DNA of 64,000 bases from Actinomycetota bacterium. Lineage in GTDB: Bacteria > Actinomycetota > Acidimicrobiia > Acidimicrobiales > JAJPHE01. The stretch is taken from NCBI GenBank assembly GCA_027315345.1, contig DAHUYE010000083.1, forward strand, positions 1 to 64,000. The letters are read 5' to 3'. Below are positions 1 to 64,000 of this stretch, in pieces; position 1 is the first letter of the stretch, and every line of letters starts with the position of its first letter. Under the pieces are notes generated by a model. That model was not told the DNA's origin. It made no database searches and worked only from the letters and a program-made list of their open reading frames with translations. The position numbers and the translations under genes were made by a program.

Positions 1-1
1 G

Positions 2-1474
2 GGGGTGCGGGCCGACCTGTCCCATCTCCTGGCCGAGCCGGAGTCGGTGGGGGCCGAGTTGGTCCGCACCGACCGGGGCGGGGACATCACCTATCACGGC
101 CCGGGCCAGCTAGTCGGGTACCCGATCCTGGACGTGCCCTCGGTTCCAGGCGCCGTTCCCGCTCATGTGCATGGGGTTGAGCAGGTGGTCATCGACACCC
201 TGGCCGACTTCGGGCTGGTGGCGGGGCGGCTAGAGGGTTACCCCGGGGTGTGGGTGGACCCGGCCGGAGCGGAGCCTCGCAAGATCGCCGCCGTCGGCAT
301 TCGGATCACTCGGGAGCGCTCCATGCACGGATTCGCTCTCAACGTCGATCCGGACATGGCCATGTTCGGCCACATCGTGCCGTGCGGTATCGCCGATCGG
401 CCGGTGACGTCCGTGGCGGCGGAGGGGCTCCGGGTCGGCATGAAGGAGGTGGTGGCGGCCCTGACGGTTCAGGCCGCCCGCCATTGGGGTCCGGCGGCGG
501 CGGTGGCCGAGGCGGCTTGGACGCTGCCGGCCGCGCCTGCCCGTCCAACCCCGGGCCGCGCCGACTCCCCGGGGGCGGTGGCGCTCAGCGACCGCAAGCC
601 GTCGTGGCTGCGGGTGAAGGCGGACCTGGGCCCGGACTACCGCCGTATCCGCTCGGTCATGCGCAGCCACGAGCTCGTCACCGTGTGCGAGGAGGCGGGC
701 TGTCCTAACAGTTTCGAGTGCTGGGCCGATGGCACCGCCACCTTCATGATCAACGGGGAACGCTGCACCCGGGCCTGCGGGTTCTGCCTGGTCGACACCC
801 GCCGGCCGGCGCCGCCCGACCCGGACGAGCCCCAGCGGGTGGCCGAGGCGGCCGCCGGTATGGGCCTGGCCCACGTGGTCGTCACGGCCGTAGCCCGGGA
901 CGACCTGGCCGACGGGGGAGCGGCCGGCTTCGCGGCCACCATCGCCGCCATCCGCCGGCTGCGGCCCGGGACGAGCGTGGAGGTTCTGATCCCGGACTGT
1001 AAAGGTGACCCGGTCGCGCTCGAGGCCATCTTCGCCGCCCGGCCCGATGTGTTGAACCACAACCTGGAGACGGTCCTTCGTCTCCAGCGGGCGGTACGGC
1101 CTTCGGCCTCCTATGCCCGCAGCCTGGCCGTGCTGGCCCGGGCCAAGGCGGCCGGCCTCACCGTCAAGTCGGGTCTCATCCTCGGCCTGGGCGAGACGGC
1201 CGGGGAGGTCGAACAGGCCCTTTGCGACCTGCGCTCGGTCGGGGTGGACATCGTGACCATGGGCCAGTACCTGCGGCCCACCCGGGCCCATCTTCCGGTG
1301 GCCCGGTGGTGGACGCCGGCCGAGATCGACGCCCTGGGCGACGCCGCCCGGGCCCTGGGCTTCGCCCACGTGGAGGCATCCCCGCTGACCCGGTCCAGCT
1401 ACCACGCCCGCCAGGGGGCCGTCGCCGCTTCGGGACTCACACCCGTCTCCCTGCTTTCCCGGAGCGGGGGGTGA
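2..1474 (+). CDS. lipBA: LipB-LipA fusion: octanoyltransferase / lipoyl synthase (5' partial)
   Basis: One uninterrupted frame carries two lipoate-assembly enzymes. Counting from the GTG at 5, residues 1-175 are LipB, which moves octanoate from acyl carrier protein to lipoyl domains; its catalytic Lys (residue 93, in RKIAAVG) and Cys (residue 127, in VPCGIADRP) are present. After an Ala/Pro-rich linker of about 20 residues, residues 192-489 are LipA, the radical-SAM enzyme that inserts two sulfurs. It shows the auxiliary cluster C228-x4-C233-x5-C239 and the radical-SAM triad C254-x3-C258-x2-C261. The usual LipB N-terminus is missing, so the gene begins upstream of the window and the GTG at 5 is internal. 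LipB and LipA are normally separate, so the fusion is unusual. A GTG at 578 could serve as a separate in-frame LipA start, but no stop separates the two parts. Confidence 0.93.
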   Translation, partial: GVRADLSHLLAEPESVGAELVRTDRGGDITYHGPGQLVGYPILDVPSVPGAVPAHVHGVEQVVIDTLADFGLVAGRLEGYPGVWVDPAGAEPRKIAAVGIRITRERSMHGFALNVDPDMAMFGHIVPCGIADRPVTSVAAEGLRVGMKEVVAALTVQAARHWGPAAAVAEAAWTLPAAPARPTPGRADSPGAVALSDRKPSWLRVKADLGPDYRRIRSVMRSHELVTVCEEAGCPNSFECWADGTATFMINGERCTRACGFCLVDTRRPAPPDPDEPQRVAEAAAGMGLAHVVVTAVARDDLADGGAAGFAATIAAIRRLRPGTSVEVLIPDCKGDPVALEAIFAARPDVLNHNLETVLRLQRAVRPSASYARSLAVLARAKAAGLTVKSGLILGLGETAGEVEQALCDLRSVGVDIVTMGQYLRPTRAHLPVARWWTPAEIDALGDAARALGFAHVEASPLTRSSYHARQGAVAASGLTPVSLLSRSGG

Positions 1475-2580
1475 GCGCCCGCCGGGAGCGCATGGACCGG
1501 GTCCGCTCGGCCATGGCCGCCGCCGGGGTCGACGCGCTGCTGCTCTCTCTGGGGGCCGACCTGCCCTGGCTCACCGGTTACGAGGCCATGCCCCTGGAGC
1601 GCCTGACCATGCTGGTCCTCCCCTCCGACGGGGCGGGGACCCTGGTGGTGCCCCGGCTGGAGGCGCCCCGGGTGAGGGAGGACGCTGATCTGTTCGCCCT
1701 GCGCCCCTGGGCCGAGACCGAGGACCCCTTCGCTCTGGTGGCCGGGCTGGTGGGCGGGCGCCGGTGCCTGGCCGTGTCCGACCGGGCCTGGTCCTCGGCG
1801 CTGCTGCGTCTGCAGTCGGACCTCCCCCACGCCACGTGGGCCCCGTCCTCGGTCGTGACCGGTCCGGTGCGGGCCGTCAAGGACGAGGCCGAGGTGGCCT
1901 GCCTCCGGGCCGCCGCCCAGGCCGCCGACCGGGTGGCCGTCGCCCTCCAGGCCGGGGAGGTCCCCCTTATCGGGCGGACCGAGGCGGCTGTCTCGGCCGA
2001 GATCGGCGCCCGCCTCCGGGCCGAGGGCCACAGCCGGGTCAATTTCGCCATCGTCGGCTCCGGACCCAACTCGGCCAGCCCCCACCACGAGCCGGGGGAG
2101 CGGGTCATCAACCCCGGCGAAATGGTCGTCTGCGACTTCGGCGGCACCCTCTCCCTGGACGGTGGTCCCGGCTACTGCTCCGACATCACCCGGACGGTGG
2201 TCACTGGGTCTCCCACCGCCGAGATGACCGACCTCTACGACGTGCTCCACGCCGCCCAGGCGGCGGCGGTGGCGGCCGCGGTATCGGGCGCCACCTGCCA
2301 GGACGTGGACCGGGCCGCCCGCCGGCCCATCACCGAGGCCGGCTACGGGGACGCCTTCATCCACCGGACCGGGCACGGGATCGGCCTGGAGGAGCACGAG
2401 GACCCCTACGTGGTGGAGGGCAACGCCACGCCGCTGGCCCCCGGCCACGCCTTTTCCGTCGAGCCCGGCATCTACCTGGCCGGACGCTTCGGGGCCCGGC
2501 TGGAGGACATCGTGGTGGCCGCCGAGGGTGGCCCCGACCCCCTGAACCGGGCCGACCACGGCCTGGCCGAGGTGGGCTGA
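1471..2580 (+). CDS. M24 family metallopeptidase (Xaa-Pro aminopeptidase/dipeptidase type)
   Basis: Cytoplasmic peptidase of about 369 residues that would release an N-terminal residue before proline or split Xaa-Pro dipeptides. The N-terminal half is the creatinase-like domain (contains LPWLTGYEAMPLERL). The C-terminal half is the pita-bread catalytic domain with the five expected metal ligands: Asp in VCDFGG, Asp in SDITRT, His in RTGHGIG, Glu in VEPGIY and Glu in RLEDI. The GTG start shares bases with the upstream TGA (GTGA overlap), so translation is probably coupled to the lipoate fusion gene. A longer in-frame reading upstream of 1471 is antisense-like noise. Exact substrate (XPP versus prolidase) cannot be read from the sequence. 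Confidence 0.93.
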   Translation: MSARRERMDRVRSAMAAAGVDALLLSLGADLPWLTGYEAMPLERLTMLVLPSDGAGTLVVPRLEAPRVREDADLFALRPWAETEDPFALVAGLVGGRRCLAVSDRAWSSALLRLQSDLPHATWAPSSVVTGPVRAVKDEAEVACLRAAAQAADRVAVALQAGEVPLIGRTEAAVSAEIGARLRAEGHSRVNFAIVGSGPNSASPHHEPGERVINPGEMVVCDFGGTLSLDGGPGYCSDITRTVVTGSPTAEMTDLYDVLHAAQAAAVAAAVSGATCQDVDRAARRPITEAGYGDAFIHRTGHGIGLEEHEDPYVVEGNATPLAPGHAFSVEPGIYLAGRFGARLEDIVVAAEGGPDPLNRADHGLAEVG

Positions 2581-2711
2581 GCCCTCCAGTGGCCCTCTCC
2601 GCCACCCCCCGTGGCGGCTCCGTCTCGATATGCCCCTGGCGGCCCGGGCCGCCATCTGTCAACATTCAATGCCTGTCAGGGCTTCCTGCCAGGGCGCGGA
2701 GGAGTAGGGGC

Positions 2712-3008
2712 ATGGATGGTTCCGCGGGCGGCCGGCCCGACGAGGGCCCGATCGAGGACCGGCTCAGGGAACCCCTGGAGTTGGTGCGCGCCGCTCTGGA
2801 CTCCGACCCCGGCGCCGGTCTGGAGGCGGTGGCGAGACTGAGGCCCCTGGTCGACGCCTGGGAGGACCGCCAGGTCGGACAGGCCCGGGACCAGGGCTGG
2901 AACTGGGCCGAGATCGCCAAGCGTCTGGGCCGGCACCGCCAGGCGGTCCACCGGGAGTACGCCCGGCGCAACCGCCCCGAGCCAGGCCAGCTCCGCCAGG
3001 GGGCCTGA
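2712..3008 (+). CDS. Small helix-turn-helix protein
   Basis: A 98-residue protein whose C-terminal half contains a clear helix-turn-helix, WNWAEIAKRLGRHRQAVHRE, of the kind found in small actinobacterial DNA-binding proteins. The N-terminal half is acidic and helical. The ATG is preceded by a GGAGGAG Shine-Dalgarno sequence about 8 nt upstream. The gene lies 131 bp after the M24 peptidase and converges with metH. Its target and function are unknown; a role as a local transcription regulator is inference from the HTH alone. Confidence 0.8.
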   Translation: MDGSAGGRPDEGPIEDRLREPLELVRAALDSDPGAGLEAVARLRPLVDAWEDRQVGQARDQGWNWAEIAKRLGRHRQAVHREYARRNRPEPGQLRQGA

Positions 3009-3016
3009 GCCAGGCC

Positions 3017-6000
3017 TTAACGGGCCACGAAGTACTTGGCCTGGGGGTGGTGGCAGATGATGGCCAGGGTGGACTGCTCGGGATGGAGCTGGAACCCGTC
3101 GCTGACCTCGACGCCGATGCGGTCGGCCTCGAGTAGTTCAGCCACCTTGGCGTTGTCCTCCAGGTCCGGGCAGGCCGGGTAGCCCCACGAATACCGACCG
3201 CCCCGGTACTGCTGGCGGAACAGGCCGCCCAGGCTGGGTCCGTCCTCGTCCACGAAGCCCCATTCTTCCCGGATGCGCTTGTGCCACAGCTCGGCCAGGG
3301 CCTCGGCCATCTCCACCGACAGCCCGTGCAACATCAGGTAGTCCTGGTATTTGTTCTCGGCGAAGAGACGGGCCGTCTCCTCCGACGCCCTCGACCCCAT
3401 GGTCACCAGGTGGAAGGCGGCCCAGTCCTCCTGCCCGGACGCCGTCGAACGGAAGAAGTCGGCGATGCAGAGGAACGGCTCCCGGCGCTGGCGGGGGAAG
3501 GAGAAACGCATCCGCTCGCCCGTGCGGGACTCGTCCTTCCACACGATCAGGTCGTTGCCCTCGGCGTTGACGGCGAAGTACCCGTACGCCACGGCCGGCA
3601 CCAGCACCCCTCCGGCCTTGGCCTTGTCCAACTCCGCCCGCAGGCTGGGCCGGATGCGGGCCTTGAAGTCCCCGTCCGCCTCCCCCTTCTCGGGCCGGAA
3701 GCCCCACTGGTTGCGGAACAGTGAGGTCTCGTTGATGAAGCCGGCCACCTCATCCACGGAGATTCCCTTGACCACGCGGCTGCCGACGAAGGGCGGCGTA
3801 TACACCCGATTGTCCTCCGCCACCTCGGGGGAGCGGGCTGGGAGTGCCTCATCCGGCAGGGCGGTGGCGGCGTCGGTCTCGCTCTTGCGGGGGGGCAGGA
3901 TCCGCTCCGACAGCTTGCGCCCGAAGTCGGCGTCCTCCTCCCCGGTGCGCTTGAGTTCCATGAGCCGGTCCATGGTGCGCAGCCCCTCGAAGGCGTCCCG
4001 GCCGTAGAACAGGCGGCCTTCGTAGACCTGGCGCAGGTCACGTTCGACATAGGTGCGGGTCAGGGCCGCTCCACCCAACAGGACGGGCATGGCCGACAAG
4101 CCCCGGCTGTTCAGTTCCTCCAGGTTCTCGCGCATGATCAGGGTGCTCTTGACCAGCAGACCGCTCATGCCGATGGCGTCGGCGCCCACCTCCTCGGCCT
4201 TGGCCAGGATGTCGGCCAGGGGCACCTTTATGCCGAGGTTGTGGACCTGGTAGCCGTTGTTGGTGAGGATGATGTCGACCAGGTTCTTACCGATGTCATG
4301 GACGTCGCCCTTGACGGTGGCCAGAACGACCTTGCCCTTACCGCCGTCCCCGGTCTTCTCCATGTGCGGTTCGAGATAGGCCACGGCCGTCTTCATGGTC
4401 TCGGCCGACTGCAGCACGAACGGCAGCTGCATCTGGCCTGACCCGAACAGCTCTCCGACCACCTTCATGCCCTCGAGCAGGACATCGTTGACAATGGCCA
4501 GAGCCGCCAGCCCGTTGCTCAGGGCCTCCTCGAGATCCTCGGTCAGGCCGTTGCGGTCCCCGTCGATGATGCGGGCCTTCAGCCGTTCCTCCACGGGCCA
4601 GCCGCTGCGATCCTCCTTTTCGTGGGCGCCACTGGTAACCCCTTCGAACAGACCCAGGAGCTCCTGCAACGGGTCGTAGCCCTCCCGGCGGCGGTCGTAG
4701 ATCAGATCCAGGCACACCTCGACGTGGTGGGGATCGATGCGGTTGAGAGGCATGATCCGGGCCGGGCTGACCATGGCCGCGTCCAAGCCCGCTTCCTGAG
4801 CCTCGTGCAGGAAGACCGAGTTGAGGACATGACGGGCCGCCGGGTTGAGTCCGAAGGAGACGTTGGACACACCCAGGCTGGTGTGCACGCCCGGCAGCTC
4901 CGCCTTGATCCGGCGAATTCCCTCGATGGTCTCGAAGGCATCCTTCCGGCTCTCCTCCATGCCGGTGGCGATGGTGAGGGTGTTGGTGTCGAAGAACAGG
5001 TCGGTCGGATCGATCCCGTAGCGCTCCACGGCCAGATCCCGGATGCGACGGGCTATCTCCAGCTTGCGATCGGCCGTGCGGGCCTGGCCGGTCTCATCGA
5101 TGCACATGCAGACCACGGCGGCGCCGTAGTCCCGGGCCAGGCTCATGACCCGGTCGAAGCGCTTGCCCTCCTCCTCGCCCTCCTCCAGGTTGGCGGAGTT
5201 GAGGATGGCCTTTCCCCCGAAGCGCTGCAGTCCGGCCTCGACCACCTCCGGCTCGGTGGAGTCCAACATGATCGGCGCCGTGGACTGGGTGGCGAAGAGG
5301 GCTGCCACCATGTCCATGTCGGCCCGCCCGTCCCGACCGGTGTAGTCGACGCAGAGGTCGAGGGTGTGGGCCCCCTCCTTGATCTGGTCCCGGGCGATCT
5401 CGGCGCAGGTGTCCAGGTCGGCCTCGATCATCGCCTCCCGGAACTTCTTGCCTCCGGTGGCGTTGGCCCGCTCTCCCACGATCAGCACCGAGGGCGACTG
5501 GTCGTAGGGGACGTGGCTGTACAGCGAGGCCAGTCCCGGTTCGGGCTGGATCTGGGGCCGGGCCGGCTCCAGGCTGGCGCAGGCGTCTACCACCGCCTTG
5601 AGATGCTCGGGCGTCGTTCCGCAGCAGCCGCCCACCACCGAGACCCCCAACTCGGTGATGAACCGGGCATGGTGCTCGGCCAGCTGATCCGGGGTCAGGT
5701 CGTAATGGGTCTGACCGTCCACCACCGAGGGCAGGCCGGCGTTGGGCAGGCAGGAGATGGGTACCGGGCTGTGCTGGGACAGATAGCGGAGGTGTTCGCC
5801 CATCTCCCTGGGACCGGTGGCGCAGTTGAGCCCGATGACGTCGGGGCGCAGAGCGGCCAGGGCGGTGAGAGCGGCGCCGATCTCCGATCCCACCAGCATG
5901 CGCCCAGTGGTCTCCATGGTCACCTGGACCTGGATGGGCACCTCCCGGCCGGTGGCGCCCATGGCCCGGCGGCAGGCGATGATGCCGGCCTTGGCCGCCA

Positions 6001-6493
6001 GCAGGTCGTACTGGGTCTCCACCAGCAGCAGGTCGACCCCGCCCTCGATCAGGGCGGCGGCCTGGACCTCGTAGGCGTCGCGCAACTCGGCGAAGGAGAT
6101 GTGTCCCAGCGACGGAAGCTTCGTCCCCGGCCCCATCGAACCGGCCACCCAGCGGGGGCGGCCCGGAGTGGAGTAGGAGCCGGCCACCTCCCGGGCCAGG
6201 CGGGCGGCGGCCAGATTCAGCTCATAGGCCCGATCGGCTATCCCGTACTCGTTGAGGACGGTGGCGAAGGCGCCGAAAGTGTGGGTCTCGATCACGTCGA
6301 CGCCCACGTCCAGGAAGGCCCGGTGCACATCGGCGGCCACGTCCGGTCGGGTCACCACCAGCATCTCGTTGCAGCCCTCGAGCGCTTCCCCCCCGAAATC
6401 GTCCGCGGTCAGGTTGGCGGCCTGGAAGCTGGTCCCCGAGGCGCCGTCGAATATGACGACCCGCTGACGCACGGCTTCCAGGTAGGAGGACAC
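3017..6493 (-). CDS. metH: Cobalamin-dependent methionine synthase
   Basis: Full-length (1158 residues) MetH, which transfers the methyl group of methyltetrahydrofolate to homocysteine through cobalamin. Domains in order: homocysteine-binding barrel with zinc ligands C224, C290 and C291; pterin-binding barrel (from about 330); cap helices and B12-binding domain with the DxHxxG motif at about 730-735 (H732 is the expected lower axial ligand); and the SAM-binding reactivation domain at the C-terminus (GYPACPD, HPEQSTLA). GTG start at 6493 follows the box TAGCCT by 7 nt, suggesting a leaderless mRNA. It is divergent from a cobalamin adenosyltransferase only 64 bp away, so two B12 genes share one short control region. 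AhcY at 47899 completes the methyl cycle. Confidence 0.98.
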   Translation of the reverse strand: MSSYLEAVRQRVVIFDGASGTSFQAANLTADDFGGEALEGCNEMLVVTRPDVAADVHRAFLDVGVDVIETHTFGAFATVLNEYGIADRAYELNLAAARLAREVAGSYSTPGRPRWVAGSMGPGTKLPSLGHISFAELRDAYEVQAAALIEGGVDLLLVETQYDLLAAKAGIIACRRAMGATGREVPIQVQVTMETTGRMLVGSEIGAALTALAALRPDVIGLNCATGPREMGEHLRYLSQHSPVPISCLPNAGLPSVVDGQTHYDLTPDQLAEHHARFITELGVSVVGGCCGTTPEHLKAVVDACASLEPARPQIQPEPGLASLYSHVPYDQSPSVLIVGERANATGGKKFREAMIEADLDTCAEIARDQIKEGAHTLDLCVDYTGRDGRADMDMVAALFATQSTAPIMLDSTEPEVVEAGLQRFGGKAILNSANLEEGEEEGKRFDRVMSLARDYGAAVVCMCIDETGQARTADRKLEIARRIRDLAVERYGIDPTDLFFDTNTLTIATGMEESRKDAFETIEGIRRIKAELPGVHTSLGVSNVSFGLNPAARHVLNSVFLHEAQEAGLDAAMVSPARIMPLNRIDPHHVEVCLDLIYDRRREGYDPLQELLGLFEGVTSGAHEKEDRSGWPVEERLKARIIDGDRNGLTEDLEEALSNGLAALAIVNDVLLEGMKVVGELFGSGQMQLPFVLQSAETMKTAVAYLEPHMEKTGDGGKGKVVLATVKGDVHDIGKNLVDIILTNNGYQVHNLGIKVPLADILAKAEEVGADAIGMSGLLVKSTLIMRENLEELNSRGLSAMPVLLGGAALTRTYVERDLRQVYEGRLFYGRDAFEGLRTMDRLMELKRTGEEDADFGRKLSERILPPRKSETDAATALPDEALPARSPEVAEDNRVYTPPFVGSRVVKGISVDEVAGFINETSLFRNQWGFRPEKGEADGDFKARIRPSLRAELDKAKAGGVLVPAVAYGYFAVNAEGNDLIVWKDESRTGERMRFSFPRQRREPFLCIADFFRSTASGQEDWAAFHLVTMGSRASEETARLFAENKYQDYLMLHGLSVEMAEALAELWHKRIREEWGFVDEDGPSLGGLFRQQYRGGRYSWGYPACPDLEDNAKVAELLEADRIGVEVSDGFQLHPEQSTLAIICHHPQAKYFVAR

Positions 6494-6500
6494 GGCTACT

Positions 6501-6506
6501 AGGCTA
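6501..6506 (-). promoter_or_regulatory. Putative -10 box of metH
   Basis: TAGCCT on the minus strand, 7 nt before the metH GTG. It fits the TANNNT-N6-10-start pattern seen in front of many genes in this window, implying transcription starts at or near the start codon. Confidence 0.6.
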
Positions 6507-6544
6507 CTTTCGCCGTGGTGGGGGCCCGCCGGGATAACAGCCCA

Positions 6545-6550
6545 TAGATT
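6545..6550 (+). promoter_or_regulatory. Putative -10 box of cobalamin adenosyltransferase gene
   Basis: TAGATT followed by 7 nt and the TTG start at 6558. The spacing matches the other leaderless candidates here and supports the unusual TTG as the true start. Confidence 0.55.
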
Positions 6551-6557
6551 CAGGGCC

Positions 6558-7106
6558 TTGAAGATCTACACCCGCAAGGGCGACGACGGCACCACCGGCC
6601 TCCTCTACGGCGGACGGGTTCCGAAGGATGACCCCCGCATCGACGCCAATGGCGTGGCGGACGAGGCCCAGGCCGCTCTGGGCCTGGCCCGCAGCGAGGC
6701 CGAGCCGGACAGCGAACTGGACCAGCTCCTCATCCGACTGGAGCGCGAGCTGTATGTCCTCATGGCCGAGGTGGCCACCGACCCCTCCAACCGTCACAAG
6801 CTGGAGGCGGGCCGGACCCTGGTAACCCCGGAGATGGTGGCGGCCCTCGAGGCAGACATCGACCGGCTCACCACCCGCTTCGATATGCCCAAGGAGTTCG
6901 TGGTGCCCGGCAGCGGGCGGGCCTCGGCTGCCCTCGACGTGGCCCGGACCATCGTTCGCCGCGCCGAGCGACTGGTGGGCGGCCTCGACCTGGGCGACGG
7001 TTCCGTGAGGCCCTATCTCAACCGCTTGTCCGACCTGTTGTGGACGATGGCCCGCTGGCAGGAGGGCGAACACCTCTCATCCCGTACCGGAAAGGCGAGC
7101 CGATGA
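6558..7106 (+). CDS. PduO-type cob(I)alamin adenosyltransferase
   Basis: A 182-residue enzyme that adds the 5'-deoxyadenosyl group of ATP to cob(I)alamin, making the coenzyme for mutases. The N-terminal ATP-binding signature is clear (IYTRKGDDGTTGLLYGGRV), as are the later family segments GSGRASAALDVARTIVRRAER and NRLSDLLWTMAR; length is typical of the single-domain PduO/MMAB family. The TTG start is chosen because the protein begins exactly at the family N-terminus and a TAGATT box lies 7 nt upstream. It overlaps the following pepA by an ATGA. A likely client is the methylmalonyl-CoA-type mutase at 12288. Confidence 0.96.
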   Translation: MKIYTRKGDDGTTGLLYGGRVPKDDPRIDANGVADEAQAALGLARSEAEPDSELDQLLIRLERELYVLMAEVATDPSNRHKLEAGRTLVTPEMVAALEADIDRLTTRFDMPKEFVVPGSGRASAALDVARTIVRRAERLVGGLDLGDGSVRPYLNRLSDLLWTMARWQEGEHLSSRTGKASR

Positions 7107-8758
7107 CCGCAGCTTTCGGAGACCCGTCCTCCCCGGGACGGCGCCGCCTACTCGACGTGGCCGTGGCCGCCCGGGTGCCCGGCCGAGCCGAGGTGGTCGG
7201 CGTCCTGACCCAACCTGGTGCTGCCTCGGTCAAGCTCCCCGGGGGCGGTTCAGTCAGCGGTGAACGCTTGGCCCATCGCGGCTTCGAGGGCAAGGCCGGC
7301 CAGTCGGTCGTCCTGTCCTCCGCTTCGGCGGACGGCGCCGGTCCCGTGGTCATCGCCCTGGGCGTCGGGGCCGGCCCGGACACCCCCGTCTCGGAAGGAA
7401 TCCGCCGGGCCGCCGCCGGCCTGGTCCGCTCCGCCGGCCGGGCCCGCTCCGTGGCCCTGGTCATGGGCGCCCTACCGGATGGAGTCGACGCTCCGGCGGC
7501 GGCCCAGGCGGCGGCCGAAGGGGCCGCCCTGGCGACCTACCGCTACCTCGGCTTCAAGTCCTCCACCGAAGGGGGCGGCCAGGTTGAGCGCCTCACTTTG
7601 GTGTCGAACGCCGGCGCATCCCTTCTGTCCGCCCTGCAGCGGGGCGCCGCCATCGCTTCGGCCGTGGCCCTGGTCCGGGACCTGGTCAATGAGCCGCCCA
7701 GCTCTCTCACCCCCACCCGGATGGCGGCCATCTCCGAATTGGTGGCCGACCGGCATGGCATCTCGGCCAAGGTTTTTGACCTGGCCGACATCCAGAGGGA
7801 GCGCCTGGGGGGGCTGGCCGGCGTGGCCCGGGGTTCGGAACAGGAGCCCCGCATGGTCCGCCTCGAGTACCAGCCAGCGGGTCGCCCGCGGGCCACGGTG
7901 GCCCTGGTCGGGAAGGGCATCACCTTCGACTCCGGGGGGCTGTCCCTCAAGTCCGGCGAAGGCATGATGACCATGAAGAACGACATGGCCGGCGCCGCCG
8001 TCGTTCTCGGCACCATGTCGGTCCTGGCCGAGCTCGACGTGCCGGTCCGGGTGATCGGGTTCATGCCCATGACCGAGAACATGCCGGGGGGCCGGGCCAT
8101 CAAGCCGGGCGACGTCCTGCGGGCCCGCAACGGCAAGACCATGGAGGTCCTCAACACCGACGCCGAGGGCCGGCTGGTCCTGGCCGACGGCCTCTCCCTG
8201 GCCGCCGAGGAGAAGCCTGACGCCATCATCGACCTGGCCACCCTCACCGGTGCCGTCGTGGTCGCCCTGGGCCGCAAGATCGCCGGCTTGATGGGCAACG
8301 ACGAAGCCCTCGTCGCCCGGGTCCAGTCCGCCGGCGCCCAGGCCGGCGAGCGCTACTGGCCCCTGCCGCTACCGGTTGAGTACCGCCGGGACATCGACTC
8401 CCAGGTGGCCGACATGAAGAACATCGGTAACGCCGGCCAGGCCGGCTCGATCATCGCAGGCCTGTTCTTACAGGAGTTCGTGGATGACCGGCCCTGGGCC
8501 CACCTGGACATAGCCGGCACCGCCTTCGGGGACACCGACCAGGGCTACACCAGCCGGGGCGCCACCGGATTCGGTCTGCGCACCCTGGTCGAGTTGCTCA
8601 CCAACTGGGCCCCCGCCCCTGCCTCGGCCCGGCCCACCAAAGGGGCCAAGTCCGCCAGGGCCGGCGTCGGCCGGACGACCAGGGCCGCCAAGTCCGCCCG
8701 GGGACAAGCCAAGGCGAGCGGGCCGGCCAAGGTAACCAAGTCCGCCCGGAGGCACTGA
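7103..8758 (+). CDS. pepA: Leucyl aminopeptidase (M17) with basic KSAR-repeat tail
   Basis: Cytosolic zinc aminopeptidase of about 551 residues. The N-terminal macrodomain-like region is followed by the M17 catalytic domain with VGKGITFDSGG, KNDMAGAA and the signature NTDAEGRL (starting near residue 351), which hold the two-metal centre. The ATG at 7103 overlaps the stop of the adenosyltransferase gene (ATGA), so the two are probably cotranslated. Odd feature: after the normal family end (about residue 505) there is a tail of some 45 residues rich in Ala, Lys, Arg, Ser and Thr with three KSAR motifs, resembling histone-H1-like tails of actinobacterial DNA-binding proteins. PepA of E. coli moonlights in DNA binding, so a nucleic-acid role for the tail is possible but only inferred. 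Confidence 0.95.
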   Translation: MTAAFGDPSSPGRRRLLDVAVAARVPGRAEVVGVLTQPGAASVKLPGGGSVSGERLAHRGFEGKAGQSVVLSSASADGAGPVVIALGVGAGPDTPVSEGIRRAAAGLVRSAGRARSVALVMGALPDGVDAPAAAQAAAEGAALATYRYLGFKSSTEGGGQVERLTLVSNAGASLLSALQRGAAIASAVALVRDLVNEPPSSLTPTRMAAISELVADRHGISAKVFDLADIQRERLGGLAGVARGSEQEPRMVRLEYQPAGRPRATVALVGKGITFDSGGLSLKSGEGMMTMKNDMAGAAVVLGTMSVLAELDVPVRVIGFMPMTENMPGGRAIKPGDVLRARNGKTMEVLNTDAEGRLVLADGLSLAAEEKPDAIIDLATLTGAVVVALGRKIAGLMGNDEALVARVQSAGAQAGERYWPLPLPVEYRRDIDSQVADMKNIGNAGQAGSIIAGLFLQEFVDDRPWAHLDIAGTAFGDTDQGYTSRGATGFGLRTLVELLTNWAPAPASARPTKGAKSARAGVGRTTRAAKSARGQAKASGPAKVTKSARRH

Positions 8759-8781
8759 GCAGGCTGCAGCCGGCCCCTGTG

Positions 8782-8797
8782 GGTGGCGGCCGCCACC
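8782..8797. terminator. Possible terminator hairpin after pepA
   Basis: A perfect 16-bp palindrome (GGTGGCGGCCGCCACC) lies 23 bp after the pepA stop, between convergent genes. There is no U-tract, so termination is only a possibility. Confidence 0.3.
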
Positions 8798-8823
8798 GTC
8801 AGTGGCGCGGAGTGAGGGATGCA

Positions 8824-8920
8824 ACTTGAACGGACACGCCGAAATATTGAACTTTGTCGACTAGTGGCGAACAAATATTCGTTTCACAATCATTTCGTAA
8901 TATAGAACGGGGGTGCGTTC
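8824..8920. other. AT-rich intergenic island
   Basis: About 100 bp of unusually AT-rich DNA between two convergent genes in a roughly 70% GC background. It holds two TTGAAC hexamers 22 bp apart and the imperfect palindrome CGAACAAATATTCG. No ORF with coding character is visible. It could be a small-RNA promoter, a protein-binding site or a spacer; nothing in the sequence decides. Confidence 0.35.
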
Positions 8921-8924
8921 AAAG

Positions 8925-9431
8925 TCATGTGCATGGGTTGGGACCCCCGGCCGAGGGCGTCGGGGGACGCGACTGCCGCTCGGTCCAGGCCCGGTGGGCG
9001 ACCTGGAGACCGGCGGGCAGCTGGCTGATCTGGCGCTGGGGCAGCGGCGGGAGGTGCCTCCTGACCAACAGGGCGCCCGACGGATCCAGCCGGATCATCC
9101 CGAAGTCCACGGCCCGGCGCAGGCATCGCACCAGCGTCTTGCTCCGGCCGGTGCGGCCGAGCCCGAGAGCCCATCCGAGCTGCCGGGTGGTGCAATCGAA
9201 CCCCTCGGGGGCGTCCTCGAAGGCGCGGGCCAGGAAGCGGAGGAGCAGAAGGGTTGACGGACCCAGGGCCGGTAGCCAGAACTGCTCGACATAATCCGAA
9301 CAGGCGTCGTAACCCAGCGCCTCCAACAGGGGATCGACCCAGGGGCGGATGCGAAGGGTGTCTGCTCCGGACGGCCGGGAGGAGACCTGGACGGGGGCTG
9401 CCAAGGGTTCATTCGGACGGGTCACGGTCAC
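8925..9431 (-). CDS. Conserved actinobacterial hypothetical protein, possible winged-helix
   Basis: A 168-residue protein of unknown function. Its sequence (RPWVDPLLEALGYDA, then YVEQFWLPALGPSTLLLLRFLA, and an ending with LPAGLQVAHRAW) resembles a family of actinobacterial hypotheticals that I recall but cannot name. The middle (TTRQLGWALGLGRTGRSKTLVRC) could form a helix-turn-helix, so a DNA-binding role is plausible. Start: GTG at 9431, with a second in-frame GTG at 9425 that lies 10 nt after a TAGTCT box and may be the real one. Repeated TTTCAT motifs lie just upstream and could be an operator. Confidence 0.75.
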   Translation of the reverse strand: MTVTRPNEPLAAPVQVSSRPSGADTLRIRPWVDPLLEALGYDACSDYVEQFWLPALGPSTLLLLRFLARAFEDAPEGFDCTTRQLGWALGLGRTGRSKTLVRCLRRAVDFGMIRLDPSGALLVRRHLPPLPQRQISQLPAGLQVAHRAWTERQSRPPTPSAGGPNPCT

Positions 9432-9435
9432 GTAG

Positions 9436-9441
9436 AGACTA
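9436..9441 (-). promoter_or_regulatory. Putative -10 box of the 168-residue protein gene
   Basis: TAGTCT on the minus strand, 4 nt before GTG 9431 and 10 nt before the in-frame GTG at 9425. It is part of an AT-rich patch that also carries TTTCAT direct repeats. Confidence 0.45.
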
Positions 9442-9442
9442 T

Positions 9443-9462
9443 TTCATGATGTTTCATTATGG
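9443..9462. promoter_or_regulatory. Possible operator: tandem TTTCAT repeat
   Basis: Two TTTCAT units spaced one helical turn (10 bp) apart sit in the 86-bp gap between the divergent winged-helix-like gene and the sirtuin gene. Same-face spacing is typical of a dimeric regulator site; the regulator could be the neighbouring 168-residue protein, but this is inference. Confidence 0.35.
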
Positions 9463-9517
9463 TCAATGCTCCGGGCGCCGGGCCGATCGGCAGGAGTGAG
9501 CGCGCGATAGTCGGAGG

Positions 9518-10297
9518 GTGGAGGGTCCCGGCATCGAGGAGGCGGCGGGCTGGATCGACCAGGCCCGGGCCGTCGTCGTTCTCACCGGGGCGGGGATATC
9601 CACCGGGTCGGGCATCCCGGACTACCGGGGACCTCAGGGCACATGGACCCGAAACCCGGAGGCGGAACGGATGGCGACCATCGACCATTACCTCGGCGAT
9701 GCCGAGGTGAGGAGGAGGTCGTGGCAGGGAAGGCGGGCTTCGCCGATATGGGCGGCCCGGCCCAACGACGGCCACCTGGCCCTGGTGCATCTGGAGGCCC
9801 GAGGCAAGCTGTCCATGCTGGTGACCCAGAACGTCGACGGCTTGCACCGCCTGGCCGGCACAGCGTCCGAGCGGTTGATCGAGATACACGGGAGCGCCCG
9901 GTCCGCCAGCTGTTGGAGCTGCGGCGACGTCCGGCCCATGGCCGAGGTGCTGGAGCGGGTGGAGGCGGGCGAGGAGGACCCCCGATGCCGGTTGTGCGGA
10001 GGGATCATCAAGTCGACCACGGTGATGTTCGGCCAGTCGCTGGTGGCGGCCGATCTGATGAGGGCCGAGGCGGCGGCCCGGTCCTGCGACCTGATGCTGG
10101 CGGTGGGGACCAAGCTGACCGTCAGCCCGGTCTGCGAGTTGGTACCGGCGGCCCGGGCCGGCGGAGCCAGGGTCGTCATCGTCAACAACGAGCCGACCGC
10201 CTACGACCGACTGGCCCACGTCGTGCTCCGGGGCGACATCTCCGCGCTACTGCCCGCCCTGGTGCGAGCAGAGCGGGTCGGCCCGGCCGGCCTATAA
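9518..10297 (+). CDS. Sir2-family NAD-dependent protein deacylase
   Basis: A 259-residue sirtuin that removes acyl groups from lysines using NAD. The NAD-binding motifs GAGISTGSGIPDYRG (about 24-38) and TQNVDGLH are intact, the catalytic His is residue 124 (IEIHGSA), and a zinc ribbon is formed by CWSC and CRLC. Start is GTG at 9518; a GATAGT box 6 nt upstream is a possible leaderless promoter. It is divergent from the 168-residue hypothetical. In bacteria sirtuins commonly deacetylate acyl-CoA synthetases, which fits the acyl-CoA genes elsewhere in the window, but the client is not shown here. Confidence 0.95.
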   Translation: MEGPGIEEAAGWIDQARAVVVLTGAGISTGSGIPDYRGPQGTWTRNPEAERMATIDHYLGDAEVRRRSWQGRRASPIWAARPNDGHLALVHLEARGKLSMLVTQNVDGLHRLAGTASERLIEIHGSARSASCWSCGDVRPMAEVLERVEAGEEDPRCRLCGGIIKSTTVMFGQSLVAADLMRAEAAARSCDLMLAVGTKLTVSPVCELVPAARAGGARVVIVNNEPTAYDRLAHVVLRGDISALLPALVRAERVGPAGL

Positions 10298-10304
10298 GGC
10301 CGGC
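10286..10304. terminator. Bidirectional terminator-like hairpin
   Basis: GCCGGCCT and AGGCCGGC form an 8-bp perfect stem around an ATA loop. The sirtuin TAA stop codon (10295-10297) runs through the loop and stem. It lies between convergent genes and could end both transcripts; no U-tract is present. Confidence 0.45.
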
Positions 10305-10355
10305 GGGGTCCCGGGCGCTGAGGTCAGGCAGTTGGCGGGTCAGGCCGGCGGCGGG

Positions 10356-10976
10356 TCAGGCAGCCGGCCAGGGCCGGCCGAAGCGGCCGTCGTGGACACG
10401 CTGTCCGACCGGCCGGTGACCCCGGGCCAGGGAGGGGCTGGGACGATCCGGGGCCGGATAGCCGAGGAGGACGGCTCCGGCCGGGGCCAGATCGGGGGGG
10501 AACCCGAAAGCGTGGCGGAGATCGGATTCGCCCCGGAAGACGCCCATGAAGAGGGCGGCCAGGCCCTCGGCGGTGGCGGCCAGGAGGATGGCCATGACGG
10601 CGGCGCCGGCGTCGAACCACCAGAAGGGGACCGGCCAGGCTTCGGCGTCCTGGAGACCGGCGGCGGCCTTGTCGGGCTCGGAATAGCGGCGGGTGTAGGG
10701 GTCGGCGCCGGTCAGGGGAAGAACGATGGCCGGGGCCTGGCGGGTCGCCTGGTGGTCCGGGTGGGCGTCGCGCCACTGCATGTCGGTCTCGGCCGCCCAG
10801 AAAGTGGCCCGGTCGGCGGGGTCGGAGAGGACCAGCAGGTCAACCCCCTGGGTGAAGCCGGCCGAGGGCGCTCGCAGGCCGGCCTGGATGACCCGGTCGA
10901 GCACGGCCGGCTGGATGGGATCGGGCTGGAAGGCCCGGACCATCCGCCGGCGCCGTAACGACTCGTAGAGGTCCAC
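10356..10976 (-). CDS. Nitroreductase family protein
   Basis: FMN-dependent nitroreductase-fold protein of about 206 residues. The N-terminal VDLYESLRRRRMVRAF is the family's FMN-phosphate-binding arginine cluster; GLRAPSAGFTQG and the late GFPPDLAPAGAVLLGYP match the family core. The GTG at 10976 is chosen because it opens the family N-terminus and a TACCCT box lies 7 nt upstream. A very long upstream extension of this frame across the next two genes is antisense noise. The substrate is unknown; flavin reductases, nitro reductases and tailoring enzymes all share this fold. Confidence 0.9.
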   Translation of the reverse strand: MDLYESLRRRRMVRAFQPDPIQPAVLDRVIQAGLRAPSAGFTQGVDLLVLSDPADRATFWAAETDMQWRDAHPDHQATRQAPAIVLPLTGADPYTRRYSEPDKAAAGLQDAEAWPVPFWWFDAGAAVMAILLAATAEGLAALFMGVFRGESDLRHAFGFPPDLAPAGAVLLGYPAPDRPSPSLARGHRPVGQRVHDGRFGRPWPAA

Positions 10977-10983
10977 CGGCGGC

Positions 10984-10989
10984 AGGGTA
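10984..10989 (-). promoter_or_regulatory. Putative -10 box of nitroreductase gene
   Basis: TACCCT on the minus strand, 7 nt before the GTG start, consistent with the window's leaderless pattern. Confidence 0.5.
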
Positions 10990-11034
10990 GGGCGGGCCAC
11001 CCGGGCGGGTAGGCGGGAATGTCGACCGTTCCGG

Positions 11035-11040
11035 TAGGGT
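11035..11040 (+). promoter_or_regulatory. Putative -10 box of rhodanese-ThiF gene
   Basis: TAGGGT 44 nt before the chosen GTG start. Unlike most genes here, this one would have a leader, and a GAGGTGA Shine-Dalgarno sequence is present just before the start. Confidence 0.4.
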
Positions 11041-11084
11041 TTAACTCTGGGCAAGGCCCCTTCGCAGCGAGTGAGGTGACGCGC

Positions 11085-12260
11085 GTGGCCAGTTTCCGGG
11101 AGCTGCTCTCCCAAACCAAGGCTGAGATTCAGGAGGTCGACCCCGATCGGGCCGAGGCCCTGATCGGATCCGGCCACATGGTCCTCGACGTCCGGGAGCC
11201 GGACGAATACGAACAGGGCGCCCTGCCCAACGCCCTCCACATCCCCCGGGGACAGCTGGAGACCAACATCGAGGGTCGGGTGCCCGACCATGACACGCCC
11301 ATCGTGGCGTACTGCGCCGGGGGGACGCGGTCGGCCTTCGCCGCCAAGACCCTCCAGGAGCTCGGCTACACCAATGTCGTGTCCATGATCGGCGGGTTCA
11401 ACCGCTGGAAGGACGAGGGCCGGGAGTGGCGGACGCCGGCCGCCCTGACTCCCGAGCAGCGCAACCGCTACCAGCGTCACCTGCTCCTGCCCGAGGTGTC
11501 GGAGAAGGGCCAGCTCAAGCTGCTCGACTCCAAGGTCCTGTTGCTGGGCGCCGGCGGTCTCGGCTCCCCGGCCGCCCTCTATCTGGCGGCCGCCGGGGTG
11601 GGCACCATCGGCATCATCGATATGGACGTGGTGGACGCCTCCAACCTGCAGCGCCAGATCCTCCACAACATGGACCGGGTGGGCGAGCGCAAGGTCGATT
11701 CGGCCAAGAAGACCCTCACGGCCATGAACCCCGACGTCAGCGTGGTGACCTACGACGTCCGCCTGGGCGCCGACAACATCCTCGACATCATCGACGGCTA
11801 CGACGTCATCGTCGACGGCACCGACAACTTCCCGACCCGGTACCTGGTCAACGACGCCTCCCTGCTCAAGAGGATCCCGGTGGTGCACGGCTCGATCTTC
11901 CGCTTCGAGGGCCAGGCCACTGTCTTCCATCCCTATGTGGGCCCCTGCTACCGCTGCATGATCCCGGAGCCCCCGCCCGCCGAGCTGGCCCCGTCCTGTG
12001 CCGAGGCCGGCGTTCTGGGTGTGCTGCCCGGCATCATCGGCTCTATTCAGGCCATGGAGGCCATCAAGCTCCTCCTGGGCCTGGGCGAACCGCTGGTCGG
12101 CCGGCTCCTGGCCTACGACGCCATGGAGGAGTCCTTCCGCAGCTTCAAGGTGCGCCGGGACCCGGCCTGTCCGGCGTGCGGGGAGAATGCGGGGGAGATC
12201 GTCATCGCCGAGTATGACGAGCTCTGCATGCCGCACCCGAAGGAAGCGCCGGCGGCCTAG
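11085..12260 (+). CDS. Rhodanese-ThiF/MoeB fusion (sulfur-carrier adenylyltransferase)
   Basis: A 391-residue E1-like enzyme that would adenylate the C-terminus of a MoaD/ThiS-type sulfur carrier and hand sulfur to it. Residues 1-105 are a rhodanese domain with the persulfide Cys at residue 77 (YCAGGTRSA). Residues 120-391 are the ThiF/MoeB domain with the nucleotide loop GAGGLGSPAALYLAAAGVG, the conserved SNLQRQ helix and a structural zinc site from CYRC and CPAC. In actinobacterial MoeZ the rhodanese follows the E1 domain; here it precedes it. GTG 11085 is favoured by the GAGGTGA ribosome site 5 nt upstream; ATG 11019 would add 22 unlikely residues. No ThiS, MoaD or CysO partner is nearby. 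Confidence 0.93.
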   Translation: MASFRELLSQTKAEIQEVDPDRAEALIGSGHMVLDVREPDEYEQGALPNALHIPRGQLETNIEGRVPDHDTPIVAYCAGGTRSAFAAKTLQELGYTNVVSMIGGFNRWKDEGREWRTPAALTPEQRNRYQRHLLLPEVSEKGQLKLLDSKVLLLGAGGLGSPAALYLAAAGVGTIGIIDMDVVDASNLQRQILHNMDRVGERKVDSAKKTLTAMNPDVSVVTYDVRLGADNILDIIDGYDVIVDGTDNFPTRYLVNDASLLKRIPVVHGSIFRFEGQATVFHPYVGPCYRCMIPEPPPAELAPSCAEAGVLGVLPGIIGSIQAMEAIKLLLGLGEPLVGRLLAYDAMEESFRSFKVRRDPACPACGENAGEIVIAEYDELCMPHPKEAPAA

Positions 12261-12274
12261 ACCGGCCGGGCGAA

Positions 12275-12280
12275 TAGCCT
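12275..12280 (+). promoter_or_regulatory. Putative -10 box of mutase gene
   Basis: TAGCCT, 7 nt before the ATG at 12288; one of the clearest members of the recurring leaderless pattern. Confidence 0.6.
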
Positions 12281-12287
12281 TGGGCCC

Positions 12288-13868
12288 ATGGCCCAGGACG
12301 AACGCCGTACCGACTCCGGCATCGAGATCAAGCCGGTCTACACCGAAGAGGACCTGAGCGGCTTCGACCCCGGCGTTCAACTGAGCAGGCCTGGCCAGTT
12401 CCCCTACACGCGGGGCATCCACCCGACCCTGCGCCGGGACCGCCCCTGGACGGTGCGGCAGTACTCCGGCTTCGGCACGGCCGAGACCACCAACGCCCGC
12501 TGGAAGGTGCTGCTGGCCGGCGGGGGCAGCGGGCTGTCCTGCGCCTTCGACCTGCCCACCCAGATGGGCTACGACTCGGACCATCCCCGGGCCGAGGGCG
12601 AGGTGGGCAAGGTGGGGGTAGCCATCGACTCGCTGGACGACATGCGCCTGCTCCTGGCCGACATGCCCCTGGACCAGGTGACCACGTCGATGACCATCAA
12701 CGCCACCGCGTCCATCCTGCTGTTGCTCTACCAACTGGTGGCAGAGGAGAACGGCATCGATCCGGCCCAGCTGGGCGGGACCATCCAGAACGACATCCTC
12801 AAGGAGTACGTGGCCCGGGGCACCTACATCTACCCGCCCCGCCCGTCCATGCGGATCATCACCGACATCTTCTCCTACTGCCGGGAGCACCTGCCCTCCT
12901 GGAACACCATCTCCATCTCCGGCTACCACATCCGCGAGGCCGGCTCGACGGCGGTGCAGGAGATCGCCTTCACCCTGGCCAACGGCATCGCCTACGTGGA
13001 GGCGGGGCGCACGGCCGGTCTGGACGTGGACGAGTTCGCCCCCCGGCTGAGCTTTTTCTGGAACGCCCACAACAACCTGTTCGAGGAGGCGGCCAAGTAC
13101 CGGGCCGCCCGGCGCATGTGGGCCCGGATCATGACCGAGCGCTTCGGGGCCAAGAACGAGAAGTCCAAGCACCTGCGTTTCCACACCCAGACGGGTGGCT
13201 CGACCCTCACCGCCCAGCAGCCGGAGGGCAACATCGTGCGGGTGGCGGTCCAGGCCCTGGCCGCGGCCATGGGCGGCACCCAGAGCCTGCATACCAACGG
13301 CTTCGATGAGGCCCTGGGCCTGCCGACGGAGCGGGCGGCCAAGATCGCCTTGCGCACCCAGCTGATCCTGCAGAACGAGTCAGGGGTCAGCGACACCATC
13401 GACCCCCTGGCCGGGTCGTACTACGTGGAGAGCCTCACCGACGAGATCGAGCGGCTGGCCTGGGAGTACCTGGAGCGCATCGACGGCATGGGTGGGGCGG
13501 TGGCGGCCATCGAGGCCGGCTACATGCAGGACGAGATCGAACAGGCCGCCTATTCCTATGCCAAGGCCATCGATGACAAGGAGAAGATCATCGTCGGCGT
13601 CAACGCCTATACCGAGGAGGGCGCCGAGCCGGCCGAGGTCTTCCCCATCGACCCGCAGCTGCAGCGCCAGCAGGCCGACCGGGTTCGCCGCACCCGCCAG
13701 GAGCGGGACCAGGCGGCGGTCAGGGCCGCCCTGGAGGATGTCTCTGCAGCGGCCCGGGGCACCCAGAACCTGCTGGTGCCCATGAAGGTGGCCCTGGCCA
13801 CCCGGGCCACGCTGGGGGAGGTCAGCGACGTGCTGCGGGCCGAGTTCGGCGTCTACCAGCCCCGTTGA
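12288..13868 (+). CDS. Methylmalonyl-CoA mutase family, large (catalytic barrel) subunit
   Basis: A 526-residue acyl-CoA mutase barrel that rearranges carbon skeletons with adenosylcobalamin. The family segments [36 protein letters not shown] and [11 protein letters not shown] are intact. The protein ends before the C-terminal B12-binding domain of one-chain mutases, so a separate small subunit must exist elsewhere; none is adjacent. Tyr in RQYSGF and Arg in PSMRII are the residues that in Propionibacterium methylmalonyl-CoA mutase contact the substrate carboxylate, which favours a dicarboxylic acyl-CoA over isobutyryl-CoA, though ethylmalonyl-type substrates stay possible. The gene is followed 13 bp later by an LpdA-like flavoprotein. 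Confidence 0.92.
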
Positions 13869-13881
13869 GGTCGGGCCGACC

Positions 13882-15273
13882 ATGACCGTGCGCTTCGTCA
13901 TCCTCGGGGGGGGACCCGCCGGGGTCCAGGCCGCCAGCCACGCCGCCCGCCTGGGCGCCGAGGTGGTCATGGTGGAGCGCGACGTCATCGGCGGCTCGGC
14001 CAACCTGTGGGACTGCATCCCGTCCAAGGCGATGATCGCCACCGGGGGAGTGATGTCCCTGGCCGGCCGGGCCCACCGGATGGGGTTGGTCCCGCTGGAG
14101 GCGGCCCTGGATCCGGTCAGCCTGACCGAGCGGATCACGGGCATCACCTCCCACCTGGCCACCGGGGTCGAGACCCTGCTGGCCAGCCAGGGGGTGCGGC
14201 TGCTGCGGGGTATGGGCCGGTTGACCGGCCCGCACCAGGTGACGGCCGTGACGACGGAGACGGCTGAGGAGACGGTGGAGTTGGAGGCCGACGCCGTCCT
14301 GATCGCCACCGGCAGCCGGCCCCGGGTGCCGGCCTGGTGCAAGGTGGACGGCACCCGCGTCCTGGTCACCCGCCAGGCCTACCCGCCCCCGGAGATGCCG
14401 GCCCACCTGGTGGTCATCGGCTCCGGGGTGACCGGTGTGGAGTTCGTGCACATGTTCCGCTCCTTCGGGTCGGAAGTGAGCCTGATCGTCAGCCGCCAGC
14501 AGGTGCTGCCGTCCAAGGATCCGGAAGTGGCCGCCGCCCTGGAGGACGACTTCATGCGCCGCGGCGTCCGCCTCTACAAGGGGGCCCGGGCGGTGGGAAT
14601 CGACCTGGACCCGGGCGGCGGGGAGGGCCCCGGCGGCGCCGTGACCGTGCGCTGCGACGACGGCCGGCGTATCCAGGGCTCCCACGCCCTGCTGGCCATC
14701 GGGTCCATCCCCAACTCCGAGGACCTGGGTCTGGAGGAGATCGGGGTCAAGATCGATGACGGCGGTTACGTGCCCGTCAATCAGCACTGCCAGTCGAACG
14801 TCGAGCACGTCTACGCCGCCGGGGATGTGTCAGGGAAGCTGCCGCTGGCCTCGGTGGCCTCCATGCAGGGCCGGAAGGTGGCCGAGCACGTCATGGGCCT
14901 GCACACCCGGGCCCACCGCCACCTTGATTACGACAAGGCCGCCTCGGCCATCTTCACCGAGCCGGAGATAGCCGATGTGGGTCTGGCCGAAGCGGAAGCG
15001 TTCGCGGAGGGAAGGAAGATCCGGGTGACGAAGGTTCCCTTCGCCGCCAGTGCGCGGGCATTGATCGACGGGGACCCACGGGGCTTCGTCAAGATCCTCT
15101 CCGACCCGGCCACCGGGCAGGTGCTGGGCGGGAGCATCGTGGGGGCCCACGCCGCCGAGCTCATTTCGGTGATCGCCCTGGCCGTTACGGCCAACCTGCG
15201 GGTCAACGACATCGTGGAGAGCCTGCTGGTGCATCCGGCCCTGGCCGAGGCCCTGGCCGACGCCGCCGACTGA
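13882..15273 (+). CDS. lpdA: LpdA-like flavoprotein disulfide reductase lacking the redox disulfide
   Basis: A 463-residue FAD/NAD(P)H enzyme of the dihydrolipoamide dehydrogenase superfamily. FAD loop GGGPAGVQAASHAARLG, NAD(P) loop GSGVTGVEFVHMF and the second FAD motif VYAAGDVSGKLPLAS are clear. At the active site the usual pair of cysteines (CxxxxC) is reduced to a single Cys in SANLWDCIPSK, and the C-terminal His-Glu dyad region is altered (VHPALAEAL). It therefore cannot be a standard dihydrolipoamide dehydrogenase; it resembles mycobacterial LpdA (Rv3303c), described as an NAD(P)H:quinone reductase. It follows the mutase by 13 bp, probably in one transcript. The physiological acceptor is unknown. 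Confidence 0.9.
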   Translation: MTVRFVILGGGPAGVQAASHAARLGAEVVMVERDVIGGSANLWDCIPSKAMIATGGVMSLAGRAHRMGLVPLEAALDPVSLTERITGITSHLATGVETLLASQGVRLLRGMGRLTGPHQVTAVTTETAEETVELEADAVLIATGSRPRVPAWCKVDGTRVLVTRQAYPPPEMPAHLVVIGSGVTGVEFVHMFRSFGSEVSLIVSRQQVLPSKDPEVAAALEDDFMRRGVRLYKGARAVGIDLDPGGGEGPGGAVTVRCDDGRRIQGSHALLAIGSIPNSEDLGLEEIGVKIDDGGYVPVNQHCQSNVEHVYAAGDVSGKLPLASVASMQGRKVAEHVMGLHTRAHRHLDYDKAASAIFTEPEIADVGLAEAEAFAEGRKIRVTKVPFAASARALIDGDPRGFVKILSDPATGQVLGGSIVGAHAAELISVIALAVTANLRVNDIVESLLVHPALAEALADAAD

Positions 15274-15283
15274 GTAGCCCGGC

Positions 15284-16471
15284 TCAGCGCCCTCGGCGGG
15301 CCCGGCTCATCAACCGGTCCCGCTCGATGGCATCGGTGGCCAGATCCACGGTGGTCCAGGCCATGGCCACCGCCCCGTCGACGATGGCCTTATCGGCGGC
15401 CGGGGTGATGCAGGCGGCGGTGAACTCGGGCTGATGGTTGACGGCCGGCAGGGAGTCGATCCCGACCATGGGATGGATGGCCGGCAGCGCCAGGGAGATG
15501 TTGGCCATGTCGGTGGAGCCCCCGCCCATGGCGTGGCCGGCCGGAAAGCGACGGCCCAGGGCCTCGGCATTGGCCTTGTAGAGCGAGGACATGGTGTCGT
15601 CGGCGGTGAACTCCGAGTAGGGCGCGCTGATGTACCGGTACTCCATCTTGGTGCCGGTGGCCAGGGCCCCGGCCTCGAAGCAGCGGATGACCCGGGGCTG
15701 CAGGCGGTCCAGGTGGGCCAGGGTGTCGGAGCGGATGTAGTACTTGGCCGAGGTGTGGGCGGGGACGATGTTGGGCGCCTCCCCGCCTTTGGTCACGATG
15801 CCGTGCACCTGGTCCCGGCCCCGGAAGTGCTGGCGGAGCAGGCCGATGGCCACCTGGGAGACGGTCAGAGCGTCGGCGGCGTTGAGACCCTGCTCGGGGA
15901 AGGCGGAGGCGTGGGCCTCCTTACCGTGGAAGTCCACGTCCAGATGGGCCACGGCCAGGCACTGCATCTGCACCATGTCCAAGGGGGCGGGGTGGACCAT
16001 CATGGCGGCGTGGACGCCTTCGAAGACGCCCCGCTCCAGCATGATGATCTTGCCTCCGCCGCCCTCCTCGGCCGGGGTGCCGAGCACTTTCACGGTGATC
16101 CCGAGGTCATCGGCCAGCGGGGCCAGCCCGAGGGCGGCGCCCACGGCTGAGGCGGCGATGACGTTGTGACCACAGGCGTGGCCGATGCCGGGCAGGGCGT
16201 CGTACTCGGCGCAGATGCCGATGGTGAACGGCCCGCTGCCGGCACTGGCCACCAAGGCGGTGGGCAGGCCGGCCACGCCGATATCGACGTTGAATCCGGC
16301 CGCGGCCAGGGCTTCGGCCACCCAGGCCGAACTCAGCTCCTCCTCGAAGCCCAGTTCGGGGTGGGCGTGGATGCGGTGGGAGAGGTCCTCCAGACCCGGG
16401 GCGGCGGACTGGATGGTGGAGCGGGCGGCGTCCTTGAGAGCCGTGGACGCCCCGCCGGCGGCGCTGCTCAC
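15284..16471 (-). CDS. M20 family amidohydrolase (AmiA/AbgB-like)
   Basis: A 395-residue M20D peptidase/amidohydrolase that would hydrolyse an amide bond such as in aminobenzoyl-glutamate or N-acyl amino acids. Visible metal-site motifs include ICAEYDALPGIGHACGHN and GTPAEEGGGGK, with the dimerisation-domain His in FHGKEAHASAFPEQG and a late MGGGSTDMAN. The GTG start overlaps the stop of the upstream carboxylase gene (GTGA), so the two form an operon. In Mycobacterium amiA1/amiB1 also lie close to lpdA, which is conserved context. The true substrate cannot be told from the sequence. Confidence 0.9.
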   Translation of the reverse strand: MSSAAGGASTALKDAARSTIQSAAPGLEDLSHRIHAHPELGFEEELSSAWVAEALAAAGFNVDIGVAGLPTALVASAGSGPFTIGICAEYDALPGIGHACGHNVIAASAVGAALGLAPLADDLGITVKVLGTPAEEGGGGKIIMLERGVFEGVHAAMMVHPAPLDMVQMQCLAVAHLDVDFHGKEAHASAFPEQGLNAADALTVSQVAIGLLRQHFRGRDQVHGIVTKGGEAPNIVPAHTSAKYYIRSDTLAHLDRLQPRVIRCFEAGALATGTKMEYRYISAPYSEFTADDTMSSLYKANAEALGRRFPAGHAMGGGSTDMANISLALPAIHPMVGIDSLPAVNHQPEFTAACITPAADKAIVDGAVAMAWTTVDLATDAIERDRLMSRARRGR

Positions 16472-18243
16472 TCGATCACCACCACGACGTCGCCTCCGCC
16501 CACGGCCTGGCCAGGCTCCACCCGGACCTCCTTTACCGTGCCGGCCTTCTCGGCGGCGATGTTGTTCTCCATCTTCATGGCCTCGAGCACACAGACAGCC
16601 TGGCCCAGTTCCACCTGGTCGCCCACCGCCACCAGGACCCGCACGATGGTGCCCTGCATGGGAACGGCCACATCCCCGCTACCGGTGCCGCCGCTGCCGC
16701 CGCCGGCGGCCCGGGGCCGGCGGGGGGCCGTTGCCGTCCGGGGGGCCGGCCCGCCACCACCACCGCCACTCTCACCGGTGTCGGGGACCCAGAGCTTGAC
16801 CCGGAAGCGGCGCCCGTTGACCTCGGCGTCGACCTCCCGGAGGACCTTGGGGTTGTCCGGGTCCTCGTCCGGGGGAGGAGCGACCGGGGCACTGACCTCG
16901 GACAGGTCGAGGGTCTCCTCCACCCAGCGGGTGGAGTGCTTCCCGGCGATGAAATCGGGGTGGGACAGGATGGCCACGTGGGCCGGGATGGTGGTGGCCA
17001 CGCCGGCCACCTCGGTCTCGGCCAGGGCCCGCAGCATCCGGCGCCGGGCGTGCTCCCGGTCCGAGCCCCACACCACCAGCTTGGCGATGAGGTTGTCGTA
17101 GAACTGACTGACGGTGTCGCCCTCTTCATAACCGGCGTCAGTGCGGGTGCCGTACCCGTCCGGACGGCGGAAGCGGGTGATGGTGCCCGGGGAGGGCAGG
17201 AAGCGCCCGCCGGCGGGGTTCTCGGCGTTGATCCGGCACTCGATGGCGTGACCGCGGCGCTCGACCTGGTCCTGGGTGAAGCCGATGGGCTCCCCGGCGG
17301 CTATGCGGAGCTGCAGTTCGACCAGGTCCTTGCCCACCACCATCTCGGTGACGGGGTGCTCGACCTGGAGCCGGGTGTTCATCTCCAGGAAGTAGAACTC
17401 CCCGTCCTGGAAGAGGAACTCGACGGTGCCGGCGTTGACGTAGCCGCAGCCCAGGGCGACCTTGACGGCTGCCTCGCCCATCTTCTGGCGCACGGCGTCG
17501 GGGAACTCGGGGGCCGGGCTTTCCTCCACCAGCTTCTGGTGGCGGCGCTGGGCCGAGCAGTCCCGCTCGCCCAGCCAGATGCCGTTGCCCTGGGTGTCGC
17601 AGAAGATCTGCATCTCAACGTGGCGGGGCCAGGTCAGGTAGCGCTCCAGGTAGATCTCGGGCCGGCCGAAGTAGGCCACCGCCTCCCGCTGGGCGGACTC
17701 GGCCGCCGCTTCCACCTCATCGGGGCCGTTGACCACCTTCATGCCCCGGCCCCCGCCCCCGTAGGCAGCCTTGATGGCCACCGGCCAGCCGAACTCCTGG
17801 CCGAAGGCGGTGATCTCGGAGGGGTCCTGCACCGGTTGGGACCGACCCGGGACCCCGGCCACGCCTGAGCGCTCGGCGGCGAGCCGGGAGGAAATCTTGT
17901 CCCCCATGACCTCGATGGCTTCCGGGGGCGGGCCGATGAAGGTCACGCCCTGGCCGGTGATGGCCCGGGCAAAGTCGGCGTTCTCGCTGAAGAACCCGTA
18001 GCCGGGGTGAACCGCATCGGCGCCGGAGCGGGCGATGGCGTCCAGGATGGCCTCGGTGTTGAGGTAGCTCTCGGCCGCCGTCTGGCCCCCGAGGGCGAAA
18101 GCCTCATCGGCCAGGCGAACGTGCAGGGCGTCCCGGTCCAGCTCGGAGTAGACGGCCACCGTGGCGATGCCCATCTCCCGGCAGGTACGGATGACCCGGA
18201 CAGCTATCTCACCCCGGTTGGCGATGAGAACCTTTTCGAACAC
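16468..18243 (-). CDS. accA: Acyl-CoA carboxylase alpha subunit (biotin carboxylase + BCCP)
   Basis: A 591-residue subunit that carboxylates biotin with ATP and bicarbonate and carries the biotin. Residues 1-450 form biotin carboxylase (FEKVLIANRGEIAVRVIRTC at the start, the ATP-grasp glycine loop AAYGGGGRGMKVV, the MNTRLQVEHPVTE catalytic segment). After a Gly/Pro-rich linker (about 490-525) comes the BCCP domain with biotinyl-Lys 557 in EAMKMEN. GTG start preceded by a GGGAGGG ribosome site. It is divergent from birA, which biotinylates it, and lies upstream of the M20 gene. The carboxyltransferase beta subunit is not in the window; acetyl- or propionyl-CoA is the likely substrate. Confidence 0.96.
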   Translation of the reverse strand: MFEKVLIANRGEIAVRVIRTCREMGIATVAVYSELDRDALHVRLADEAFALGGQTAAESYLNTEAILDAIARSGADAVHPGYGFFSENADFARAITGQGVTFIGPPPEAIEVMGDKISSRLAAERSGVAGVPGRSQPVQDPSEITAFGQEFGWPVAIKAAYGGGGRGMKVVNGPDEVEAAAESAQREAVAYFGRPEIYLERYLTWPRHVEMQIFCDTQGNGIWLGERDCSAQRRHQKLVEESPAPEFPDAVRQKMGEAAVKVALGCGYVNAGTVEFLFQDGEFYFLEMNTRLQVEHPVTEMVVGKDLVELQLRIAAGEPIGFTQDQVERRGHAIECRINAENPAGGRFLPSPGTITRFRRPDGYGTRTDAGYEEGDTVSQFYDNLIAKLVVWGSDREHARRRMLRALAETEVAGVATTIPAHVAILSHPDFIAGKHSTRWVEETLDLSEVSAPVAPPPDEDPDNPKVLREVDAEVNGRRFRVKLWVPDTGESGGGGGGPAPRTATAPRRPRAAGGGSGGTGSGDVAVPMQGTIVRVLVAVGDQVELGQAVCVLEAMKMENNIAAEKAGTVKEVRVEPGQAVGGGDVVVVIE

Positions 18244-18269
18244 GTGGGTCCCTCCCGGACGGCGTCACA

Positions 18270-18275
18270 TATGGT
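18270..18275 (+). promoter_or_regulatory. Putative -10 box of birA
   Basis: TATGGT, 7 nt before the GTG at 18283. It overlaps an ATG at 18271, which argues that the ATG is promoter rather than start. Confidence 0.4.
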
Positions 18276-18282
18276 TACCCCG

Positions 18283-19077
18283 GTGCTGGACGAGGGCGCC
18301 AGGTCGGCCCTGGCTACCACAAGGTTCGCGGATGTCAGGTGGTTCGGGGAGATCGACTCCACCAACCGGTACCTCCTGGACGAAGCCAGGCGGGGAGCGG
18401 CCGCCGGCCTGGTGGCCGTGGCCGACCACCAGACGGCCGGCCGGGGCCGGCTGGGCCGGACCTGGGTCGCCCCTCCCGGCGCCTCTCTGCTGGTCTCGGT
18501 CTTGCTCCGGCCCGACCTGCCGGCCGGCCACCTCCACCTGGCCAGCGTGGCCGTGGCCCTGTCCATGGCCGACGCCTGCGCCCGGCGGGCCCGCTTCGAG
18601 CCCGAGATCAAGTGGCCCAACGACCTGATGGTGGGGGAGCGGAAGCTGGCCGGGGTCCTGGCCGAGACCGATCTGGGCCGGCCCGGGGGGTCCGGACCGC
18701 CGGCGGTGGTGGTGGTGGGGATCGGCATCAACGTCAACTGGCCGGCCGAACTGCCCGAGGAACTGGCCGACCGGGCCGTGGCCATCAACCACATCACGGG
18801 CCGGCCGGCGGACCGCTCCCGCCTGCTGGTGGCCATGCTGGAGGCGCTGGAGCCCCGGGCCGGCCAACTCGACTCGGAGGCGGGACGCAGCCGGCTCAGC
18901 TCGGAGTACCGGGCCCGGTGCGCCACGGTGGGCCGGGAGGTCAGGATCGACCTCCAGGACGAGTCCTTCACGGGAGTGGCCACCGATGTGGACGACCACG
19001 GCCATCTGCTGGTTCAGACCGGCGTGTGCCTCCGGGAGGTCACGGCGGGGGACGTGGTGCACCTCCGGCCCACGTAG
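18283..19077 (+). CDS. birA: Biotin-[acetyl-CoA-carboxylase] ligase
   Basis: About 264 residues, a one-domain biotin protein ligase without the N-terminal DNA-binding domain of E. coli BirA, so not expected to be a repressor. Motifs: EIDSTNRYLLDEA, the biotinyl-AMP loop ADHQTAGRGRLGRTW, and the IKWPNDLM segment followed by KLAGVLAE. A short C-terminal domain ends the protein. It is divergent from the biotin-carrying subunit at 16468. Start is uncertain: the GTG at 18283 has a TATGGT box 7 nt upstream like other leaderless genes, while the ATG at 18271 has neither ribosome site nor promoter box. Confidence 0.94.
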   Translation: MLDEGARSALATTRFADVRWFGEIDSTNRYLLDEARRGAAAGLVAVADHQTAGRGRLGRTWVAPPGASLLVSVLLRPDLPAGHLHLASVAVALSMADACARRARFEPEIKWPNDLMVGERKLAGVLAETDLGRPGGSGPPAVVVVGIGINVNWPAELPEELADRAVAINHITGRPADRSRLLVAMLEALEPRAGQLDSEAGRSRLSSEYRARCATVGREVRIDLQDESFTGVATDVDDHGHLLVQTGVCLREVTAGDVVHLRPT

Positions 19078-19080
19078 CCT
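19075..19080 (+). promoter_or_regulatory. Putative -10 box of rmlB
   Basis: TAGCCT, 8 nt before the rmlB ATG; it overlaps the birA TAG stop codon, so the sugar operon may start its own transcript here. Confidence 0.55.
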
Positions 19081-19088
19081 GCGGGTCC

Positions 19089-20102
19089 ATGCGCCTGCTC
19101 GTCACCGGGGGAGCCGGGTTCATCGGGTCCAACTTCGTCCGCTACTGGGTTGAGCGCCATCCCGAGGACACCGTGGTCGTCTACGACGCCCTGACCTACG
19201 CCGGGACCCGGGCCAGCCTGGCTGACCTGGAGGACCGCATCGTCTTCATCGAGGCCGACGTGTGCGACGGCGCCGCCGCCGAGAAGGCCATGGGGGGAAA
19301 CGACGTGGAGGCGGTGGTTCATTTCGCCGCCGAGAGCCACAACAGCCTCTCCGTGCTCGATCCGGCCCGCTTCTTCCGGACCAACGTCATGGGCACCCAG
19401 GTGCTGTTGGAGGCGGCCCGGCGCACCGGCGTGGCCCGCTTCCACCACATCTCCACCGATGAGGTCTACGGGGATCTACCCCTCGAGACCAACGACGCCT
19501 TCACCGAGGACTCGCCCTACCTGCCCCGGTCCCCCTACAGCGCCTCCAAGGCCGGGGCCGACCACGCCGTGCGGGCCTACCACGAGACCTTCGGCCTGCC
19601 CGTGACCATCACCAACTGCGCCAACAACTACGGCCCCTACCAGTTCCCGGAGAAGGTCATCCCGCTCTTCGCCACCCGGGCCCTGGACGACCAGCCCCTC
19701 CCGATGTACGCCTCCACCGCCAACCGCCGCGAGTGGCTTCACGTCATCGACCACTGCACGGCCATCGAAGCGGTGCTGGACCGGGGCCGGGTGGGGGAGA
19801 CCTATCTGGTCGGCAGCGGGGCGGAGGCGACCATCGAACAGATAGCCGACGCCGTGCTGGACGCCCTGGGCAAGCCGGCCTCGCTCAAGTCCATCGTGCC
19901 CGACCGGCCCGGGCACGACCGGCGCTACCTGGTCGACTCCACCAAGCTGCGCACCGAGTTGGGGTGGGCCCCCACCTACGAGTTCGGCCCCGGCCTGGCC
20001 GAGACGGTCCGCTGGTACGCCGATCACCGCTCCTGGTGGGAGCCGCTGCGGGACCGGGCCCCGGTGGCGGAGGCCACGGCCTGGACCGAGGATCGTCCGT
20101 AG
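19089..20102 (+). CDS. rmlB: dTDP-glucose 4,6-dehydratase
   Basis: A 337-residue short-chain dehydrogenase that makes dTDP-4-keto-6-deoxyglucose for L-rhamnose. The NAD loop TGGAGFIGSNFVRY opens the protein; HISTDEVYGDL and YSASKAGADH hold the catalytic Thr-Asp-Glu and Tyr-Lys residues, and NNYGPYQFPEK and REWLHVIDHC are RmlB-specific. It is followed by rmlD (overlap at TAG/GTG), ugd and uxs in one coupled string. In this clade rhamnose joins peptidoglycan to the outer glycan, matching the WbbL-like gene at 23196. rmlA and rmlC are not in the window. Confidence 0.96.
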   Translation: MRLLVTGGAGFIGSNFVRYWVERHPEDTVVVYDALTYAGTRASLADLEDRIVFIEADVCDGAAAEKAMGGNDVEAVVHFAAESHNSLSVLDPARFFRTNVMGTQVLLEAARRTGVARFHHISTDEVYGDLPLETNDAFTEDSPYLPRSPYSASKAGADHAVRAYHETFGLPVTITNCANNYGPYQFPEKVIPLFATRALDDQPLPMYASTANRREWLHVIDHCTAIEAVLDRGRVGETYLVGSGAEATIEQIADAVLDALGKPASLKSIVPDRPGHDRRYLVDSTKLRTELGWAPTYEFGPGLAETVRWYADHRSWWEPLRDRAPVAEATAWTEDRP

Positions 20103-20977
20103 TGGCTGACCGGGTCCTCGTTACGGGGGCGGCGGGCATGCTGGGACGGGACCTGGTGGCCCACCTGGAAGGCCGGCCCGGCCTGGAGGTGATCGGGGTC
20201 GACTCCCACGACTTCGACATCACCCAGCGGGAGCTGGTGCTGGAGGCCGTTACCGGGATCGCCCCCCGCTGGATCATCCACGGGGCGGCCATGACGGCGG
20301 TGGAAGCGTGTGAATCCGACCCGGAGCGGGCCTTTGCCGTCAACGCCTTCGGGACCAGGAACCTGGCCGAAGCAGCCCGCCGGGTGGGCGCCCACATGGC
20401 CTACGTGTCCACCGACTACGTCTTCGACGGAAAGCTCAAGCGGCCCTACACGGAATGGGACGCGGTCGGGCCCCGGTCCGTCTACGGCCTGTCCAAGCTC
20501 GGGGGCGAGCGAGCCCTGGACCCGGAATGGACCATCGTGCGCACCGCCTGGCTCTTCGGCCAGCACGGGCCCAACATGGTCCGCACCGTTCTGCGCCTGG
20601 CCCGGGAGGCCGACGGGTCCCGCCGGCGCCTGCCCTTCGTGGACGACCAGCACGGATGTCCCACCGCCAGTCCCGACCTGGCCCCGGTGCTGGCCGATCT
20701 GGCTCTGTCCCGGATGCCGGGGGTCTTCCACGTGACCAACCAGAGCCCCACCACCTGGTTCGGGCTGGCCCGGGCCGTGGTGGAGTTGGCCGGCCTGGAC
20801 CCCGGACTGGTCGAGCCCATCTCCACGGCCCAGCTCGACCCGCCCCTGCTGGCCCCCCGCCCGGCCAATTCCGTCCTGGACAACCTGGCCCTGCGCCTCT
20901 CCGGCCGGCCCCTGCTGGCCGACTGGCATGAGGCGGCGGCCAGACTGATCGACCTGATCCTCAAGGAGGAAACCTGA
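20102..20977 (+). CDS. rmlD: dTDP-4-dehydrorhamnose reductase
   Basis: A 291-residue SDR enzyme for the last step to dTDP-L-rhamnose. Motifs: nucleotide loop TGAAGMLGRDLV, AMTAVEACESDPERAFAVNA, YVSTDYVFDG, the catalytic Tyr-x3-Lys in VYGLSKLGGE, and IVRTAWLFG, all typical of RmlD. The GTG start at 20102 uses the last base of the rmlB TAG stop, so translation is coupled. The downstream ugd ATG in turn overlaps this gene's TGA. The later residues include the substrate-binding region TSPTTWF-like NQSPTTWFGLA. Confidence 0.95.
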   Translation: MADRVLVTGAAGMLGRDLVAHLEGRPGLEVIGVDSHDFDITQRELVLEAVTGIAPRWIIHGAAMTAVEACESDPERAFAVNAFGTRNLAEAARRVGAHMAYVSTDYVFDGKLKRPYTEWDAVGPRSVYGLSKLGGERALDPEWTIVRTAWLFGQHGPNMVRTVLRLAREADGSRRRLPFVDDQHGCPTASPDLAPVLADLALSRMPGVFHVTNQSPTTWFGLARAVVELAGLDPGLVEPISTAQLDPPLLAPRPANSVLDNLALRLSGRPLLADWHEAAARLIDLILKEET

Positions 20978-22248
20978 TGGCCAAAGTGGCAGTGCTGGGC
21001 GCCGGCTACGTCGGGTTGACCACGGGCACCTGCCTGGCCCATCTCGGCCACGACGTCATCTGCGCCGACATCGACGCCGCCAAGGTGGACCTGCTCAACG
21101 GCGGGCACATCCCCATCGTGGAGGACGGCCTGGAGGACCTGGTCCGGGAGGGCATGGAGGCGGGTCGGCTCTCCTTCGTGCTCGGTCCCGCCGAGGCGGT
21201 GGCCGAAGCCGAGTTCATCTTCCTGTGCGTGCCCACCCCCCAGGGGGCGGACGGCTCGGCGGACATGAGCTACATCCAGGCCGCCGCCTCCGAGATCGGC
21301 CCGGTGCTGGCCCCGGAGTCCATCGTCATCAACAAATCCACCGTGCCGGTGGGCTCCACCCACGTGGTGGAGCGGGCTCTGGGCCGTTCGGACGTCTTCG
21401 TGGTCTCCAACCCCGAGTTCCTCCGGGAGGGCTCGGCCGTGCACGACTTCTTACACCCGGACCGCATCGTGATCGGCTCGGACCACTCCTCGGCCGCCAT
21501 CCGGGTTTCGGAGCTGCTGGAGTCGATCAAGGCCCCCTTCGTGGTCACCGACCCACCCACGGCCGAGACCATCAAGTACGCCTCCAACGCCTTTCTGGCC
21601 ACCAAGGTCAGCTTCATCAACGCCGTGGCCAACCTGTGCGAGGCGGTGGGGGCCAACGTGCGCGAGGTGGTCCTGGCCATGGGTTATGACAAGCGCATCG
21701 GCTTCGAGTTCCTCGTCCCCGGTCCGGGCTGGGGCGGCTCGTGTTTCCCCAAGGACACCCGGGCCCTGGTGCGCATAGCCGAGGACGCCGGTTATGACTT
21801 CGAACTGCTGAAGGGCGTCATAGCCGTCAACGTGGAACAGCACGAACGGGTGGTGGCCAAGGTGGTCACCGCCGCCGGCGGTTCGGTGGACGGGGTGCGG
21901 GTGGCGGTGTGGGGGCTCACCTTCAAGGCCCGCACCGATGACCTGCGGGACTCCCCGGCTCTGGCCGTGGTCGAGCGCCTGCACCAGATGGGGGCCAAGG
22001 TGGCCGCCTACGACCCCACCGTGCACCGCCAGCTGGACGGGATGGACACTGTCACCGACCCCTACGACGCCTGCGAGGACGCCACCGTGCTGGTGGTGCT
22101 CACGGAATGGGACGAGTTCAGATGGCTGGACCTGGGCCAGGTGCGGACCCGGATGGCCTCTCCCCGGATCGTGGACGCCCGCAATCTCCTGGATCCCGCC
22201 GCCGCCCGGCGGGCCGGCTTCCGCTACGACGGCGTCGGCCAGGCCTGA
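20977..22248 (+). CDS. ugd: UDP-glucose 6-dehydrogenase
   Basis: A 423-residue NAD-dependent enzyme that oxidises UDP-glucose to UDP-glucuronate. The N-terminal Rossmann loop [18 protein letters not shown], the linker helix NEFLREG-like [29 protein letters not shown], and the catalytic Cys in GGSCFPKD are all present; the C-terminal UDP-binding domain has [15 protein letters not shown]. The ATG overlaps the rmlD stop. The next gene decarboxylates the product to UDP-xylose, so the two form a pathway pair. Confidence 0.97.
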
Positions 22249-22252
22249 CCCG

Positions 22253-23203
22253 GTGCCCCGGCGCATCCAGCGGGCGGTGGTGACCGGGGGGGCGGGCTTC
22301 CTCGGCTCGCATCTCTGCACCCGGCTCATGGAGCGGGGGGTCGAGGTGGTCTGCGTGGACAATCTGGTCACCGGCTCGATGGACAACATCGAGGAGCTGT
22401 TCGGCCAGGCCGGGTTCACTTTCGTCCACCACGACGTGTCCAACTTCATCCACGTCTCCGGCCGGGTGGATGCGGTGTTGCACTTCGCCAGCCCGGCCAG
22501 CCCCCGGGATTACCTCGAGCTACCCATCCAGACCCTGAAGGTCGGCAGCCTGGGCACCCACAACTGCCTGGGCCTGGCCATGGAGAAGGGGGCCCGGTTC
22601 ATCCTGGCCTCCACCAGCGAGGTCTACGGGGACCCGGTGGTCCATCCCCAGACCGAGGACTACTGGGGCAACGTCAACCCGGTGGGGCCGCGGGGCGTGT
22701 ACGACGAAGCCAAGCGATTTGCCGAGGCCATGACCATGGCCTACCACCGGGCTCAGGGCGTGGACGTGGGGATCGTGCGCATCTTCAACACCTACGGGCC
22801 GCACATGCGCCCCGCCGACGGCCGGGTCGTGTCCAACCTGCTGGTCCAGGCCTTGACCGGCCGGCCCCTCACGATCTACGGGGACGGGACCCAGACCCGC
22901 AGCTTCTGCTACGTGGACGATGAGGTGGCCGGCATCCTGGCCCTATTGGATTCGGATCTGGTGGGACCGGTGAACATCGGCAACCCGGATGAGTTCACCG
23001 TCTCGGAACTGGCCGCCCTGGTCCTGGAGACGACCGGGTCGGCTTCGGCGCTCGTGCACGAGGAGCTGCCGGTGGACGATCCGACCCAGCGCCGCCCGGA
23101 CATCAGCCTGGCTCGGGCCGAACTGGGCTGGGAACCCAAGGTGGCCCTGGCCGAGGGACTGGCCCGCACCGCCGAGTGGTTCCGGGCCCGCCTGGATGAC
23201 TGA
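22253..23203 (+). CDS. uxs: UDP-glucuronate decarboxylase (UDP-xylose synthase)
   Basis: A 316-residue extended SDR that converts UDP-glucuronate to UDP-xylose. Family-specific segments are [36 protein letters not shown] with the catalytic Tyr-x3-Lys, and [10 protein letters not shown] followed by GRVVSN. The GTG at 22253 opens just before the nucleotide loop [12 protein letters not shown], 4 nt after the ugd stop. The preceding ugd supplies its substrate. UDP-xylose suggests a xylose- or arabinose-like residue in the surface glycan; the acceptor glycan is not shown. Confidence 0.95.
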
Positions 23204-24068
23204 ACCGGGGACCACGGTGGCGGCCGTGGTCGTCAACTACAACGCCGCCCCCCACCTGGTGGCCTGCGTCCAGAGCCTGGTGGACGAGGGGATCGGCTCC
23301 ATCGTGGTGGTCGACAACGCCTCGGCCGACTCCTCCCGGGAGGTCCTGGCCGCCTCCGGCCTGCCGGCCCGGTTCCTGCCCGCCGGGCGCAATCTGGGTT
23401 ATGGGGCCGGCGCCAACCTGGGGATGGGGGCGACCGAGTCGGAACTGGTCCTGGTCTGCAACGCCGACGTGGTGCTGATGCCGGGGGTGATCAAAGCCCT
23501 GCGTCTGGCCCTGGAGGAGGATCCCCGCCGGGCCATAGCCGGGCCCCGGATCGAGGACATGGAGGGCACGCTCTATCCCTCGGCCCGTACCTTCCCGGCC
23601 CTGGGCGATGCGGTGGGCCACGCCTTCCTGGGCATGATCGCCCCGGCCAACCGCTGGTCGACCCGCTACAAGATGCTCGGTTGGGACCACGCCGCCCGGA
23701 CCGAGGTGGACTGGGTGTCCGGGGCCTGCTTCCTGGCCCGCCGGGACGCCCTGGACCAGCTGGGCGGCTTCGACGAGTCGTACTTCATGTACTCCGAGGA
23801 CGTGGATCTGTGCTGGCGGGCCTGGAAGACGGGCTGGCGGGTGGTCTACGAGCCCGAGGGGACCATCCGCCACGTCCAGGGGGCGTCGACCGATCACCAC
23901 CCCTACCGGATGATCGCTGAGCACCACCGGGCCCTGCTGCGCTTCGCCTACCGGTCCAACCCGGGCTGGCGCCGGCTCCTCCTGCCGGTGGTGGCGGCCG
24001 GCCTGGGGCTGCGCACCCTCATGGCCTGGGCCCAGCGGTTGGGAGAGCAGTACCGGACCCGCCACTAG
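23196..24068 (+). CDS. GT2 glycosyltransferase, WbbL-like rhamnosyltransferase
   Basis: A 290-residue family 2 glycosyltransferase. The GT-A core shows [14 protein letters not shown], the DNASADSS loop, the metal-binding NADVV, the acceptor loop [14 protein letters not shown] and the catalytic-base segment [16 protein letters not shown]. Its position beside rmlB/rmlD and the guanylyltransferase matches the mycobacterial wbbL1 neighbourhood, where WbbL adds L-rhamnose to GlcNAc-PP-decaprenol; the specific activity is therefore inferred from context plus similarity. The ATG at 23196 overlaps the end of uxs by 8 bases. No membrane segment is obvious, so it probably acts at the inner face of the membrane. 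Confidence 0.88.
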
Positions 24069-24071
24069 TCT
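24066..24071 (+). promoter_or_regulatory. Putative -10 box of membrane-anchored protein gene
   Basis: TAGTCT, 9 nt before the ATG at 24081; it overlaps the TAG stop of the preceding glycosyltransferase. Confidence 0.5.
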
Positions 24072-24080
24072 GTCGCCCTC

Positions 24081-24881
24081 ATGGCCAGGGGTTCATACGG
24101 ACGGAGAGTCGCGCGCGCCGCGGCCACAGGTGGGGGCCGGGCGTCAACGCGCCGGAACACCCCTTGGAGCTGGTGGGTGTCGATGGCGGTGATCGTCGTC
24201 CTGGGGGTGACCCTGGTGGCCTACTCCCGCCAGGAGCGATTGCACCCGGCCTCGGCCAAGGCGGATACCACCCCGCCCACCTTGACCGCCGACTGGACGG
24301 AGGGAATCGCCTTCGACATCTGCGGGACCATTTCGCCGCCCCTGGCCGCCAGCCCGTCGTCCACCTCGGTCGGCATCAAGACCTCGGGCAACGGTGTCAT
24401 CAACCTGCAGCCGCTCACCAACTCCGATACCGGCCACAACGCCACCCTGGGCCGCTTCGCCGGCCACTACCCGGGCCTGACCCTGACCGCCACTTCCCTC
24501 AAGCTGCCCGGCGGGAAGCTCTACACCAACGGCCAGAGTTGTGGATCCAAGCCCGGCTATCTGCAGGTCAAGACCTGGTCCAACCCGACGGCGGAGAACG
24601 GCAAGCTCTACTCGGGTGATCCGCGCCAGCTCCTCCTGGAGAACGGCCAGCTCATCACGGTGGCCTTCGTGCCCCGGGGCACCAGCATTCCCAAGCCTCC
24701 CGGGACGGTCGTGACCGGCGTGCTCACGGGCATGACGGCGGCGGCCACCAAGGGCTCGACCACCGCCACCACCGCCGCCACCAATTCGTTGACGCCGGTG
24801 ACCACGGCCACCACCGCCACCACCGCGGCCTCTCAGGCCACCAGCACCACCGTCGGCAAGACCACCACGACCTCCCCGTGA
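24081..24881 (+). CDS. Membrane-anchored extracellular protein, unknown function
   Basis: A 266-residue protein: basic N-terminus, one transmembrane helix (about residues 31-47, WWVSMAVIVVLGVTLVAY), then an exported domain with two cysteines (FDICGTI near 75 and GQSCGSK near 153) that could form a disulfide. The segment VGIKTSGNGVINLQP followed by NATLGRF looks like a conserved actinobacterial domain I have no name for. The last 55 residues are almost only Thr, Ala and Ser, encoded by repeated ACC/GCC codons, and look like a flexible or O-mannosylated stalk. It overlaps the start of the nucleotidyltransferase gene, so it belongs to the glycan operon. Confidence 0.75.
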   Translation: MARGSYGRRVARAAATGGGRASTRRNTPWSWWVSMAVIVVLGVTLVAYSRQERLHPASAKADTTPPTLTADWTEGIAFDICGTISPPLAASPSSTSVGIKTSGNGVINLQPLTNSDTGHNATLGRFAGHYPGLTLTATSLKLPGGKLYTNGQSCGSKPGYLQVKTWSNPTAENGKLYSGDPRQLLLENGQLITVAFVPRGTSIPKPPGTVVTGVLTGMTAAATKGSTTATTAATNSLTPVTTATTATTAASQATSTTVGKTTTTSP

Positions 24882-25963
24882 GGGCCGTGGTCCTGGTCGG
24901 AGGGGAGGGGACCCGGCTGCGGCCCCTGACCTCGGCCGTGCCGAAGCAGATGCTGCCCGTGGCCGGGGTCCCGATGATCGAGCGGGTGCTGGCCCAGCTG
25001 TCCACCCACGGCATCGACGATGTCGTCCTCTCCCTCGGCTACCGCCCCGACGCCTTCCTCTCCGCCTATCCCGGCGGCCGAGCCGGCGGGGTGCATCTCA
25101 CCTATGCGGTGGAGCCGGAACCGCGGGATACGGCCGGAGCGATCCGATTCGCCGCTATGGAGGCGGGCATCACCGAGACCTTCCTGGTCGTCAACGGGGA
25201 TGTCCTGACCGACCTGGACATAGCCGAGCTGGTCGCCTTCCACCGGGAGCGGGGGGCGGCCGCCACCATCAGCCTGACCCCGGTGGACGATCCGTCCGCC
25301 TTCGGCGTGGTACCCACCGATGCCGGTGGCAAGGTGGAGGCCTTCATAGAGAAGCCGCCCCGGGACGAGGCCCCCACCAACCTGATCAACGCCGGCACCT
25401 ACGTGCTCGAGCCCGGCGTCATCGAGCTCATCGCCCCCGACGTGCGGGTGTCGGTCGAGAAGGAGACCTTCCCCCGCCTGGTGGAGGAGGGCTCGGTCTA
25501 CGCCCTGGCCTCCAAGGAGTACTGGCTGGACACCGGTACCCCTTCGCTCTACATCCGGGCCGCCCTGGACATCCTGGCCGGCCGGCGCCGGTTCCGCGCC
25601 CCCATGCCCGGGGTGGCCGACCCGGACGGACACCACATCTGGGTGGCCCCGTCGGCGGCGGTGGAGGGCGAGGTGGAAGGACCCGCCCTCCTGGAGGACG
25701 GCGCCCGGGTGGCGGCCGGGGCCCGGGTCAGCTCCAGCCATCTGGGGGCCGGGGTGGTCATCGGCCGCAACGCGGTGGTGTCGGGCTCGGTGGTGCTGGC
25801 CGGAGCCGTGGTGGAGGAGGGGGCTGCGGTGGAGGACTCCGTCATCGGCCCGGCCGCCCACGTCGGCCACGGGGCCCGGGTCGTGCAGGTCAGCGTGGTG
25901 GGCCACGGCGCTTCGGTGGAGGCCGGCACCAGCCTGAGCGGGGCCCGCTTCGCCGGGACATGA
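24878..25963 (+). CDS. Mannose-1-phosphate guanylyltransferase-like nucleotidyltransferase
   Basis: A 361-residue sugar-phosphate nucleotidyltransferase. The N-terminal domain has the activation loop GGEGTRLRPLTSAVPKQMLP and the metal/substrate segments NGDVLTDLD and NAGTYVLEPG; the C-terminal 110 residues form a left-handed beta-helix with hexapeptide-type repeats. Overall layout and EYWLDTGTP resemble Rv3264c of M. tuberculosis, a GDP-mannose pyrophosphorylase, and the window contains the enzymes that make mannose-1-phosphate (45158, 46803). A glucose-1-phosphate thymidylyltransferase (RmlA) role would also fit beside rmlB/rmlD and cannot be excluded. GTG start overlaps the previous stop (GTGA). 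Confidence 0.85.
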   Translation: MRAVVLVGGEGTRLRPLTSAVPKQMLPVAGVPMIERVLAQLSTHGIDDVVLSLGYRPDAFLSAYPGGRAGGVHLTYAVEPEPRDTAGAIRFAAMEAGITETFLVVNGDVLTDLDIAELVAFHRERGAAATISLTPVDDPSAFGVVPTDAGGKVEAFIEKPPRDEAPTNLINAGTYVLEPGVIELIAPDVRVSVEKETFPRLVEEGSVYALASKEYWLDTGTPSLYIRAALDILAGRRRFRAPMPGVADPDGHHIWVAPSAAVEGEVEGPALLEDGARVAAGARVSSSHLGAGVVIGRNAVVSGSVVLAGAVVEEGAAVEDSVIGPAAHVGHGARVVQVSVVGHGASVEAGTSLSGARFAGT

Positions 25964-26922
25964 GGACCCTGGTCACGGGCGGGGCCGGCTTCATCGGCTC
26001 CAACCTGGTCGACCGGCTCCTGGCCGAAGGCCACCGCGTCGACGTGGTCGACGACCTGTCCACCGGCTCCCTGGCCAATCTGGCCGAGGCCAGGGCGGCC
26101 GGGGGGTTAAGCTTCCAGCGGGTCGACATCCGCTCGCCCGAACTGGCCGATCTCTTCCTGCGCCGCCGCCCCGAGGTCGTCTTCCATCTGGCCGCCCAGG
26201 CCGACGTGCGGGTATCGGTGGCCGAGCCTCTCTTCGACGCTGAGGTGAACGTACTGGGCAGCCTCAACGTGCTGGAGGCGGCCCGGGCCGCCGGGTCGGC
26301 CAAGGTCGTCTTCGCCTCCAGCGGCGGGACCATCTACGGGGACCCGGAACCCAGCCAGCTGCCGGTGAAGGAGACCCACCCCCGCCGGCCCCTGTCCCCC
26401 TACGGAGTGGCCAAGTCGGCGGTGGGGGACTACCTGACCGCCTACCGGGAGCTGCACGACCTGGAGTTCACCGCTCTGGCCCTGGCCAACGTCTATGGGC
26501 CCCGCCAGGACCCGAAGGGGGAGGCGGGAGTGGTGGCCATCTTCGCCGGGAACCTCCTGTCGGGGGAGCCCTGCACGATCTTCGGGGACGGCCGTCAGAC
26601 CCGGGACTTCGTCTACGTGGACGATGTGGTCGATGCCTTCGCCCGGGCGGCCGAGAAGGGCGGTGGACTTCTCCTCAACATCGGGACGGGGGAGGAGACC
26701 TCGGTGCTCGATCTCTACCGGGCCATGGCGGCCGCCGCCGGGGTGGATGCCCCTCCTCAGAAGGCCCCGGCCCGGCCCGGGGAGCTGGCCCGGAACTGCC
26801 TGGACCCGGCCAAGGCCTCCATCCACCTGGGCTGGGTGCCCTGGACCAGCGTCGAGGACGGCGTGAGCGGGGTCTTGGACTGGTACGGGGCCGACCCGGA
26901 CCGCCTGGCCGGGGACAGGTAG
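25960..26922 (+). CDS. NAD-dependent epimerase, UDP-glucose 4-epimerase-like
   Basis: A 320-residue extended SDR. TGGAGFIGSNLVDRL is the NAD loop, FASSGGTIYGDP the catalytic-Ser region and YGVAKSAVGDY the Tyr-x3-Lys pair; YGPRQDP and FVYVDDVVDAF are typical of GalE-like epimerases of actinobacteria. The likely reaction is C4 epimerisation of a UDP-sugar, giving galactose or galacturonate/arabinose-type donors. ATG overlaps the preceding stop (ATGA). The gene is convergent with the membrane protein on the other strand, whose reading frame runs 166 bp into this gene. Confidence 0.85.
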   Translation: MRTLVTGGAGFIGSNLVDRLLAEGHRVDVVDDLSTGSLANLAEARAAGGLSFQRVDIRSPELADLFLRRRPEVVFHLAAQADVRVSVAEPLFDAEVNVLGSLNVLEAARAAGSAKVVFASSGGTIYGDPEPSQLPVKETHPRRPLSPYGVAKSAVGDYLTAYRELHDLEFTALALANVYGPRQDPKGEAGVVAIFAGNLLSGEPCTIFGDGRQTRDFVYVDDVVDAFARAAEKGGGLLLNIGTGEETSVLDLYRAMAAAAGVDAPPQKAPARPGELARNCLDPAKASIHLGWVPWTSVEDGVSGVLDWYGADPDRLAGDR

Positions 26923-28487
26923 ACCCAGGTCCCCGGCACCCGGGCGACCGGCCGGCCGGCCGGGGCCGGCCCGGCCGAGCCGGGGGACCACAGCACCACC
27001 AGGGCGGCGCCGGCCGGGGCGGCGCCGGCGAACTGGCTCCCGAAGAGGAACACCCACGACGGATCCACGGTGACGGGGTGGCCGGCGTGGGTCAGGTCGA
27101 CCATCAACCCGGCCTGCCACGGCCAGCGGTCCGCCGACGCCAGGCGGAGCCGGACCGGCTCACCGGCCGGCAGCTGCGGGCGGAGCCGGGACCACAGGGC
27201 ATCGACCTGGGCGCCCTGGACCGAACCGGCCGGGGGCACGACGAAGCTGGCCGCCACCAGGGCCAGGCCGGCCGCCACCCCCACGGCCGCGCCGGCCCAC
27301 TCCGGCCCGGCTCCCCGGTCCGGCACCAGGCTCAGGGCCAGAGCGAGGGCCAGGACCAGAACGGCGGCCGAGGACCAGTTGGTCAGGTAGGAGAGCAGCG
27401 GCCCGATGACCCGGTCGGCGGAGACGACCCCGGCCAGCACCCCCAGGCCGGCCAGGGCCGCCAGACCGGCGGCGTCAGGTCGGCCCCGCCGTCTCGCCAT
27501 CGAGATGACCACTCCGACGGAGCTCAGGAACACGGCCAGCACCGCCGCTGCCGCGGCCAGGCCGGGAGGGGCGGCGTCCAGCCGGCCCCGGAGCGGGGGC
27601 CAAAGGGCCCCGCCGATGGCCTGGACGGCGTGGGCGATGCCCTGGTGGGGCGGGGAGGAGGTGAAGAACTTCACCAGCTCGGTCAGGTTGCCGGGGTGGC
27701 CGGTGGCCTCCTGCACGAGCGGGGGCAGCCACAGGACGAGGCCCAGGATGGCCGACCCGAGCAGAACCGGGAGCCACCCGGCCCCGGCGCCGAAGGCGTC
27801 ATCGATAGGAGCGCCCGTGCGGGGCACGGGGTGCCACCCGGCCCCGGCCAGGCGCCCGGTCCGCCCCCCGGCGTCACGGACCGCCCAGGCCCCGGCAGCC
27901 AGGGCGAGACCCCCCACCCCGGCCACCAGCACGCCGGTGCCGACGTCGGTCTGGACCAGGAAGCTGCCCAGGGTCACGCAGGCCGGCAGGCCCCAGCGCC
28001 GGCCCCGGGCCAGGGCGGCGGCACAGACCAGGTAGGTGCCAGTGGGAACGATGATGGCCACGGGGTTCCAGACCTGGGCCACGGTGGAGGGGCCCAGGGC
28101 GGCCAGTTCCAGCAGGCTGAGGGCCGCGGCCCAGCGGGCGGCCCGGGGCCCGGCCAGGGCGCCGGTGGCGGCCACGGTGGCCACCGCGAATAGACCCGCC
28201 AGCAGCACCGACCCCACCGCCAGGCCCCGCTCGGTGCTGCCCAGCAGCTTGTACGGGAGGGCCAGGAGGTAGAAGTACAGCGGCCCGGGATGGCTCCAGC
28301 CGAAGCGGGAGTACGGGCCGACCAGCTGGCGCAGGGACGCGGCCCGGTCGGTGGACAGCAGGATCACGGCCTGGTCCCCCCAGGGGGCCTGGCTCACGGT
28401 GGCGGTGACCATGGCCAGGATCAGGACGGGCAGGGCCACCAGGCCCACGGCCAGGCGGTCCAGGCGGCCGCCCGGCCGGTCGATCAA
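26757..28487 (-). CDS. GT-C-like polytopic membrane protein
   Basis: A 576-residue, strongly hydrophobic protein with roughly 10-12 membrane segments. Early residues include a WGDQAV segment and a GPYSRFGWSHPGPLYFYLLALPYK-type motif (split here: GPYSRFGW then HPGPLYFY), a pattern I associate with actinobacterial polyprenyl-phosphate-sugar-using GT-C enzymes; the acidic residue in the first outer loop would be catalytic. A role in adding sugars outside the membrane is inferred. The TTG at 28487 overlaps the cofD stop (TTGA) and gives the only start before the first helix; later GTG or ATG starts would trim it. The last 55 codons are antisense to the epimerase gene at 25960. Confidence 0.75.
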   Translation of the reverse strand: MIDRPGGRLDRLAVGLVALPVLILAMVTATVSQAPWGDQAVILLSTDRAASLRQLVGPYSRFGWSHPGPLYFYLLALPYKLLGSTERGLAVGSVLLAGLFAVATVAATGALAGPRAARWAAALSLLELAALGPSTVAQVWNPVAIIVPTGTYLVCAAALARGRRWGLPACVTLGSFLVQTDVGTGVLVAGVGGLALAAGAWAVRDAGGRTGRLAGAGWHPVPRTGAPIDDAFGAGAGWLPVLLGSAILGLVLWLPPLVQEATGHPGNLTELVKFFTSSPPHQGIAHAVQAIGGALWPPLRGRLDAAPPGLAAAAAVLAVFLSSVGVVISMARRRGRPDAAGLAALAGLGVLAGVVSADRVIGPLLSYLTNWSSAAVLVLALALALSLVPDRGAGPEWAGAAVGVAAGLALVAASFVVPPAGSVQGAQVDALWSRLRPQLPAGEPVRLRLASADRWPWQAGLMVDLTHAGHPVTVDPSWVFLFGSQFAGAAPAGAALVVLWSPGSAGPAPAGRPVARVPGTWVYLSPARRSGSAPYQSKTPLTPSSTLVQGTQPRWMEALAGSRQFRASSPGRAGAF

Positions 28488-29425
28488 CCGGCCGCCTCGG
28501 GGGAGCCCGCTGCGGCCAGGGCGGCCTCGGCCAGGCGCCGGGCCGCCTCCGGGCTGGACATGATGCTGGGAACGATCACCGCCCGCATCCCCTCCGCCTC
28601 CACGGCTCCGGCCAGGGCGGCGTCGGCCGGGTCGATGACCAGGGCCGCCGCCAGCGGGGCGTAGAGGCGGGCCACCCCGACCACCGACGCCTCGTGGCCC
28701 AACTCGGCCAGGAGGCGGTCGGCCGGGCCCTTGAGGGCGGTCCCGGCCACGAGGGGGCTGACGGCCACCGTGTTCTCGCGCCGGGCGGTGACCGCTTCGG
28801 TAATGCCGGGAACGGCCAGCACCGGGGCGATGGAGACGATGGGATTGGACGGGCATATGAGGATGGCTTCGGCCCGGGCCAGTGCCTCCAGCACCCCGGG
28901 GGCGGGCCGGGCCTGTTCCGCCCCCTGGAAGCGCACGGCGCTGACGGCCACCCCGTGCCGGCGGGCGACGAAGTAGTCCTGGAAGGAAATTTCGCCCTCC
29001 TCTACGGTCAGCATGGTCCGCACCGGGTCATCGGACATGGGCAGCACCCTTAATTCCAGTCCCCAGGCCGTGGTTATCTCGGCGGTGACCTCGGTCAGGG
29101 TGGCCCCCTCGGACAGGCGCTGGGTCCGGTAGAGGTGGGTGGCCAGGTCGAGGTCCCCCAGCCGGAACCAGGTCTGGCCGCCGTAGCGGTCCAGGGCCTG
29201 CATAGCCCGCCATGTCTCCCCGGTCAGTCCCCACCCGGTCTCGGCGTTGACGGCCCCGGCCAGGGTGTAGGTAACCGTGTCCAGGTCTGGGCTGATGGCC
29301 AGGCCGTGCAGGACCAGGTCGTCCCCGGTGTTGACCACGGCCGTGATCTCCTCCGGCGGTCTGGCCAGCATGAGCCCGCTCAGCAGGCGGGCGGCGCCGA
29401 CACCGGCGCCGATGGTCGTGATCAC
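28484..29425 (-). CDS. cofD: 2-phospho-L-lactate (LPPG) transferase for coenzyme F420
   Basis: A 313-residue CofD/FbiA enzyme that joins the phospho-lactate (or phosphoenolpyruvate) moiety to FO in coenzyme F420 synthesis. Motifs: GAGVGAARLLSGL at the N-terminus, VVNTGDD, GWGLTGETW, FQDYFVARRHG and ICPSNPIVSIAPVL. GTG at 29425 is chosen because it begins the family N-terminus and a TAGCCT box lies 8 nt upstream; a GTG at 29461 would add 12 non-conserved residues. The usual partner cofE/fbiB is not adjacent: a GT-C-like membrane gene follows instead. In Mycobacterium fbiA also sits near manB, rmlD and wbbL, so the location is conserved. Confidence 0.93.
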   Translation of the reverse strand: MITTIGAGVGAARLLSGLMLARPPEEITAVVNTGDDLVLHGLAISPDLDTVTYTLAGAVNAETGWGLTGETWRAMQALDRYGGQTWFRLGDLDLATHLYRTQRLSEGATLTEVTAEITTAWGLELRVLPMSDDPVRTMLTVEEGEISFQDYFVARRHGVAVSAVRFQGAEQARPAPGVLEALARAEAILICPSNPIVSIAPVLAVPGITEAVTARRENTVAVSPLVAGTALKGPADRLLAELGHEASVVGVARLYAPLAAALVIDPADAALAGAVEAEGMRAVIVPSIMSSPEAARRLAEAALAAAGSPEAAG

Positions 29426-29433
29426 GAGGCCGG

Positions 29434-29439
29434 AGGCTA
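29434..29439 (-). promoter_or_regulatory. Putative -10 box of cofD
   Basis: TAGCCT on the minus strand, 8 nt before GTG 29425; this box decides between two possible starts. Confidence 0.55.
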
Positions 29440-29472
29440 AACGGCGCCACCACCTGTGCAAGGCTCCCGGCC

Positions 29473-30609
29473 GTGCGGGAATCGGACTCCCGGCTGGCCG
29501 TCGCCCTCGACGCCACGCCGCTGCTGGGGTTCCGCACCGGGGTGGGGGTCTTCTGCCAGTGGGCGCTCGACAGCCTGCGCCACCGGGACGAGCTGGCCGT
29601 AAGCGCCTTCGCCATCAGCTGGCGACGGCGGAGGGGCATCTCCGGCCACGTCCCCCCCGGCGTCCAGGTCATCGACACACCCATGCCGGCCCGCCCCCTG
29701 CACCGGGCCTGGTCGATGGGGGGCATGCCGCCCATCGAGTGGTTCACGGGCCGCCAGGCGGTGGTGCACGGGACGAACTTCGTGGTGCCGCCGACCCGGC
29801 GGGCGGCCCGGGTCATGACCGTGCACGACCTCACCTCGGTGCGCTTTCCTGAGCTCTGCGACGACTACACCCGGCGTTTTCCCCGCCTGGTGCGCCGGGC
29901 CCTGGCCGAGGGGGCCTGGGTCCACACCCCATCGGAGTTCGTGGCCGCCGAGGTGGTGGACCTGCTGGGGGCGCCCCCGGAGCGGGTACGGGCCGTCCAT
30001 CACGGTGTACCCCCGGTTGACCGGCCCGCCGCCGGCGGGGCCGGCCCGGCCGTGCCCGGGCCCTACGTCCTGGCCCTGGGGACGGTGGAGCCCCGCAAGG
30101 ACCTGCCCACCCTGGTCCGGGCCTTCGACCTGGTGGCCGATGAGGATCCCGACCTCCGCCTGGTGGTGGCCGGCGCCGACGGCTGGGGGGTCCCCGCCTA
30201 TGAGGCGGCGGTGGCGGCCGCCGCCCACTCCGGGCGCATCCTCCGGCTGGGCTATGTCGACGCCCGCCTCCGCAGTGACCTGCTCCGGCACGCCTCCCTC
30301 TACGCCTACCCGTCGCTCTACGAGGGCTTCGGGTTGCCTCCCCTGGAGGCCATGCTGGCCGGCGTGCCGGTCGTGACCACCAATGCCGGGGCCCTGCCCG
30401 AAGTGGTGGGGGACGCCGCGGCCGTGGTCCCGGTCGGAGACGCCGCCGCCATGGCAGCGGCCATGGGCCGCCTGCTCAGCGACGACCCGGCCCGGGCCGC
30501 CCTGGTGGCCGCCGGTCGGGCCCGGGCCGCCTCCTACCGGTGGGAGGACTCGGCCGCCGGGCTGAGCCGGCTGTACGCCGACGCCGCCGCCGAGAGGACC
30601 AGCCGGTGA
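29473..30609 (+). CDS. GT4 family glycosyltransferase (first of three in tandem)
   Basis: A 378-residue GT-B fold enzyme. The N-terminal acceptor domain ends near residue 190; the C-terminal donor domain has LALGTVEPRKDLPTLVRAF, the PSLYEGFGLPPLEAMLAG motif with the catalytic-site Glu pair, and a TNAGALPEVVGDAA nucleotide-binding stretch. These are GT4 hallmarks; donors are typically GDP-mannose or UDP-sugars. GTG start lies 47 bp from the divergent cofD start. The next GT4 begins inside its stop codon (GTGA). The three consecutive GT4s probably build successive linkages of one oligosaccharide; the individual linkages cannot be read from sequence. Confidence 0.9.
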   Translation: MRESDSRLAVALDATPLLGFRTGVGVFCQWALDSLRHRDELAVSAFAISWRRRRGISGHVPPGVQVIDTPMPARPLHRAWSMGGMPPIEWFTGRQAVVHGTNFVVPPTRRAARVMTVHDLTSVRFPELCDDYTRRFPRLVRRALAEGAWVHTPSEFVAAEVVDLLGAPPERVRAVHHGVPPVDRPAAGGAGPAVPGPYVLALGTVEPRKDLPTLVRAFDLVADEDPDLRLVVAGADGWGVPAYEAAVAAAAHSGRILRLGYVDARLRSDLLRHASLYAYPSLYEGFGLPPLEAMLAGVPVVTTNAGALPEVVGDAAAVVPVGDAAAMAAAMGRLLSDDPARAALVAAGRARAASYRWEDSAAGLSRLYADAAAERTSR

Positions 30610-31712
30610 GAGTCATGGTGGTGGCCGAACAGCTGCGCCGGCGGGTGCCGGGTGGCATCGGCACCTACGCCGCCGGGCTTTTGTCCGGCCTGGCGGCGGT
30701 GGACCACCCCGGCGTCGAAATCGCCCTCCTGGCCGGGCGGCCCGGCCGCCGCTCCGGCGGGCCCTCCGGCCGCTCCCCAGAATACGCCCGACCCGCCGCC
30801 GACCCGCTGGCGCCCTGGGGGCTCCCGATCGAGGCCGGCCCGCTCCCGGGGCGCGGCCTGGTCCGGCTCTGGGACCACGGCCGGGCCCGCCCCCGCCGTC
30901 CCCACGACGTGCTCCACGCCGTCTCCCAGGCCTTTCCGGTCTCGGCCGCCCCGCTGTCGGTGATGGTCCACGACCTGAGCTACCGGCACTTCCCCGACGC
31001 CTTCCCGCCCCGGGGACGCCGCTGGCACGAGGCCAGCCTGGCCCGGGTGGTCGCACGGGCGGCGGTGGTCATCGCCCCGTCCCGGGCCACCGCCGAGGAT
31101 CTGGCCGCCGAAGGCGCCCGGCGGACCGAGGTGATCGAGCACGGAGCCGATCACCTGCCCCCGCCGGACACGGAGCGCACCGCCGGCCTCCTCGGCCGGC
31201 TCGGGATCGGGGGACCTTTTCTGTTGTCCGTGGGCACGCTGGAGCCCAGGAAGAACTTGAGCGGGGCCATGGCCGGCTACACCCGGGCCCGCTCCCGCCT
31301 GCCCGAACCCTGGCCGTTGCTGGTGGTGGGCCCGGCCGGGTGGGGCCCGGGGGTCGAGCCGGTCGAGGGAGCGGTCATGGCCGGGGCCGTTGACGATGCC
31401 GTCCTGGCCGGCCTCTACGCCTCGGCCCGCTGCCTGGTCTACGTCCCTCTGTTGGAGGGATTCGGCCTGCCCCCGGTGGAGGCCATGGCCCATGGCCTGC
31501 CGGTGGTGGTCAGCCCCATGCCCGGCCCGGGCGGGGAGGGACTGGAGGTCGCTCCCGGTGATCCGGAGGAGATCGCCCAAGCCCTGGTGCTGGCGGCCAC
31601 GGATGGGCCCCTCCGGGACCAGTTGATCGAGAAGGGCCGGCGGCGGGCGGCCGGTCTCACCTGGGCCGCCTCGGCCCGCCGTCACCTCGAGGTGTGGGAG
31701 TCGCTGTGCTGA
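30606..31712 (+). CDS. GT4 family glycosyltransferase (second in tandem)
   Basis: A 368-residue GT-B enzyme starting with VRVMVVAEQLRRRVPGGIGTY, whose GGIGTY loop is the usual acceptor/nucleotide contact in GT4. VMVHDLSYRHFPDAFP, LSVGTLEPRKNLSG and PLLEGFGLPPVEAMAHG mark the inner core and donor site. Translationally coupled to the previous GT4 by a GTGA overlap. It is clearly paralogous to its neighbours but only moderately similar, so these are old duplicates or separate recruitments rather than a recent repeat. Confidence 0.9.
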   Translation: MRVMVVAEQLRRRVPGGIGTYAAGLLSGLAAVDHPGVEIALLAGRPGRRSGGPSGRSPEYARPAADPLAPWGLPIEAGPLPGRGLVRLWDHGRARPRRPHDVLHAVSQAFPVSAAPLSVMVHDLSYRHFPDAFPPRGRRWHEASLARVVARAAVVIAPSRATAEDLAAEGARRTEVIEHGADHLPPPDTERTAGLLGRLGIGGPFLLSVGTLEPRKNLSGAMAGYTRARSRLPEPWPLLVVGPAGWGPGVEPVEGAVMAGAVDDAVLAGLYASARCLVYVPLLEGFGLPPVEAMAHGLPVVVSPMPGPGGEGLEVAPGDPEEIAQALVLAATDGPLRDQLIEKGRRRAAGLTWAASARRHLEVWESLC

Positions 31713-31761
31713 TGCCAGGCCGGCGCCGCCGGGTCGGGACCGAGATCGTGGGGGCGGACCG

Positions 31762-32907
31762 GTGATCCGCCTGTCCCTCGACGTCACGGCCGTCCCGCTC
31801 GATCCCCGGGGGGCGGGCCGCTACACCCTGGAGCTGGCCCGGGCCCTGAGCCGGCGGGACGACATCGCCCTGACCCTCATCGCCCGTTCCGCCGACGCCA
31901 CCCGCTGGTCATCCCTGGCTCCGGCCGCCTCCGTTCTGGCCGCCGCCCCCGGCCCTCGGCCCCTGCGCCTGGCCTGGGAGCAGTGGGCCATGCCCGGCGT
32001 GCTCGCCCGCCAGCCCCTCGACGTCCACCACGGCCCGCACTACACCATGCCCGAGCGGGCCCGCCTGCCCATGGTGGTCACCGTGCACGACCTGACCTTC
32101 TTCGACCACCCGGACTGGCACGAGCGGTCCAAAGTCCCCTTCTTCCGCCGGGCCATCCGCCACGCCGCCGCCCGGGCCGACGTGCTCGTCTGCGTCAGCC
32201 ACGCCACCGCCCGCCGGCTGGAGGACCTGCTCCATCCCCGGGCCCAGGTGGTGGTGGCGCCCCACGGCATCGACCACGCCCAGTTCCACCCCGGCCCGGC
32301 GCTTGGCGAGGACCTGGCCGGGCTGGCCGGCGCCGGCATCACGCCTCCCTATGTCGCCTTCCTGGGCACGGTGGAACCGAGGAAGGGACTCGACCTGCTG
32401 GTGGCCGCCTTCGACCGGGTGGCCGAGGCCCACCCCGACCACCGCCTGGTGGTGGCCGGGGGGCGGGGCTGGGGGGCCGGCCCGGTGGAATCGGCCATAG
32501 CCGCCATGGCCCATCCCTCCCGCCTGGTGCGGACCGGGTATCTGGCCGATGATGTCGTGCCCGCCCTGCTCCGCCAGGCCTCGGTGGTCGTCTACCCGGC
32601 CCGGGCCGAAGGCTTCGGCCTGCCGGTGGTGGAGGCCATGGCGTGTGGGACCCCGGTCATCACCACCGCCGGGTCGGTCATGGACGAGCTGGCCGACGGA
32701 GCGGCGGCCACCTTCCCCGCTGAGGATGTCGGGGCCCTGGCCGATTTGATCGACGCCGCCCTGTCGGGGTCCGGGATCGTCCGGCGGCAGGAGACGGTCA
32801 GGCGGGGCATCGAGGTCGCCTCCCGCTACACCTGGGCGGCCAGCGCCGAGGCCCATGTGAACGCCTATCGACTGGCCATCGGCAGAGGGAGCCGGCCCTA
32901 CCGGTAG
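31762..32907 (+). CDS. GT4 family glycosyltransferase (third in tandem)
   Basis: A 381-residue GT-B enzyme. It has RGAGRYTLELARAL near the N-terminus, VTVHDLTFFDHPDWHE, LGTVEPRKGLDLLVAAF and PARAEGFGLPVVEAMACG. GTG start with a GGGGGCGG purine-rich ribosome site, 49 bp after the preceding gene. The same unit organisation as the two upstream GT4s suggests one oligosaccharide pathway. Donor and acceptor unknown; GDP-mannose is plausible given the mannose-activation genes in the window. Confidence 0.9.
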   Translation: MIRLSLDVTAVPLDPRGAGRYTLELARALSRRDDIALTLIARSADATRWSSLAPAASVLAAAPGPRPLRLAWEQWAMPGVLARQPLDVHHGPHYTMPERARLPMVVTVHDLTFFDHPDWHERSKVPFFRRAIRHAAARADVLVCVSHATARRLEDLLHPRAQVVVAPHGIDHAQFHPGPALGEDLAGLAGAGITPPYVAFLGTVEPRKGLDLLVAAFDRVAEAHPDHRLVVAGGRGWGAGPVESAIAAMAHPSRLVRTGYLADDVVPALLRQASVVVYPARAEGFGLPVVEAMACGTPVITTAGSVMDELADGAAATFPAEDVGALADLIDAALSGSGIVRRQETVRRGIEVASRYTWAASAEAHVNAYRLAIGRGSRPYR

Positions 32908-32910
32908 GGT
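32905..32910 (+). promoter_or_regulatory. Putative -10 box of RMD-like gene
   Basis: TAGGGT, 7 nt before GTG 32918. It overlaps the TAG stop of the third GT4 and the alternative GTG at 32909. Confidence 0.5.
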
Positions 32911-32917
32911 GACCCGG

Positions 32918-33826
32918 GTGCGGGCCTTGGTGACCGGGGCGAGCGGTTTCGTGGCCGGCTGGCTCCGATCACACCTCGAGAAGTGTGGGGACGAGATCGT
33001 CCCGGTGGACGAGTCCATAGACATCGCCGACGGGCCGGCCCTGACCGCCCGGGTGGTGGAGTCGGCCCCCGATGTCATCTACCACCTGGCCGCCATCAGC
33101 CACGTGGGCCAGTCCTGGGCGGAGCCCCGGGAGACCTTCCGGGTCAACGCGGTGGGGACCCTCGAGCTCCTTCAGGCCGCCATGGCCTGCGCGGCGCCGC
33201 CCCGGGTCCTGCTGGTCGGATCGGCCGAGGTGTACGGGGCGGTGACTCCGGCCGACCTGCCCCTGACCGAGCAGTCGCCCCTGCGGCCGGTCAGCCCCTA
33301 CGCCGCCAGCAAGGTGGCGGCCGAGTACCTGGGCCTGCAGGCCTTTCTGGGTCACGGCCTGCCTGTCATCAGCATCCGGGCGTTCAATCACATCGGTCCG
33401 GGACAGCACGCCAACTTTGCCGTGCCGGCCTTCGCCCGGCGGATCATCGACGCCCGGGCCGGAGGCCAGCCCTTCCTGCCCGTGGGCAACGTCAGCGCCC
33501 GGCGGGACTTCACCGATGTGCGGGACGTGGTCCGGGCCTACCGCTTGCTGGCCGAGCGGGGCCGGCCTGGGGAGGCCTACAACGTGTGCTCAGGCCATGA
33601 CGTGAGCATCGAGGAGGTGGCCCGCCGGCTGCTGAGCCTGGCCGGCGCCGACCTGGAGCTGCGGGTCGATCCCGAACTGGTCCGCCCGGTGGAGGTGCCG
33701 GCCCTGCGGGGCGATGCCTCCAAGCTGGTGGCCGCCACGGGCTGGGAGCCGGCCTACGACCTGGACGGGACCCTGGCCGACGTCCTGGCCGACCTCAAGG
33801 CCCGCTCAGGCCGGGGGCTTGGGTAG
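32918..33826 (+). CDS. SDR family enzyme, GDP-4-keto-6-deoxymannose reductase-like
   Basis: About 302 residues, extended SDR fold: TGASGFVAGWLRSHL, VGSAEVYGAV, YAASKVAAEYL (Tyr-x3-Lys), and the run FNHIGPGQ followed by GNVSARRDFTDVRDVV, which is typical of RMD, the reductase that converts GDP-4-keto-6-deoxy-D-mannose to GDP-D-rhamnose. The preceding 4,6-dehydratase (GMD) is not in the window, so another nucleotide-sugar substrate is possible. GTG 32918 is preferred over GTG 32909 because it fits the TAGGGT-N7-start pattern and the family N-terminus. Confidence 0.82.
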   Translation: MRALVTGASGFVAGWLRSHLEKCGDEIVPVDESIDIADGPALTARVVESAPDVIYHLAAISHVGQSWAEPRETFRVNAVGTLELLQAAMACAAPPRVLLVGSAEVYGAVTPADLPLTEQSPLRPVSPYAASKVAAEYLGLQAFLGHGLPVISIRAFNHIGPGQHANFAVPAFARRIIDARAGGQPFLPVGNVSARRDFTDVRDVVRAYRLLAERGRPGEAYNVCSGHDVSIEEVARRLLSLAGADLELRVDPELVRPVEVPALRGDASKLVAATGWEPAYDLDGTLADVLADLKARSGRGLG

Positions 33827-33991
33827 GCGGTCCCGGACCGGGCGGGGCAGGACCTCTCGCAGGGGCCCGAGGCGCCCGCTGATCTCGGTCTCGATCTCCC
33901 GGCGGCGCACGGCCGCCTTCTGGTAGCGGATCACCCCGAGGCCGAGCATCACGTAACCGGCATCCCGGGCCAGCTTCGTCCACGGTGGCAT
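33806..33991 (-). CDS. Small conserved-looking protein (61 residues)
   Basis: A short protein with a hydrophobic helix (DAGYVMLGLGVIRYQKAAV) followed by a basic, charged C-terminal half. It has the best Shine-Dalgarno in the window (AAGGAG, 5 nt before the ATG), which supports reality despite its size. It overlaps the 3' end of the RMD-like gene by 21 bases and is divergent from the giant glycosyltransferase. Actinobacteria encode similar small proteins with a glycine-rich helix followed by an arginine-rich tail; function unknown. Confidence 0.6.
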   Translation of the reverse strand: MPPWTKLARDAGYVMLGLGVIRYQKAAVRRREIETEISGRLGPLREVLPRPVRDRLPKPPA

Positions 33992-34043
33992 CGGTTCTCC
34001 TTACCCTCGGCCGGGACGGGCCAGTCCCGGGGCCCGGCCAAAG

Positions 34044-34049
34044 TACTCT
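34044..34049 (+). promoter_or_regulatory. Putative -10 box of GT2-membrane gene
   Basis: TACTCT, 10 nt before ATG 34060, at the long end of the spacing range seen in this window. Confidence 0.4.
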
Positions 34050-34059
34050 CACCCGGCTC

Positions 34060-36951
34060 ATGGATCCCCAAGCCCCGCCCGTGGTGGCCGTGGTGGTCAC
34101 GGCCGACCCCGGGGCCTGGCTGGAAGACGCCCTCCGGGGCCTGGCCGACCAGGACTACCCCAACCTGTCCGTGCTCATGATCGACGCCGGCAGCACGGTG
34201 GACCCCACCCCCCGGGTGGCCGAGATCCTTCCCGGCGCCTACGTCCGCCGGCTGGACCGCCCCTGCGGCTACGCCGCCGCCGCCAACGAGGCCATCACGG
34301 CGGTGGAGGGAGCGGCCTTTTTCCTGATGTGCCACGACGATGTCTGCCTCGACCCCGATGCCGTCCGGCTGCTGGTCGAGGAGGCCTTCCGGTCCAACGC
34401 CGGGGTGGTGGGCCCCAAGCTGGTGGCCTGGGAGGATCCCAGCCGCATCCTCCAGGTGGGGATGAGCGCGGACAAAGGCGGCATCCCCGTGCCCCTGGCC
34501 CAGCCGGGGGAGCTGGATCAGGAGCAGCACGATTCGGTGCGGGATGTCTTCTTCGTCCCCGGAGGCGTCACCTTGATCCGGGCCGACCTGTTCAGGGCCC
34601 TGGACGGCTTCGACTCGGAGATGGTCCTCTTCGGGGAGGACCTCGACTTCTGCTGGCGGGCCCAGGTGGCCGGGGCCAGGGTCCTGGTGGCGCCGGCGGC
34701 CCGGGCCCGCCACCTGGCCGCTTCCTCCTCCGGGATGCGCCCGCTCCAGGAGCTGCCCGGTGTGCCCCCCGGGCCGGCCCGCCAGCTGGTCCTGCGCCGC
34801 CGCCACGAGCTGCGGGCCGCTCTCAAGTGCTACGGCCGCTGGCGCCTGCTCCGGGTCCTGCCCCAACTCATCGCCCACTCGGTGGCCGAGGTGGTGGTGG
34901 GCGTCTTCACGGGCCACCGGGATGCGGCCCGGGCCTCGGCTTCGGCGTGGACCTGGAACCTGCGGCGGGGCCAGGAGCTGAGGGGCCGCCGCCGGGAGAC
35001 CGCCTCCCGCCGCGCCCTACCCGACCACGAAGTCCGCCTTCTCCAAGCCACCGGTTCCGCCCGTCTGGCCGGCCTGGCCGAAGGCCTCTTCCTGCGGGCC
35101 TCCGCCCACGTACCCCACCGGGGCCAGGAGGCCCTCTCCGGGGCGGCGGTGGGCGAGGACCGGCCCTGGTGGCCGGCCGCGGTCTGGTCCCTGGTGGCCG
35201 TCTTCCTGCTCATCGGGTCGCGGACCATGCTCAACTCCGGGCCGGCCCAGGTGGCCACCACCCTGGGCTTCGGCTCTCTTGGCCACCTCTTCGGCGCCTT
35301 CACCTCCAGCGTCACGCCCCTGGGCCTGGGCCAGGTGTCCCCGGCCCCGCCGGCCCTGGCCATCAGCGGGGTCGTCTCCGCCGTCCTGGGGGCATCCCCG
35401 GGCCTGGCCCGCACCGTCATGGTGGTGGGATGCCTGCCCCTGGGCGCCCTGGGCGCCTACCGGGTGGCACTTCCCCTCGCCTCCCGGCGGGCCCGGCTGG
35501 TGGCCCCGGTCATCTACCTGGCCCTGCCCCTGCCCTACGCCGCTCTGACCTGGGGGCGGTGGGGGGACCTGGTGGCCTTTGCCGCCGCCCCCTGGCTGCT
35601 CGGTCTGCTGGCCCGGGCCGGGGGCCTGCCCCCCTATGACTCCGCCCCCGGACCGGCCTGGCGGAGGTATCTGTCCCTGGGCGTGGTCATGGCCATAGCC
35701 GGGGCCTTCAGCCCCGCCATCGTCCCGGTGGTGCTGCTGGTGGGCATCGGGCTGGTGGTGGGGTCTGTGCCCACCGGACAGGCCGGAGCCTCCCTGCGCA
35801 GCCTGGGGGCGGCCGGCGCCGGGGCCGTGGCCGCCTGGCTGCTGGCCTTTCCATGGTCGGTGGTGCTGGTTTCGCCCGGCGCGGCCGTCGAGGCCGTGCT
35901 GGGGCTCAACCCGGCCACCTCCCGGACGGCCGGCGTGGGCGCCCTGCTCGGCTTCGAGCCTGCCCCCGGGGGCACCCACTGGGTGGGTTGGGCCCTGCTG
36001 GCCGGGATGGTCGTTCCCCTCTTCTTCGGCCGGGAGTGGCGCTTCGGGTGGGGGGCCCGCCTCTGGGCGGTGGGCCTGGTCTGCTGGGTGGTGGCCTGGG
36101 TGTCGGCCCGGGGCTGGCTGGGCGGGTGGACGTTCTCCCCCGGGGTGCTCCTGGCCCTGGCCGGCGCCGCCCTGACCCTCTCGGCGTGCATAGGCGTGGT
36201 CGCCTTCGAGCGCGATCTGGTCGGCTATGGCTTCGGCTGGCGCCAGGTCATATCCGTGCTGGGCGTGATCGGGGTGGGGCTGGGCGTCCTGGGCGCACTC
36301 GGGCACGCCGGAGGCGGACGGTGGGGGGCGCCGTCGGCGGACTTCGATCAGGTCCTGTCCTCCCTGCCGGGCCACACCGCCGCCTCCGGGTTCGACGAGC
36401 TGTGGGTGGGGGACCCCCGGGGCCTGCCGGGGGCGTCGTACGAACTGGCCCCTGGGGTCGGCTACGCCATCACCACCGGCGGCGGCCTGCCGAGCTTGGC
36501 TTCGGACTGGCCCCCACCCGACCCGGGCCCGGCCCGGGCCGTGGCCGGCGCCCTGGAGCTGGCCGAATCGGGCCGCACCGGCCTGGTCGGGCGGCCCCTG
36601 GCCTCACTCGGTATCCGTTACGTGTTCGTGCCCACCACCGACGCCCCCGGCGGACCGTCCCTGGCGCCCCCGCCGTTGCTGGTCCAGAGCCTGGGGGACC
36701 AGCTCGACCTGCGCCCGGTGGCGGTGGACCCCTCGGTGCTGGTGTTCCAGAACGCCGACTGGCACCGCTCTGACCTGCCGCCGCGGCCGGCGCCGGCCGG
36801 AGCCGAACGGGCCGCCCAGCTCAGCTTCGAGACCCTCCTGTGGGCCCTGGCCGTCCTGAGCCTCGTCCTCACCCGTCGAATCTGGCGTCGCCCCCCCGGC
36901 CCCTCTCCCGAGCCCGCCGAGCCGGCCGACGCCGCCGGGGCCGAGCTATGA
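34060..36951 (+). CDS. Giant GT2 glycosyltransferase fused to a polytopic membrane domain
   Basis: About 963 residues in one chain. Residues 1-260 are a GT2 domain: VVVTADPGAWLEDALRGLADQ, the LMIDAGS loop, the metal site CHDDVCLDPD, and the catalytic-base segment FGEDLDFCWRAQVAG. From about residue 380 to 780 there are some 10-12 hydrophobic segments, followed by a roughly 150-residue exported domain and a final anchor near 930. The layout suggests sugar transfer at the inner face coupled to a membrane step such as a second transfer. ATG 34060 is chosen because it opens the GT2 domain and follows TACTCT; an upstream in-frame ATG adds 25 unlikely residues. Its stop overlaps the DUF5719 gene (ATGA). 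Confidence 0.88.
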   Translation: MDPQAPPVVAVVVTADPGAWLEDALRGLADQDYPNLSVLMIDAGSTVDPTPRVAEILPGAYVRRLDRPCGYAAAANEAITAVEGAAFFLMCHDDVCLDPDAVRLLVEEAFRSNAGVVGPKLVAWEDPSRILQVGMSADKGGIPVPLAQPGELDQEQHDSVRDVFFVPGGVTLIRADLFRALDGFDSEMVLFGEDLDFCWRAQVAGARVLVAPAARARHLAASSSGMRPLQELPGVPPGPARQLVLRRRHELRAALKCYGRWRLLRVLPQLIAHSVAEVVVGVFTGHRDAARASASAWTWNLRRGQELRGRRRETASRRALPDHEVRLLQATGSARLAGLAEGLFLRASAHVPHRGQEALSGAAVGEDRPWWPAAVWSLVAVFLLIGSRTMLNSGPAQVATTLGFGSLGHLFGAFTSSVTPLGLGQVSPAPPALAISGVVSAVLGASPGLARTVMVVGCLPLGALGAYRVALPLASRRARLVAPVIYLALPLPYAALTWGRWGDLVAFAAAPWLLGLLARAGGLPPYDSAPGPAWRRYLSLGVVMAIAGAFSPAIVPVVLLVGIGLVVGSVPTGQAGASLRSLGAAGAGAVAAWLLAFPWSVVLVSPGAAVEAVLGLNPATSRTAGVGALLGFEPAPGGTHWVGWALLAGMVVPLFFGREWRFGWGARLWAVGLVCWVVAWVSARGWLGGWTFSPGVLLALAGAALTLSACIGVVAFERDLVGYGFGWRQVISVLGVIGVGLGVLGALGHAGGGRWGAPSADFDQVLSSLPGHTAASGFDELWVGDPRGLPGASYELAPGVGYAITTGGGLPSLASDWPPPDPGPARAVAGALELAESGRTGLVGRPLASLGIRYVFVPTTDAPGGPSLAPPPLLVQSLGDQLDLRPVAVDPSVLVFQNADWHRSDLPPRPAPAGAERAAQLSFETLLWALAVLSLVLTRRIWRRPPGPSPEPAEPADAAGAEL

Positions 36952-38357
36952 GCCGCCGGCCCGTCCTGACCTTCGTCAGTGTGGTCCTGGCCGCCATGGC
37001 CGTGGCCGGCTGGCGCCTCGATTCGGGAGCGGGCTACCCGGCCCCCGGCCCGGCGGCGGTGACCACCGTCCAGACCTCGGCCGTCGATCAGGAGTGGTAT
37101 TGCTCGGTGGCCACTGCCGTCTCCGGGGGTCAGGCGGCCGGGGAGATCGTCCTGGCCAACTCCGGGGGCTCGACCCTCACCGGGACGGTGACCGTCTATG
37201 GGAACCAGGCCGCCGCCCCAGCCAGTCGGGCTTTCAGCCTGCCTCCCTGGTCCCGGGCCGTGCTGGGCGAGCAGCCCGTGCTCAACGCCCCCTTCGTGGC
37301 GGCCACGGTCGTCTTCCACGGCGGGGGAGGGGCGGCCGAGCAGGAGATCTCCGGGCCCTTGGGGGTCTCGGTGACACCCTGTGCGAGCCGGCCCTCGGCC
37401 ACCTGGTACTTCGCCACCGGGACCACCCGGCCCGGGGCCAGCCTGGTGCTGGCCCTGTTCAATCCCTTCCCCGAGAACGCCCTGGCCGACCTCAGCTTCA
37501 GCGATCCCCAGGGCCCCTCGGCTCCGGCCGAGTTCCAGGGCATCTTCGTGCCTTCCGGGGGCCTGGTGACCATCGACGTGGGCCAGCACGTGGTCCAGGT
37601 CGATGACATAGCCGCCACCGTCCGGGTGAGGACGGGCCGGCTGGTGGCCAGCGAGCTGCAACTCGACGCCATACCCAACCAGTCCGGGCTCAGCCTGGTG
37701 CTCGGCGCCCCGGCCCCGGCCGGGACCTGGTTCCTGCCCGACGGGGTGGAGGCCACCGGCGTCAGTGACTCCCTGCACCTCTACAACCCGTCCTCAACCG
37801 CGGCCCGGGTGAGCATCGACCTCAACCTGGCCCGGGGCCAGGCCGCCCCCTTCCAGCTCAGCGTGGCCGCCGGCTCCGAAACGGCGGTCGACCTGGCCGG
37901 CCAGACCCGCATCCCCCTGGACGATCCCTACGACATCGCCATCAGGGCCCGAGGTGGGTCCTTGGTGGTGGAACGAACGGTCACGGCCGTGGCCCCCTCT
38001 ACCCGCACCGGCACCGCCGCCATGCTGGGAGCGACGGCCCCGGCCCGAACCTGGCTGATGGCGGCCGGAGGCGCCAGTTCCAGTCAGGACGAGTGGATCG
38101 ACATCTTCGATCCAGGCCGCCGGGCCGCCACCGTCCGGGTGAGCTACCTGGCCGGGGGTTCCGACCCGGCCCTGACCGGCCTGCGCACCGTCACCGTCCC
38201 GGCCGGCGGCCGGCTGGCCCTTCGGATGGGCGATCACATCCAGCTGGCCGACCTGTCCGTGCTGGTTTCGTCCTCCGTGCCGGTGGTGGCCGAGCGCGAC
38301 CTCTACCAGGTCGGCAGCATCGGGATCAGCACTTCCTTGGGAGAGAAGGTCAGCTAG
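36948..38357 (+). CDS. DUF5719 family exported protein
   Basis: A 469-residue protein with a short N-terminal transmembrane or signal helix (VLTFVSVVLAAMAVAGW) and a large, Ser/Thr/Gly-rich, beta-strand-type extracellular part. Repeated units containing TWYFATGTT, TWFLPDG and TWLMAAGG followed by LYNPS or IFDPG suggest a tandem beta-sandwich or propeller arrangement. Two cysteines (WYC near 46, TPC near 145) may pair. This matches the actinobacterial DUF5719 family as I know it; no activity has been assigned. Coupling to the GT2-membrane gene suggests it works with that enzyme at the cell surface. Its 3' end overlaps ftsH by 8 bases. Confidence 0.85.
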   Translation: MSRRPVLTFVSVVLAAMAVAGWRLDSGAGYPAPGPAAVTTVQTSAVDQEWYCSVATAVSGGQAAGEIVLANSGGSTLTGTVTVYGNQAAAPASRAFSLPPWSRAVLGEQPVLNAPFVAATVVFHGGGGAAEQEISGPLGVSVTPCASRPSATWYFATGTTRPGASLVLALFNPFPENALADLSFSDPQGPSAPAEFQGIFVPSGGLVTIDVGQHVVQVDDIAATVRVRTGRLVASELQLDAIPNQSGLSLVLGAPAPAGTWFLPDGVEATGVSDSLHLYNPSSTAARVSIDLNLARGQAAPFQLSVAAGSETAVDLAGQTRIPLDDPYDIAIRARGGSLVVERTVTAVAPSTRTGTAAMLGATAPARTWLMAAGGASSSQDEWIDIFDPGRRAATVRVSYLAGGSDPALTGLRTVTVPAGGRLALRMGDHIQLADLSVLVSSSVPVVAERDLYQVGSIGISTSLGEKVS

Positions 38358-40368
38358 CGGGCGGGCCCCAGGTGGGATCCAGGGGGGCGGTGTCGTCCCG
38401 GGAGGCGCTGCCGTTGCCATTTCCCTCGCCCGGCAGGGGGCCGGCGTCGGTGGCCTCGGTGCTGCCGAAGTGGGGCACCTCGGCCTCCTCGGGGTGGACG
38501 GGCTGGCCGTAGCCCTCGTCCACCAGGCGGCCCACCTCGGCGCCGTCGATGGTCTCCATCTCCAGCAGGGCGGCGGCGACCTTGTCCAGGCCGGCCCGGT
38601 GGCGCTTCAGGTATTCGGTGGCCCTCTCCTCCTGCTCTCGCAGGATGCGGGCCACCTCCTCATCGATGACCCGGCTGGTCTCGTCCGAGTAGTCCCGGCT
38701 GTGCATGAGGTCCTCGCCCAGGAACACCATGCCCTGGGAGCCCCAGGCCATGGGCCCGACCCGCTCGCTCATGCCCCACTCCCGGACCATCTTGCGGGCC
38801 AACTCGGTGTTCCCGACCAGGTCGTTGTTGGCGCCGGTGGAGAGGTCCCCGTAGACGAGCATCTCGGCCACCCGGCCGCCCATGCGCACGGCCAGGGAAT
38901 CCTCGATGTAGGCCTTCGGGTAGATGTGGCGCTCCTCCATGGGCAGCTGCTGGGTCACGCCCAGGGCCATGCCGGTCGGGAGGATGGTGACCTTGTGCAC
39001 CGGGTCGGCGTCGGGCAGGACGTAGGCCAGCACGGCGTGGCCGCCCTCGTGGTAGGCGACCCGTTCCTTCTCGGCGTCGGACATGGCCACCGACTCGCGC
39101 CGCTGGCCCATGAGCACCCGGTCCCGGGCGGCCTCGAAATCCTCGGGCTCGATCATGCTGGAGCTGCGCCGGACGGCGTGCAGGGCAGCCTCGTTGACCA
39201 GATTGGCCAGGTCGGCGCCGCTCATCCCGGGCGTGCCCCGGGCGATGAGGCGCAAATCGACGGTGGGGGCCATGCGCTTGCCCCGGCAGTGGACCTGGAG
39301 GATGGGCAGGCGCTCTTCCAAATCCGGCAGGGGGACCACGATCTGGCGGTCGAACCGGCCCGGGCGCAGCAGGGCCGGATCGAGAATGTCGGGGCGGTTG
39401 GTGGCGGCCATCATGACGATGCCCTCGGAGGAGTCGAACCCGTCCATCTCGGAGAGCATCTGGTTGAGGGTCTGCTCCCGCTCGTCGTGACCCCCGCCCA
39501 GGCCGGCGCCGCGCTTGCGGCCGATGGAGTCGATCTCATCGACGAAGATGATGGCCGGGGCCTGCTTGCGGGCGGTCTGGAACAGGTCGCGGACCCGGCT
39601 CGCCCCCACGCCCACGAACATCTCCATGAAGTCCGAGCCGCTGACGGACATGAAGGGAACCCCGGCCTCACCCGCCACGGCCCGGGCCAGCAGGGTCTTA
39701 CCGGTGCCGGGAGGGCCGACCAGGAGGACCCCCTTGGGGATACGGGCCCCGATGTCGGTGAAGCGGCCCGGGTTCTTGAGGAAGTCCACCACCTCGCGGA
39801 TCTCCTGCTTGACACCGTTGTAGCCGGCCACGTCCCCGAAGGTCGTGCGGGGCCGCTCGGTGCTGTAGAGCTTGGCCCGGGAACGCCCGATGGACATGAT
39901 CCCGCTCATCTGGCCCTGGGCCCGGCGGTTCATCCAGATGAGCAGGCCCAGGATTATCAGGAAGGGAAGGATGTAGACCAGCGCCGTCCCGAGCAGGTTG
40001 GAGCCCTGGGTGTGGAAGGTGAGCTTCACCCCGTCGGCCCGCATCTGGGCCACGTCGGCGGGGATGGCCGGCTCCGGGCCGGAGACGGTGTAGTTGGTCC
40101 CGTTGGCCAGCTGGCCGGTGATGACCCCGGTGTCGTTGGACACGTCGGCCGACTTGACCTGGTGGCCCGAGACGTCGGTCAGGTACTGGGAGTAGGTGAG
40201 CTGGGTCTTGGGCTGGTGGGAGAAGACACCGGGCAGGATGAAGGCCGCCGCCACCAGGGCGAAAAGGACGAGGACGGCCCAGCGCCAGTTCTGGTCGGGG
40301 GCGCCGCCCACCCCGAGCCCGGAGCGGTCGCTGCGGCCCGGTCTCGGATCCTGTGGTTGGGGGCTCAT
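38350..40368 (-). CDS. ftsH: ATP-dependent zinc metalloprotease FtsH
   Basis: A 672-residue membrane protease that degrades unfolded and regulatory membrane proteins. Two N-terminal membrane segments (near 30-50 and 130-150) flank a periplasm-side domain; the AAA domain has Walker A GPPGTGKT and Walker B IIFVDEID; the second region of homology has the arginine fingers in RPGRFDRQI; the M41 protease has HEGGH at 440-444. A Pro/Gly-rich C-terminal tail is dispensable in relatives. ATG at 40368 follows the TAGCAT box by 6 nt. It is divergent from the DUF3499 gene and convergent with the DUF5719 gene. Confidence 0.97.
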
Positions 40369-40374
40369 GGAGCA

Positions 40375-40380
40375 ATGCTA
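40375..40380 (-). promoter_or_regulatory. Putative -10 box of ftsH
   Basis: TAGCAT on the minus strand, 6 nt before the ftsH ATG. Confidence 0.55.
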
Positions 40381-40416
40381 AACGCCACCGTCCCCCCTCC
40401 GGCTCCCTCCGCTGGG

Positions 40417-40422
40417 TAGCGT
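40417..40422 (+). promoter_or_regulatory. Putative -10 box of DUF3499 gene
   Basis: TAGCGT, 9 nt before ATG 40432. Confidence 0.5.
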
Positions 40423-40431
40423 CACCGGGCA

Positions 40432-40692
40432 ATGGACAGGCGGCTCTTCTGTGTTCGGCCCATGTGCGGTGCAAGCGCGTCGGCCACGCTCCACTACGAC
40501 TACCAGGCCCGTACGGCGTGGCTGGACTCCCTGGGCACCGATTCGGTGCCCGGAGCCTGGGCCGTCTGCGCCGGTCACGCCGACACCCTGAGGGTGCCCT
40601 CGGGTTGGCGCCTGATCGACCAGCGGACCTCGGCGCCGGTGGCCCCCATAGGCAGGAGCGAGCTGGACTACCGGCCCCCGTTGGCCGTTTGA
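40432..40692 (+). CDS. DUF3499 family protein
   Basis: An 86-residue actinobacterial protein. The N-terminal RLFCVRPMCGASASATLHYDY and the later VCAGHADTLRVPSGW match the DUF3499 pattern, in which CxxxxC and CxxH likely bind zinc. It lies, as in Mycobacterium, near the manB/isomerase/ahcY genes. Function unknown; nucleic-acid or protein binding by the small zinc fold is only a guess. The next gene's TTG overlaps its TGA. Confidence 0.85.
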   Translation: MDRRLFCVRPMCGASASATLHYDYQARTAWLDSLGTDSVPGAWAVCAGHADTLRVPSGWRLIDQRTSAPVAPIGRSELDYRPPLAV

Positions 40693-41405
40693 CCGATCCG
40701 GCCCGGCGGCCGGGCCGACCGGGTCGGTGGAGCCTGGGCCTGCCGATCTTGGGATTCGGGGCCGGCCTGGTGGTGGCCCTGGTGGCCGAGAGCATCTGGA
40801 TCAACACCCACCACGGCCAGACCAACAGCCTGGGGGTCGTGGTCTGCTCCACGGTGGGGCTGTGGGTCGGCCTGGGCGGCTCGGCCCTCTTCGCCAGTCG
40901 CACCGAGGGCAGCGCCAGCCTGGTGCGGGACTTCGGGCTGCGCTTCGCCTGGGTCGACCCTTTCCTGGGGGGACCGGTGGGGGTGGCGGCCCAGTACCTG
41001 CTGGGTCTGGTCGTGGTGGCGGCCTATCAGGCCTCGGGGGTGTCCCAGAAGACCATCAACAACCTGGGTCAGCCGGCCCAGACCATCACCGGCCTGGCCC
41101 ACGGCTGGGGTGACGTGGTCCTGGTCCTGGTGGTCGTGGTCGGAGCCCCGGTGGTGGAGGAGCTCTTCTTCCGGGGACTGCTCCTGCGTTCCCTCCAGGC
41201 CCGCATCGGTTCGGTGGGGGCCGTGATCGTGTCCGGCCTCCTCTTCGGCCTGGCCCACTTCGAGCCCCTCCAGCTACCCGTACTGGCTCTCTTCGGGGTG
41301 GTGCTGGGCGTCCTGGCCCTGCGCACCGGCCGGCTGGGCCCGGGCATCTGTGCTCACGCCGCGTTCAACTCCCTGGCCGTATACACGCTGCTTTCGTCCC
41401 GTTGA
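40689..41405 (+). CDS. CPBP family intramembrane metalloprotease
   Basis: A 238-residue membrane protein with about seven hydrophobic segments. The C-terminal half carries the CPBP/CAAX motifs EELFFRGLLLR (Glu-Glu plus Arg), LFGLAHF (His) and HAAFNS (His plus Asn), which form the metal-type active site in this family. The TTG start overlaps the DUF3499 stop (TTGA) and comes just before the first helix; no better start exists. Such proteins act in peptide maturation, immunity to bacteriocins or stress, but the target here is unknown. Confidence 0.88.
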   Translation: MTDPARRPGRPGRWSLGLPILGFGAGLVVALVAESIWINTHHGQTNSLGVVVCSTVGLWVGLGGSALFASRTEGSASLVRDFGLRFAWVDPFLGGPVGVAAQYLLGLVVVAAYQASGVSQKTINNLGQPAQTITGLAHGWGDVVLVLVVVVGAPVVEELFFRGLLLRSLQARIGSVGAVIVSGLLFGLAHFEPLQLPVLALFGVVLGVLALRTGRLGPGICAHAAFNSLAVYTLLSSR

Positions 41406-41505
41406 GGCCTTTTCGTCGGGTACGACCCAGCCACTCTCCGTGATTTTTTATCTAAAGGTCTTCCACCCCACCGACGAGGACACAAAGGTCCACAAGGAGG
41501 CGGCG

Positions 41506-41715
41506 GTGCACTGTCCCACGTGCAAGGGAACCGAACTCACGACCATCGATCTGCGGATGGCCGGCCAGCCCATGACCATGCACAGCTGTCAGCGTTGCGA
41601 GCGGCGCTGGTGGCATGACTCGAGCGGCCAGCGGGTCGACCTCGGCGGAGTGCTGGCCCTGGCCGCCCGCGACGGCCGACGTCGCCGGCGTTCGGAGCCC
41701 GTCGGCGCCCTGTAG
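41506..41715 (+). CDS. Small zinc-ribbon protein
   Basis: A 69-residue protein with two CxxC knuckles, CPTC (residues 3-6) and CQRC (about 30-33), followed by WWHDSSGQRVDL and a basic C-terminus. The GTG at 41506 is preceded by AAGGAGG, a strong ribosome site with normal spacing; the upstream in-frame extension is AT-rich and lacks coding character. A T-rich stretch at about 41441-41457 upstream could be promoter DNA. Function unknown; DNA or RNA binding is possible for a ribbon of this size. Confidence 0.75.
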   Translation: MHCPTCKGTELTTIDLRMAGQPMTMHSCQRCERRWWHDSSGQRVDLGGVLALAARDGRRRRRSEPVGAL

Positions 41716-41774
41716 CTGTCCGCCCCGGAGCCAGGGGCGGCTGAACCGGGCCCCGGCCCGGGCTGGGGCAGGAT

Positions 41775-44357
41775 ATGGCCCGCATGCGGCGCCTCTCCTC
41801 TTCCTCATGGGTCGCCCTCATGGTGGTGGGCGGGCTGCTGGTGTTCCTCTTCTGGCAGTTCCACGTCCCGTCCCTGCTGTTCCTCAACACCACCACGGCC
41901 GGGGGCGACACCGGCTCCCATGTGGCCCTGCCCATGTTCATGGAGCAGCACCTCCTGCCCCACGGCCGGCTGACCGGCTGGGACCCGCAGTGGTACGACG
42001 GCTTCCCGGTCTTCACCTTCTACTTCCCGCTGCCCAGCCTGATGGTCGTGATCCTGCACAAGATCCTGGCCGTCTTCCTGGGGACAACCGAGGGCTACAA
42101 CATCGCTTTCAAGCTGATCACCGCCCTGGGCAGCTTCGCCCTGCCGGTGGCGGCGTGGGCATTCGGCCGGCTGTGGGGCCTGCGCAACGCCGCCGCCGCC
42201 TGCCTGGCCGTGGCCACCCTGCCGTTCCTCTTCGACCGAACCTTCACCATCTACGGCGGCAACATCGCCTCCACCCTGGCCGGGGAGTACGCCTTCTCCA
42301 TCGGGCTGGCCTTCGGCCTGCTGTTCCTGGGCGTCATGGCCCGGGGCCTGCGCACCGGTCGCCACCGCAGTCTGGCCGCCGTCCTGCTGGCCCTCACCGG
42401 CCTCTCCCATCTCCTACCCACCCTGTTCGTGCTGGCCGGGGGGGCCGTGCTGGTGCTCATGCACCTGAGCCGCCGGGCCTTGCGCTGGTCGATCCCGACG
42501 GTGGCGGTGGGGGGCCTGCTGGCGGGCTTCTGGTGGATCCCCTTCCTACTGCGGGTCGGTTACACCACCGACATGGGCTGGCAGCGGCTCACCGATTTCC
42601 TCAAGATCCTCTTCCCCGGGGGTGACCAGTGGGTGGCGGTGCTGGCCGCCGCCGGGGCGGTCCTGGCCCTGGTCGGTCTGCGCCTGGCCCGGCGCCGGTG
42701 GGCCGATGATCCGGGGATCTTCCTCATCTTCATGGCCCTGGTGTCGGCGGCAGCGGTCCGTTTCGTGCCCCAGGCCAAGATCTGGAACGCTCGCTTCCTC
42801 CCCTTCTGGGAGTTCTGCCTGTACCTGCTGGCCGGCCTGGCCGTGGCCGAGGGTGGCGCCCTGGCAGCGCGCGGTTATGCCTGGTCCCGAATGCGGCGGG
42901 AGAGCCCGGCCGGCGGGGGTGCCCGGCCGGCCTGGGCGACGCCTCTGGCCGTGCCCGTCCTGGCCGGGCTGGTGGCAGTGGTATTCGTGGGCGGGCCCCT
43001 GGGGGCGTTCAACCGCGTCGGCACCGACGTCGGGATGTCCAGCCTGGGCGCCGATCTCGGCGGCGGCCCGGCCAACGCCAGCTTCGTACCCGACTGGATC
43101 CGCTGGAACTACACCGGGTACCAACAGAAGGCCTCCTATCCCGAATACCGCGCCCTGATCGACACCATGGCCGGCCTGGGTCGCAAGTACGGCTGCGGTC
43201 GGGCCATGTGGGAGTACGAGTCCGAACAGAACCGCTTCGGCACCCCCGAGGCCCTCATGCTGCTGCCCTACTGGACCAACGACTGCATCGACTCCATGGA
43301 GGGGCTGTTGTTCGAGTCGGCCTCCACCACCCCGTACCACTTCCTCAACCAGTCCGAACTGTCCGAAGCCCCCTCTGACGCCATGCTCGGCCTGCCCTAC
43401 GGACCGGTCAACGTGACCGAGGGGATCCAGCACCTCCAGATGCTGGGGGTGAAGTACTACATGACCTTCAGCCCCCAGATTCAGTCCCAGGCCTCGGCCG
43501 ACCCGGCCCTCAAACTGGTGGCCACCAGCGGGCCGTGGCCGGACCAGTACACCACGGGCAACCAGACGACCACCAAGCAGATCACCTGGGACATCTACGA
43601 GATCCAGGGCTCGGACATGGTGGCGCCGCTCCAGTTCGAACCGGCCGTGCTCACCTCCAAGGTCGGTAGCGCCAAGGCCTGGCTCAACATGTCGGTGGCC
43701 TGGTATGACAACCCTGCCGCCTGGCCGGTGCCCCTGGCCGCCACCGGACCGTCCTCCTGGCCTCGAGTGCCGCTGGGCGACGCCAACCCTCCGCACGTGG
43801 CGGTGCCCCCGGTCACGGCCACCAACATCGTGACCACCGATGACCGGATCTCCTTCGACGTGAGCCGGATCGGCAGCCCGGTGGTGGTGCGGACCTCGTA
43901 TTTCCCCAACTGGCAGGCCACAGGAGCGGAGGGTCCCTACCGGATCACCCCCAACCTCATGGTGGTGGTGCCCACGGCGCTGCATGTGAGCCTGCACTAC
44001 GGCTGGACGCCGGTGGACGGGTTGGCCCTGGCCGCCACCGTGGCCGGCCTGGCCGGGGTGGTGATCATGCGCCACGCCCTGCCCTGGCCCGAGCCCGAGC
44101 CCGAGCCACTGCTGCCGGCGGCCCCGGGACCGTTGGCCGACGGCGAAGACACCGAGGAGGAGGACCACTTCCCCACCGGTATCTCACACTCCGTATGGGA
44201 CGGCTGGCCGTTCCGGCCCGAGCCGGAGACGGCCGAGGGCGGCCTGGTCGACCCGACCCAGACCGGCGGAGTGGATCCGGCCGAGACGGGCCGGCCCGAG
44301 CGCGTCGGGCCGGCCGAGTTCATCGGCCCGCCGGCCAGACCGCCGGACGGGGGCTGA
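41775..44357 (+). CDS. Large polytopic membrane protein, GT-C/PTPS-related type
   Basis: An 860-residue protein. Residues 1-410 contain about 10 membrane segments, with GGDTGSHVALP in the first outer loop (an acidic residue there is typical of GT-C catalytic sites) and GWDPQWYDGFPVFTFYFP, which recalls the PTPS-related/oligosaccharyltransferase-like membrane proteins. Residues 415-760 are a large exported domain with YTGYQQKASYPEYRALID and Cys-containing loops (YGCGRAM, NDCIDS). A last helix near 760 precedes an acidic, Pro-rich cytosolic tail of about 85 residues. The DPM1-like GT2 follows by one base, so this protein may use the lipid-linked sugar that enzyme makes. Starts at 41775 and 41784 are both possible. 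Confidence 0.82.
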   Translation: MARMRRLSSSSWVALMVVGGLLVFLFWQFHVPSLLFLNTTTAGGDTGSHVALPMFMEQHLLPHGRLTGWDPQWYDGFPVFTFYFPLPSLMVVILHKILAVFLGTTEGYNIAFKLITALGSFALPVAAWAFGRLWGLRNAAAACLAVATLPFLFDRTFTIYGGNIASTLAGEYAFSIGLAFGLLFLGVMARGLRTGRHRSLAAVLLALTGLSHLLPTLFVLAGGAVLVLMHLSRRALRWSIPTVAVGGLLAGFWWIPFLLRVGYTTDMGWQRLTDFLKILFPGGDQWVAVLAAAGAVLALVGLRLARRRWADDPGIFLIFMALVSAAAVRFVPQAKIWNARFLPFWEFCLYLLAGLAVAEGGALAARGYAWSRMRRESPAGGGARPAWATPLAVPVLAGLVAVVFVGGPLGAFNRVGTDVGMSSLGADLGGGPANASFVPDWIRWNYTGYQQKASYPEYRALIDTMAGLGRKYGCGRAMWEYESEQNRFGTPEALMLLPYWTNDCIDSMEGLLFESASTTPYHFLNQSELSEAPSDAMLGLPYGPVNVTEGIQHLQMLGVKYYMTFSPQIQSQASADPALKLVATSGPWPDQYTTGNQTTTKQITWDIYEIQGSDMVAPLQFEPAVLTSKVGSAKAWLNMSVAWYDNPAAWPVPLAATGPSSWPRVPLGDANPPHVAVPPVTATNIVTTDDRISFDVSRIGSPVVVRTSYFPNWQATGAEGPYRITPNLMVVVPTALHVSLHYGWTPVDGLALAATVAGLAGVVIMRHALPWPEPEPEPLLPAAPGPLADGEDTEEEDHFPTGISHSVWDGWPFRPEPETAEGGLVDPTQTGGVDPAETGRPERVGPAEFIGPPARPPDGG

Positions 44358-44358
44358 G

Positions 44359-45147
44359 GTGCCGGCCGGGGGCGACGGCCGGCCCCGGCTCAGCGTGGTG
44401 GTCCCGGCCTATCAGGAGAGCGGCGTCATTGGACCGACCCTCCAGCGGTTGCGGGCCGAACTAGCCGGGGTGGAGGGCGCCGGGGGGCTCGAACTGGTGG
44501 TGGCCGATGACGGATCGACCGACTCCACCGCCGAGGAGGCGGCCGGAGCGGGCGCCGACCGCGTGCTGCGCCTGGCCCACCGGGGAAAAGGGGCCGCCGT
44601 CCGGGCCGGGGTAAGGGCGGCGGCGGGGGACACGGTGGTCTTCTGCGACGCCGATCTGGCTTATGCCCCCGACCAGGTCCTCAAGCTGACCCAGGCGGTG
44701 GAGTCCGGCTTCGACGTGGCCGTGGGGAGCCGCCGCCATGTGGACGCCGTGACCCTGGTCCGGACCGGCCGGCTGCGGGAGGTGACCGGGCGGGTCTTCT
44801 CCCTGCTCACCGACACCGTCCTGGTGGGCAGCCGGCACGACACCCAGTGCGGCATCAAGGGCTTCTCCAACTCGGCGGCCACGCAGATCTTCAGCCGGGC
44901 CCGGATCGACGGCTTTGCCTTCGACGTCGAGATCTTCGTACTGGTCGATCGGCTGGGCCTGTCGTTGACCGATGTGGCGGTGGAGCTGACCAACTCCCGG
45001 CGGTCATCGGTCCGTGTCATACCCCACTCGCTGGCCATGCTCCGGGACGTGGGCCGGGTCCGCTGGGGCCTGGCTCGCGGCCGCTACTCCCTGGGGGGCC
45101 ACCGCTACGGACCGGCCCGGGAGAGCGGTCCAGGGGCTGTTCGGTAG
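44359..45147 (+). CDS. GT2 glycosyltransferase, DPM1/ALG5-like
   Basis: A 262-residue GT2 enzyme that probably charges a polyprenyl phosphate with mannose or glucose. Motifs: VVVPAYQESGVIGPTLQRL, VADDGSTDSTAEEA, the metal-binding FCDADLAYAPD, and QCGIKGFSNSAA, the last typical of the ALG5/dolichyl-phosphate-glucose group. No C-terminal membrane helices are seen, so it is the soluble or peripheral type. GTG start one base after the stop of the large membrane protein, suggesting coupling. Its TAG stop is the start of the manB -10 box. Confidence 0.9.
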   Translation: MPAGGDGRPRLSVVVPAYQESGVIGPTLQRLRAELAGVEGAGGLELVVADDGSTDSTAEEAAGAGADRVLRLAHRGKGAAVRAGVRAAAGDTVVFCDADLAYAPDQVLKLTQAVESGFDVAVGSRRHVDAVTLVRTGRLREVTGRVFSLLTDTVLVGSRHDTQCGIKGFSNSAATQIFSRARIDGFAFDVEIFVLVDRLGLSLTDVAVELTNSRRSSVRVIPHSLAMLRDVGRVRWGLARGRYSLGGHRYGPARESGPGAVR

Positions 45148-45150
45148 TCT
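45145..45150 (+). promoter_or_regulatory. Putative -10 box of manB
   Basis: TAGTCT, 7 nt before the ATG at 45158. Confidence 0.55.
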
Positions 45151-45157
45151 CGCCCGC

Positions 45158-46528
45158 ATGGCCGACCTGGACGCCATCTTCAAGGCGTACGACGTGAGAG
45201 GGACCTATCCCGACCAGCTCGACCCCACTGTGGCGGCAGCGGTAGGCCGCGCCTTCGTCACCTTCACCGGGGCGGACCGGATCCTGGTGGCCCGGGACAT
45301 GCGGGAGTCCGGCGTGGCCCTGACCGAGGCCTTCGAGGCCGGGGCGGTGGCGGCCGGAGCCAGGGTGGTCGATCTCGGCCTGGCCTCGACCGACCTTCTG
45401 TACTTCGCGGCCGGGTCGCTGGACGCCCCCGGGGCCATGTTCACCGCCTCGCACAACCCGGCCATCTACAACGGCATCAAGATGTGCCTGTCCGGAGCCC
45501 GGCCCATAGGCGAGGAGACCGGTCTGGGCCGGATCAAGGAACTGGCCCGGGCCGCCCTGGGAGATCCGGCCCCGCCTCCTCCCGGCTCGGGGGTGGAGCA
45601 CCTCGACCTGCTCGACCGATACGCCGATCACGTCCGCTCCTTCGTGGACGGTAAGAAGCTGGCCCCCCTGCGGGTGGTGGCCGACACCGCCAACGGAATG
45701 GGGGGCCTGGTCGCCCCGCGGGTGTTCGACGGCCTTCCCTTCGCCCTGGATCTGCTCTATCCCGAACTGGACGGGAACTTCCCCAACCATCCGGCCGATC
45801 CGATCCAACCCGCCAATCTGGTCGATCTGCAACGGCGGGTCCTCGACACCGGGGCCGACGTGGGCCTGGCCTTCGACGGGGACGCCGACCGCGTCTTCCT
45901 GGTGGACGAAAAAGGCGAGGGACTGTCCGGCTCGCTCACCACGGCGCTGGTGGCCACGGCCATGCTCGAGCGCTTCCCGGGCTCGACCGTCATCCACAAC
46001 CTGATCTGTTCCAAGGCCGTTCCCGAGGTCATCATCGAACACGGTGGGACCCCGGTCCGCACCCGGGTCGGCCACTCCTTCATCAAGGCCCGCATGGCCG
46101 AGACCGGCGCCGTCTTCGGCGGGGAGCACTCCGGCCACTACTACTTCCGGGACAACTACCGGGCTGACTCCGGCCTCATAGCCGCCCTGGTGGTCCTGGG
46201 CATGATGTCCGAATCGGCCCAGCCCCTCTCGGTCCTGCGGCGGCCCCTGGAGCGCTACGCCGATTCGGGGGAGATCAACACCGAGGTGGCCGATACCGCC
46301 GCGGTCATCCAGCGGGTCGAGGACATCTACGCCGGGCGGGGCGCCCAGATCGACCGGCTGGACGGGCTCACCGTCGACCTGGGGGACTGGTGGTTCAATC
46401 TCCGCCCGTCCAACACCGAGCCCCTGCTCCGGCTCAACCTGGAAGCCCCTGACGCCGCCTCCTGTCAGAGCCACGTTGAAGAGGTGATCGGCCTCTTCCA
46501 CGCCGAACCGTCCCCGACCCACTCCTGA
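45158..46528 (+). CDS. manB: Phosphomannomutase/phosphoglucomutase
   Basis: A 456-residue alpha-D-phosphohexomutase that interconverts mannose 6- and 1-phosphate. Active-site Ser 98 lies in TASHNPAIYNGIK, the metal loop is FDGDADRVF, the sugar-binding loop is GGEHSGHYYF, and the phosphate-binding loop is NLRPSNTEPLLRLN. ATG 45158 is favoured by the TAGTCT box and by the family N-terminus (DAIFKAYDVRGTYPDQLD); an upstream in-frame ATG lies inside the previous gene. Next to it lie a Trm112-like gene and an isomerase that supplies mannose 6-phosphate. Confidence 0.96.
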   Translation: MADLDAIFKAYDVRGTYPDQLDPTVAAAVGRAFVTFTGADRILVARDMRESGVALTEAFEAGAVAAGARVVDLGLASTDLLYFAAGSLDAPGAMFTASHNPAIYNGIKMCLSGARPIGEETGLGRIKELARAALGDPAPPPPGSGVEHLDLLDRYADHVRSFVDGKKLAPLRVVADTANGMGGLVAPRVFDGLPFALDLLYPELDGNFPNHPADPIQPANLVDLQRRVLDTGADVGLAFDGDADRVFLVDEKGEGLSGSLTTALVATAMLERFPGSTVIHNLICSKAVPEVIIEHGGTPVRTRVGHSFIKARMAETGAVFGGEHSGHYYFRDNYRADSGLIAALVVLGMMSESAQPLSVLRRPLERYADSGEINTEVADTAAVIQRVEDIYAGRGAQIDRLDGLTVDLGDWWFNLRPSNTEPLLRLNLEAPDAASCQSHVEEVIGLFHAEPSPTHS

Positions 46529-46539
46529 AAGCAGCCACC

Positions 46540-46803
46540 GTGCCCCTCGACCCGCAACTCCTGGCCATCCTGGCCTGTCCGGAGGACAAAGGCCCCTTGC
46601 TGTACTTCGAGGCGGAGTCGAGCCTCTACAACCCGAGGCTCCACCGCCGCTACGAGATCCGCGATGACATCCCGATCATGCTGATCGATGAGGCCGAAAC
46701 GGTCGGGGCCGAGGAGCACGACCGCCTGATGGCCAAGGCCTCGGCCGAAGGCATCGCTCCCAACTTCGATCCCGACCGCCCCGTCCCGGGCGGGGCCGGC
46801 TGA
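46540..46803 (+). CDS. Trm112-like/UPF0434 small protein
   Basis: An 87-residue protein whose start, LLAILACPEDKGPLLYF, and RRYEIRDDIPIMLIDEA match the Trm112/UPF0434 family. Only one Cys is present (CPED), so the zinc site of classical Trm112 is incomplete. The family member in Mycobacterium (Rv3258c) holds the same place between manB and the isomerase, which is the best guide to relationship; its function is unknown. GTG start; the next ATG overlaps its TGA. Confidence 0.8.
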   Translation: MPLDPQLLAILACPEDKGPLLYFEAESSLYNPRLHRRYEIRDDIPIMLIDEAETVGAEEHDRLMAKASAEGIAPNFDPDRPVPGGAG

Positions 46804-47837
46804 TGGAGCTGCCCATCGACACCCAGGGGATGCTCGATGCCGCCCTCGGCCTCCCCGAACAGGTGCGGGCGGCCATGGACGCCGGCCGGGGCCTCTCCGG
46901 CCTGCCCCGCCGGGAGATGGTGGAGAGCGTGGTGGTACTGGGCATGGGGGGCAGCGGCGTGGCGGGGGACCTGCTGCTGGCCACCGCCGCCCCGTTCATG
47001 GCCGTGCCCGTCCTGGTGGTGAAGGGGTACACGCCGCCGGCGTTCGTGAGCGAGGGGACGCTGGTCTTTGCCGTCTCCTTCTCGGGCAACACCGAAGAGA
47101 CCCTGGAGGCGGCCACCGAGGCGGCCGTCCAGGGGGCGACCGTCGTCTGCGTCACCGGGGGAGGCGAGCTGGCGGCCCGGGCGCAAGGCTGGGGGGCACC
47201 GGTGGTGCCCATCCCGGCCGGCATTCCCCAGCCCCGGGCCGGCATCGGGGCCATGGCCATCCCGCCCCTGGTGGTGCTGGAGGAGATCGGTCTGTTCCCG
47301 GGGGCCTCGGAGTGGATCCGCCTCGGAGTGGAGCAGCTCAACCGCCGCCGGGATCAGCTGTCCCGGCCCGGCAGCCCGGCCGAGGCGCTGGCCCGGCGCA
47401 TCGGGCGCACCGTTCCTCTCATCTACAGCTCGGGTGCGGTCGGTTCCACCGCTGCCCTGCGGTGGAAGACACAGTTCAACGAGAACGCCAAGATCCCGGC
47501 CTTCTGGGCCGCCCATCCGGAGCTGTGCCACAACGAGATATGCGGGTGGGGCCAGCACGGGGACGTCACCCGGCAGCTGTTCACGGTGGTGAACCTGCGC
47601 ACCGACTCCGAACATCCCCAGGTGATGCGCCGTTTCGAGTTGGTGGACGAGGTCCTTCGCGAGGTCGTGGCTTCGGTGGAGCAGGTATCGGCCGAGGGCG
47701 AGGGCGATCTGGCCCAGCTGCTCGACCTGATCATGCTGGGGGACCTGGTGTCGCTGCACCTGGCGGCCCAGGAGGGCCTCGACCCCGGACCGGTGCCGGT
47801 CCTGGTCGAGCTCAAGGAGAAGCTGGCCTCGGGCTGA
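46803..47837 (+). CDS. SIS-domain bifunctional phosphoglucose/phosphomannose isomerase
   Basis: A 344-residue PGI/PMI-type isomerase. The sugar-isomerase (SIS) phosphate loops [14 protein letters not shown] and [14 protein letters not shown] are clear; the C-terminal domain has [24 protein letters not shown], typical of the archaeal/actinobacterial bifunctional enzyme, with Glu and His that serve in catalysis. It would turn fructose 6-phosphate into mannose 6-phosphate, feeding ManB (45158) and the guanylyltransferase (24878). Coupled to the Trm112-like gene by a start/stop overlap. Confidence 0.92.
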
Positions 47838-47846
47838 CCGCCGGCC

Positions 47847-47859
47847 GGCCCCCGGGGCC
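47847..47859. terminator. GC hairpin between isomerase and ahcY
   Basis: GGCCCC and GGGGCC flank one base in a very GC-rich gap just after the isomerase stop and before the ahcY promoter box. It may end the manB transcript; no U-tract. Confidence 0.3.
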
Positions 47860-47884
47860 GGTCCGGCCGACCCCGGGGCGCCAG

Positions 47885-47890
47885 TAACGT
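47885..47890 (+). promoter_or_regulatory. Putative -10 box of ahcY
   Basis: TAACGT, 8 nt before ATG 47899. With no leader there is no room for a SAH riboswitch. Confidence 0.5.
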
Positions 47891-47898
47891 CCCCGCCC

Positions 47899-49344
47899 AT
47901 GTCCATCGCCACCGCCGACTTCAAGGTCGCCGACCTGTCCCTGGCTCCCTGGGGTCGCAAGGAAATCCAGCTGGCCGAAGTCGAGATGCCCGGCCTGATG
48001 GCCCTACGGGCCGAATACGCCGACGCCCAGCCCCTGGCCGGGGCCCGCATCACCGGATCGCTGCACATGACCATCCAGACGGCCGTGCTGATCGAGACCC
48101 TCACGGCCCTGGGGGCCAGGGTGCGCTGGGCCAGCTGCAACATCTTTTCCACCCAGGACCACGCCGCCGCGGCCGTGGCGGTGGGACCGGAGGGAAGCGC
48201 CGAGGCTCCGGCCGGGGTGCCGGTGTTCGCCTGGAAGGGCGAATCCCTGGAGGAGTACTGGTGGTGCACGGAGCAGGCCCTGCGCTGGCCGGACGGGTCG
48301 GGGCCGAACATGATCCTCGATGACGGCGGGGACGCCACCATGCTGGTGCACCGGGGCGCCGACTACGAGGCGTCCGGGGCGGTGCCCGCTCCTGGCCCGG
48401 ACGACAGCGAGGAGTGGAAGGTCTTCCTGGGCCTGCTGGCCCGCACCCTGGACAGCGATCCCGACCTCTGGACCGGCATCGCCAAGGGGGTCCGCGGGGT
48501 CACGGAGGAGACCACCACCGGCGTCCACCGCCTCTATCAGATGGCCGAAGCCGGCAGCCTGCGCTTTCCGGCCATCAACGTCAACGACTCGGTGACCAAG
48601 TCGAAGTTCGACAACCTCTACGGCTGCCGTCACAGCCTCATCGACGGCATCAACCGGGCCACCGACGTGATGATCGGCGGGAAGGTGGCGGTGGTCTGCG
48701 GCTTCGGGGACGTGGGCAAGGGATGCGCCGAATCCCTGCGCGGCCAGGGGGCCCGGGTGATCGTGACCGAGGTCGATCCCATCTGCGCCCTGCAGGCGGC
48801 CATGGAGGGTTACGAGGTCAACACCCTGGAACGGGTCATGGACCGAGCCGACATCTTCATCTCGGCCACGGGCAACAAGGACATCATCACCGCAGGACAC
48901 ATGGCCCAGATGAAGCACAACGCCATAGTCGGGAACATCGGCCACTTCGACAACGAGGTGGACATGGCCGGCCTGGACCGCCTGAGTGACGTCCGCCGGG
49001 TGAACATCAAGCCCCAGGTGGACGAGTTCGTCTTCCCCGACGGCCACTCCGTGATCGTCCTGGCCGAGGGACGACTGCTCAACCTCGGCTGCGCCACCGG
49101 ACATCCGAGCTTCGTGATGAGCTGCTCGTTCACCAACCAGGTGCTGGCCCAGATGGAGTTGTTCAACCGTTCGGCGGACTACCCCCTGGGGGTTCACGTG
49201 CTGCCCAAGGTCCTGGACGAAAAGGTGGCCCGCCTCCACCTCGATGCCCTGGGGGTGAGGCTGACCGAGCTCAGCCCGGAACAGGCCGACTACATCGGGG
49301 TCCCGGTGGAGGGGCCTTACAAGCCGGACCACTACAAGTACTGA
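47899..49344 (+). CDS. ahcY: Adenosylhomocysteinase
   Basis: A 481-residue NAD-dependent enzyme that splits S-adenosylhomocysteine into adenosine and homocysteine. Substrate-side segments [16 protein letters not shown] and [11 protein letters not shown], catalytic [19 protein letters not shown], the NAD loop [14 protein letters not shown], and the C-terminal PYKPDHYKY (the conserved tail whose Lys-Tyr reaches the neighbour's NAD) are all intact. The homocysteine feeds MetH (3017). A TAACGT box sits 8 nt before the ATG. Grouping with manB and the isomerase is an actinobacterial arrangement. Confidence 0.98.
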
Positions 49345-49373
49345 GCGTCGCCCCCCGCCGGCGGCCGGAGGAT

Positions 49374-49379
49374 TAGCCT
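49374..49379 (+). promoter_or_regulatory. Possible -10 box in front of the small ORF at 49387
   Basis: TAGCCT, 7 nt before a GTG at 49387. The same hexamer and spacing precede metH and the mutase gene, so transcription may start here. Confidence 0.4.
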
Positions 49380-49386
49380 GCGTGCG

Positions 49387-49650
49387 GTGGACGCCGGCGG
49401 TTTGAACTCTTCTCAAGGCGCTCCTCGCGGCGTCCGAAGAATTCCCTATGGCACAAAGCGTGGGGTTGGGCAGATGAGTGGACCGGCCGTGGCGGTGGTT
49501 CGGGGCCCGGCCCTCTCCGCCGGGCCTGCCACCCTGTCCTCGGGATACCCCTGCTACGAGATCGCCTCGGCCCTCATCGCCGAGACGGAGGCCGTGTGCG
49601 GGGGCTCCTGGTGGACCGGGCTGTTCCGGGGCGGCCTACACTCGTCCTGA
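49387..49650 (+). CDS. Possible small gene of unknown function (87 or 58 residues)
   Basis: Small open frame in the otherwise gene-poor gap between ahcY and the response regulator. Two starts are possible: GTG 49387 (leaderless, after TAGCCT) or ATG 49474. Codons 30-87 have G or C in nearly all third positions, as in real genes here, whereas the first 28 codons do not, so translation from 49474 with an upstream leader is more likely. The protein (YPCYEIASALIAETEAVCGG near the end of the frame) matches nothing I recognise. It may also be chance. Confidence 0.35.
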   Translation: MDAGGLNSSQGAPRGVRRIPYGTKRGVGQMSGPAVAVVRGPALSAGPATLSSGYPCYEIASALIAETEAVCGGSWWTGLFRGGLHSS

Positions 49651-50109
49651 CGGCCGGGTCCGGGTCTGTGGTTGAAAGTCGATGCCAGTCGCAGGCAAAA
49701 CGACCCACGTAAGGCAACCGTTGGTTACCGAGCATGGTGCGGCTTAGGGGTAAGACCTGCCCTCCCGACCTCCGATTGGCGGCGGCGGGGGGAGAAGGGG
49801 CCAAGCCCGTCGTACCGGGTGGCGAAGGGCCCGCCGAGGGTCGCCTCCACCCGACGGGTGAACTCCTCAGCAGGCGAGTGTGGGGTCAAAGACCAGGTCA
49901 GCCGGACCCGTCCGTCACAACCGGCCCCGGGCCACCGGGCCCGGGGGCGCCCCCCGGGGGTTGGTCCGGACGGTATGACCCCATCGGGTCCCTCCTGGAT
50001 GGTCCTTATGGGTGTCATCCCTCCTCTGTAGAGTGGTCATCCAGGAATTACTGACCGGGCTGACATTGCCTAGACCCCTGCCGATAGAACCTGGCCAGCA
50101 AGGGAGACC
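49651..50109. other. Gene-poor region with hairpin, upstream of response regulator
   Basis: About 460 bp without a convincing gene. It holds a perfect 8-bp stem (CCCGGGGG/CCCCCGGG, 49940-49958) inside a looser outer repeat, then AT-richer DNA leading to the response-regulator gene. A minus-strand frame at 49725-50018 has moderate coding-like composition but no recognisable product. I saw no tRNA, RNase P, tmRNA, SRP or riboswitch consensus. Confidence 0.5.
50060..50090 (+). promoter_or_regulatory. Possible promoter of the response-regulator gene
   Basis: CTGACA at 50060 and GATAGA at 50083 (17-bp spacing; TAGAAC overlaps) look like -35 and -10 elements 20 bp before the GTG, and an AAGGGAG ribosome site follows. 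So this gene seems to have a short leader, unlike many neighbours. Confidence 0.4.
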
Positions 50110-50805
50110 GTGACCGACGACTACAACAGAGCCACGGGCGAGGTCGTCAGGGTTCTCATCGCCGATGACCAGGCTCTCTTCCGCCGGGGCCTCTACGTGG
50201 TCCTCGGAACCGAGGACGGCATCGAGGTGGTGGGCGAAGCCGAGAACGGTGAGGAGGCCATCCAGAAGGCGGAGGAGACGGCCCCCGACGTCGTCCTCAT
50301 GGACGTCCGGATGCCCAAGGTCAGCGGCATCGAGGCGGCGGCGCAGATCCGGGAGATATCCCCCAGCACCAAAATCCTGATGCTCACCGTCAGTGACGAG
50401 GAGGAGGACCTCTACGAGGCCATCAAGGCCGGGGCCAACGGATACCTCCTCAAGGAGATATCCGTCGAGGAGGTGGCCGAGGCCATCCGGGCCGTGGTCC
50501 AGGGCCAGAGCCTGATCTCCCCGTCGATGGCCTCCAAGCTGCTGAACGAGTTCAATTCACTCTCCAAGCGGGCCGATGAGCGCCAGCAGTACCCCGTCCC
50601 GCAGCTGACCAGCCGGGAGCTGGAGGTCCTCAAGCTGGTGGCCCGAGGCATGAGCAACCGGGAGATAGCCGAGGAGCTGTTCATCTCCGAGAACACGGTC
50701 AAGAACCACGTCCGGAACATCCTGGAGAAGCTGCACCTGCACTCCCGGATGCAGGCCGTGATGTACGCCGTGCGGGAACGCCTGATCGATACCGATCAGG
50801 CCTAG
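50110..50805 (+). CDS. NarL/FixJ-family response regulator (orphan)
   Basis: A 231-residue two-component regulator. The receiver domain (1-125) has the acidic pair in IADDQALFRRG and the phospho-acceptor Asp 65 in LMDVRMPKVSG, plus Lys in NGYLLKEIS. The LuxR-type DNA-binding domain (about 160-225) shows LTSREVLKLVARG-like LTSRELEVLKLVARGMSNRE and the recognition helix region ISENTVKNHVRNILEKL. GTG start with AAGGGAG ribosome site. No histidine kinase is adjacent, so signal and partner are unknown. It stands 98 bp before secA, where many actinobacteria have hpf. Confidence 0.93.
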   Translation: MTDDYNRATGEVVRVLIADDQALFRRGLYVVLGTEDGIEVVGEAENGEEAIQKAEETAPDVVLMDVRMPKVSGIEAAAQIREISPSTKILMLTVSDEEEDLYEAIKAGANGYLLKEISVEEVAEAIRAVVQGQSLISPSMASKLLNEFNSLSKRADERQQYPVPQLTSRELEVLKLVARGMSNREIAEELFISENTVKNHVRNILEKLHLHSRMQAVMYAVRERLIDTDQA

Positions 50806-50888
50806 GAGCCCTGGGCCGCCGCCGGTCCCGGGCCGCCTCCGGGGCCTTGCCAGGGGCGGCGGTGGGACGATTTCCGGGCTTGCGCCGG

Positions 50889-50894
50889 TAGGAT
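50889..50894 (+). promoter_or_regulatory. Putative -10 box of secA
   Basis: TAGGAT, 9 nt before ATG 50904. Confidence 0.5.
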
Positions 50895-50903
50895 GGCCCT
50901 TCC

Positions 50904-53819
<2,916 letters not shown>

Positions 53820-53835
53820 GCGGGCCAGGGTGACC

Positions 53836-54945
53836 ATGCAGGACCTGACCCCGGAGTTGAGCGCGCTCCGGCGCCGTATGGACGAGGCGGCCGCCTACCT
53901 GGACCTGGACGGTCTGCGCCAGCGTCGGGAGGTTTTGGAGCCCGAGGTGGCCCGCCCGGATCTTTGGGACGACCCGGACACGGCCCGGTCGGTGACCTCC
54001 GAGTACGGGCAGGTCACCGATGACATAGCCGCACTGGAAGCGCTGGAGTCCCGCCTGGAGGACGCGGTGACGCTCTTCGACCTGGCCCGGGAGGAGCAGG
54101 ACGATTCGGTGGAACCGGAACTGACCGGGATGATCAGGGAGCTGGAGAAGTCCCTCGACAGTCTGGAGATCCGCTCCCTGTTCAGCGGGGAACACGACGA
54201 GCGCGACGCCGTCTGTGAGATCCACGCCGGCGAAGGCGGCACCGACGCCCAGGACTGGGCCGAGATGATGTTGCGGATGTACCTACGCTGGGCCGAGCGC
54301 CGCGGCTTCGCCAGCGAGGTGGATGAGGTCACCGAGGGCCAGGAGGCCGGCATCCTGTCCGCCACCCTCATCATCCGGGGCCGATACGCCTACGGCCTGT
54401 TGAGCGCGGAGCGCGGCGTCCACCGCCTCTATCGCATCAGCCCCTTCGACTCCCAGGCCCGCCGCCAGACCTCCTACGCCGCCTTCGATGTGGTGCCATT
54501 CCTGGAGGATGTCTCCGAGGAAGTGAAGATCGATGAGAAGGAACTGCGCATCGACACCTATCGTTCCTCCGGGGCCGGAGGCCAGCACGTCAACGTGACC
54601 GACTCGGCCGTGCGCATCACCCATCTGCCCACCGGCATCGTCACCTCCTGCCAGAACGAGCGCAGCCAGTTCCAGAACAAGGCCAAAGCCATGCAGATCC
54701 TGGCCGCCAAGCTGGCCGAGCGGCAGCGCCAGGAACGTCGGGCCGAGCTGGATGCCATCTCCGGTCCTCAGAGCCAGGTCTCCCGGGCCGGCAGCTTCAT
54801 CCGGGGCTACGTGCTGGCCCCCTATCAGAAGGTGAAGGACGAACGCACCGGTCACGAGGTCGGCAACGTCGAGGGCGTGTTGGACGGGGACCTGGACGAG
54901 TTCATGGAATCCTTCCTGCGCTGGCGCCGGGCCCAGGGCGAGTGA
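53836..54945 (+). CDS. prfB: Peptide chain release factor 2
   Basis: A 369-residue class I release factor for UGA/UAA. The GGQ motif at 248-250 promotes peptidyl-tRNA hydrolysis, and SPF (in [14 protein letters not shown]) reads the stop codon. The gene is one continuous frame: the in-frame UGA and slippery site that force autoregulatory frameshifting in many bacteria are absent, as in other actinobacteria. ATG 53836 starts the family N-terminus 16 bp after secA, in the usual secA-prfB-ftsEX order. Confidence 0.97.
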
Positions 54946-54969
54946 TGGTCCGCTCCGTAGCACCCCTGC

Positions 54970-54975
54970 TACCTT
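54970..54975 (+). promoter_or_regulatory. Putative -10 box of ftsE leader ORF
   Basis: TACCTT, 8 nt before the GTG of the 12-codon leader ORF at 54984. Confidence 0.4.
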
Positions 54976-54983
54976 CGAGCGTC

Positions 54984-55022
54984 GTGAGGTGGTCAGTTGC
55001 GGCCCGGGGGAGGGCCCGATGA
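54984..55022 (+). CDS. Possible 12-codon leader ORF coupled to ftsE
   Basis: GTG-started mini-ORF encoding [12 protein letters not shown] and ending in a TGA that overlaps the ftsE ATG as ATGA. A TACCTT box lies 8 nt upstream, so ribosomes could load on a leaderless transcript at this GTG and re-initiate at ftsE. Four of twelve residues are Arg. It may be a translational-coupling leader or a chance frame; too short to judge by coding statistics. Confidence 0.35.
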
Positions 55023-55708
55023 TCAAGCTCGAGAACGTCACCAAGTCCTACAAGGGCTCCACCGTGGCCCTGCGCGACGTGTCGGTGGAGATGGCCAAGG
55101 GGGAGTTCGTCTTCCTGGTCGGGCCCTCGGGGTCGGGCAAGTCGACCTTCCTGCGGCTGCTGCTGCGGGAGGAGCGGCCCGAGGAGGGCCGCATCTGGGT
55201 GGCCGGTAAGGACATCTGCTCGCTCAGCCCGTGGAAAGTGCCGTTCCTCCGGCGCAACATCGGTTGCATCTTCCAGGACTTCCGCCTCCTGCCCAACAAG
55301 AGCGTGTACGAGAACGTCGCCTTCGCCCTGGAGGTCATCGGGCGGCCCCGCCACGTCATCTCCTCCCAGGTTCCCCAGATCCTCGACCTGGTCGGCCTGT
55401 CCAAGAAGGTGGACAACCTGCCCAACGAGTTGTCCGGAGGGGAACAGCAGCGGGTGGCCATCGCCCGGGCCTTCGTCAACCGGCCTCTCATCCTCCTGGC
55501 CGATGAGCCGACCGGAAACCTGGACCCAAACACCACGGTGGGGATCATGCGCCTGCTCGATCGCATCAACCGGACCGGCACCACGGTGGTGATGGCCACC
55601 CACGACGTCGGCATCGTGGACTCCATGCGCCGCCGGGTCATCGAGCTGGACCGGGGCACGGTCGTGCGCGACCAGGCCCGCGGCGTCTACGGAATAGCCG
55701 CCAACTGA
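55019..55708 (+). CDS. ftsE: Cell-division ABC transporter ATPase FtsE
   Basis: A 229-residue ATPase that with FtsX activates peptidoglycan hydrolases at the septum. Walker [11 protein letters not shown]-loop [16 protein letters not shown], signature LSGGEQQR, Walker [13 protein letters not shown] and the switch His in [11 protein letters not shown] are intact; the Gln-x-Phe-Arg-Leu-Leu stretch is typical of FtsE. ATG 55019 has a GGGGGAGG site and opens the family N-terminus; an upstream in-frame GTG is less likely. Followed by ftsX 4 bp later. Confidence 0.97.
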
Positions 55709-55712
55709 CCCG

Positions 55713-56636
55713 ATGGCACTCTCAGTCGATTACGTAGCCCGGGAGACGGCCGCCAATCTGCGGCGCAATCTGCTCATGACCACGGCCGCGGTGCTGACCG
55801 TGGCCATCTCCCTCATGCTGGTGGGATTCACCCTGCTGGTCCGCCAAGGCGTGGCCGAGGCCACTGTCCAGGTCCAGAGCGGCGTGCAGGAGGTGCAGAT
55901 TTTCATGAAGCCGGCCGCCAGCCCGGGCGAGACGGCTTCGGTGTCGAGATCGCTGGCCAGCCTGGAGAGCGGACAGGCCCAGGCTCTCGGTACCACTCCC
56001 CAGGTCAAGACCTTCCGGTACTGCAACCAGAACTGCGCCCTGGCCGAGTTCAAGAGGCTCTTCGCCAACCAGCCGGTGATGCTCCAGAACGTGACGGCCT
56101 CGGTGCTGCCCCCATCGTTCAAGGTGGAGCCGCAGAGCTCTCAGGCCGATGATCTTCTCTATCAGCGCTTCTCCGGCTATCCCGGCGTCTACAAGGTCAA
56201 CTACGAAAAGCAGACTGTCAACTCACTGGCCAAGGCGGCCCACATCGCCCAGATCATCTTCATCCTGATGGGGGCGATCATGGTCGTCTCCGCCATCGCC
56301 CTGATCCTCAACACCATCCGGATGGCCATCTTCGCCCGCCGCCGGGAGGTGGCGGTCATGAAGCTGGTGGGGGCGGCCAACTGGTTCATCCGGGTGCCGT
56401 TCATGTTGGAGGGCCTGATCCAGGGGCTGGTGGGGGCCTGCGCCGCCTTCCTGTTCGTATTTCTGGGCCGGGACCTGATGGCCAATCTGGTCACCAACGA
56501 CAACATCCGCATCCTCGACAGCCTGGTGGTCTCCCCGGGCGATGCGGTCAAGACGGGCCTGGTCATCCTGGTCATCGGCACTGTCATCGGGGCGGCCAGC
56601 TCGGCCGTGGCCGTGCGGCGCTTCCTGGACGTGTGA
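55713..56636 (+). CDS. ftsX: Cell-division protein FtsX
   Basis: A 307-residue membrane protein with the FtsX layout: one N-terminal helix (about 22-42), an extracellular domain (about 45-175) and three C-terminal helices. The extracellular loop has two close cysteines (CNQNC) that may form a disulfide; this loop normally contacts the hydrolase cofactor. The cytoplasmic coupling region FARRREVAVMKLVGAANWFIR is conserved. Coupled to ftsE by a 4-bp gap. In most actinobacteria smpB follows; here a MaoC-like gene does. Confidence 0.94.
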   Translation: MALSVDYVARETAANLRRNLLMTTAAVLTVAISLMLVGFTLLVRQGVAEATVQVQSGVQEVQIFMKPAASPGETASVSRSLASLESGQAQALGTTPQVKTFRYCNQNCALAEFKRLFANQPVMLQNVTASVLPPSFKVEPQSSQADDLLYQRFSGYPGVYKVNYEKQTVNSLAKAAHIAQIIFILMGAIMVVSAIALILNTIRMAIFARRREVAVMKLVGAANWFIRVPFMLEGLIQGLVGACAAFLFVFLGRDLMANLVTNDNIRILDSLVVSPGDAVKTGLVILVIGTVIGAASSAVAVRRFLDV

Positions 56637-56658
56637 TGTCCCGAGCCCGAGGCGAGGC

Positions 56659-57483
56659 ATGAGCGCGAGGCGAGGCGTGAGCACTCCTGCTCATGTGGCG
56701 GTGGCCCGCAACGCCGCCACCCGCTCGGACAACCGCATCCACGAGGACACGGTGGCCAAGACCTACGGGTTCAGTGGCGGCCTGGTCCCGGGCGTGACGC
56801 TCTACGGGTACCTCATCCACCCGGTGGTGGCCCACTTCGGCCTGGACTGGCTGGCCCGGGGCACGGCCGAGGTCCGCTTCGCCCGCCCCGTCTACGAGGG
56901 CGGGCGGGTGGAGGCGTTCCTGGACCCGACGGCGGAGCCCGTTGGCGGCGGGGAGGTCAGCTTGAGCCTGGTCGATGCCGAGGGCACCACCTGTGTCACC
57001 GGCACCGCCGGCCTGCCGGCTCAGCCGGCTCCGGTGTTCGCCCCGGCCTCGGTGGCCTGGGCGCAGCTGCCCGAGGAGCGCCCGGCCGCGGACGCGGAAT
57101 CACTGGCCCCGGGGCGGGTGCTGGGCAGCCTGTTCGCCCCGGTGGAGGCCGACCACTACCAGGGCTATCTCGACATCCTGGCTGAGGATCCCGAGCCCTA
57201 CCGCCGCGCCGGTCTGGCCCATCCGGGCGCCCTGATCCTGTCGGCCAACACCATCCTGGCCGCCAATGTCCGGCTCGGTCCCTGGGTCCACGTGGGCAGC
57301 CGGGTCGCCAACCTGGCGCCGGTACCGCGTCAGGCCGAGGTGGAGACCCGGGCCCGGGTGCGGTACCGCTACGAGCGCAAGGGCCATCAGTTGGTCGAAC
57401 TGGAGGTGGTCTGGCTCCACCAGGGCGAGCCGGTCATGACCGCACTGCACACCGCCATCTACCAGTTGAGGGAACAGGAGTAG
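56659..57483 (+). CDS. MaoC-like hot-dog fold protein
   Basis: About 274 residues with a MaoC/hot-dog-type N-terminal half: RNAATRSDNRIHEDTVAKTYGF and GGLVPGVTLYGYLIHPVV resemble the (R)-hydratase fold, with RFARPVYEGGRVEAF as the second strand set. The C-terminal half (from about 130) looks like a second hot-dog domain. The catalytic His-Asp of true enoyl-CoA hydratases is not clearly recognisable, so thioester binding or hydration is uncertain. ATG 56659 and GTG 56677 are both possible starts. Followed 3 bp later by an acyl-CoA dehydrogenase, which fits lipid or acyl-CoA metabolism. Confidence 0.75.
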   Translation: MSARRGVSTPAHVAVARNAATRSDNRIHEDTVAKTYGFSGGLVPGVTLYGYLIHPVVAHFGLDWLARGTAEVRFARPVYEGGRVEAFLDPTAEPVGGGEVSLSLVDAEGTTCVTGTAGLPAQPAPVFAPASVAWAQLPEERPAADAESLAPGRVLGSLFAPVEADHYQGYLDILAEDPEPYRRAGLAHPGALILSANTILAANVRLGPWVHVGSRVANLAPVPRQAEVETRARVRYRYERKGHQLVELEVVWLHQGEPVMTALHTAIYQLREQE

Positions 57484-57486
57484 CAC

Positions 57487-58698
57487 GTGTTCGAGTGGAC
57501 CGAAGAGCAGAACATGTTGAGGGAGGCGGTGCGCAAGTTCGTCGAGACCGAGATCGCTCCCAACATCAACGAGTTGGAGCACGGGGACACGCCCCCCTAC
57601 GACACGCTGCGCAAGATGTACAAGACCTTCGGCATGGACGCCATGGCCCGGGCCGGCTTCGAGGCCCGGATCAAGCGGGAGAAGGAGGGGCCCGCCGCCA
57701 CCAGTGAGCGCCGGTCGGGAGGCGGGGACGCCGGCGCCGGCTTCATGCTCATCCCCATCATCGAGCTGTGCCGGTACTGCCCCGGGATGGTCACCGCCAT
57801 GGGGGTGAGTGTGGGCCTGGCCGCCAGCGCCATCATGTCCAAGGGCACCATCGCCCAGAAGGAGCGGTGGGGGGTGGATCTGCTGACCCTGGACAAGATC
57901 GGCTCCTGGGCCATCACCGAGCCCGGCTCGGGCTCGGACGCCTTCGGGAGCATGAAGTCCACGGCCCGCCGCGATGGTGATGAGTACGTCCTCAACGGTT
58001 CCAAGACCTTCATCACCAACGGCCCCTACGCCGACACCATCGTGTTCATCTGCAAGCTGGATGAGGGCAACGATCCCAAGGATCGCAAGGTCCTGACCTT
58101 CGTCCTGGACTCGGGCATGCCCGGCCTGGAGCAGAGCAAGCCGTTACGCAAGATGGGGCTGCACTCCAGTCCCACCGGGGAGTTGTTCCTGTCCGATGTT
58201 CGGGTGGGCCGGGACCGCCTGCTGGGCGAGACCGAGGAGCAGCCCTCCCGGGAGGGGGCCAAGGAGACCTTCTCCATGGAGCGGACCGGGGTGGCGGCCA
58301 TGGCTCTGGGGATCGTGGAGCGCTGCCTGCAGGAGTCGGTCGCCTATGCCAAGGACCGGGTCCAGTTCGGTCATCCCATCGGGGAGTTCCAGCTCATCCA
58401 GATGAAGCTGGCCAAGATGGAAGTGGCCCGCCTCAACATCCAGAACCTCGTCTTCCGCCAGATCGAGATGGGGGCGGCCGGGAAGGGTATGTCCCTGGCC
58501 GAGGCCTCGGCCTGCAAGCTCTACGCCGCCCAGGCCTGCATGGAGGTGGCCCTGGAGGCGGTGCAGCTGTTCGGGGGCAACGGCTACATGGCCGAGTTCG
58601 GGGTCGAGCAGCTCTGCCGGGACGCCAAGGTCCTCCAGATCTACGCCGGCACGGATGAAATCCAGATCTCCCAGATCGCCCGCAGCCTGCTGAGTTGA
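57487..58698 (+). CDS. Acyl-CoA dehydrogenase
   Basis: A 403-residue FAD-dependent acyl-CoA dehydrogenase. ITEPGSGSDAFGSMKSTARRDG, YVLNGSKTFITNGPYAD and the late FGGNGYMAEFGVEQLCRDAKVLQIYAGTDEIQ are the standard signatures; the catalytic-base Glu would be the one in YAGTDEIQ-type loop, as in short/medium-chain enzymes. GTG start with CAGGAG ribosome site, three bases after the MaoC-like gene. It likely introduces a 2,3-double bond that the MaoC-like protein could hydrate; chain length unknown. Confidence 0.94.
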   Translation: MFEWTEEQNMLREAVRKFVETEIAPNINELEHGDTPPYDTLRKMYKTFGMDAMARAGFEARIKREKEGPAATSERRSGGGDAGAGFMLIPIIELCRYCPGMVTAMGVSVGLAASAIMSKGTIAQKERWGVDLLTLDKIGSWAITEPGSGSDAFGSMKSTARRDGDEYVLNGSKTFITNGPYADTIVFICKLDEGNDPKDRKVLTFVLDSGMPGLEQSKPLRKMGLHSSPTGELFLSDVRVGRDRLLGETEEQPSREGAKETFSMERTGVAAMALGIVERCLQESVAYAKDRVQFGHPIGEFQLIQMKLAKMEVARLNIQNLVFRQIEMGAAGKGMSLAEASACKLYAAQACMEVALEAVQLFGGNGYMAEFGVEQLCRDAKVLQIYAGTDEIQISQIARSLLS

Positions 58699-58702
58699 GG
58701 AT

Positions 58703-59680
58703 TTAGAGCTTTCTCAGCCGGACCCGGTGGACGGCGTGGCCGGGGCCCTTTTCGAGCACCAGGTGGGCCCGCTCCCGGGTGGGCAGGATGTTCTCCTTGA
58801 GGTTCAAGGCGTTGATGCTGGCCCAGATGTCCCGGGCGGTGGCCTCCGCCTCTTCGGGGGTGAGGGCGGCGAATCGGTGGAAGTACGAGCGCTCGTCCCG
58901 GAACACGGTGTCGCGCAGGGTCTGGAACCTCTCCACGTACCAGCGCTCTATGTCGGCCTCATCGGCGTCCACGTAGATGGAGAAATCGAAGAAGTCCGAT
59001 ACGAACAGCCGGGAGCTGTGGGCCCGGTCCAGCTCGCCCTGCAGGACGTTGAGGCCCTCGACTATCACGATGTCGGGCCGACGCACCATCTGGCTCTCGC
59101 CCGGGATGATGTCGTAAGACTGGTGGGAATACACCGGGGCGGCCACCTCGGCTTCGCCTGACTTGACGGCGGCCATGAAGTCCACCAGCCGGCGCTGGTC
59201 GTAGGACTCCGGGAAGCCCTTGCGGCTCATCAGGCCCCGGGCGGACAGCACCCGGTTGGGATAGAGGAAGCCGTCGGTGGTGACCAGGTCCACCTTGGGG
59301 TGGTCGGGCCAGCGGGCCAGGAGGGCCTGGAGGATGCGGGCGGTGGTGCTCTTGCCCACGGCCACGCTGCCGGCGATGCCTATGACGTAGGGCACCTTGA
59401 GTTCGGGTTGGCCCAGGAAGGTGTTGCTGGCCCCGTGCAGCTTCTGGGTGGCCCCCACGTAGAGGTTGAGCAGACGCGACAAGGGCAGGTAGACGTCGGC
59501 CACCTCGTCCAGGTCCACGGCCTCGTTGATGCCCCGGAGGCGGTCCAGGTCGGCTTCGCTCAGGGTGAGGGCGGTGGCCGCCCGCAGGCCCGACCACTCC
59601 TCCCGGCTGAAGTCCCGGAACCGGGACAGACCGTGAGTATCCAGGGCGCCCTCGGGGACGAGCCCCTCCGTGGTGGACAT
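58703..59680 (-). CDS. coaA: Type I pantothenate kinase
   Basis: A 325-residue prokaryotic CoaA that phosphorylates pantothenate, the committed step of CoA synthesis. The P-loop [17 protein letters not shown] (residues near 108-124), [18 protein letters not shown] and the IVEGLNVLQ segment are typical. ATG 59680 is chosen because it begins the family N-terminus and a TAGCGT box lies 7 nt upstream; the frame continues upstream without conservation. It is divergent from the DtxR-type regulator and convergent with the acyl-CoA dehydrogenase, matching a CoA/acyl-CoA setting. Confidence 0.95.
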
Positions 59681-59687
59681 CGCCCTC

Positions 59688-59693
59688 ACGCTA
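59688..59693 (-). promoter_or_regulatory. Putative -10 box of coaA
   Basis: TAGCGT on the minus strand, 7 nt before the coaA ATG. Confidence 0.55.
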
Positions 59694-59756
59694 ATGGGAG
59701 CAACGCCTATTGCACGCGGGGTACCGCCGGGCCCGGGGAACGGCCGGGGGGCCGGG

Positions 59757-59762
59757 TACGCT
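59757..59762 (+). promoter_or_regulatory. Putative -10 box of DtxR-family gene
   Basis: TACGCT, 6 nt before GTG 59769, with the coaA box about 65 bp away on the other strand. Confidence 0.45.
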
Positions 59763-59768
59763 GGGCCG

Positions 59769-60485
59769 GTGGCCCGTCGCGCCCCGGCCAAGTCCGCCGA
59801 CGGGGCCGAGCCGAACGGCTCCGGCCCTTCCCACGCCACGGCCCGCTACCTGGAGGCCATCTACTACCTCGACCACGAAGGCGAGGAGGTGCGCCCCGGC
59901 CGGCTGGCCGACTGGCTGGCGGTGAGCCCGCCCACGGTGACCGTGGCCGTGCAGCGTCTGGCGCGCGACGGCCTGGTGGCCGTGCACCGGGATCGGACAA
60001 TCGACCTGACCCCGGCCGGGACGGCGGCGGCGGCGGCGGTGGTGCGCCGGCACCGGGTGGTGGAGTGCTGGCTCACCGAGGAGTTGGGCTTCGACTGGGT
60101 CACGGCCGACGCCGAGGCCGAGCGGGTCGCCTACACCCTCTCCGACGTGGTCCTGGACCGGTTGTTCGAGCGGCTGGGGGAACCGGCCACCTGCCCGCAC
60201 GGCAACGAGATCCCCGGGCACGGGCCGGTGCAGAGGGATCTGATCTGTCTTACCGAGTTGACCGCCGGCCACCCGGCCCGGGTGTCGCGGATCTCCGAAC
60301 TGGCCGAGCACGATGCCCCCCAGGTGCTGGGCCTGCTCGACAGCGAGGGGCTGGTCCCGGGGGCCGCGGTGACAGTGGAGGCCGAGCCGATCGGAGCCGG
60401 GATCATGCGCCTGTCGGTGGACGGTAAGGCGGTGGTCCTCAGCGCGGCCACGGCCGCCTCGGTCTGGGTGGAGCGCCCGGCCTGA
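59769..60485 (+). CDS. DtxR-family metal-dependent transcriptional regulator
   Basis: About 238 residues. The N-terminal winged helix ([20 protein letters not shown], then [24 protein letters not shown]) is typical of DtxR/IdeR/MntR; the dimerisation domain ([30 protein letters not shown]-like [12 protein letters not shown]) carries metal-ligand residues; an SH3-like FeoA-type domain ends the protein ([20 protein letters not shown]). It would repress metal-uptake genes when Fe or Mn is plentiful; no uptake gene is nearby. GTG 59769 follows a TACGCT box. Confidence 0.92.
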
Positions 60486-60495
60486 TTGGTGGCCG

Positions 60496-60501
60496 TAGAG
60501 T
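60496..60501 (+). promoter_or_regulatory. Putative -10 box of AidB-like dehydrogenase gene
   Basis: TAGAGT, 7 nt before ATG 60509. Confidence 0.55.
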
Positions 60502-60508
60502 CCGGGCC

Positions 60509-62329
60509 ATGACCGAGCCCGCCCCGATAGTCGAACCTTTCGACCACCTGCCCTTCGGTTCGGATGGCAAGTCCCGGCGCTATGACACCGCCCGTTACCG
60601 CGGCGCGGTGGGCCTCAACTGGTACCTGTGTGACCCGAGCCTCCAGTTCATCATCCGCTCCCGCCTGGACGGTCCTGCTTTGGCCTGGGCCGAGCCCCGT
60701 CTGGAGGCGGTGGGCGAGCTCATGGGCGGGCCGATAGCGGAGCGGGCCGAGGAGACCGACCGTAATCCGCCCCGGTTGGAGAAGTACGACCGCTGGGGCC
60801 ATGACGTGAGCCGGGTGGTGACCCCGCCCAGCTTCGAGGCGTCCAAGCGCGACCTACTGGCCAACAGCTTCTCCGACCCCGCCTTCCGGTCCGAGGCCCG
60901 GGGCGCCGGGGTGGATCCGGCGCCGATGGCGGCGGCCTGGAGCTACATGCTCAACCAGGCCGAGATCGGCATGACCTGCGCCCTGGGGACCGGCGGGGAC
61001 ATGGTCGTCCGCCTGGCCGAGGAGTTCGCCCCCGAGGACGTCAAGGCTCGTCTGGCCGATCTGGTCGGAGGGGCCGAGTTGGGCGGCGAAGCCGCCCAGA
61101 TGCTCACCGAGCGCACCGGAGGCTCCGACCTGGCCGCCCTGGAGACCACTGCCAGCCCGGCCGGGGATGCCTGGCGGCTGAATGGCCTCAAGTGGTTCGC
61201 CTCCAACGCCAACGGGTCGGCCTTCGTGGTCCTGGCCAAGCCGGAGGGCGCCCCGGACACGGGCCGGGGGATAGTTCCATTCCTGGTGCTTCGGGAGCGC
61301 CGGGACGGGAGCCGGAACGGGGTCAGGATCCGCCGGCTCAAGGACAAGCTCGGCACCAAGGCGGTGGCGTCGGCCGAGGTCGAACTGGTTGACGCCGAGG
61401 CCTTCATGCTGGCCCCGGGGTCGGGTCCGGCCGGTTCCGGCTCCGAGGGGCGGGACCGATCTGCGGTCGGGGGCGGAGGTGGGGCCGGCTCGGCCGGGGG
61501 CGATGGCCGGGGCCTGGCCCGGATGATGGAGTTGACCAACGGCGCCCGGCTGGGCATTGCCATGATGGGCCTCGGCTGCGCCCGGCGGGCCCTGGTCGAA
61601 GCCCTGTGCTACGCCCGGGCCCGGGAGGTCTTCGGCTCCGCCCTGATCGACCAGCCGCTGGCCCAGCGCAAGCTGGCCGAACTCATCGTCGAGGTGGAAG
61701 CGGCCCAGGCGCTGGTCTTCGACGGCTTCCTGGGCCCGCGGCTCCGCCTGGGCGCGCCGCTCATCAAGCTGCGGGCGGCCCGGCTCGGGATCACCGCCGC
61801 CAGCGACGCCATCGAGATGCACGGCGGCAACGGTTACATCGAGCAGTGGCCGGTGGCCCGCCTGCTGCGTGACGCCCAGGTCAACACCATCTGGGAGGGG
61901 CCGGACAACATCCTCTGCCTGGACGTGCGCCGCTCCATCCTGCGGGACCACGCCGAGACCGCTTTCCTGGGGCGGCTCCGGTCGGCTCTGGCCGCCGCCC
62001 CGTCCGGGGACCCGGCCACCCTCGACACCGTCAGCCAGTCCGTCGAAGTTGTGGAGGAGGCCATCGGGGCGTGGAAGGGCCTCGATGGCGCCACCGCCGA
62101 AGCTCGGCTGTATGCCTTGGCCGCCCTCATGGTCGACGTCTACGCCGCCTGCCTGCTGATGGAACAGTCCGGTTCCGAGTCGGCGGACGGGCGCAAGTCT
62201 CTGGTGGCCCGGCTCTATGTCCGCTCCCACCTGAGCCGGGACCGGCTGCGGGGACTTCTCGACCCGCCGGACGATCTGGAGCGCTTCAAGGAGCTGGTGG
62301 ACGGCACCTTCGCCGATCGGCGGGGCTGA
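60509..62329 (+). CDS. AidB-like acyl-CoA dehydrogenase family protein with Gly/Ser insertion
   Basis: A 606-residue member of the long acyl-CoA dehydrogenase branch. MTEPAP start, LTERTGGSDLAALETTASP (FAD/substrate loop), RLNGLKWFASNANGSAF, ARLGIAMMGLGCARRALVEALCYA, and EMHGGNGYIEQWPVARLLRDAQVNTIWEGPDNI are typical of AidB-type proteins, which in E. coli also bind DNA. Between the beta domain and the C-terminal helical domain lies a low-complexity Gly/Ser/Ala insert of about 30 residues (about 310-340) that is not usual. An extra C-terminal helical domain follows. Substrate unknown. Confidence 0.92.
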   Translation: MTEPAPIVEPFDHLPFGSDGKSRRYDTARYRGAVGLNWYLCDPSLQFIIRSRLDGPALAWAEPRLEAVGELMGGPIAERAEETDRNPPRLEKYDRWGHDVSRVVTPPSFEASKRDLLANSFSDPAFRSEARGAGVDPAPMAAAWSYMLNQAEIGMTCALGTGGDMVVRLAEEFAPEDVKARLADLVGGAELGGEAAQMLTERTGGSDLAALETTASPAGDAWRLNGLKWFASNANGSAFVVLAKPEGAPDTGRGIVPFLVLRERRDGSRNGVRIRRLKDKLGTKAVASAEVELVDAEAFMLAPGSGPAGSGSEGRDRSAVGGGGGAGSAGGDGRGLARMMELTNGARLGIAMMGLGCARRALVEALCYARAREVFGSALIDQPLAQRKLAELIVEVEAAQALVFDGFLGPRLRLGAPLIKLRAARLGITAASDAIEMHGGNGYIEQWPVARLLRDAQVNTIWEGPDNILCLDVRRSILRDHAETAFLGRLRSALAAAPSGDPATLDTVSQSVEVVEEAIGAWKGLDGATAEARLYALAALMVDVYAACLLMEQSGSESADGRKSLVARLYVRSHLSRDRLRGLLDPPDDLERFKELVDGTFADRRG

Positions 62330-62330
62330 G

Positions 62331-63056
62331 ATGTCCGAGTTGGCGCCACCGGCCGGGCCGGTGGGATCCGATGCGCCGGTCGGGGCCACCACGGCGGTGG
62401 TGAGGCGAACCACCGGCGTGGCCGGCATCGCCTTCTTCGCCCTGGGAGCAGTGGCCACCGTTCTGCGCCTGCTCGGGCCGGGCAACGATGCCAGCGGCCC
62501 CCAGGTGGAGTCCTACGTCATCGAGCACTATCACGCCCAGCAGGCCTCCATCGTGCTGGAGGCGGCGGCCCTGTTCGCCTTCGTCATCTTCGCCGGGCAC
62601 CTGTTCGCCCGGGTCCGGCGGGCCGACGCGGCGGTGGGGGACTCCTGGAGCCCGTCGTATCTGATGGGGGCGGCCGGCGTGGTGATCCTGGGGCTGGCCG
62701 CCGCCGCCGGCCAGGGGGCATACCAGGAACTCGCCCATGAGACGGCGCTGCCCATCGAGGTCCTCGACCTCTATCACCTGGCCACCGGCCTGGCCTCGGC
62801 CTCGGCCCTGGCCCTGGCGGCCATGCTGATCTCCATCGGGTTGTCCGGACTGCTGAACGGCACCATCCCCGTGCCCCTGTCCTGGCTGGCTCTGGCCACC
62901 TCGGTGGTCGGCATCGTGGCTGCGGGCGGCCTCGGCACGTCGCGGACCACCTTCGGGATCCTGGTGTCCATCGATGATTTCCTCTGGCTGGCCTGGACCC
63001 TCGGGGTCAGCGTCTGGCTGCTGGTGGGAGAAGACCGCCGCCCGGGGACGGCTTGA
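62331..63056 (+). CDS. Polytopic membrane protein of unknown function
   Basis: A 241-residue protein with about six hydrophobic segments (near 28-50, 75-95, 108-130, 150-175, 180-205 and 215-235) and few conserved polar residues. It has no motif I can name; the layout resembles small actinobacterial membrane proteins of the DUF4386 type, but this is only a guess. ATG two bases after the AidB-like stop; the next gene's TTG overlaps its TGA (TTGA). Probably part of the same transcript. Confidence 0.75.
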   Translation: MSELAPPAGPVGSDAPVGATTAVVRRTTGVAGIAFFALGAVATVLRLLGPGNDASGPQVESYVIEHYHAQQASIVLEAAALFAFVIFAGHLFARVRRADAAVGDSWSPSYLMGAAGVVILGLAAAAGQGAYQELAHETALPIEVLDLYHLATGLASASALALAAMLISIGLSGLLNGTIPVPLSWLALATSVVGIVAAGGLGTSRTTFGILVSIDDFLWLAWTLGVSVWLLVGEDRRPGTA

Positions 63057-63958
63057 CCGGGATCCCTACTCAGCCGCCCCTACGGATCGGATTGGTGGGG
63101 GCCGGGCCGTGGGCGGCCATGTTCCACGCACCGATGTTGGCCCGTTCCCCGGACGTGGATCTGGTCGGGATCTGGGCCCGCCGGCCGGAGCCGGCCGGGG
63201 CTCTGGCCGAGCGGCGGCACACGGTCGCCTTCGAGGACCTCGACGCCCTCCTGGACGCGGTGGACGCAGTGGCCCTGGCCGTGCCCCCCGACGTGCAGTG
63301 CGAGCTGGCCGTCCGGGCGGCCCGGGCCGGAAAGCACCTACTGCTGGAGAAGCCCCTCGGCCTCGACCTGGCCGGCGCCACCGAACTGGTGGCCGCCGTG
63401 GAGGAGAGCGGGGTTCGCACCCAGATGGTCCTCACCCGTCGCTACCTGCCCTCCACCATCTCGTTCCTGGAGCAGGCCGCCGCCCTGACCCCCTACGGCG
63501 GGCGGGCGGCGGCCATCTCCGGAGCCGTCCTGGGCGACGCCCCCTTCGCCACCCCCTGGCGGATCGCCCACGGCGCCCTGCTGGATGTCGGTCCCCACGT
63601 CCTGGACCTGCTCGACGCCGCCATCGGCCCCATCGGGGACATATCCGCCCGGGGTGACCCCCGCCGGTACCTGGTCCTTGACTGCGAGCACCGCAACGGC
63701 GCCGTCAGCCAGGCCGCCCTGTCCATCAGCCAGCCCATGGACGGAAGCATCTGGACCTTCGAGCTGTACGGCCCCACCGGGGTGCTGAGCCTGGCAGACG
63801 GCGGGCCGGATGCGGCCGAGGAGTACAACACCGCCCTGGCCTCCATACCGCGCCAGCTGGCCGAGGTGGTCCGCTCCGGGGCCGACCACCCTCTCGACGC
63901 CCGGCGGGGCCTGCACCTGCAGGATCTGATCGAGCGGGCCCAGCGCAGCCTGGCCTGA
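63053..63958 (+). CDS. Gfo/Idh/MocA family oxidoreductase
   Basis: A 301-residue NAD(P)-dependent oxidoreductase. The Rossmann loop is LVGAGPWAAMFHAPML and the EKPLGLDLAGA loop (near 100) carries the Lys of the conserved E-K-P that acts in catalysis; GGALLDVGPHVLDLL-like AHGALLDVGPHVLD provides the His of the C-terminal domain. Such enzymes oxidise sugars, inositols or trans-dihydrodiols. TTG start overlaps the preceding stop; ATG would fall inside the domain. The last 42 bases of the window hold no gene. Confidence 0.9.
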   Translation: MTGIPTQPPLRIGLVGAGPWAAMFHAPMLARSPDVDLVGIWARRPEPAGALAERRHTVAFEDLDALLDAVDAVALAVPPDVQCELAVRAARAGKHLLLEKPLGLDLAGATELVAAVEESGVRTQMVLTRRYLPSTISFLEQAAALTPYGGRAAAISGAVLGDAPFATPWRIAHGALLDVGPHVLDLLDAAIGPIGDISARGDPRRYLVLDCEHRNGAVSQAALSISQPMDGSIWTFELYGPTGVLSLADGGPDAAEEYNTALASIPRQLAEVVRSGADHPLDARRGLHLQDLIERAQRSLA

Positions 63959-64000
63959 GCGGCCCGGCCGGCAGCGCCCAGGTCTGCACCACCGGTGGTG

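Follow-up and report, generated by a model that had tools for sequence, protein, structure and literature searches.

A fused octanoyltransferase and lipoyl synthase, LipBA, in Acidimicrobiia

LipB and LipA, the octanoyltransferase and the lipoyl synthase, are usually separate enzymes, and both the enzymes and their pathway are textbook knowledge. The window analysed here, a stretch of 64,000 bases (C47:1-64000) from a genome of 3.84 Mb in 106 contigs, 97.72% complete and with 1.75% contamination, opens with a gene that appears to encode both as one chain, which raises the question of whether such a fusion is genuine, how widely it is shared and what it could bring to lipoate assembly. The preliminary description had placed the two enzymes in a single polypeptide, and this reading holds: the fused gene, lipBA, occupies a stop-free frame of 490 codons at 2-1474 of the forward strand, where all its features lie, with its stop at 1472-1474, and both domains score above the curated NCBIfam cut-offs. 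The LipB domain (residues 1-165 of the frame, 2-496) matches TIGR00214 with 130.8 bits against a cut-off of 83.55 over residues 4-140, and PF21948, and the LipA domain (residues 197-475, 590-1426) matches TIGR00510 with 336.8 bits against 310.25 over residues 197-471, together with PF16881 and PF04055; the Pfam matches on the fused frame are LplA-B_cat at 14-155, LIAS_N at 198-234 and Radical_SAM at 253-407.

The catalytic residues said to lie together in this frame are also all present. LipB is a Cys/Lys dyad enzyme, according to the title of a reference in PMC12246082, and the dyad is found in LipBA as Lys94 (281-283) and Cys128 (383-385), each kept in 81/81 aligned rows and in 64/65 rows of a second alignment, in which the remaining row is truncated. 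The LipA motifs given in an excerpt of PMC12246082 (CX4CX5C, CX3CX2C and RSSY) are likewise complete in the window protein, as the auxiliary cluster cysteines Cys229, Cys234 and Cys240 (686-721) and the radical SAM cluster cysteines Cys255, Cys259 and Cys262 (764-787), all of them in 81/81 rows and again wherever a row of the second alignment is untruncated, and as the C-terminal RSSY at residues 464-467 (1391-1402), whose Ser is a ligand of the auxiliary cluster. In the 81-row alignment, the Arg and the second Ser of this motif are found in 79 rows, with two gapped, and the last position is Tyr in 71 and His in eight; RSSH is also read instead of RSSY in the fused proteins L018, L019, and L190. 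The domains are joined by an interdomain linker of about 31 residues (166-196; 497-589). It had been described as short, which is true of the window but does not extend to its relatives, where the stretch aligned to residues 165-196 varies from 21 to 90 residues over 81 sequences, and its mean conservation is 0.38 vs 0.75 and 0.79 for the domains.

Base 2 cannot stand as the start of the gene: contig C47 itself begins at window base 1, and the 5' end of lipBA, about 46 N-terminal codons, lies beyond it. This length comes from homology with a second lipBA copy, which begins with GTG at 12970 of contig C101 and runs to the end of that contig. This copy (L003:13108-14388) aligns with window positions 2-1282 over 1281 bases without gaps and at 82% nucleotide identity, and their 232 differences are distributed 45/39/148 over codon positions 1/2/3, so the fused frame is under purifying selection. 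C101 ends inside its copy and holds the upstream half of the operon, and C47 starts inside its own and holds the downstream half; at their opposite ends, C101 and C47 have ordinary overlaps with other contigs, of 147 and 141 bases. A second close copy of the C101 genes for E2 and aceE was not found in the genome, and the two lipBA copies could stem either from a tandem duplication or from a bin that mixes two strains. Besides them, the genome yielded no further LipA or LipB match; it does encode a third protein of LplA/LipB fold, on contig C50, and thus lipoylation may not depend on LipBA alone. The pattern recurs in the metagenome-assembled genome ZJ5.bin57, where the ends of two contigs overlap within lipBA (L104:5906-7369 and L045:1-1464), 91% identical and ungapped.

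The same fusion was then looked for in relatives, a check that had been suggested at the outset together with a watch for stops or frameshifts between the domains, and the join was found intact. In 80/80 named loci (81/81 rows with the window), a single stop-free segment holds the catalytic Lys and Cys of LipB and all six cluster cysteines of LipA. These loci are the best 80 of 202 confirmed relatives from a scan of named contigs, and the set favours fusions, since the scan used the fused protein as its query and retained the best matches. Their record titles are Acidimicrobiales, Acidimicrobiaceae, Acidimicrobiia, Actinobacteria, Actinomycetes or Actinomycetota, along with Microthrix, Ferrimicrobium, Poriferisocius, one plain "bacterium" and two Acidobacteria/Acidobacteriota, and from these titles the group carrying the fusion would be the class Acidimicrobiia. 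Matches were found in 56/59 genomes of a relatives search and in 141/148 class genomes of a class-wide search; among class genomes at least 90% complete, 106/110 have a match and four have none. A direct check of the DNA, which is less biased, covered 62 distinct class genomes (the 29 best-scoring loci of the relatives search, plus 30 and 3 more), and the gene is fused in 60 of them, the other two, G153 (L185) and G191 (L186), being cut by contig ends. The checked genomes span 24/26 family codes of the class outside the order, with f79 truncated and f83 without a match, and single-contig assemblies such as G008, G034, and G060 also carry the fusion. Four genomes whose best matches had spanned LipA only (G004, G050, G013, and G054; L124 and L128-L130) pass the pattern test for fused motifs as well. 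The LipBA fusion is, on these samples, a near-universal trait of the class and not a local oddity.

All these fusion counts were taken from stop-free segments in the fetched DNA and from alignments and not from motif patterns. An early pattern count of 38/80 named loci, in which the Lys pattern was too narrow, was superseded by alignment, as was a later count of 67/92, from which L186, with no LipA segment, had been left out. The 25 misses of the latter comprise 13 unfused loci from outside the class, L150, the truncated L185, five f61 members, L164 (varied Lys motif), and four with ACG for PCG. L150, on contig C83 of G106, is a second, unfused lipB-lipA pair that this genome has beside its fused gene. 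The f61 members, with small genomes of about 1 Mb (L144, L145, L187-L189), keep the fusion and vary the HGPGQ of LipB (HGDGQ, HGEGQ, and similar).

Outside the class, 33 of 113 phylum genomes with a match were sampled, picked for long frames or adjacent genes, and the fusion was found in 0/32 assessable genomes, L217 having no LipA motif by pattern. Two apparent fusions, G228 and G302, with search frame lengths of 604 and 624, were rejected on account of in-frame TAA stops between lipB and lipA. In 20/33 of the non-class genomes, lipB precedes lipA on the same strand within 700 bases, so that a single fusion event in such a neighbouring pair is the probable origin of lipBA. The gene order of G228 (E2, lipB, lipA, with the TAA between the last two) is as expected for the state before such a fusion. 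Both gene trees come from short tree searches: in the LipA tree (45 rows) the fused rows form one side of one branch, with an SH-aLRT of 84, and the LipB tree (44 rows) needs four changes of the fused label, of which the starred branches force only one. A single origin is favoured by these data, short of proof.

The genes around lipBA place the enzyme beside the gene of its own substrate, in the usual order lpd-E2-lipBA-peptidase. In named loci whose flanks are long enough, the E2 gene immediately precedes lipBA in 57/63, lpd is upstream in 53/56 and a PepQ-like gene is downstream in 50/70. In the window, this conserved neighbour is an Xaa-Pro peptidase-like gene at 1471..2580 of the forward strand, whose GTG start overlaps the lipBA stop by four bases (1471-1474) and which matches NF040821 (PepQ-like) and NF007310 (aminopeptidase), both below cut-off. 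The C101 copy of lipBA overlaps the stop of its E2 gene, whose product is nearest to SucB_Actino TIGR02927 (391 bits vs a cut-off of 423), and the C101 lpd passes TIGR01350. GcvH, encoded on contig C43, is another possible substrate for lipoylation. Further along the window, an ORF of 1158 residues on the reverse strand (3017-6493) looks, by eye, like a cobalamin-dependent methionine synthase.

As to function, LipBA would be a bifunctional enzyme of lipoyl assembly in which two consecutive steps are physically tied and which goes back to a neighbouring lipB-lipA pair close to the root of the class, a reading to which a probability of roughly 0.88 is given. Excerpts of PMC3917532 and PMC12246082 describe LipB as moving octanoate from ACP to a lysine of the lipoyl domain and LipA as adding sulfur to the octanoyl group, still bound to the protein, at C6 and C8, sacrificing its auxiliary cluster in the process. 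In LipBA, the N-terminal LipB domain would take octanoate from octanoyl-ACP onto its Cys and transfer it to a lipoyl-domain lysine, in an oxoacid dehydrogenase E2 or in GcvH, after which the C-terminal LipA domain, by radical SAM chemistry, would add one sulfur each at C6 and C8 at the cost of its auxiliary cluster. The tie between the steps probably lets one lipoyl domain meet both active sites of one molecule, and the most likely origin of the fusion is a single event close to the root of the class, in which the stop codon separating neighbouring lipB and lipA genes of an oxoacid dehydrogenase operon was lost. What the two domains catalyse, and in which order, is read from their protein families; the single origin and the benefit of the fusion are inferred. 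The preliminary description had cautioned that LipA acts on the protein-bound lipoyl domain, in agreement with an excerpt of PMC12246082 on the protein-bound octanoyl group, and therefore any hand-over would be of the lipoyl domain as a whole and of no free intermediate. Since both steps take place on the same protein-bound group, the only help from the fusion would be to hold the lipoyl domain close to the two sites, and channelling between the LipB and LipA domains may be supposed in this sense.

How closely the two domains cooperate is where the alternatives diverge. The plainest of them, whose chances fall a little short of even, is that the linker is only a tether between independent domains, and that the fusion just secures equal amounts of both without any hand-over of the lipoyl domain. 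The variability of the linker in length and sequence fits this view, as does the fact that the 32 assessed non-class genomes manage with LipB and LipA as separate proteins. Nevertheless, AlphaFold2 models built on 33-row alignments reach a pTM of 0.91 for L037 and 0.84 for L078, values implying that the domains of these two fused proteins are placed confidently relative to each other. A protein with two floating domains normally yields a lower pTM, and thus a defined LipB-LipA arrangement is likely in the models, which, as read from pTM, may hint at a fixed one in the protein. A bolder alternative, possible but doubtful, is that LipBA is a pre-assembled machine with docked domains, in which the lipoyl domain would go from the LipB site to the LipA site without leaving the enzyme. 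If so, the interface would be a natural model of a transient LipB-LipA complex in bacteria where the enzymes are separate, and LipBA, encoded beside E2, would lipoylate its substrate as that substrate is made.

The remaining alternatives fare worse. It is improbable that the fused chain is cleaved, or that additional free LipA is made from an internal start, with separate enzymes used after all: the model linkers are partly disordered (residues 258-317 of L078 have a pLDDT below 50), which makes cleavage possible, and GTG codons are abundant in this DNA of 71% GC, but the class as a whole retains the stop-free join, which would be needless for two products. Still less credible is a LipB domain that only recruits the substrate, with attachment left to another enzyme; the LplA/LipB-fold protein on C50 could be a candidate, yet no untruncated row lacks the Lys/Cys pair. 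An artefact, in which a sequencing indel or a misassembly joined two genes, might be suspected from a contig end inside the gene and a fragmented assembly, but its probability is negligible, and it is refuted by the relatives, given the ungapped second copy and the same join in dozens of independent genomes, including single-contig assemblies.

Thus, the LipBA fusion is real and conserved, combining ordinary chemistry with an unusual architecture. A natural single chain of LipB and LipA implies that both steps can share one substrate and would offer one construct for studying both steps with one lipoyl domain. The fusion also appears to mark the class Acidimicrobiia as a whole, and it may be under-annotated where the gene bears just the name "lipoyl synthase". 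Moreover, if the predicted fixed arrangement is true, the cooperation of LipA and LipB in other bacteria becomes a directly testable question.

No LipB-LipA fusion model was among the NCBIfam scan matches, and a literature search restricted to open-licence papers returned no description of such a fusion, which may be described elsewhere; the excerpts of PMC10332631, PMC3904984, PMC3917532, and PMC4398509 do not mention it. Among solved structures, Foldseek against the PDB gives the M. tuberculosis proteins LipB 1w66 and LipA 5exi/5exk as the nearest folds (50% and 53% identity), which are two proteins there and one here; each domain is matched apart, none of the 50 matches listed is an entry covering both domains, and the best query-normalised TM-score is 0.52. 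By sequence, the nearest solved relatives are the lipoyl synthases 5exi and 4u0o (residues 194-473) and LipB 1w66 (residues 17-155). Other fusions are known in lipoate assembly: NF053790 (LplA_LipA_fuse, bifunctional lipoate--protein ligase/lipoyl synthase) has, like LipBA, an attachment enzyme N-terminal to LipA, but this enzyme is an LplA ligase there and LipB here, and the window protein matches the model over the LipA part only, with 342.2 bits against a cut-off of 800. The LplA-LplB fusions and the LipS1/S2 pathway, according to an excerpt of PMC10332631, also serve lipoate assembly, some of them as fused proteins, with other ligases and synthases than those of LipBA. The Shewanella lipBA operon, in the excerpt of PMC4398509, consists of two genes for two proteins, whereas LipBA is one polypeptide; the separate LipB (TIGR00214) and LipA (TIGR00510) families have the same domains and catalytic residues as LipBA, encoded there by two genes as two proteins and carried here by a single chain.
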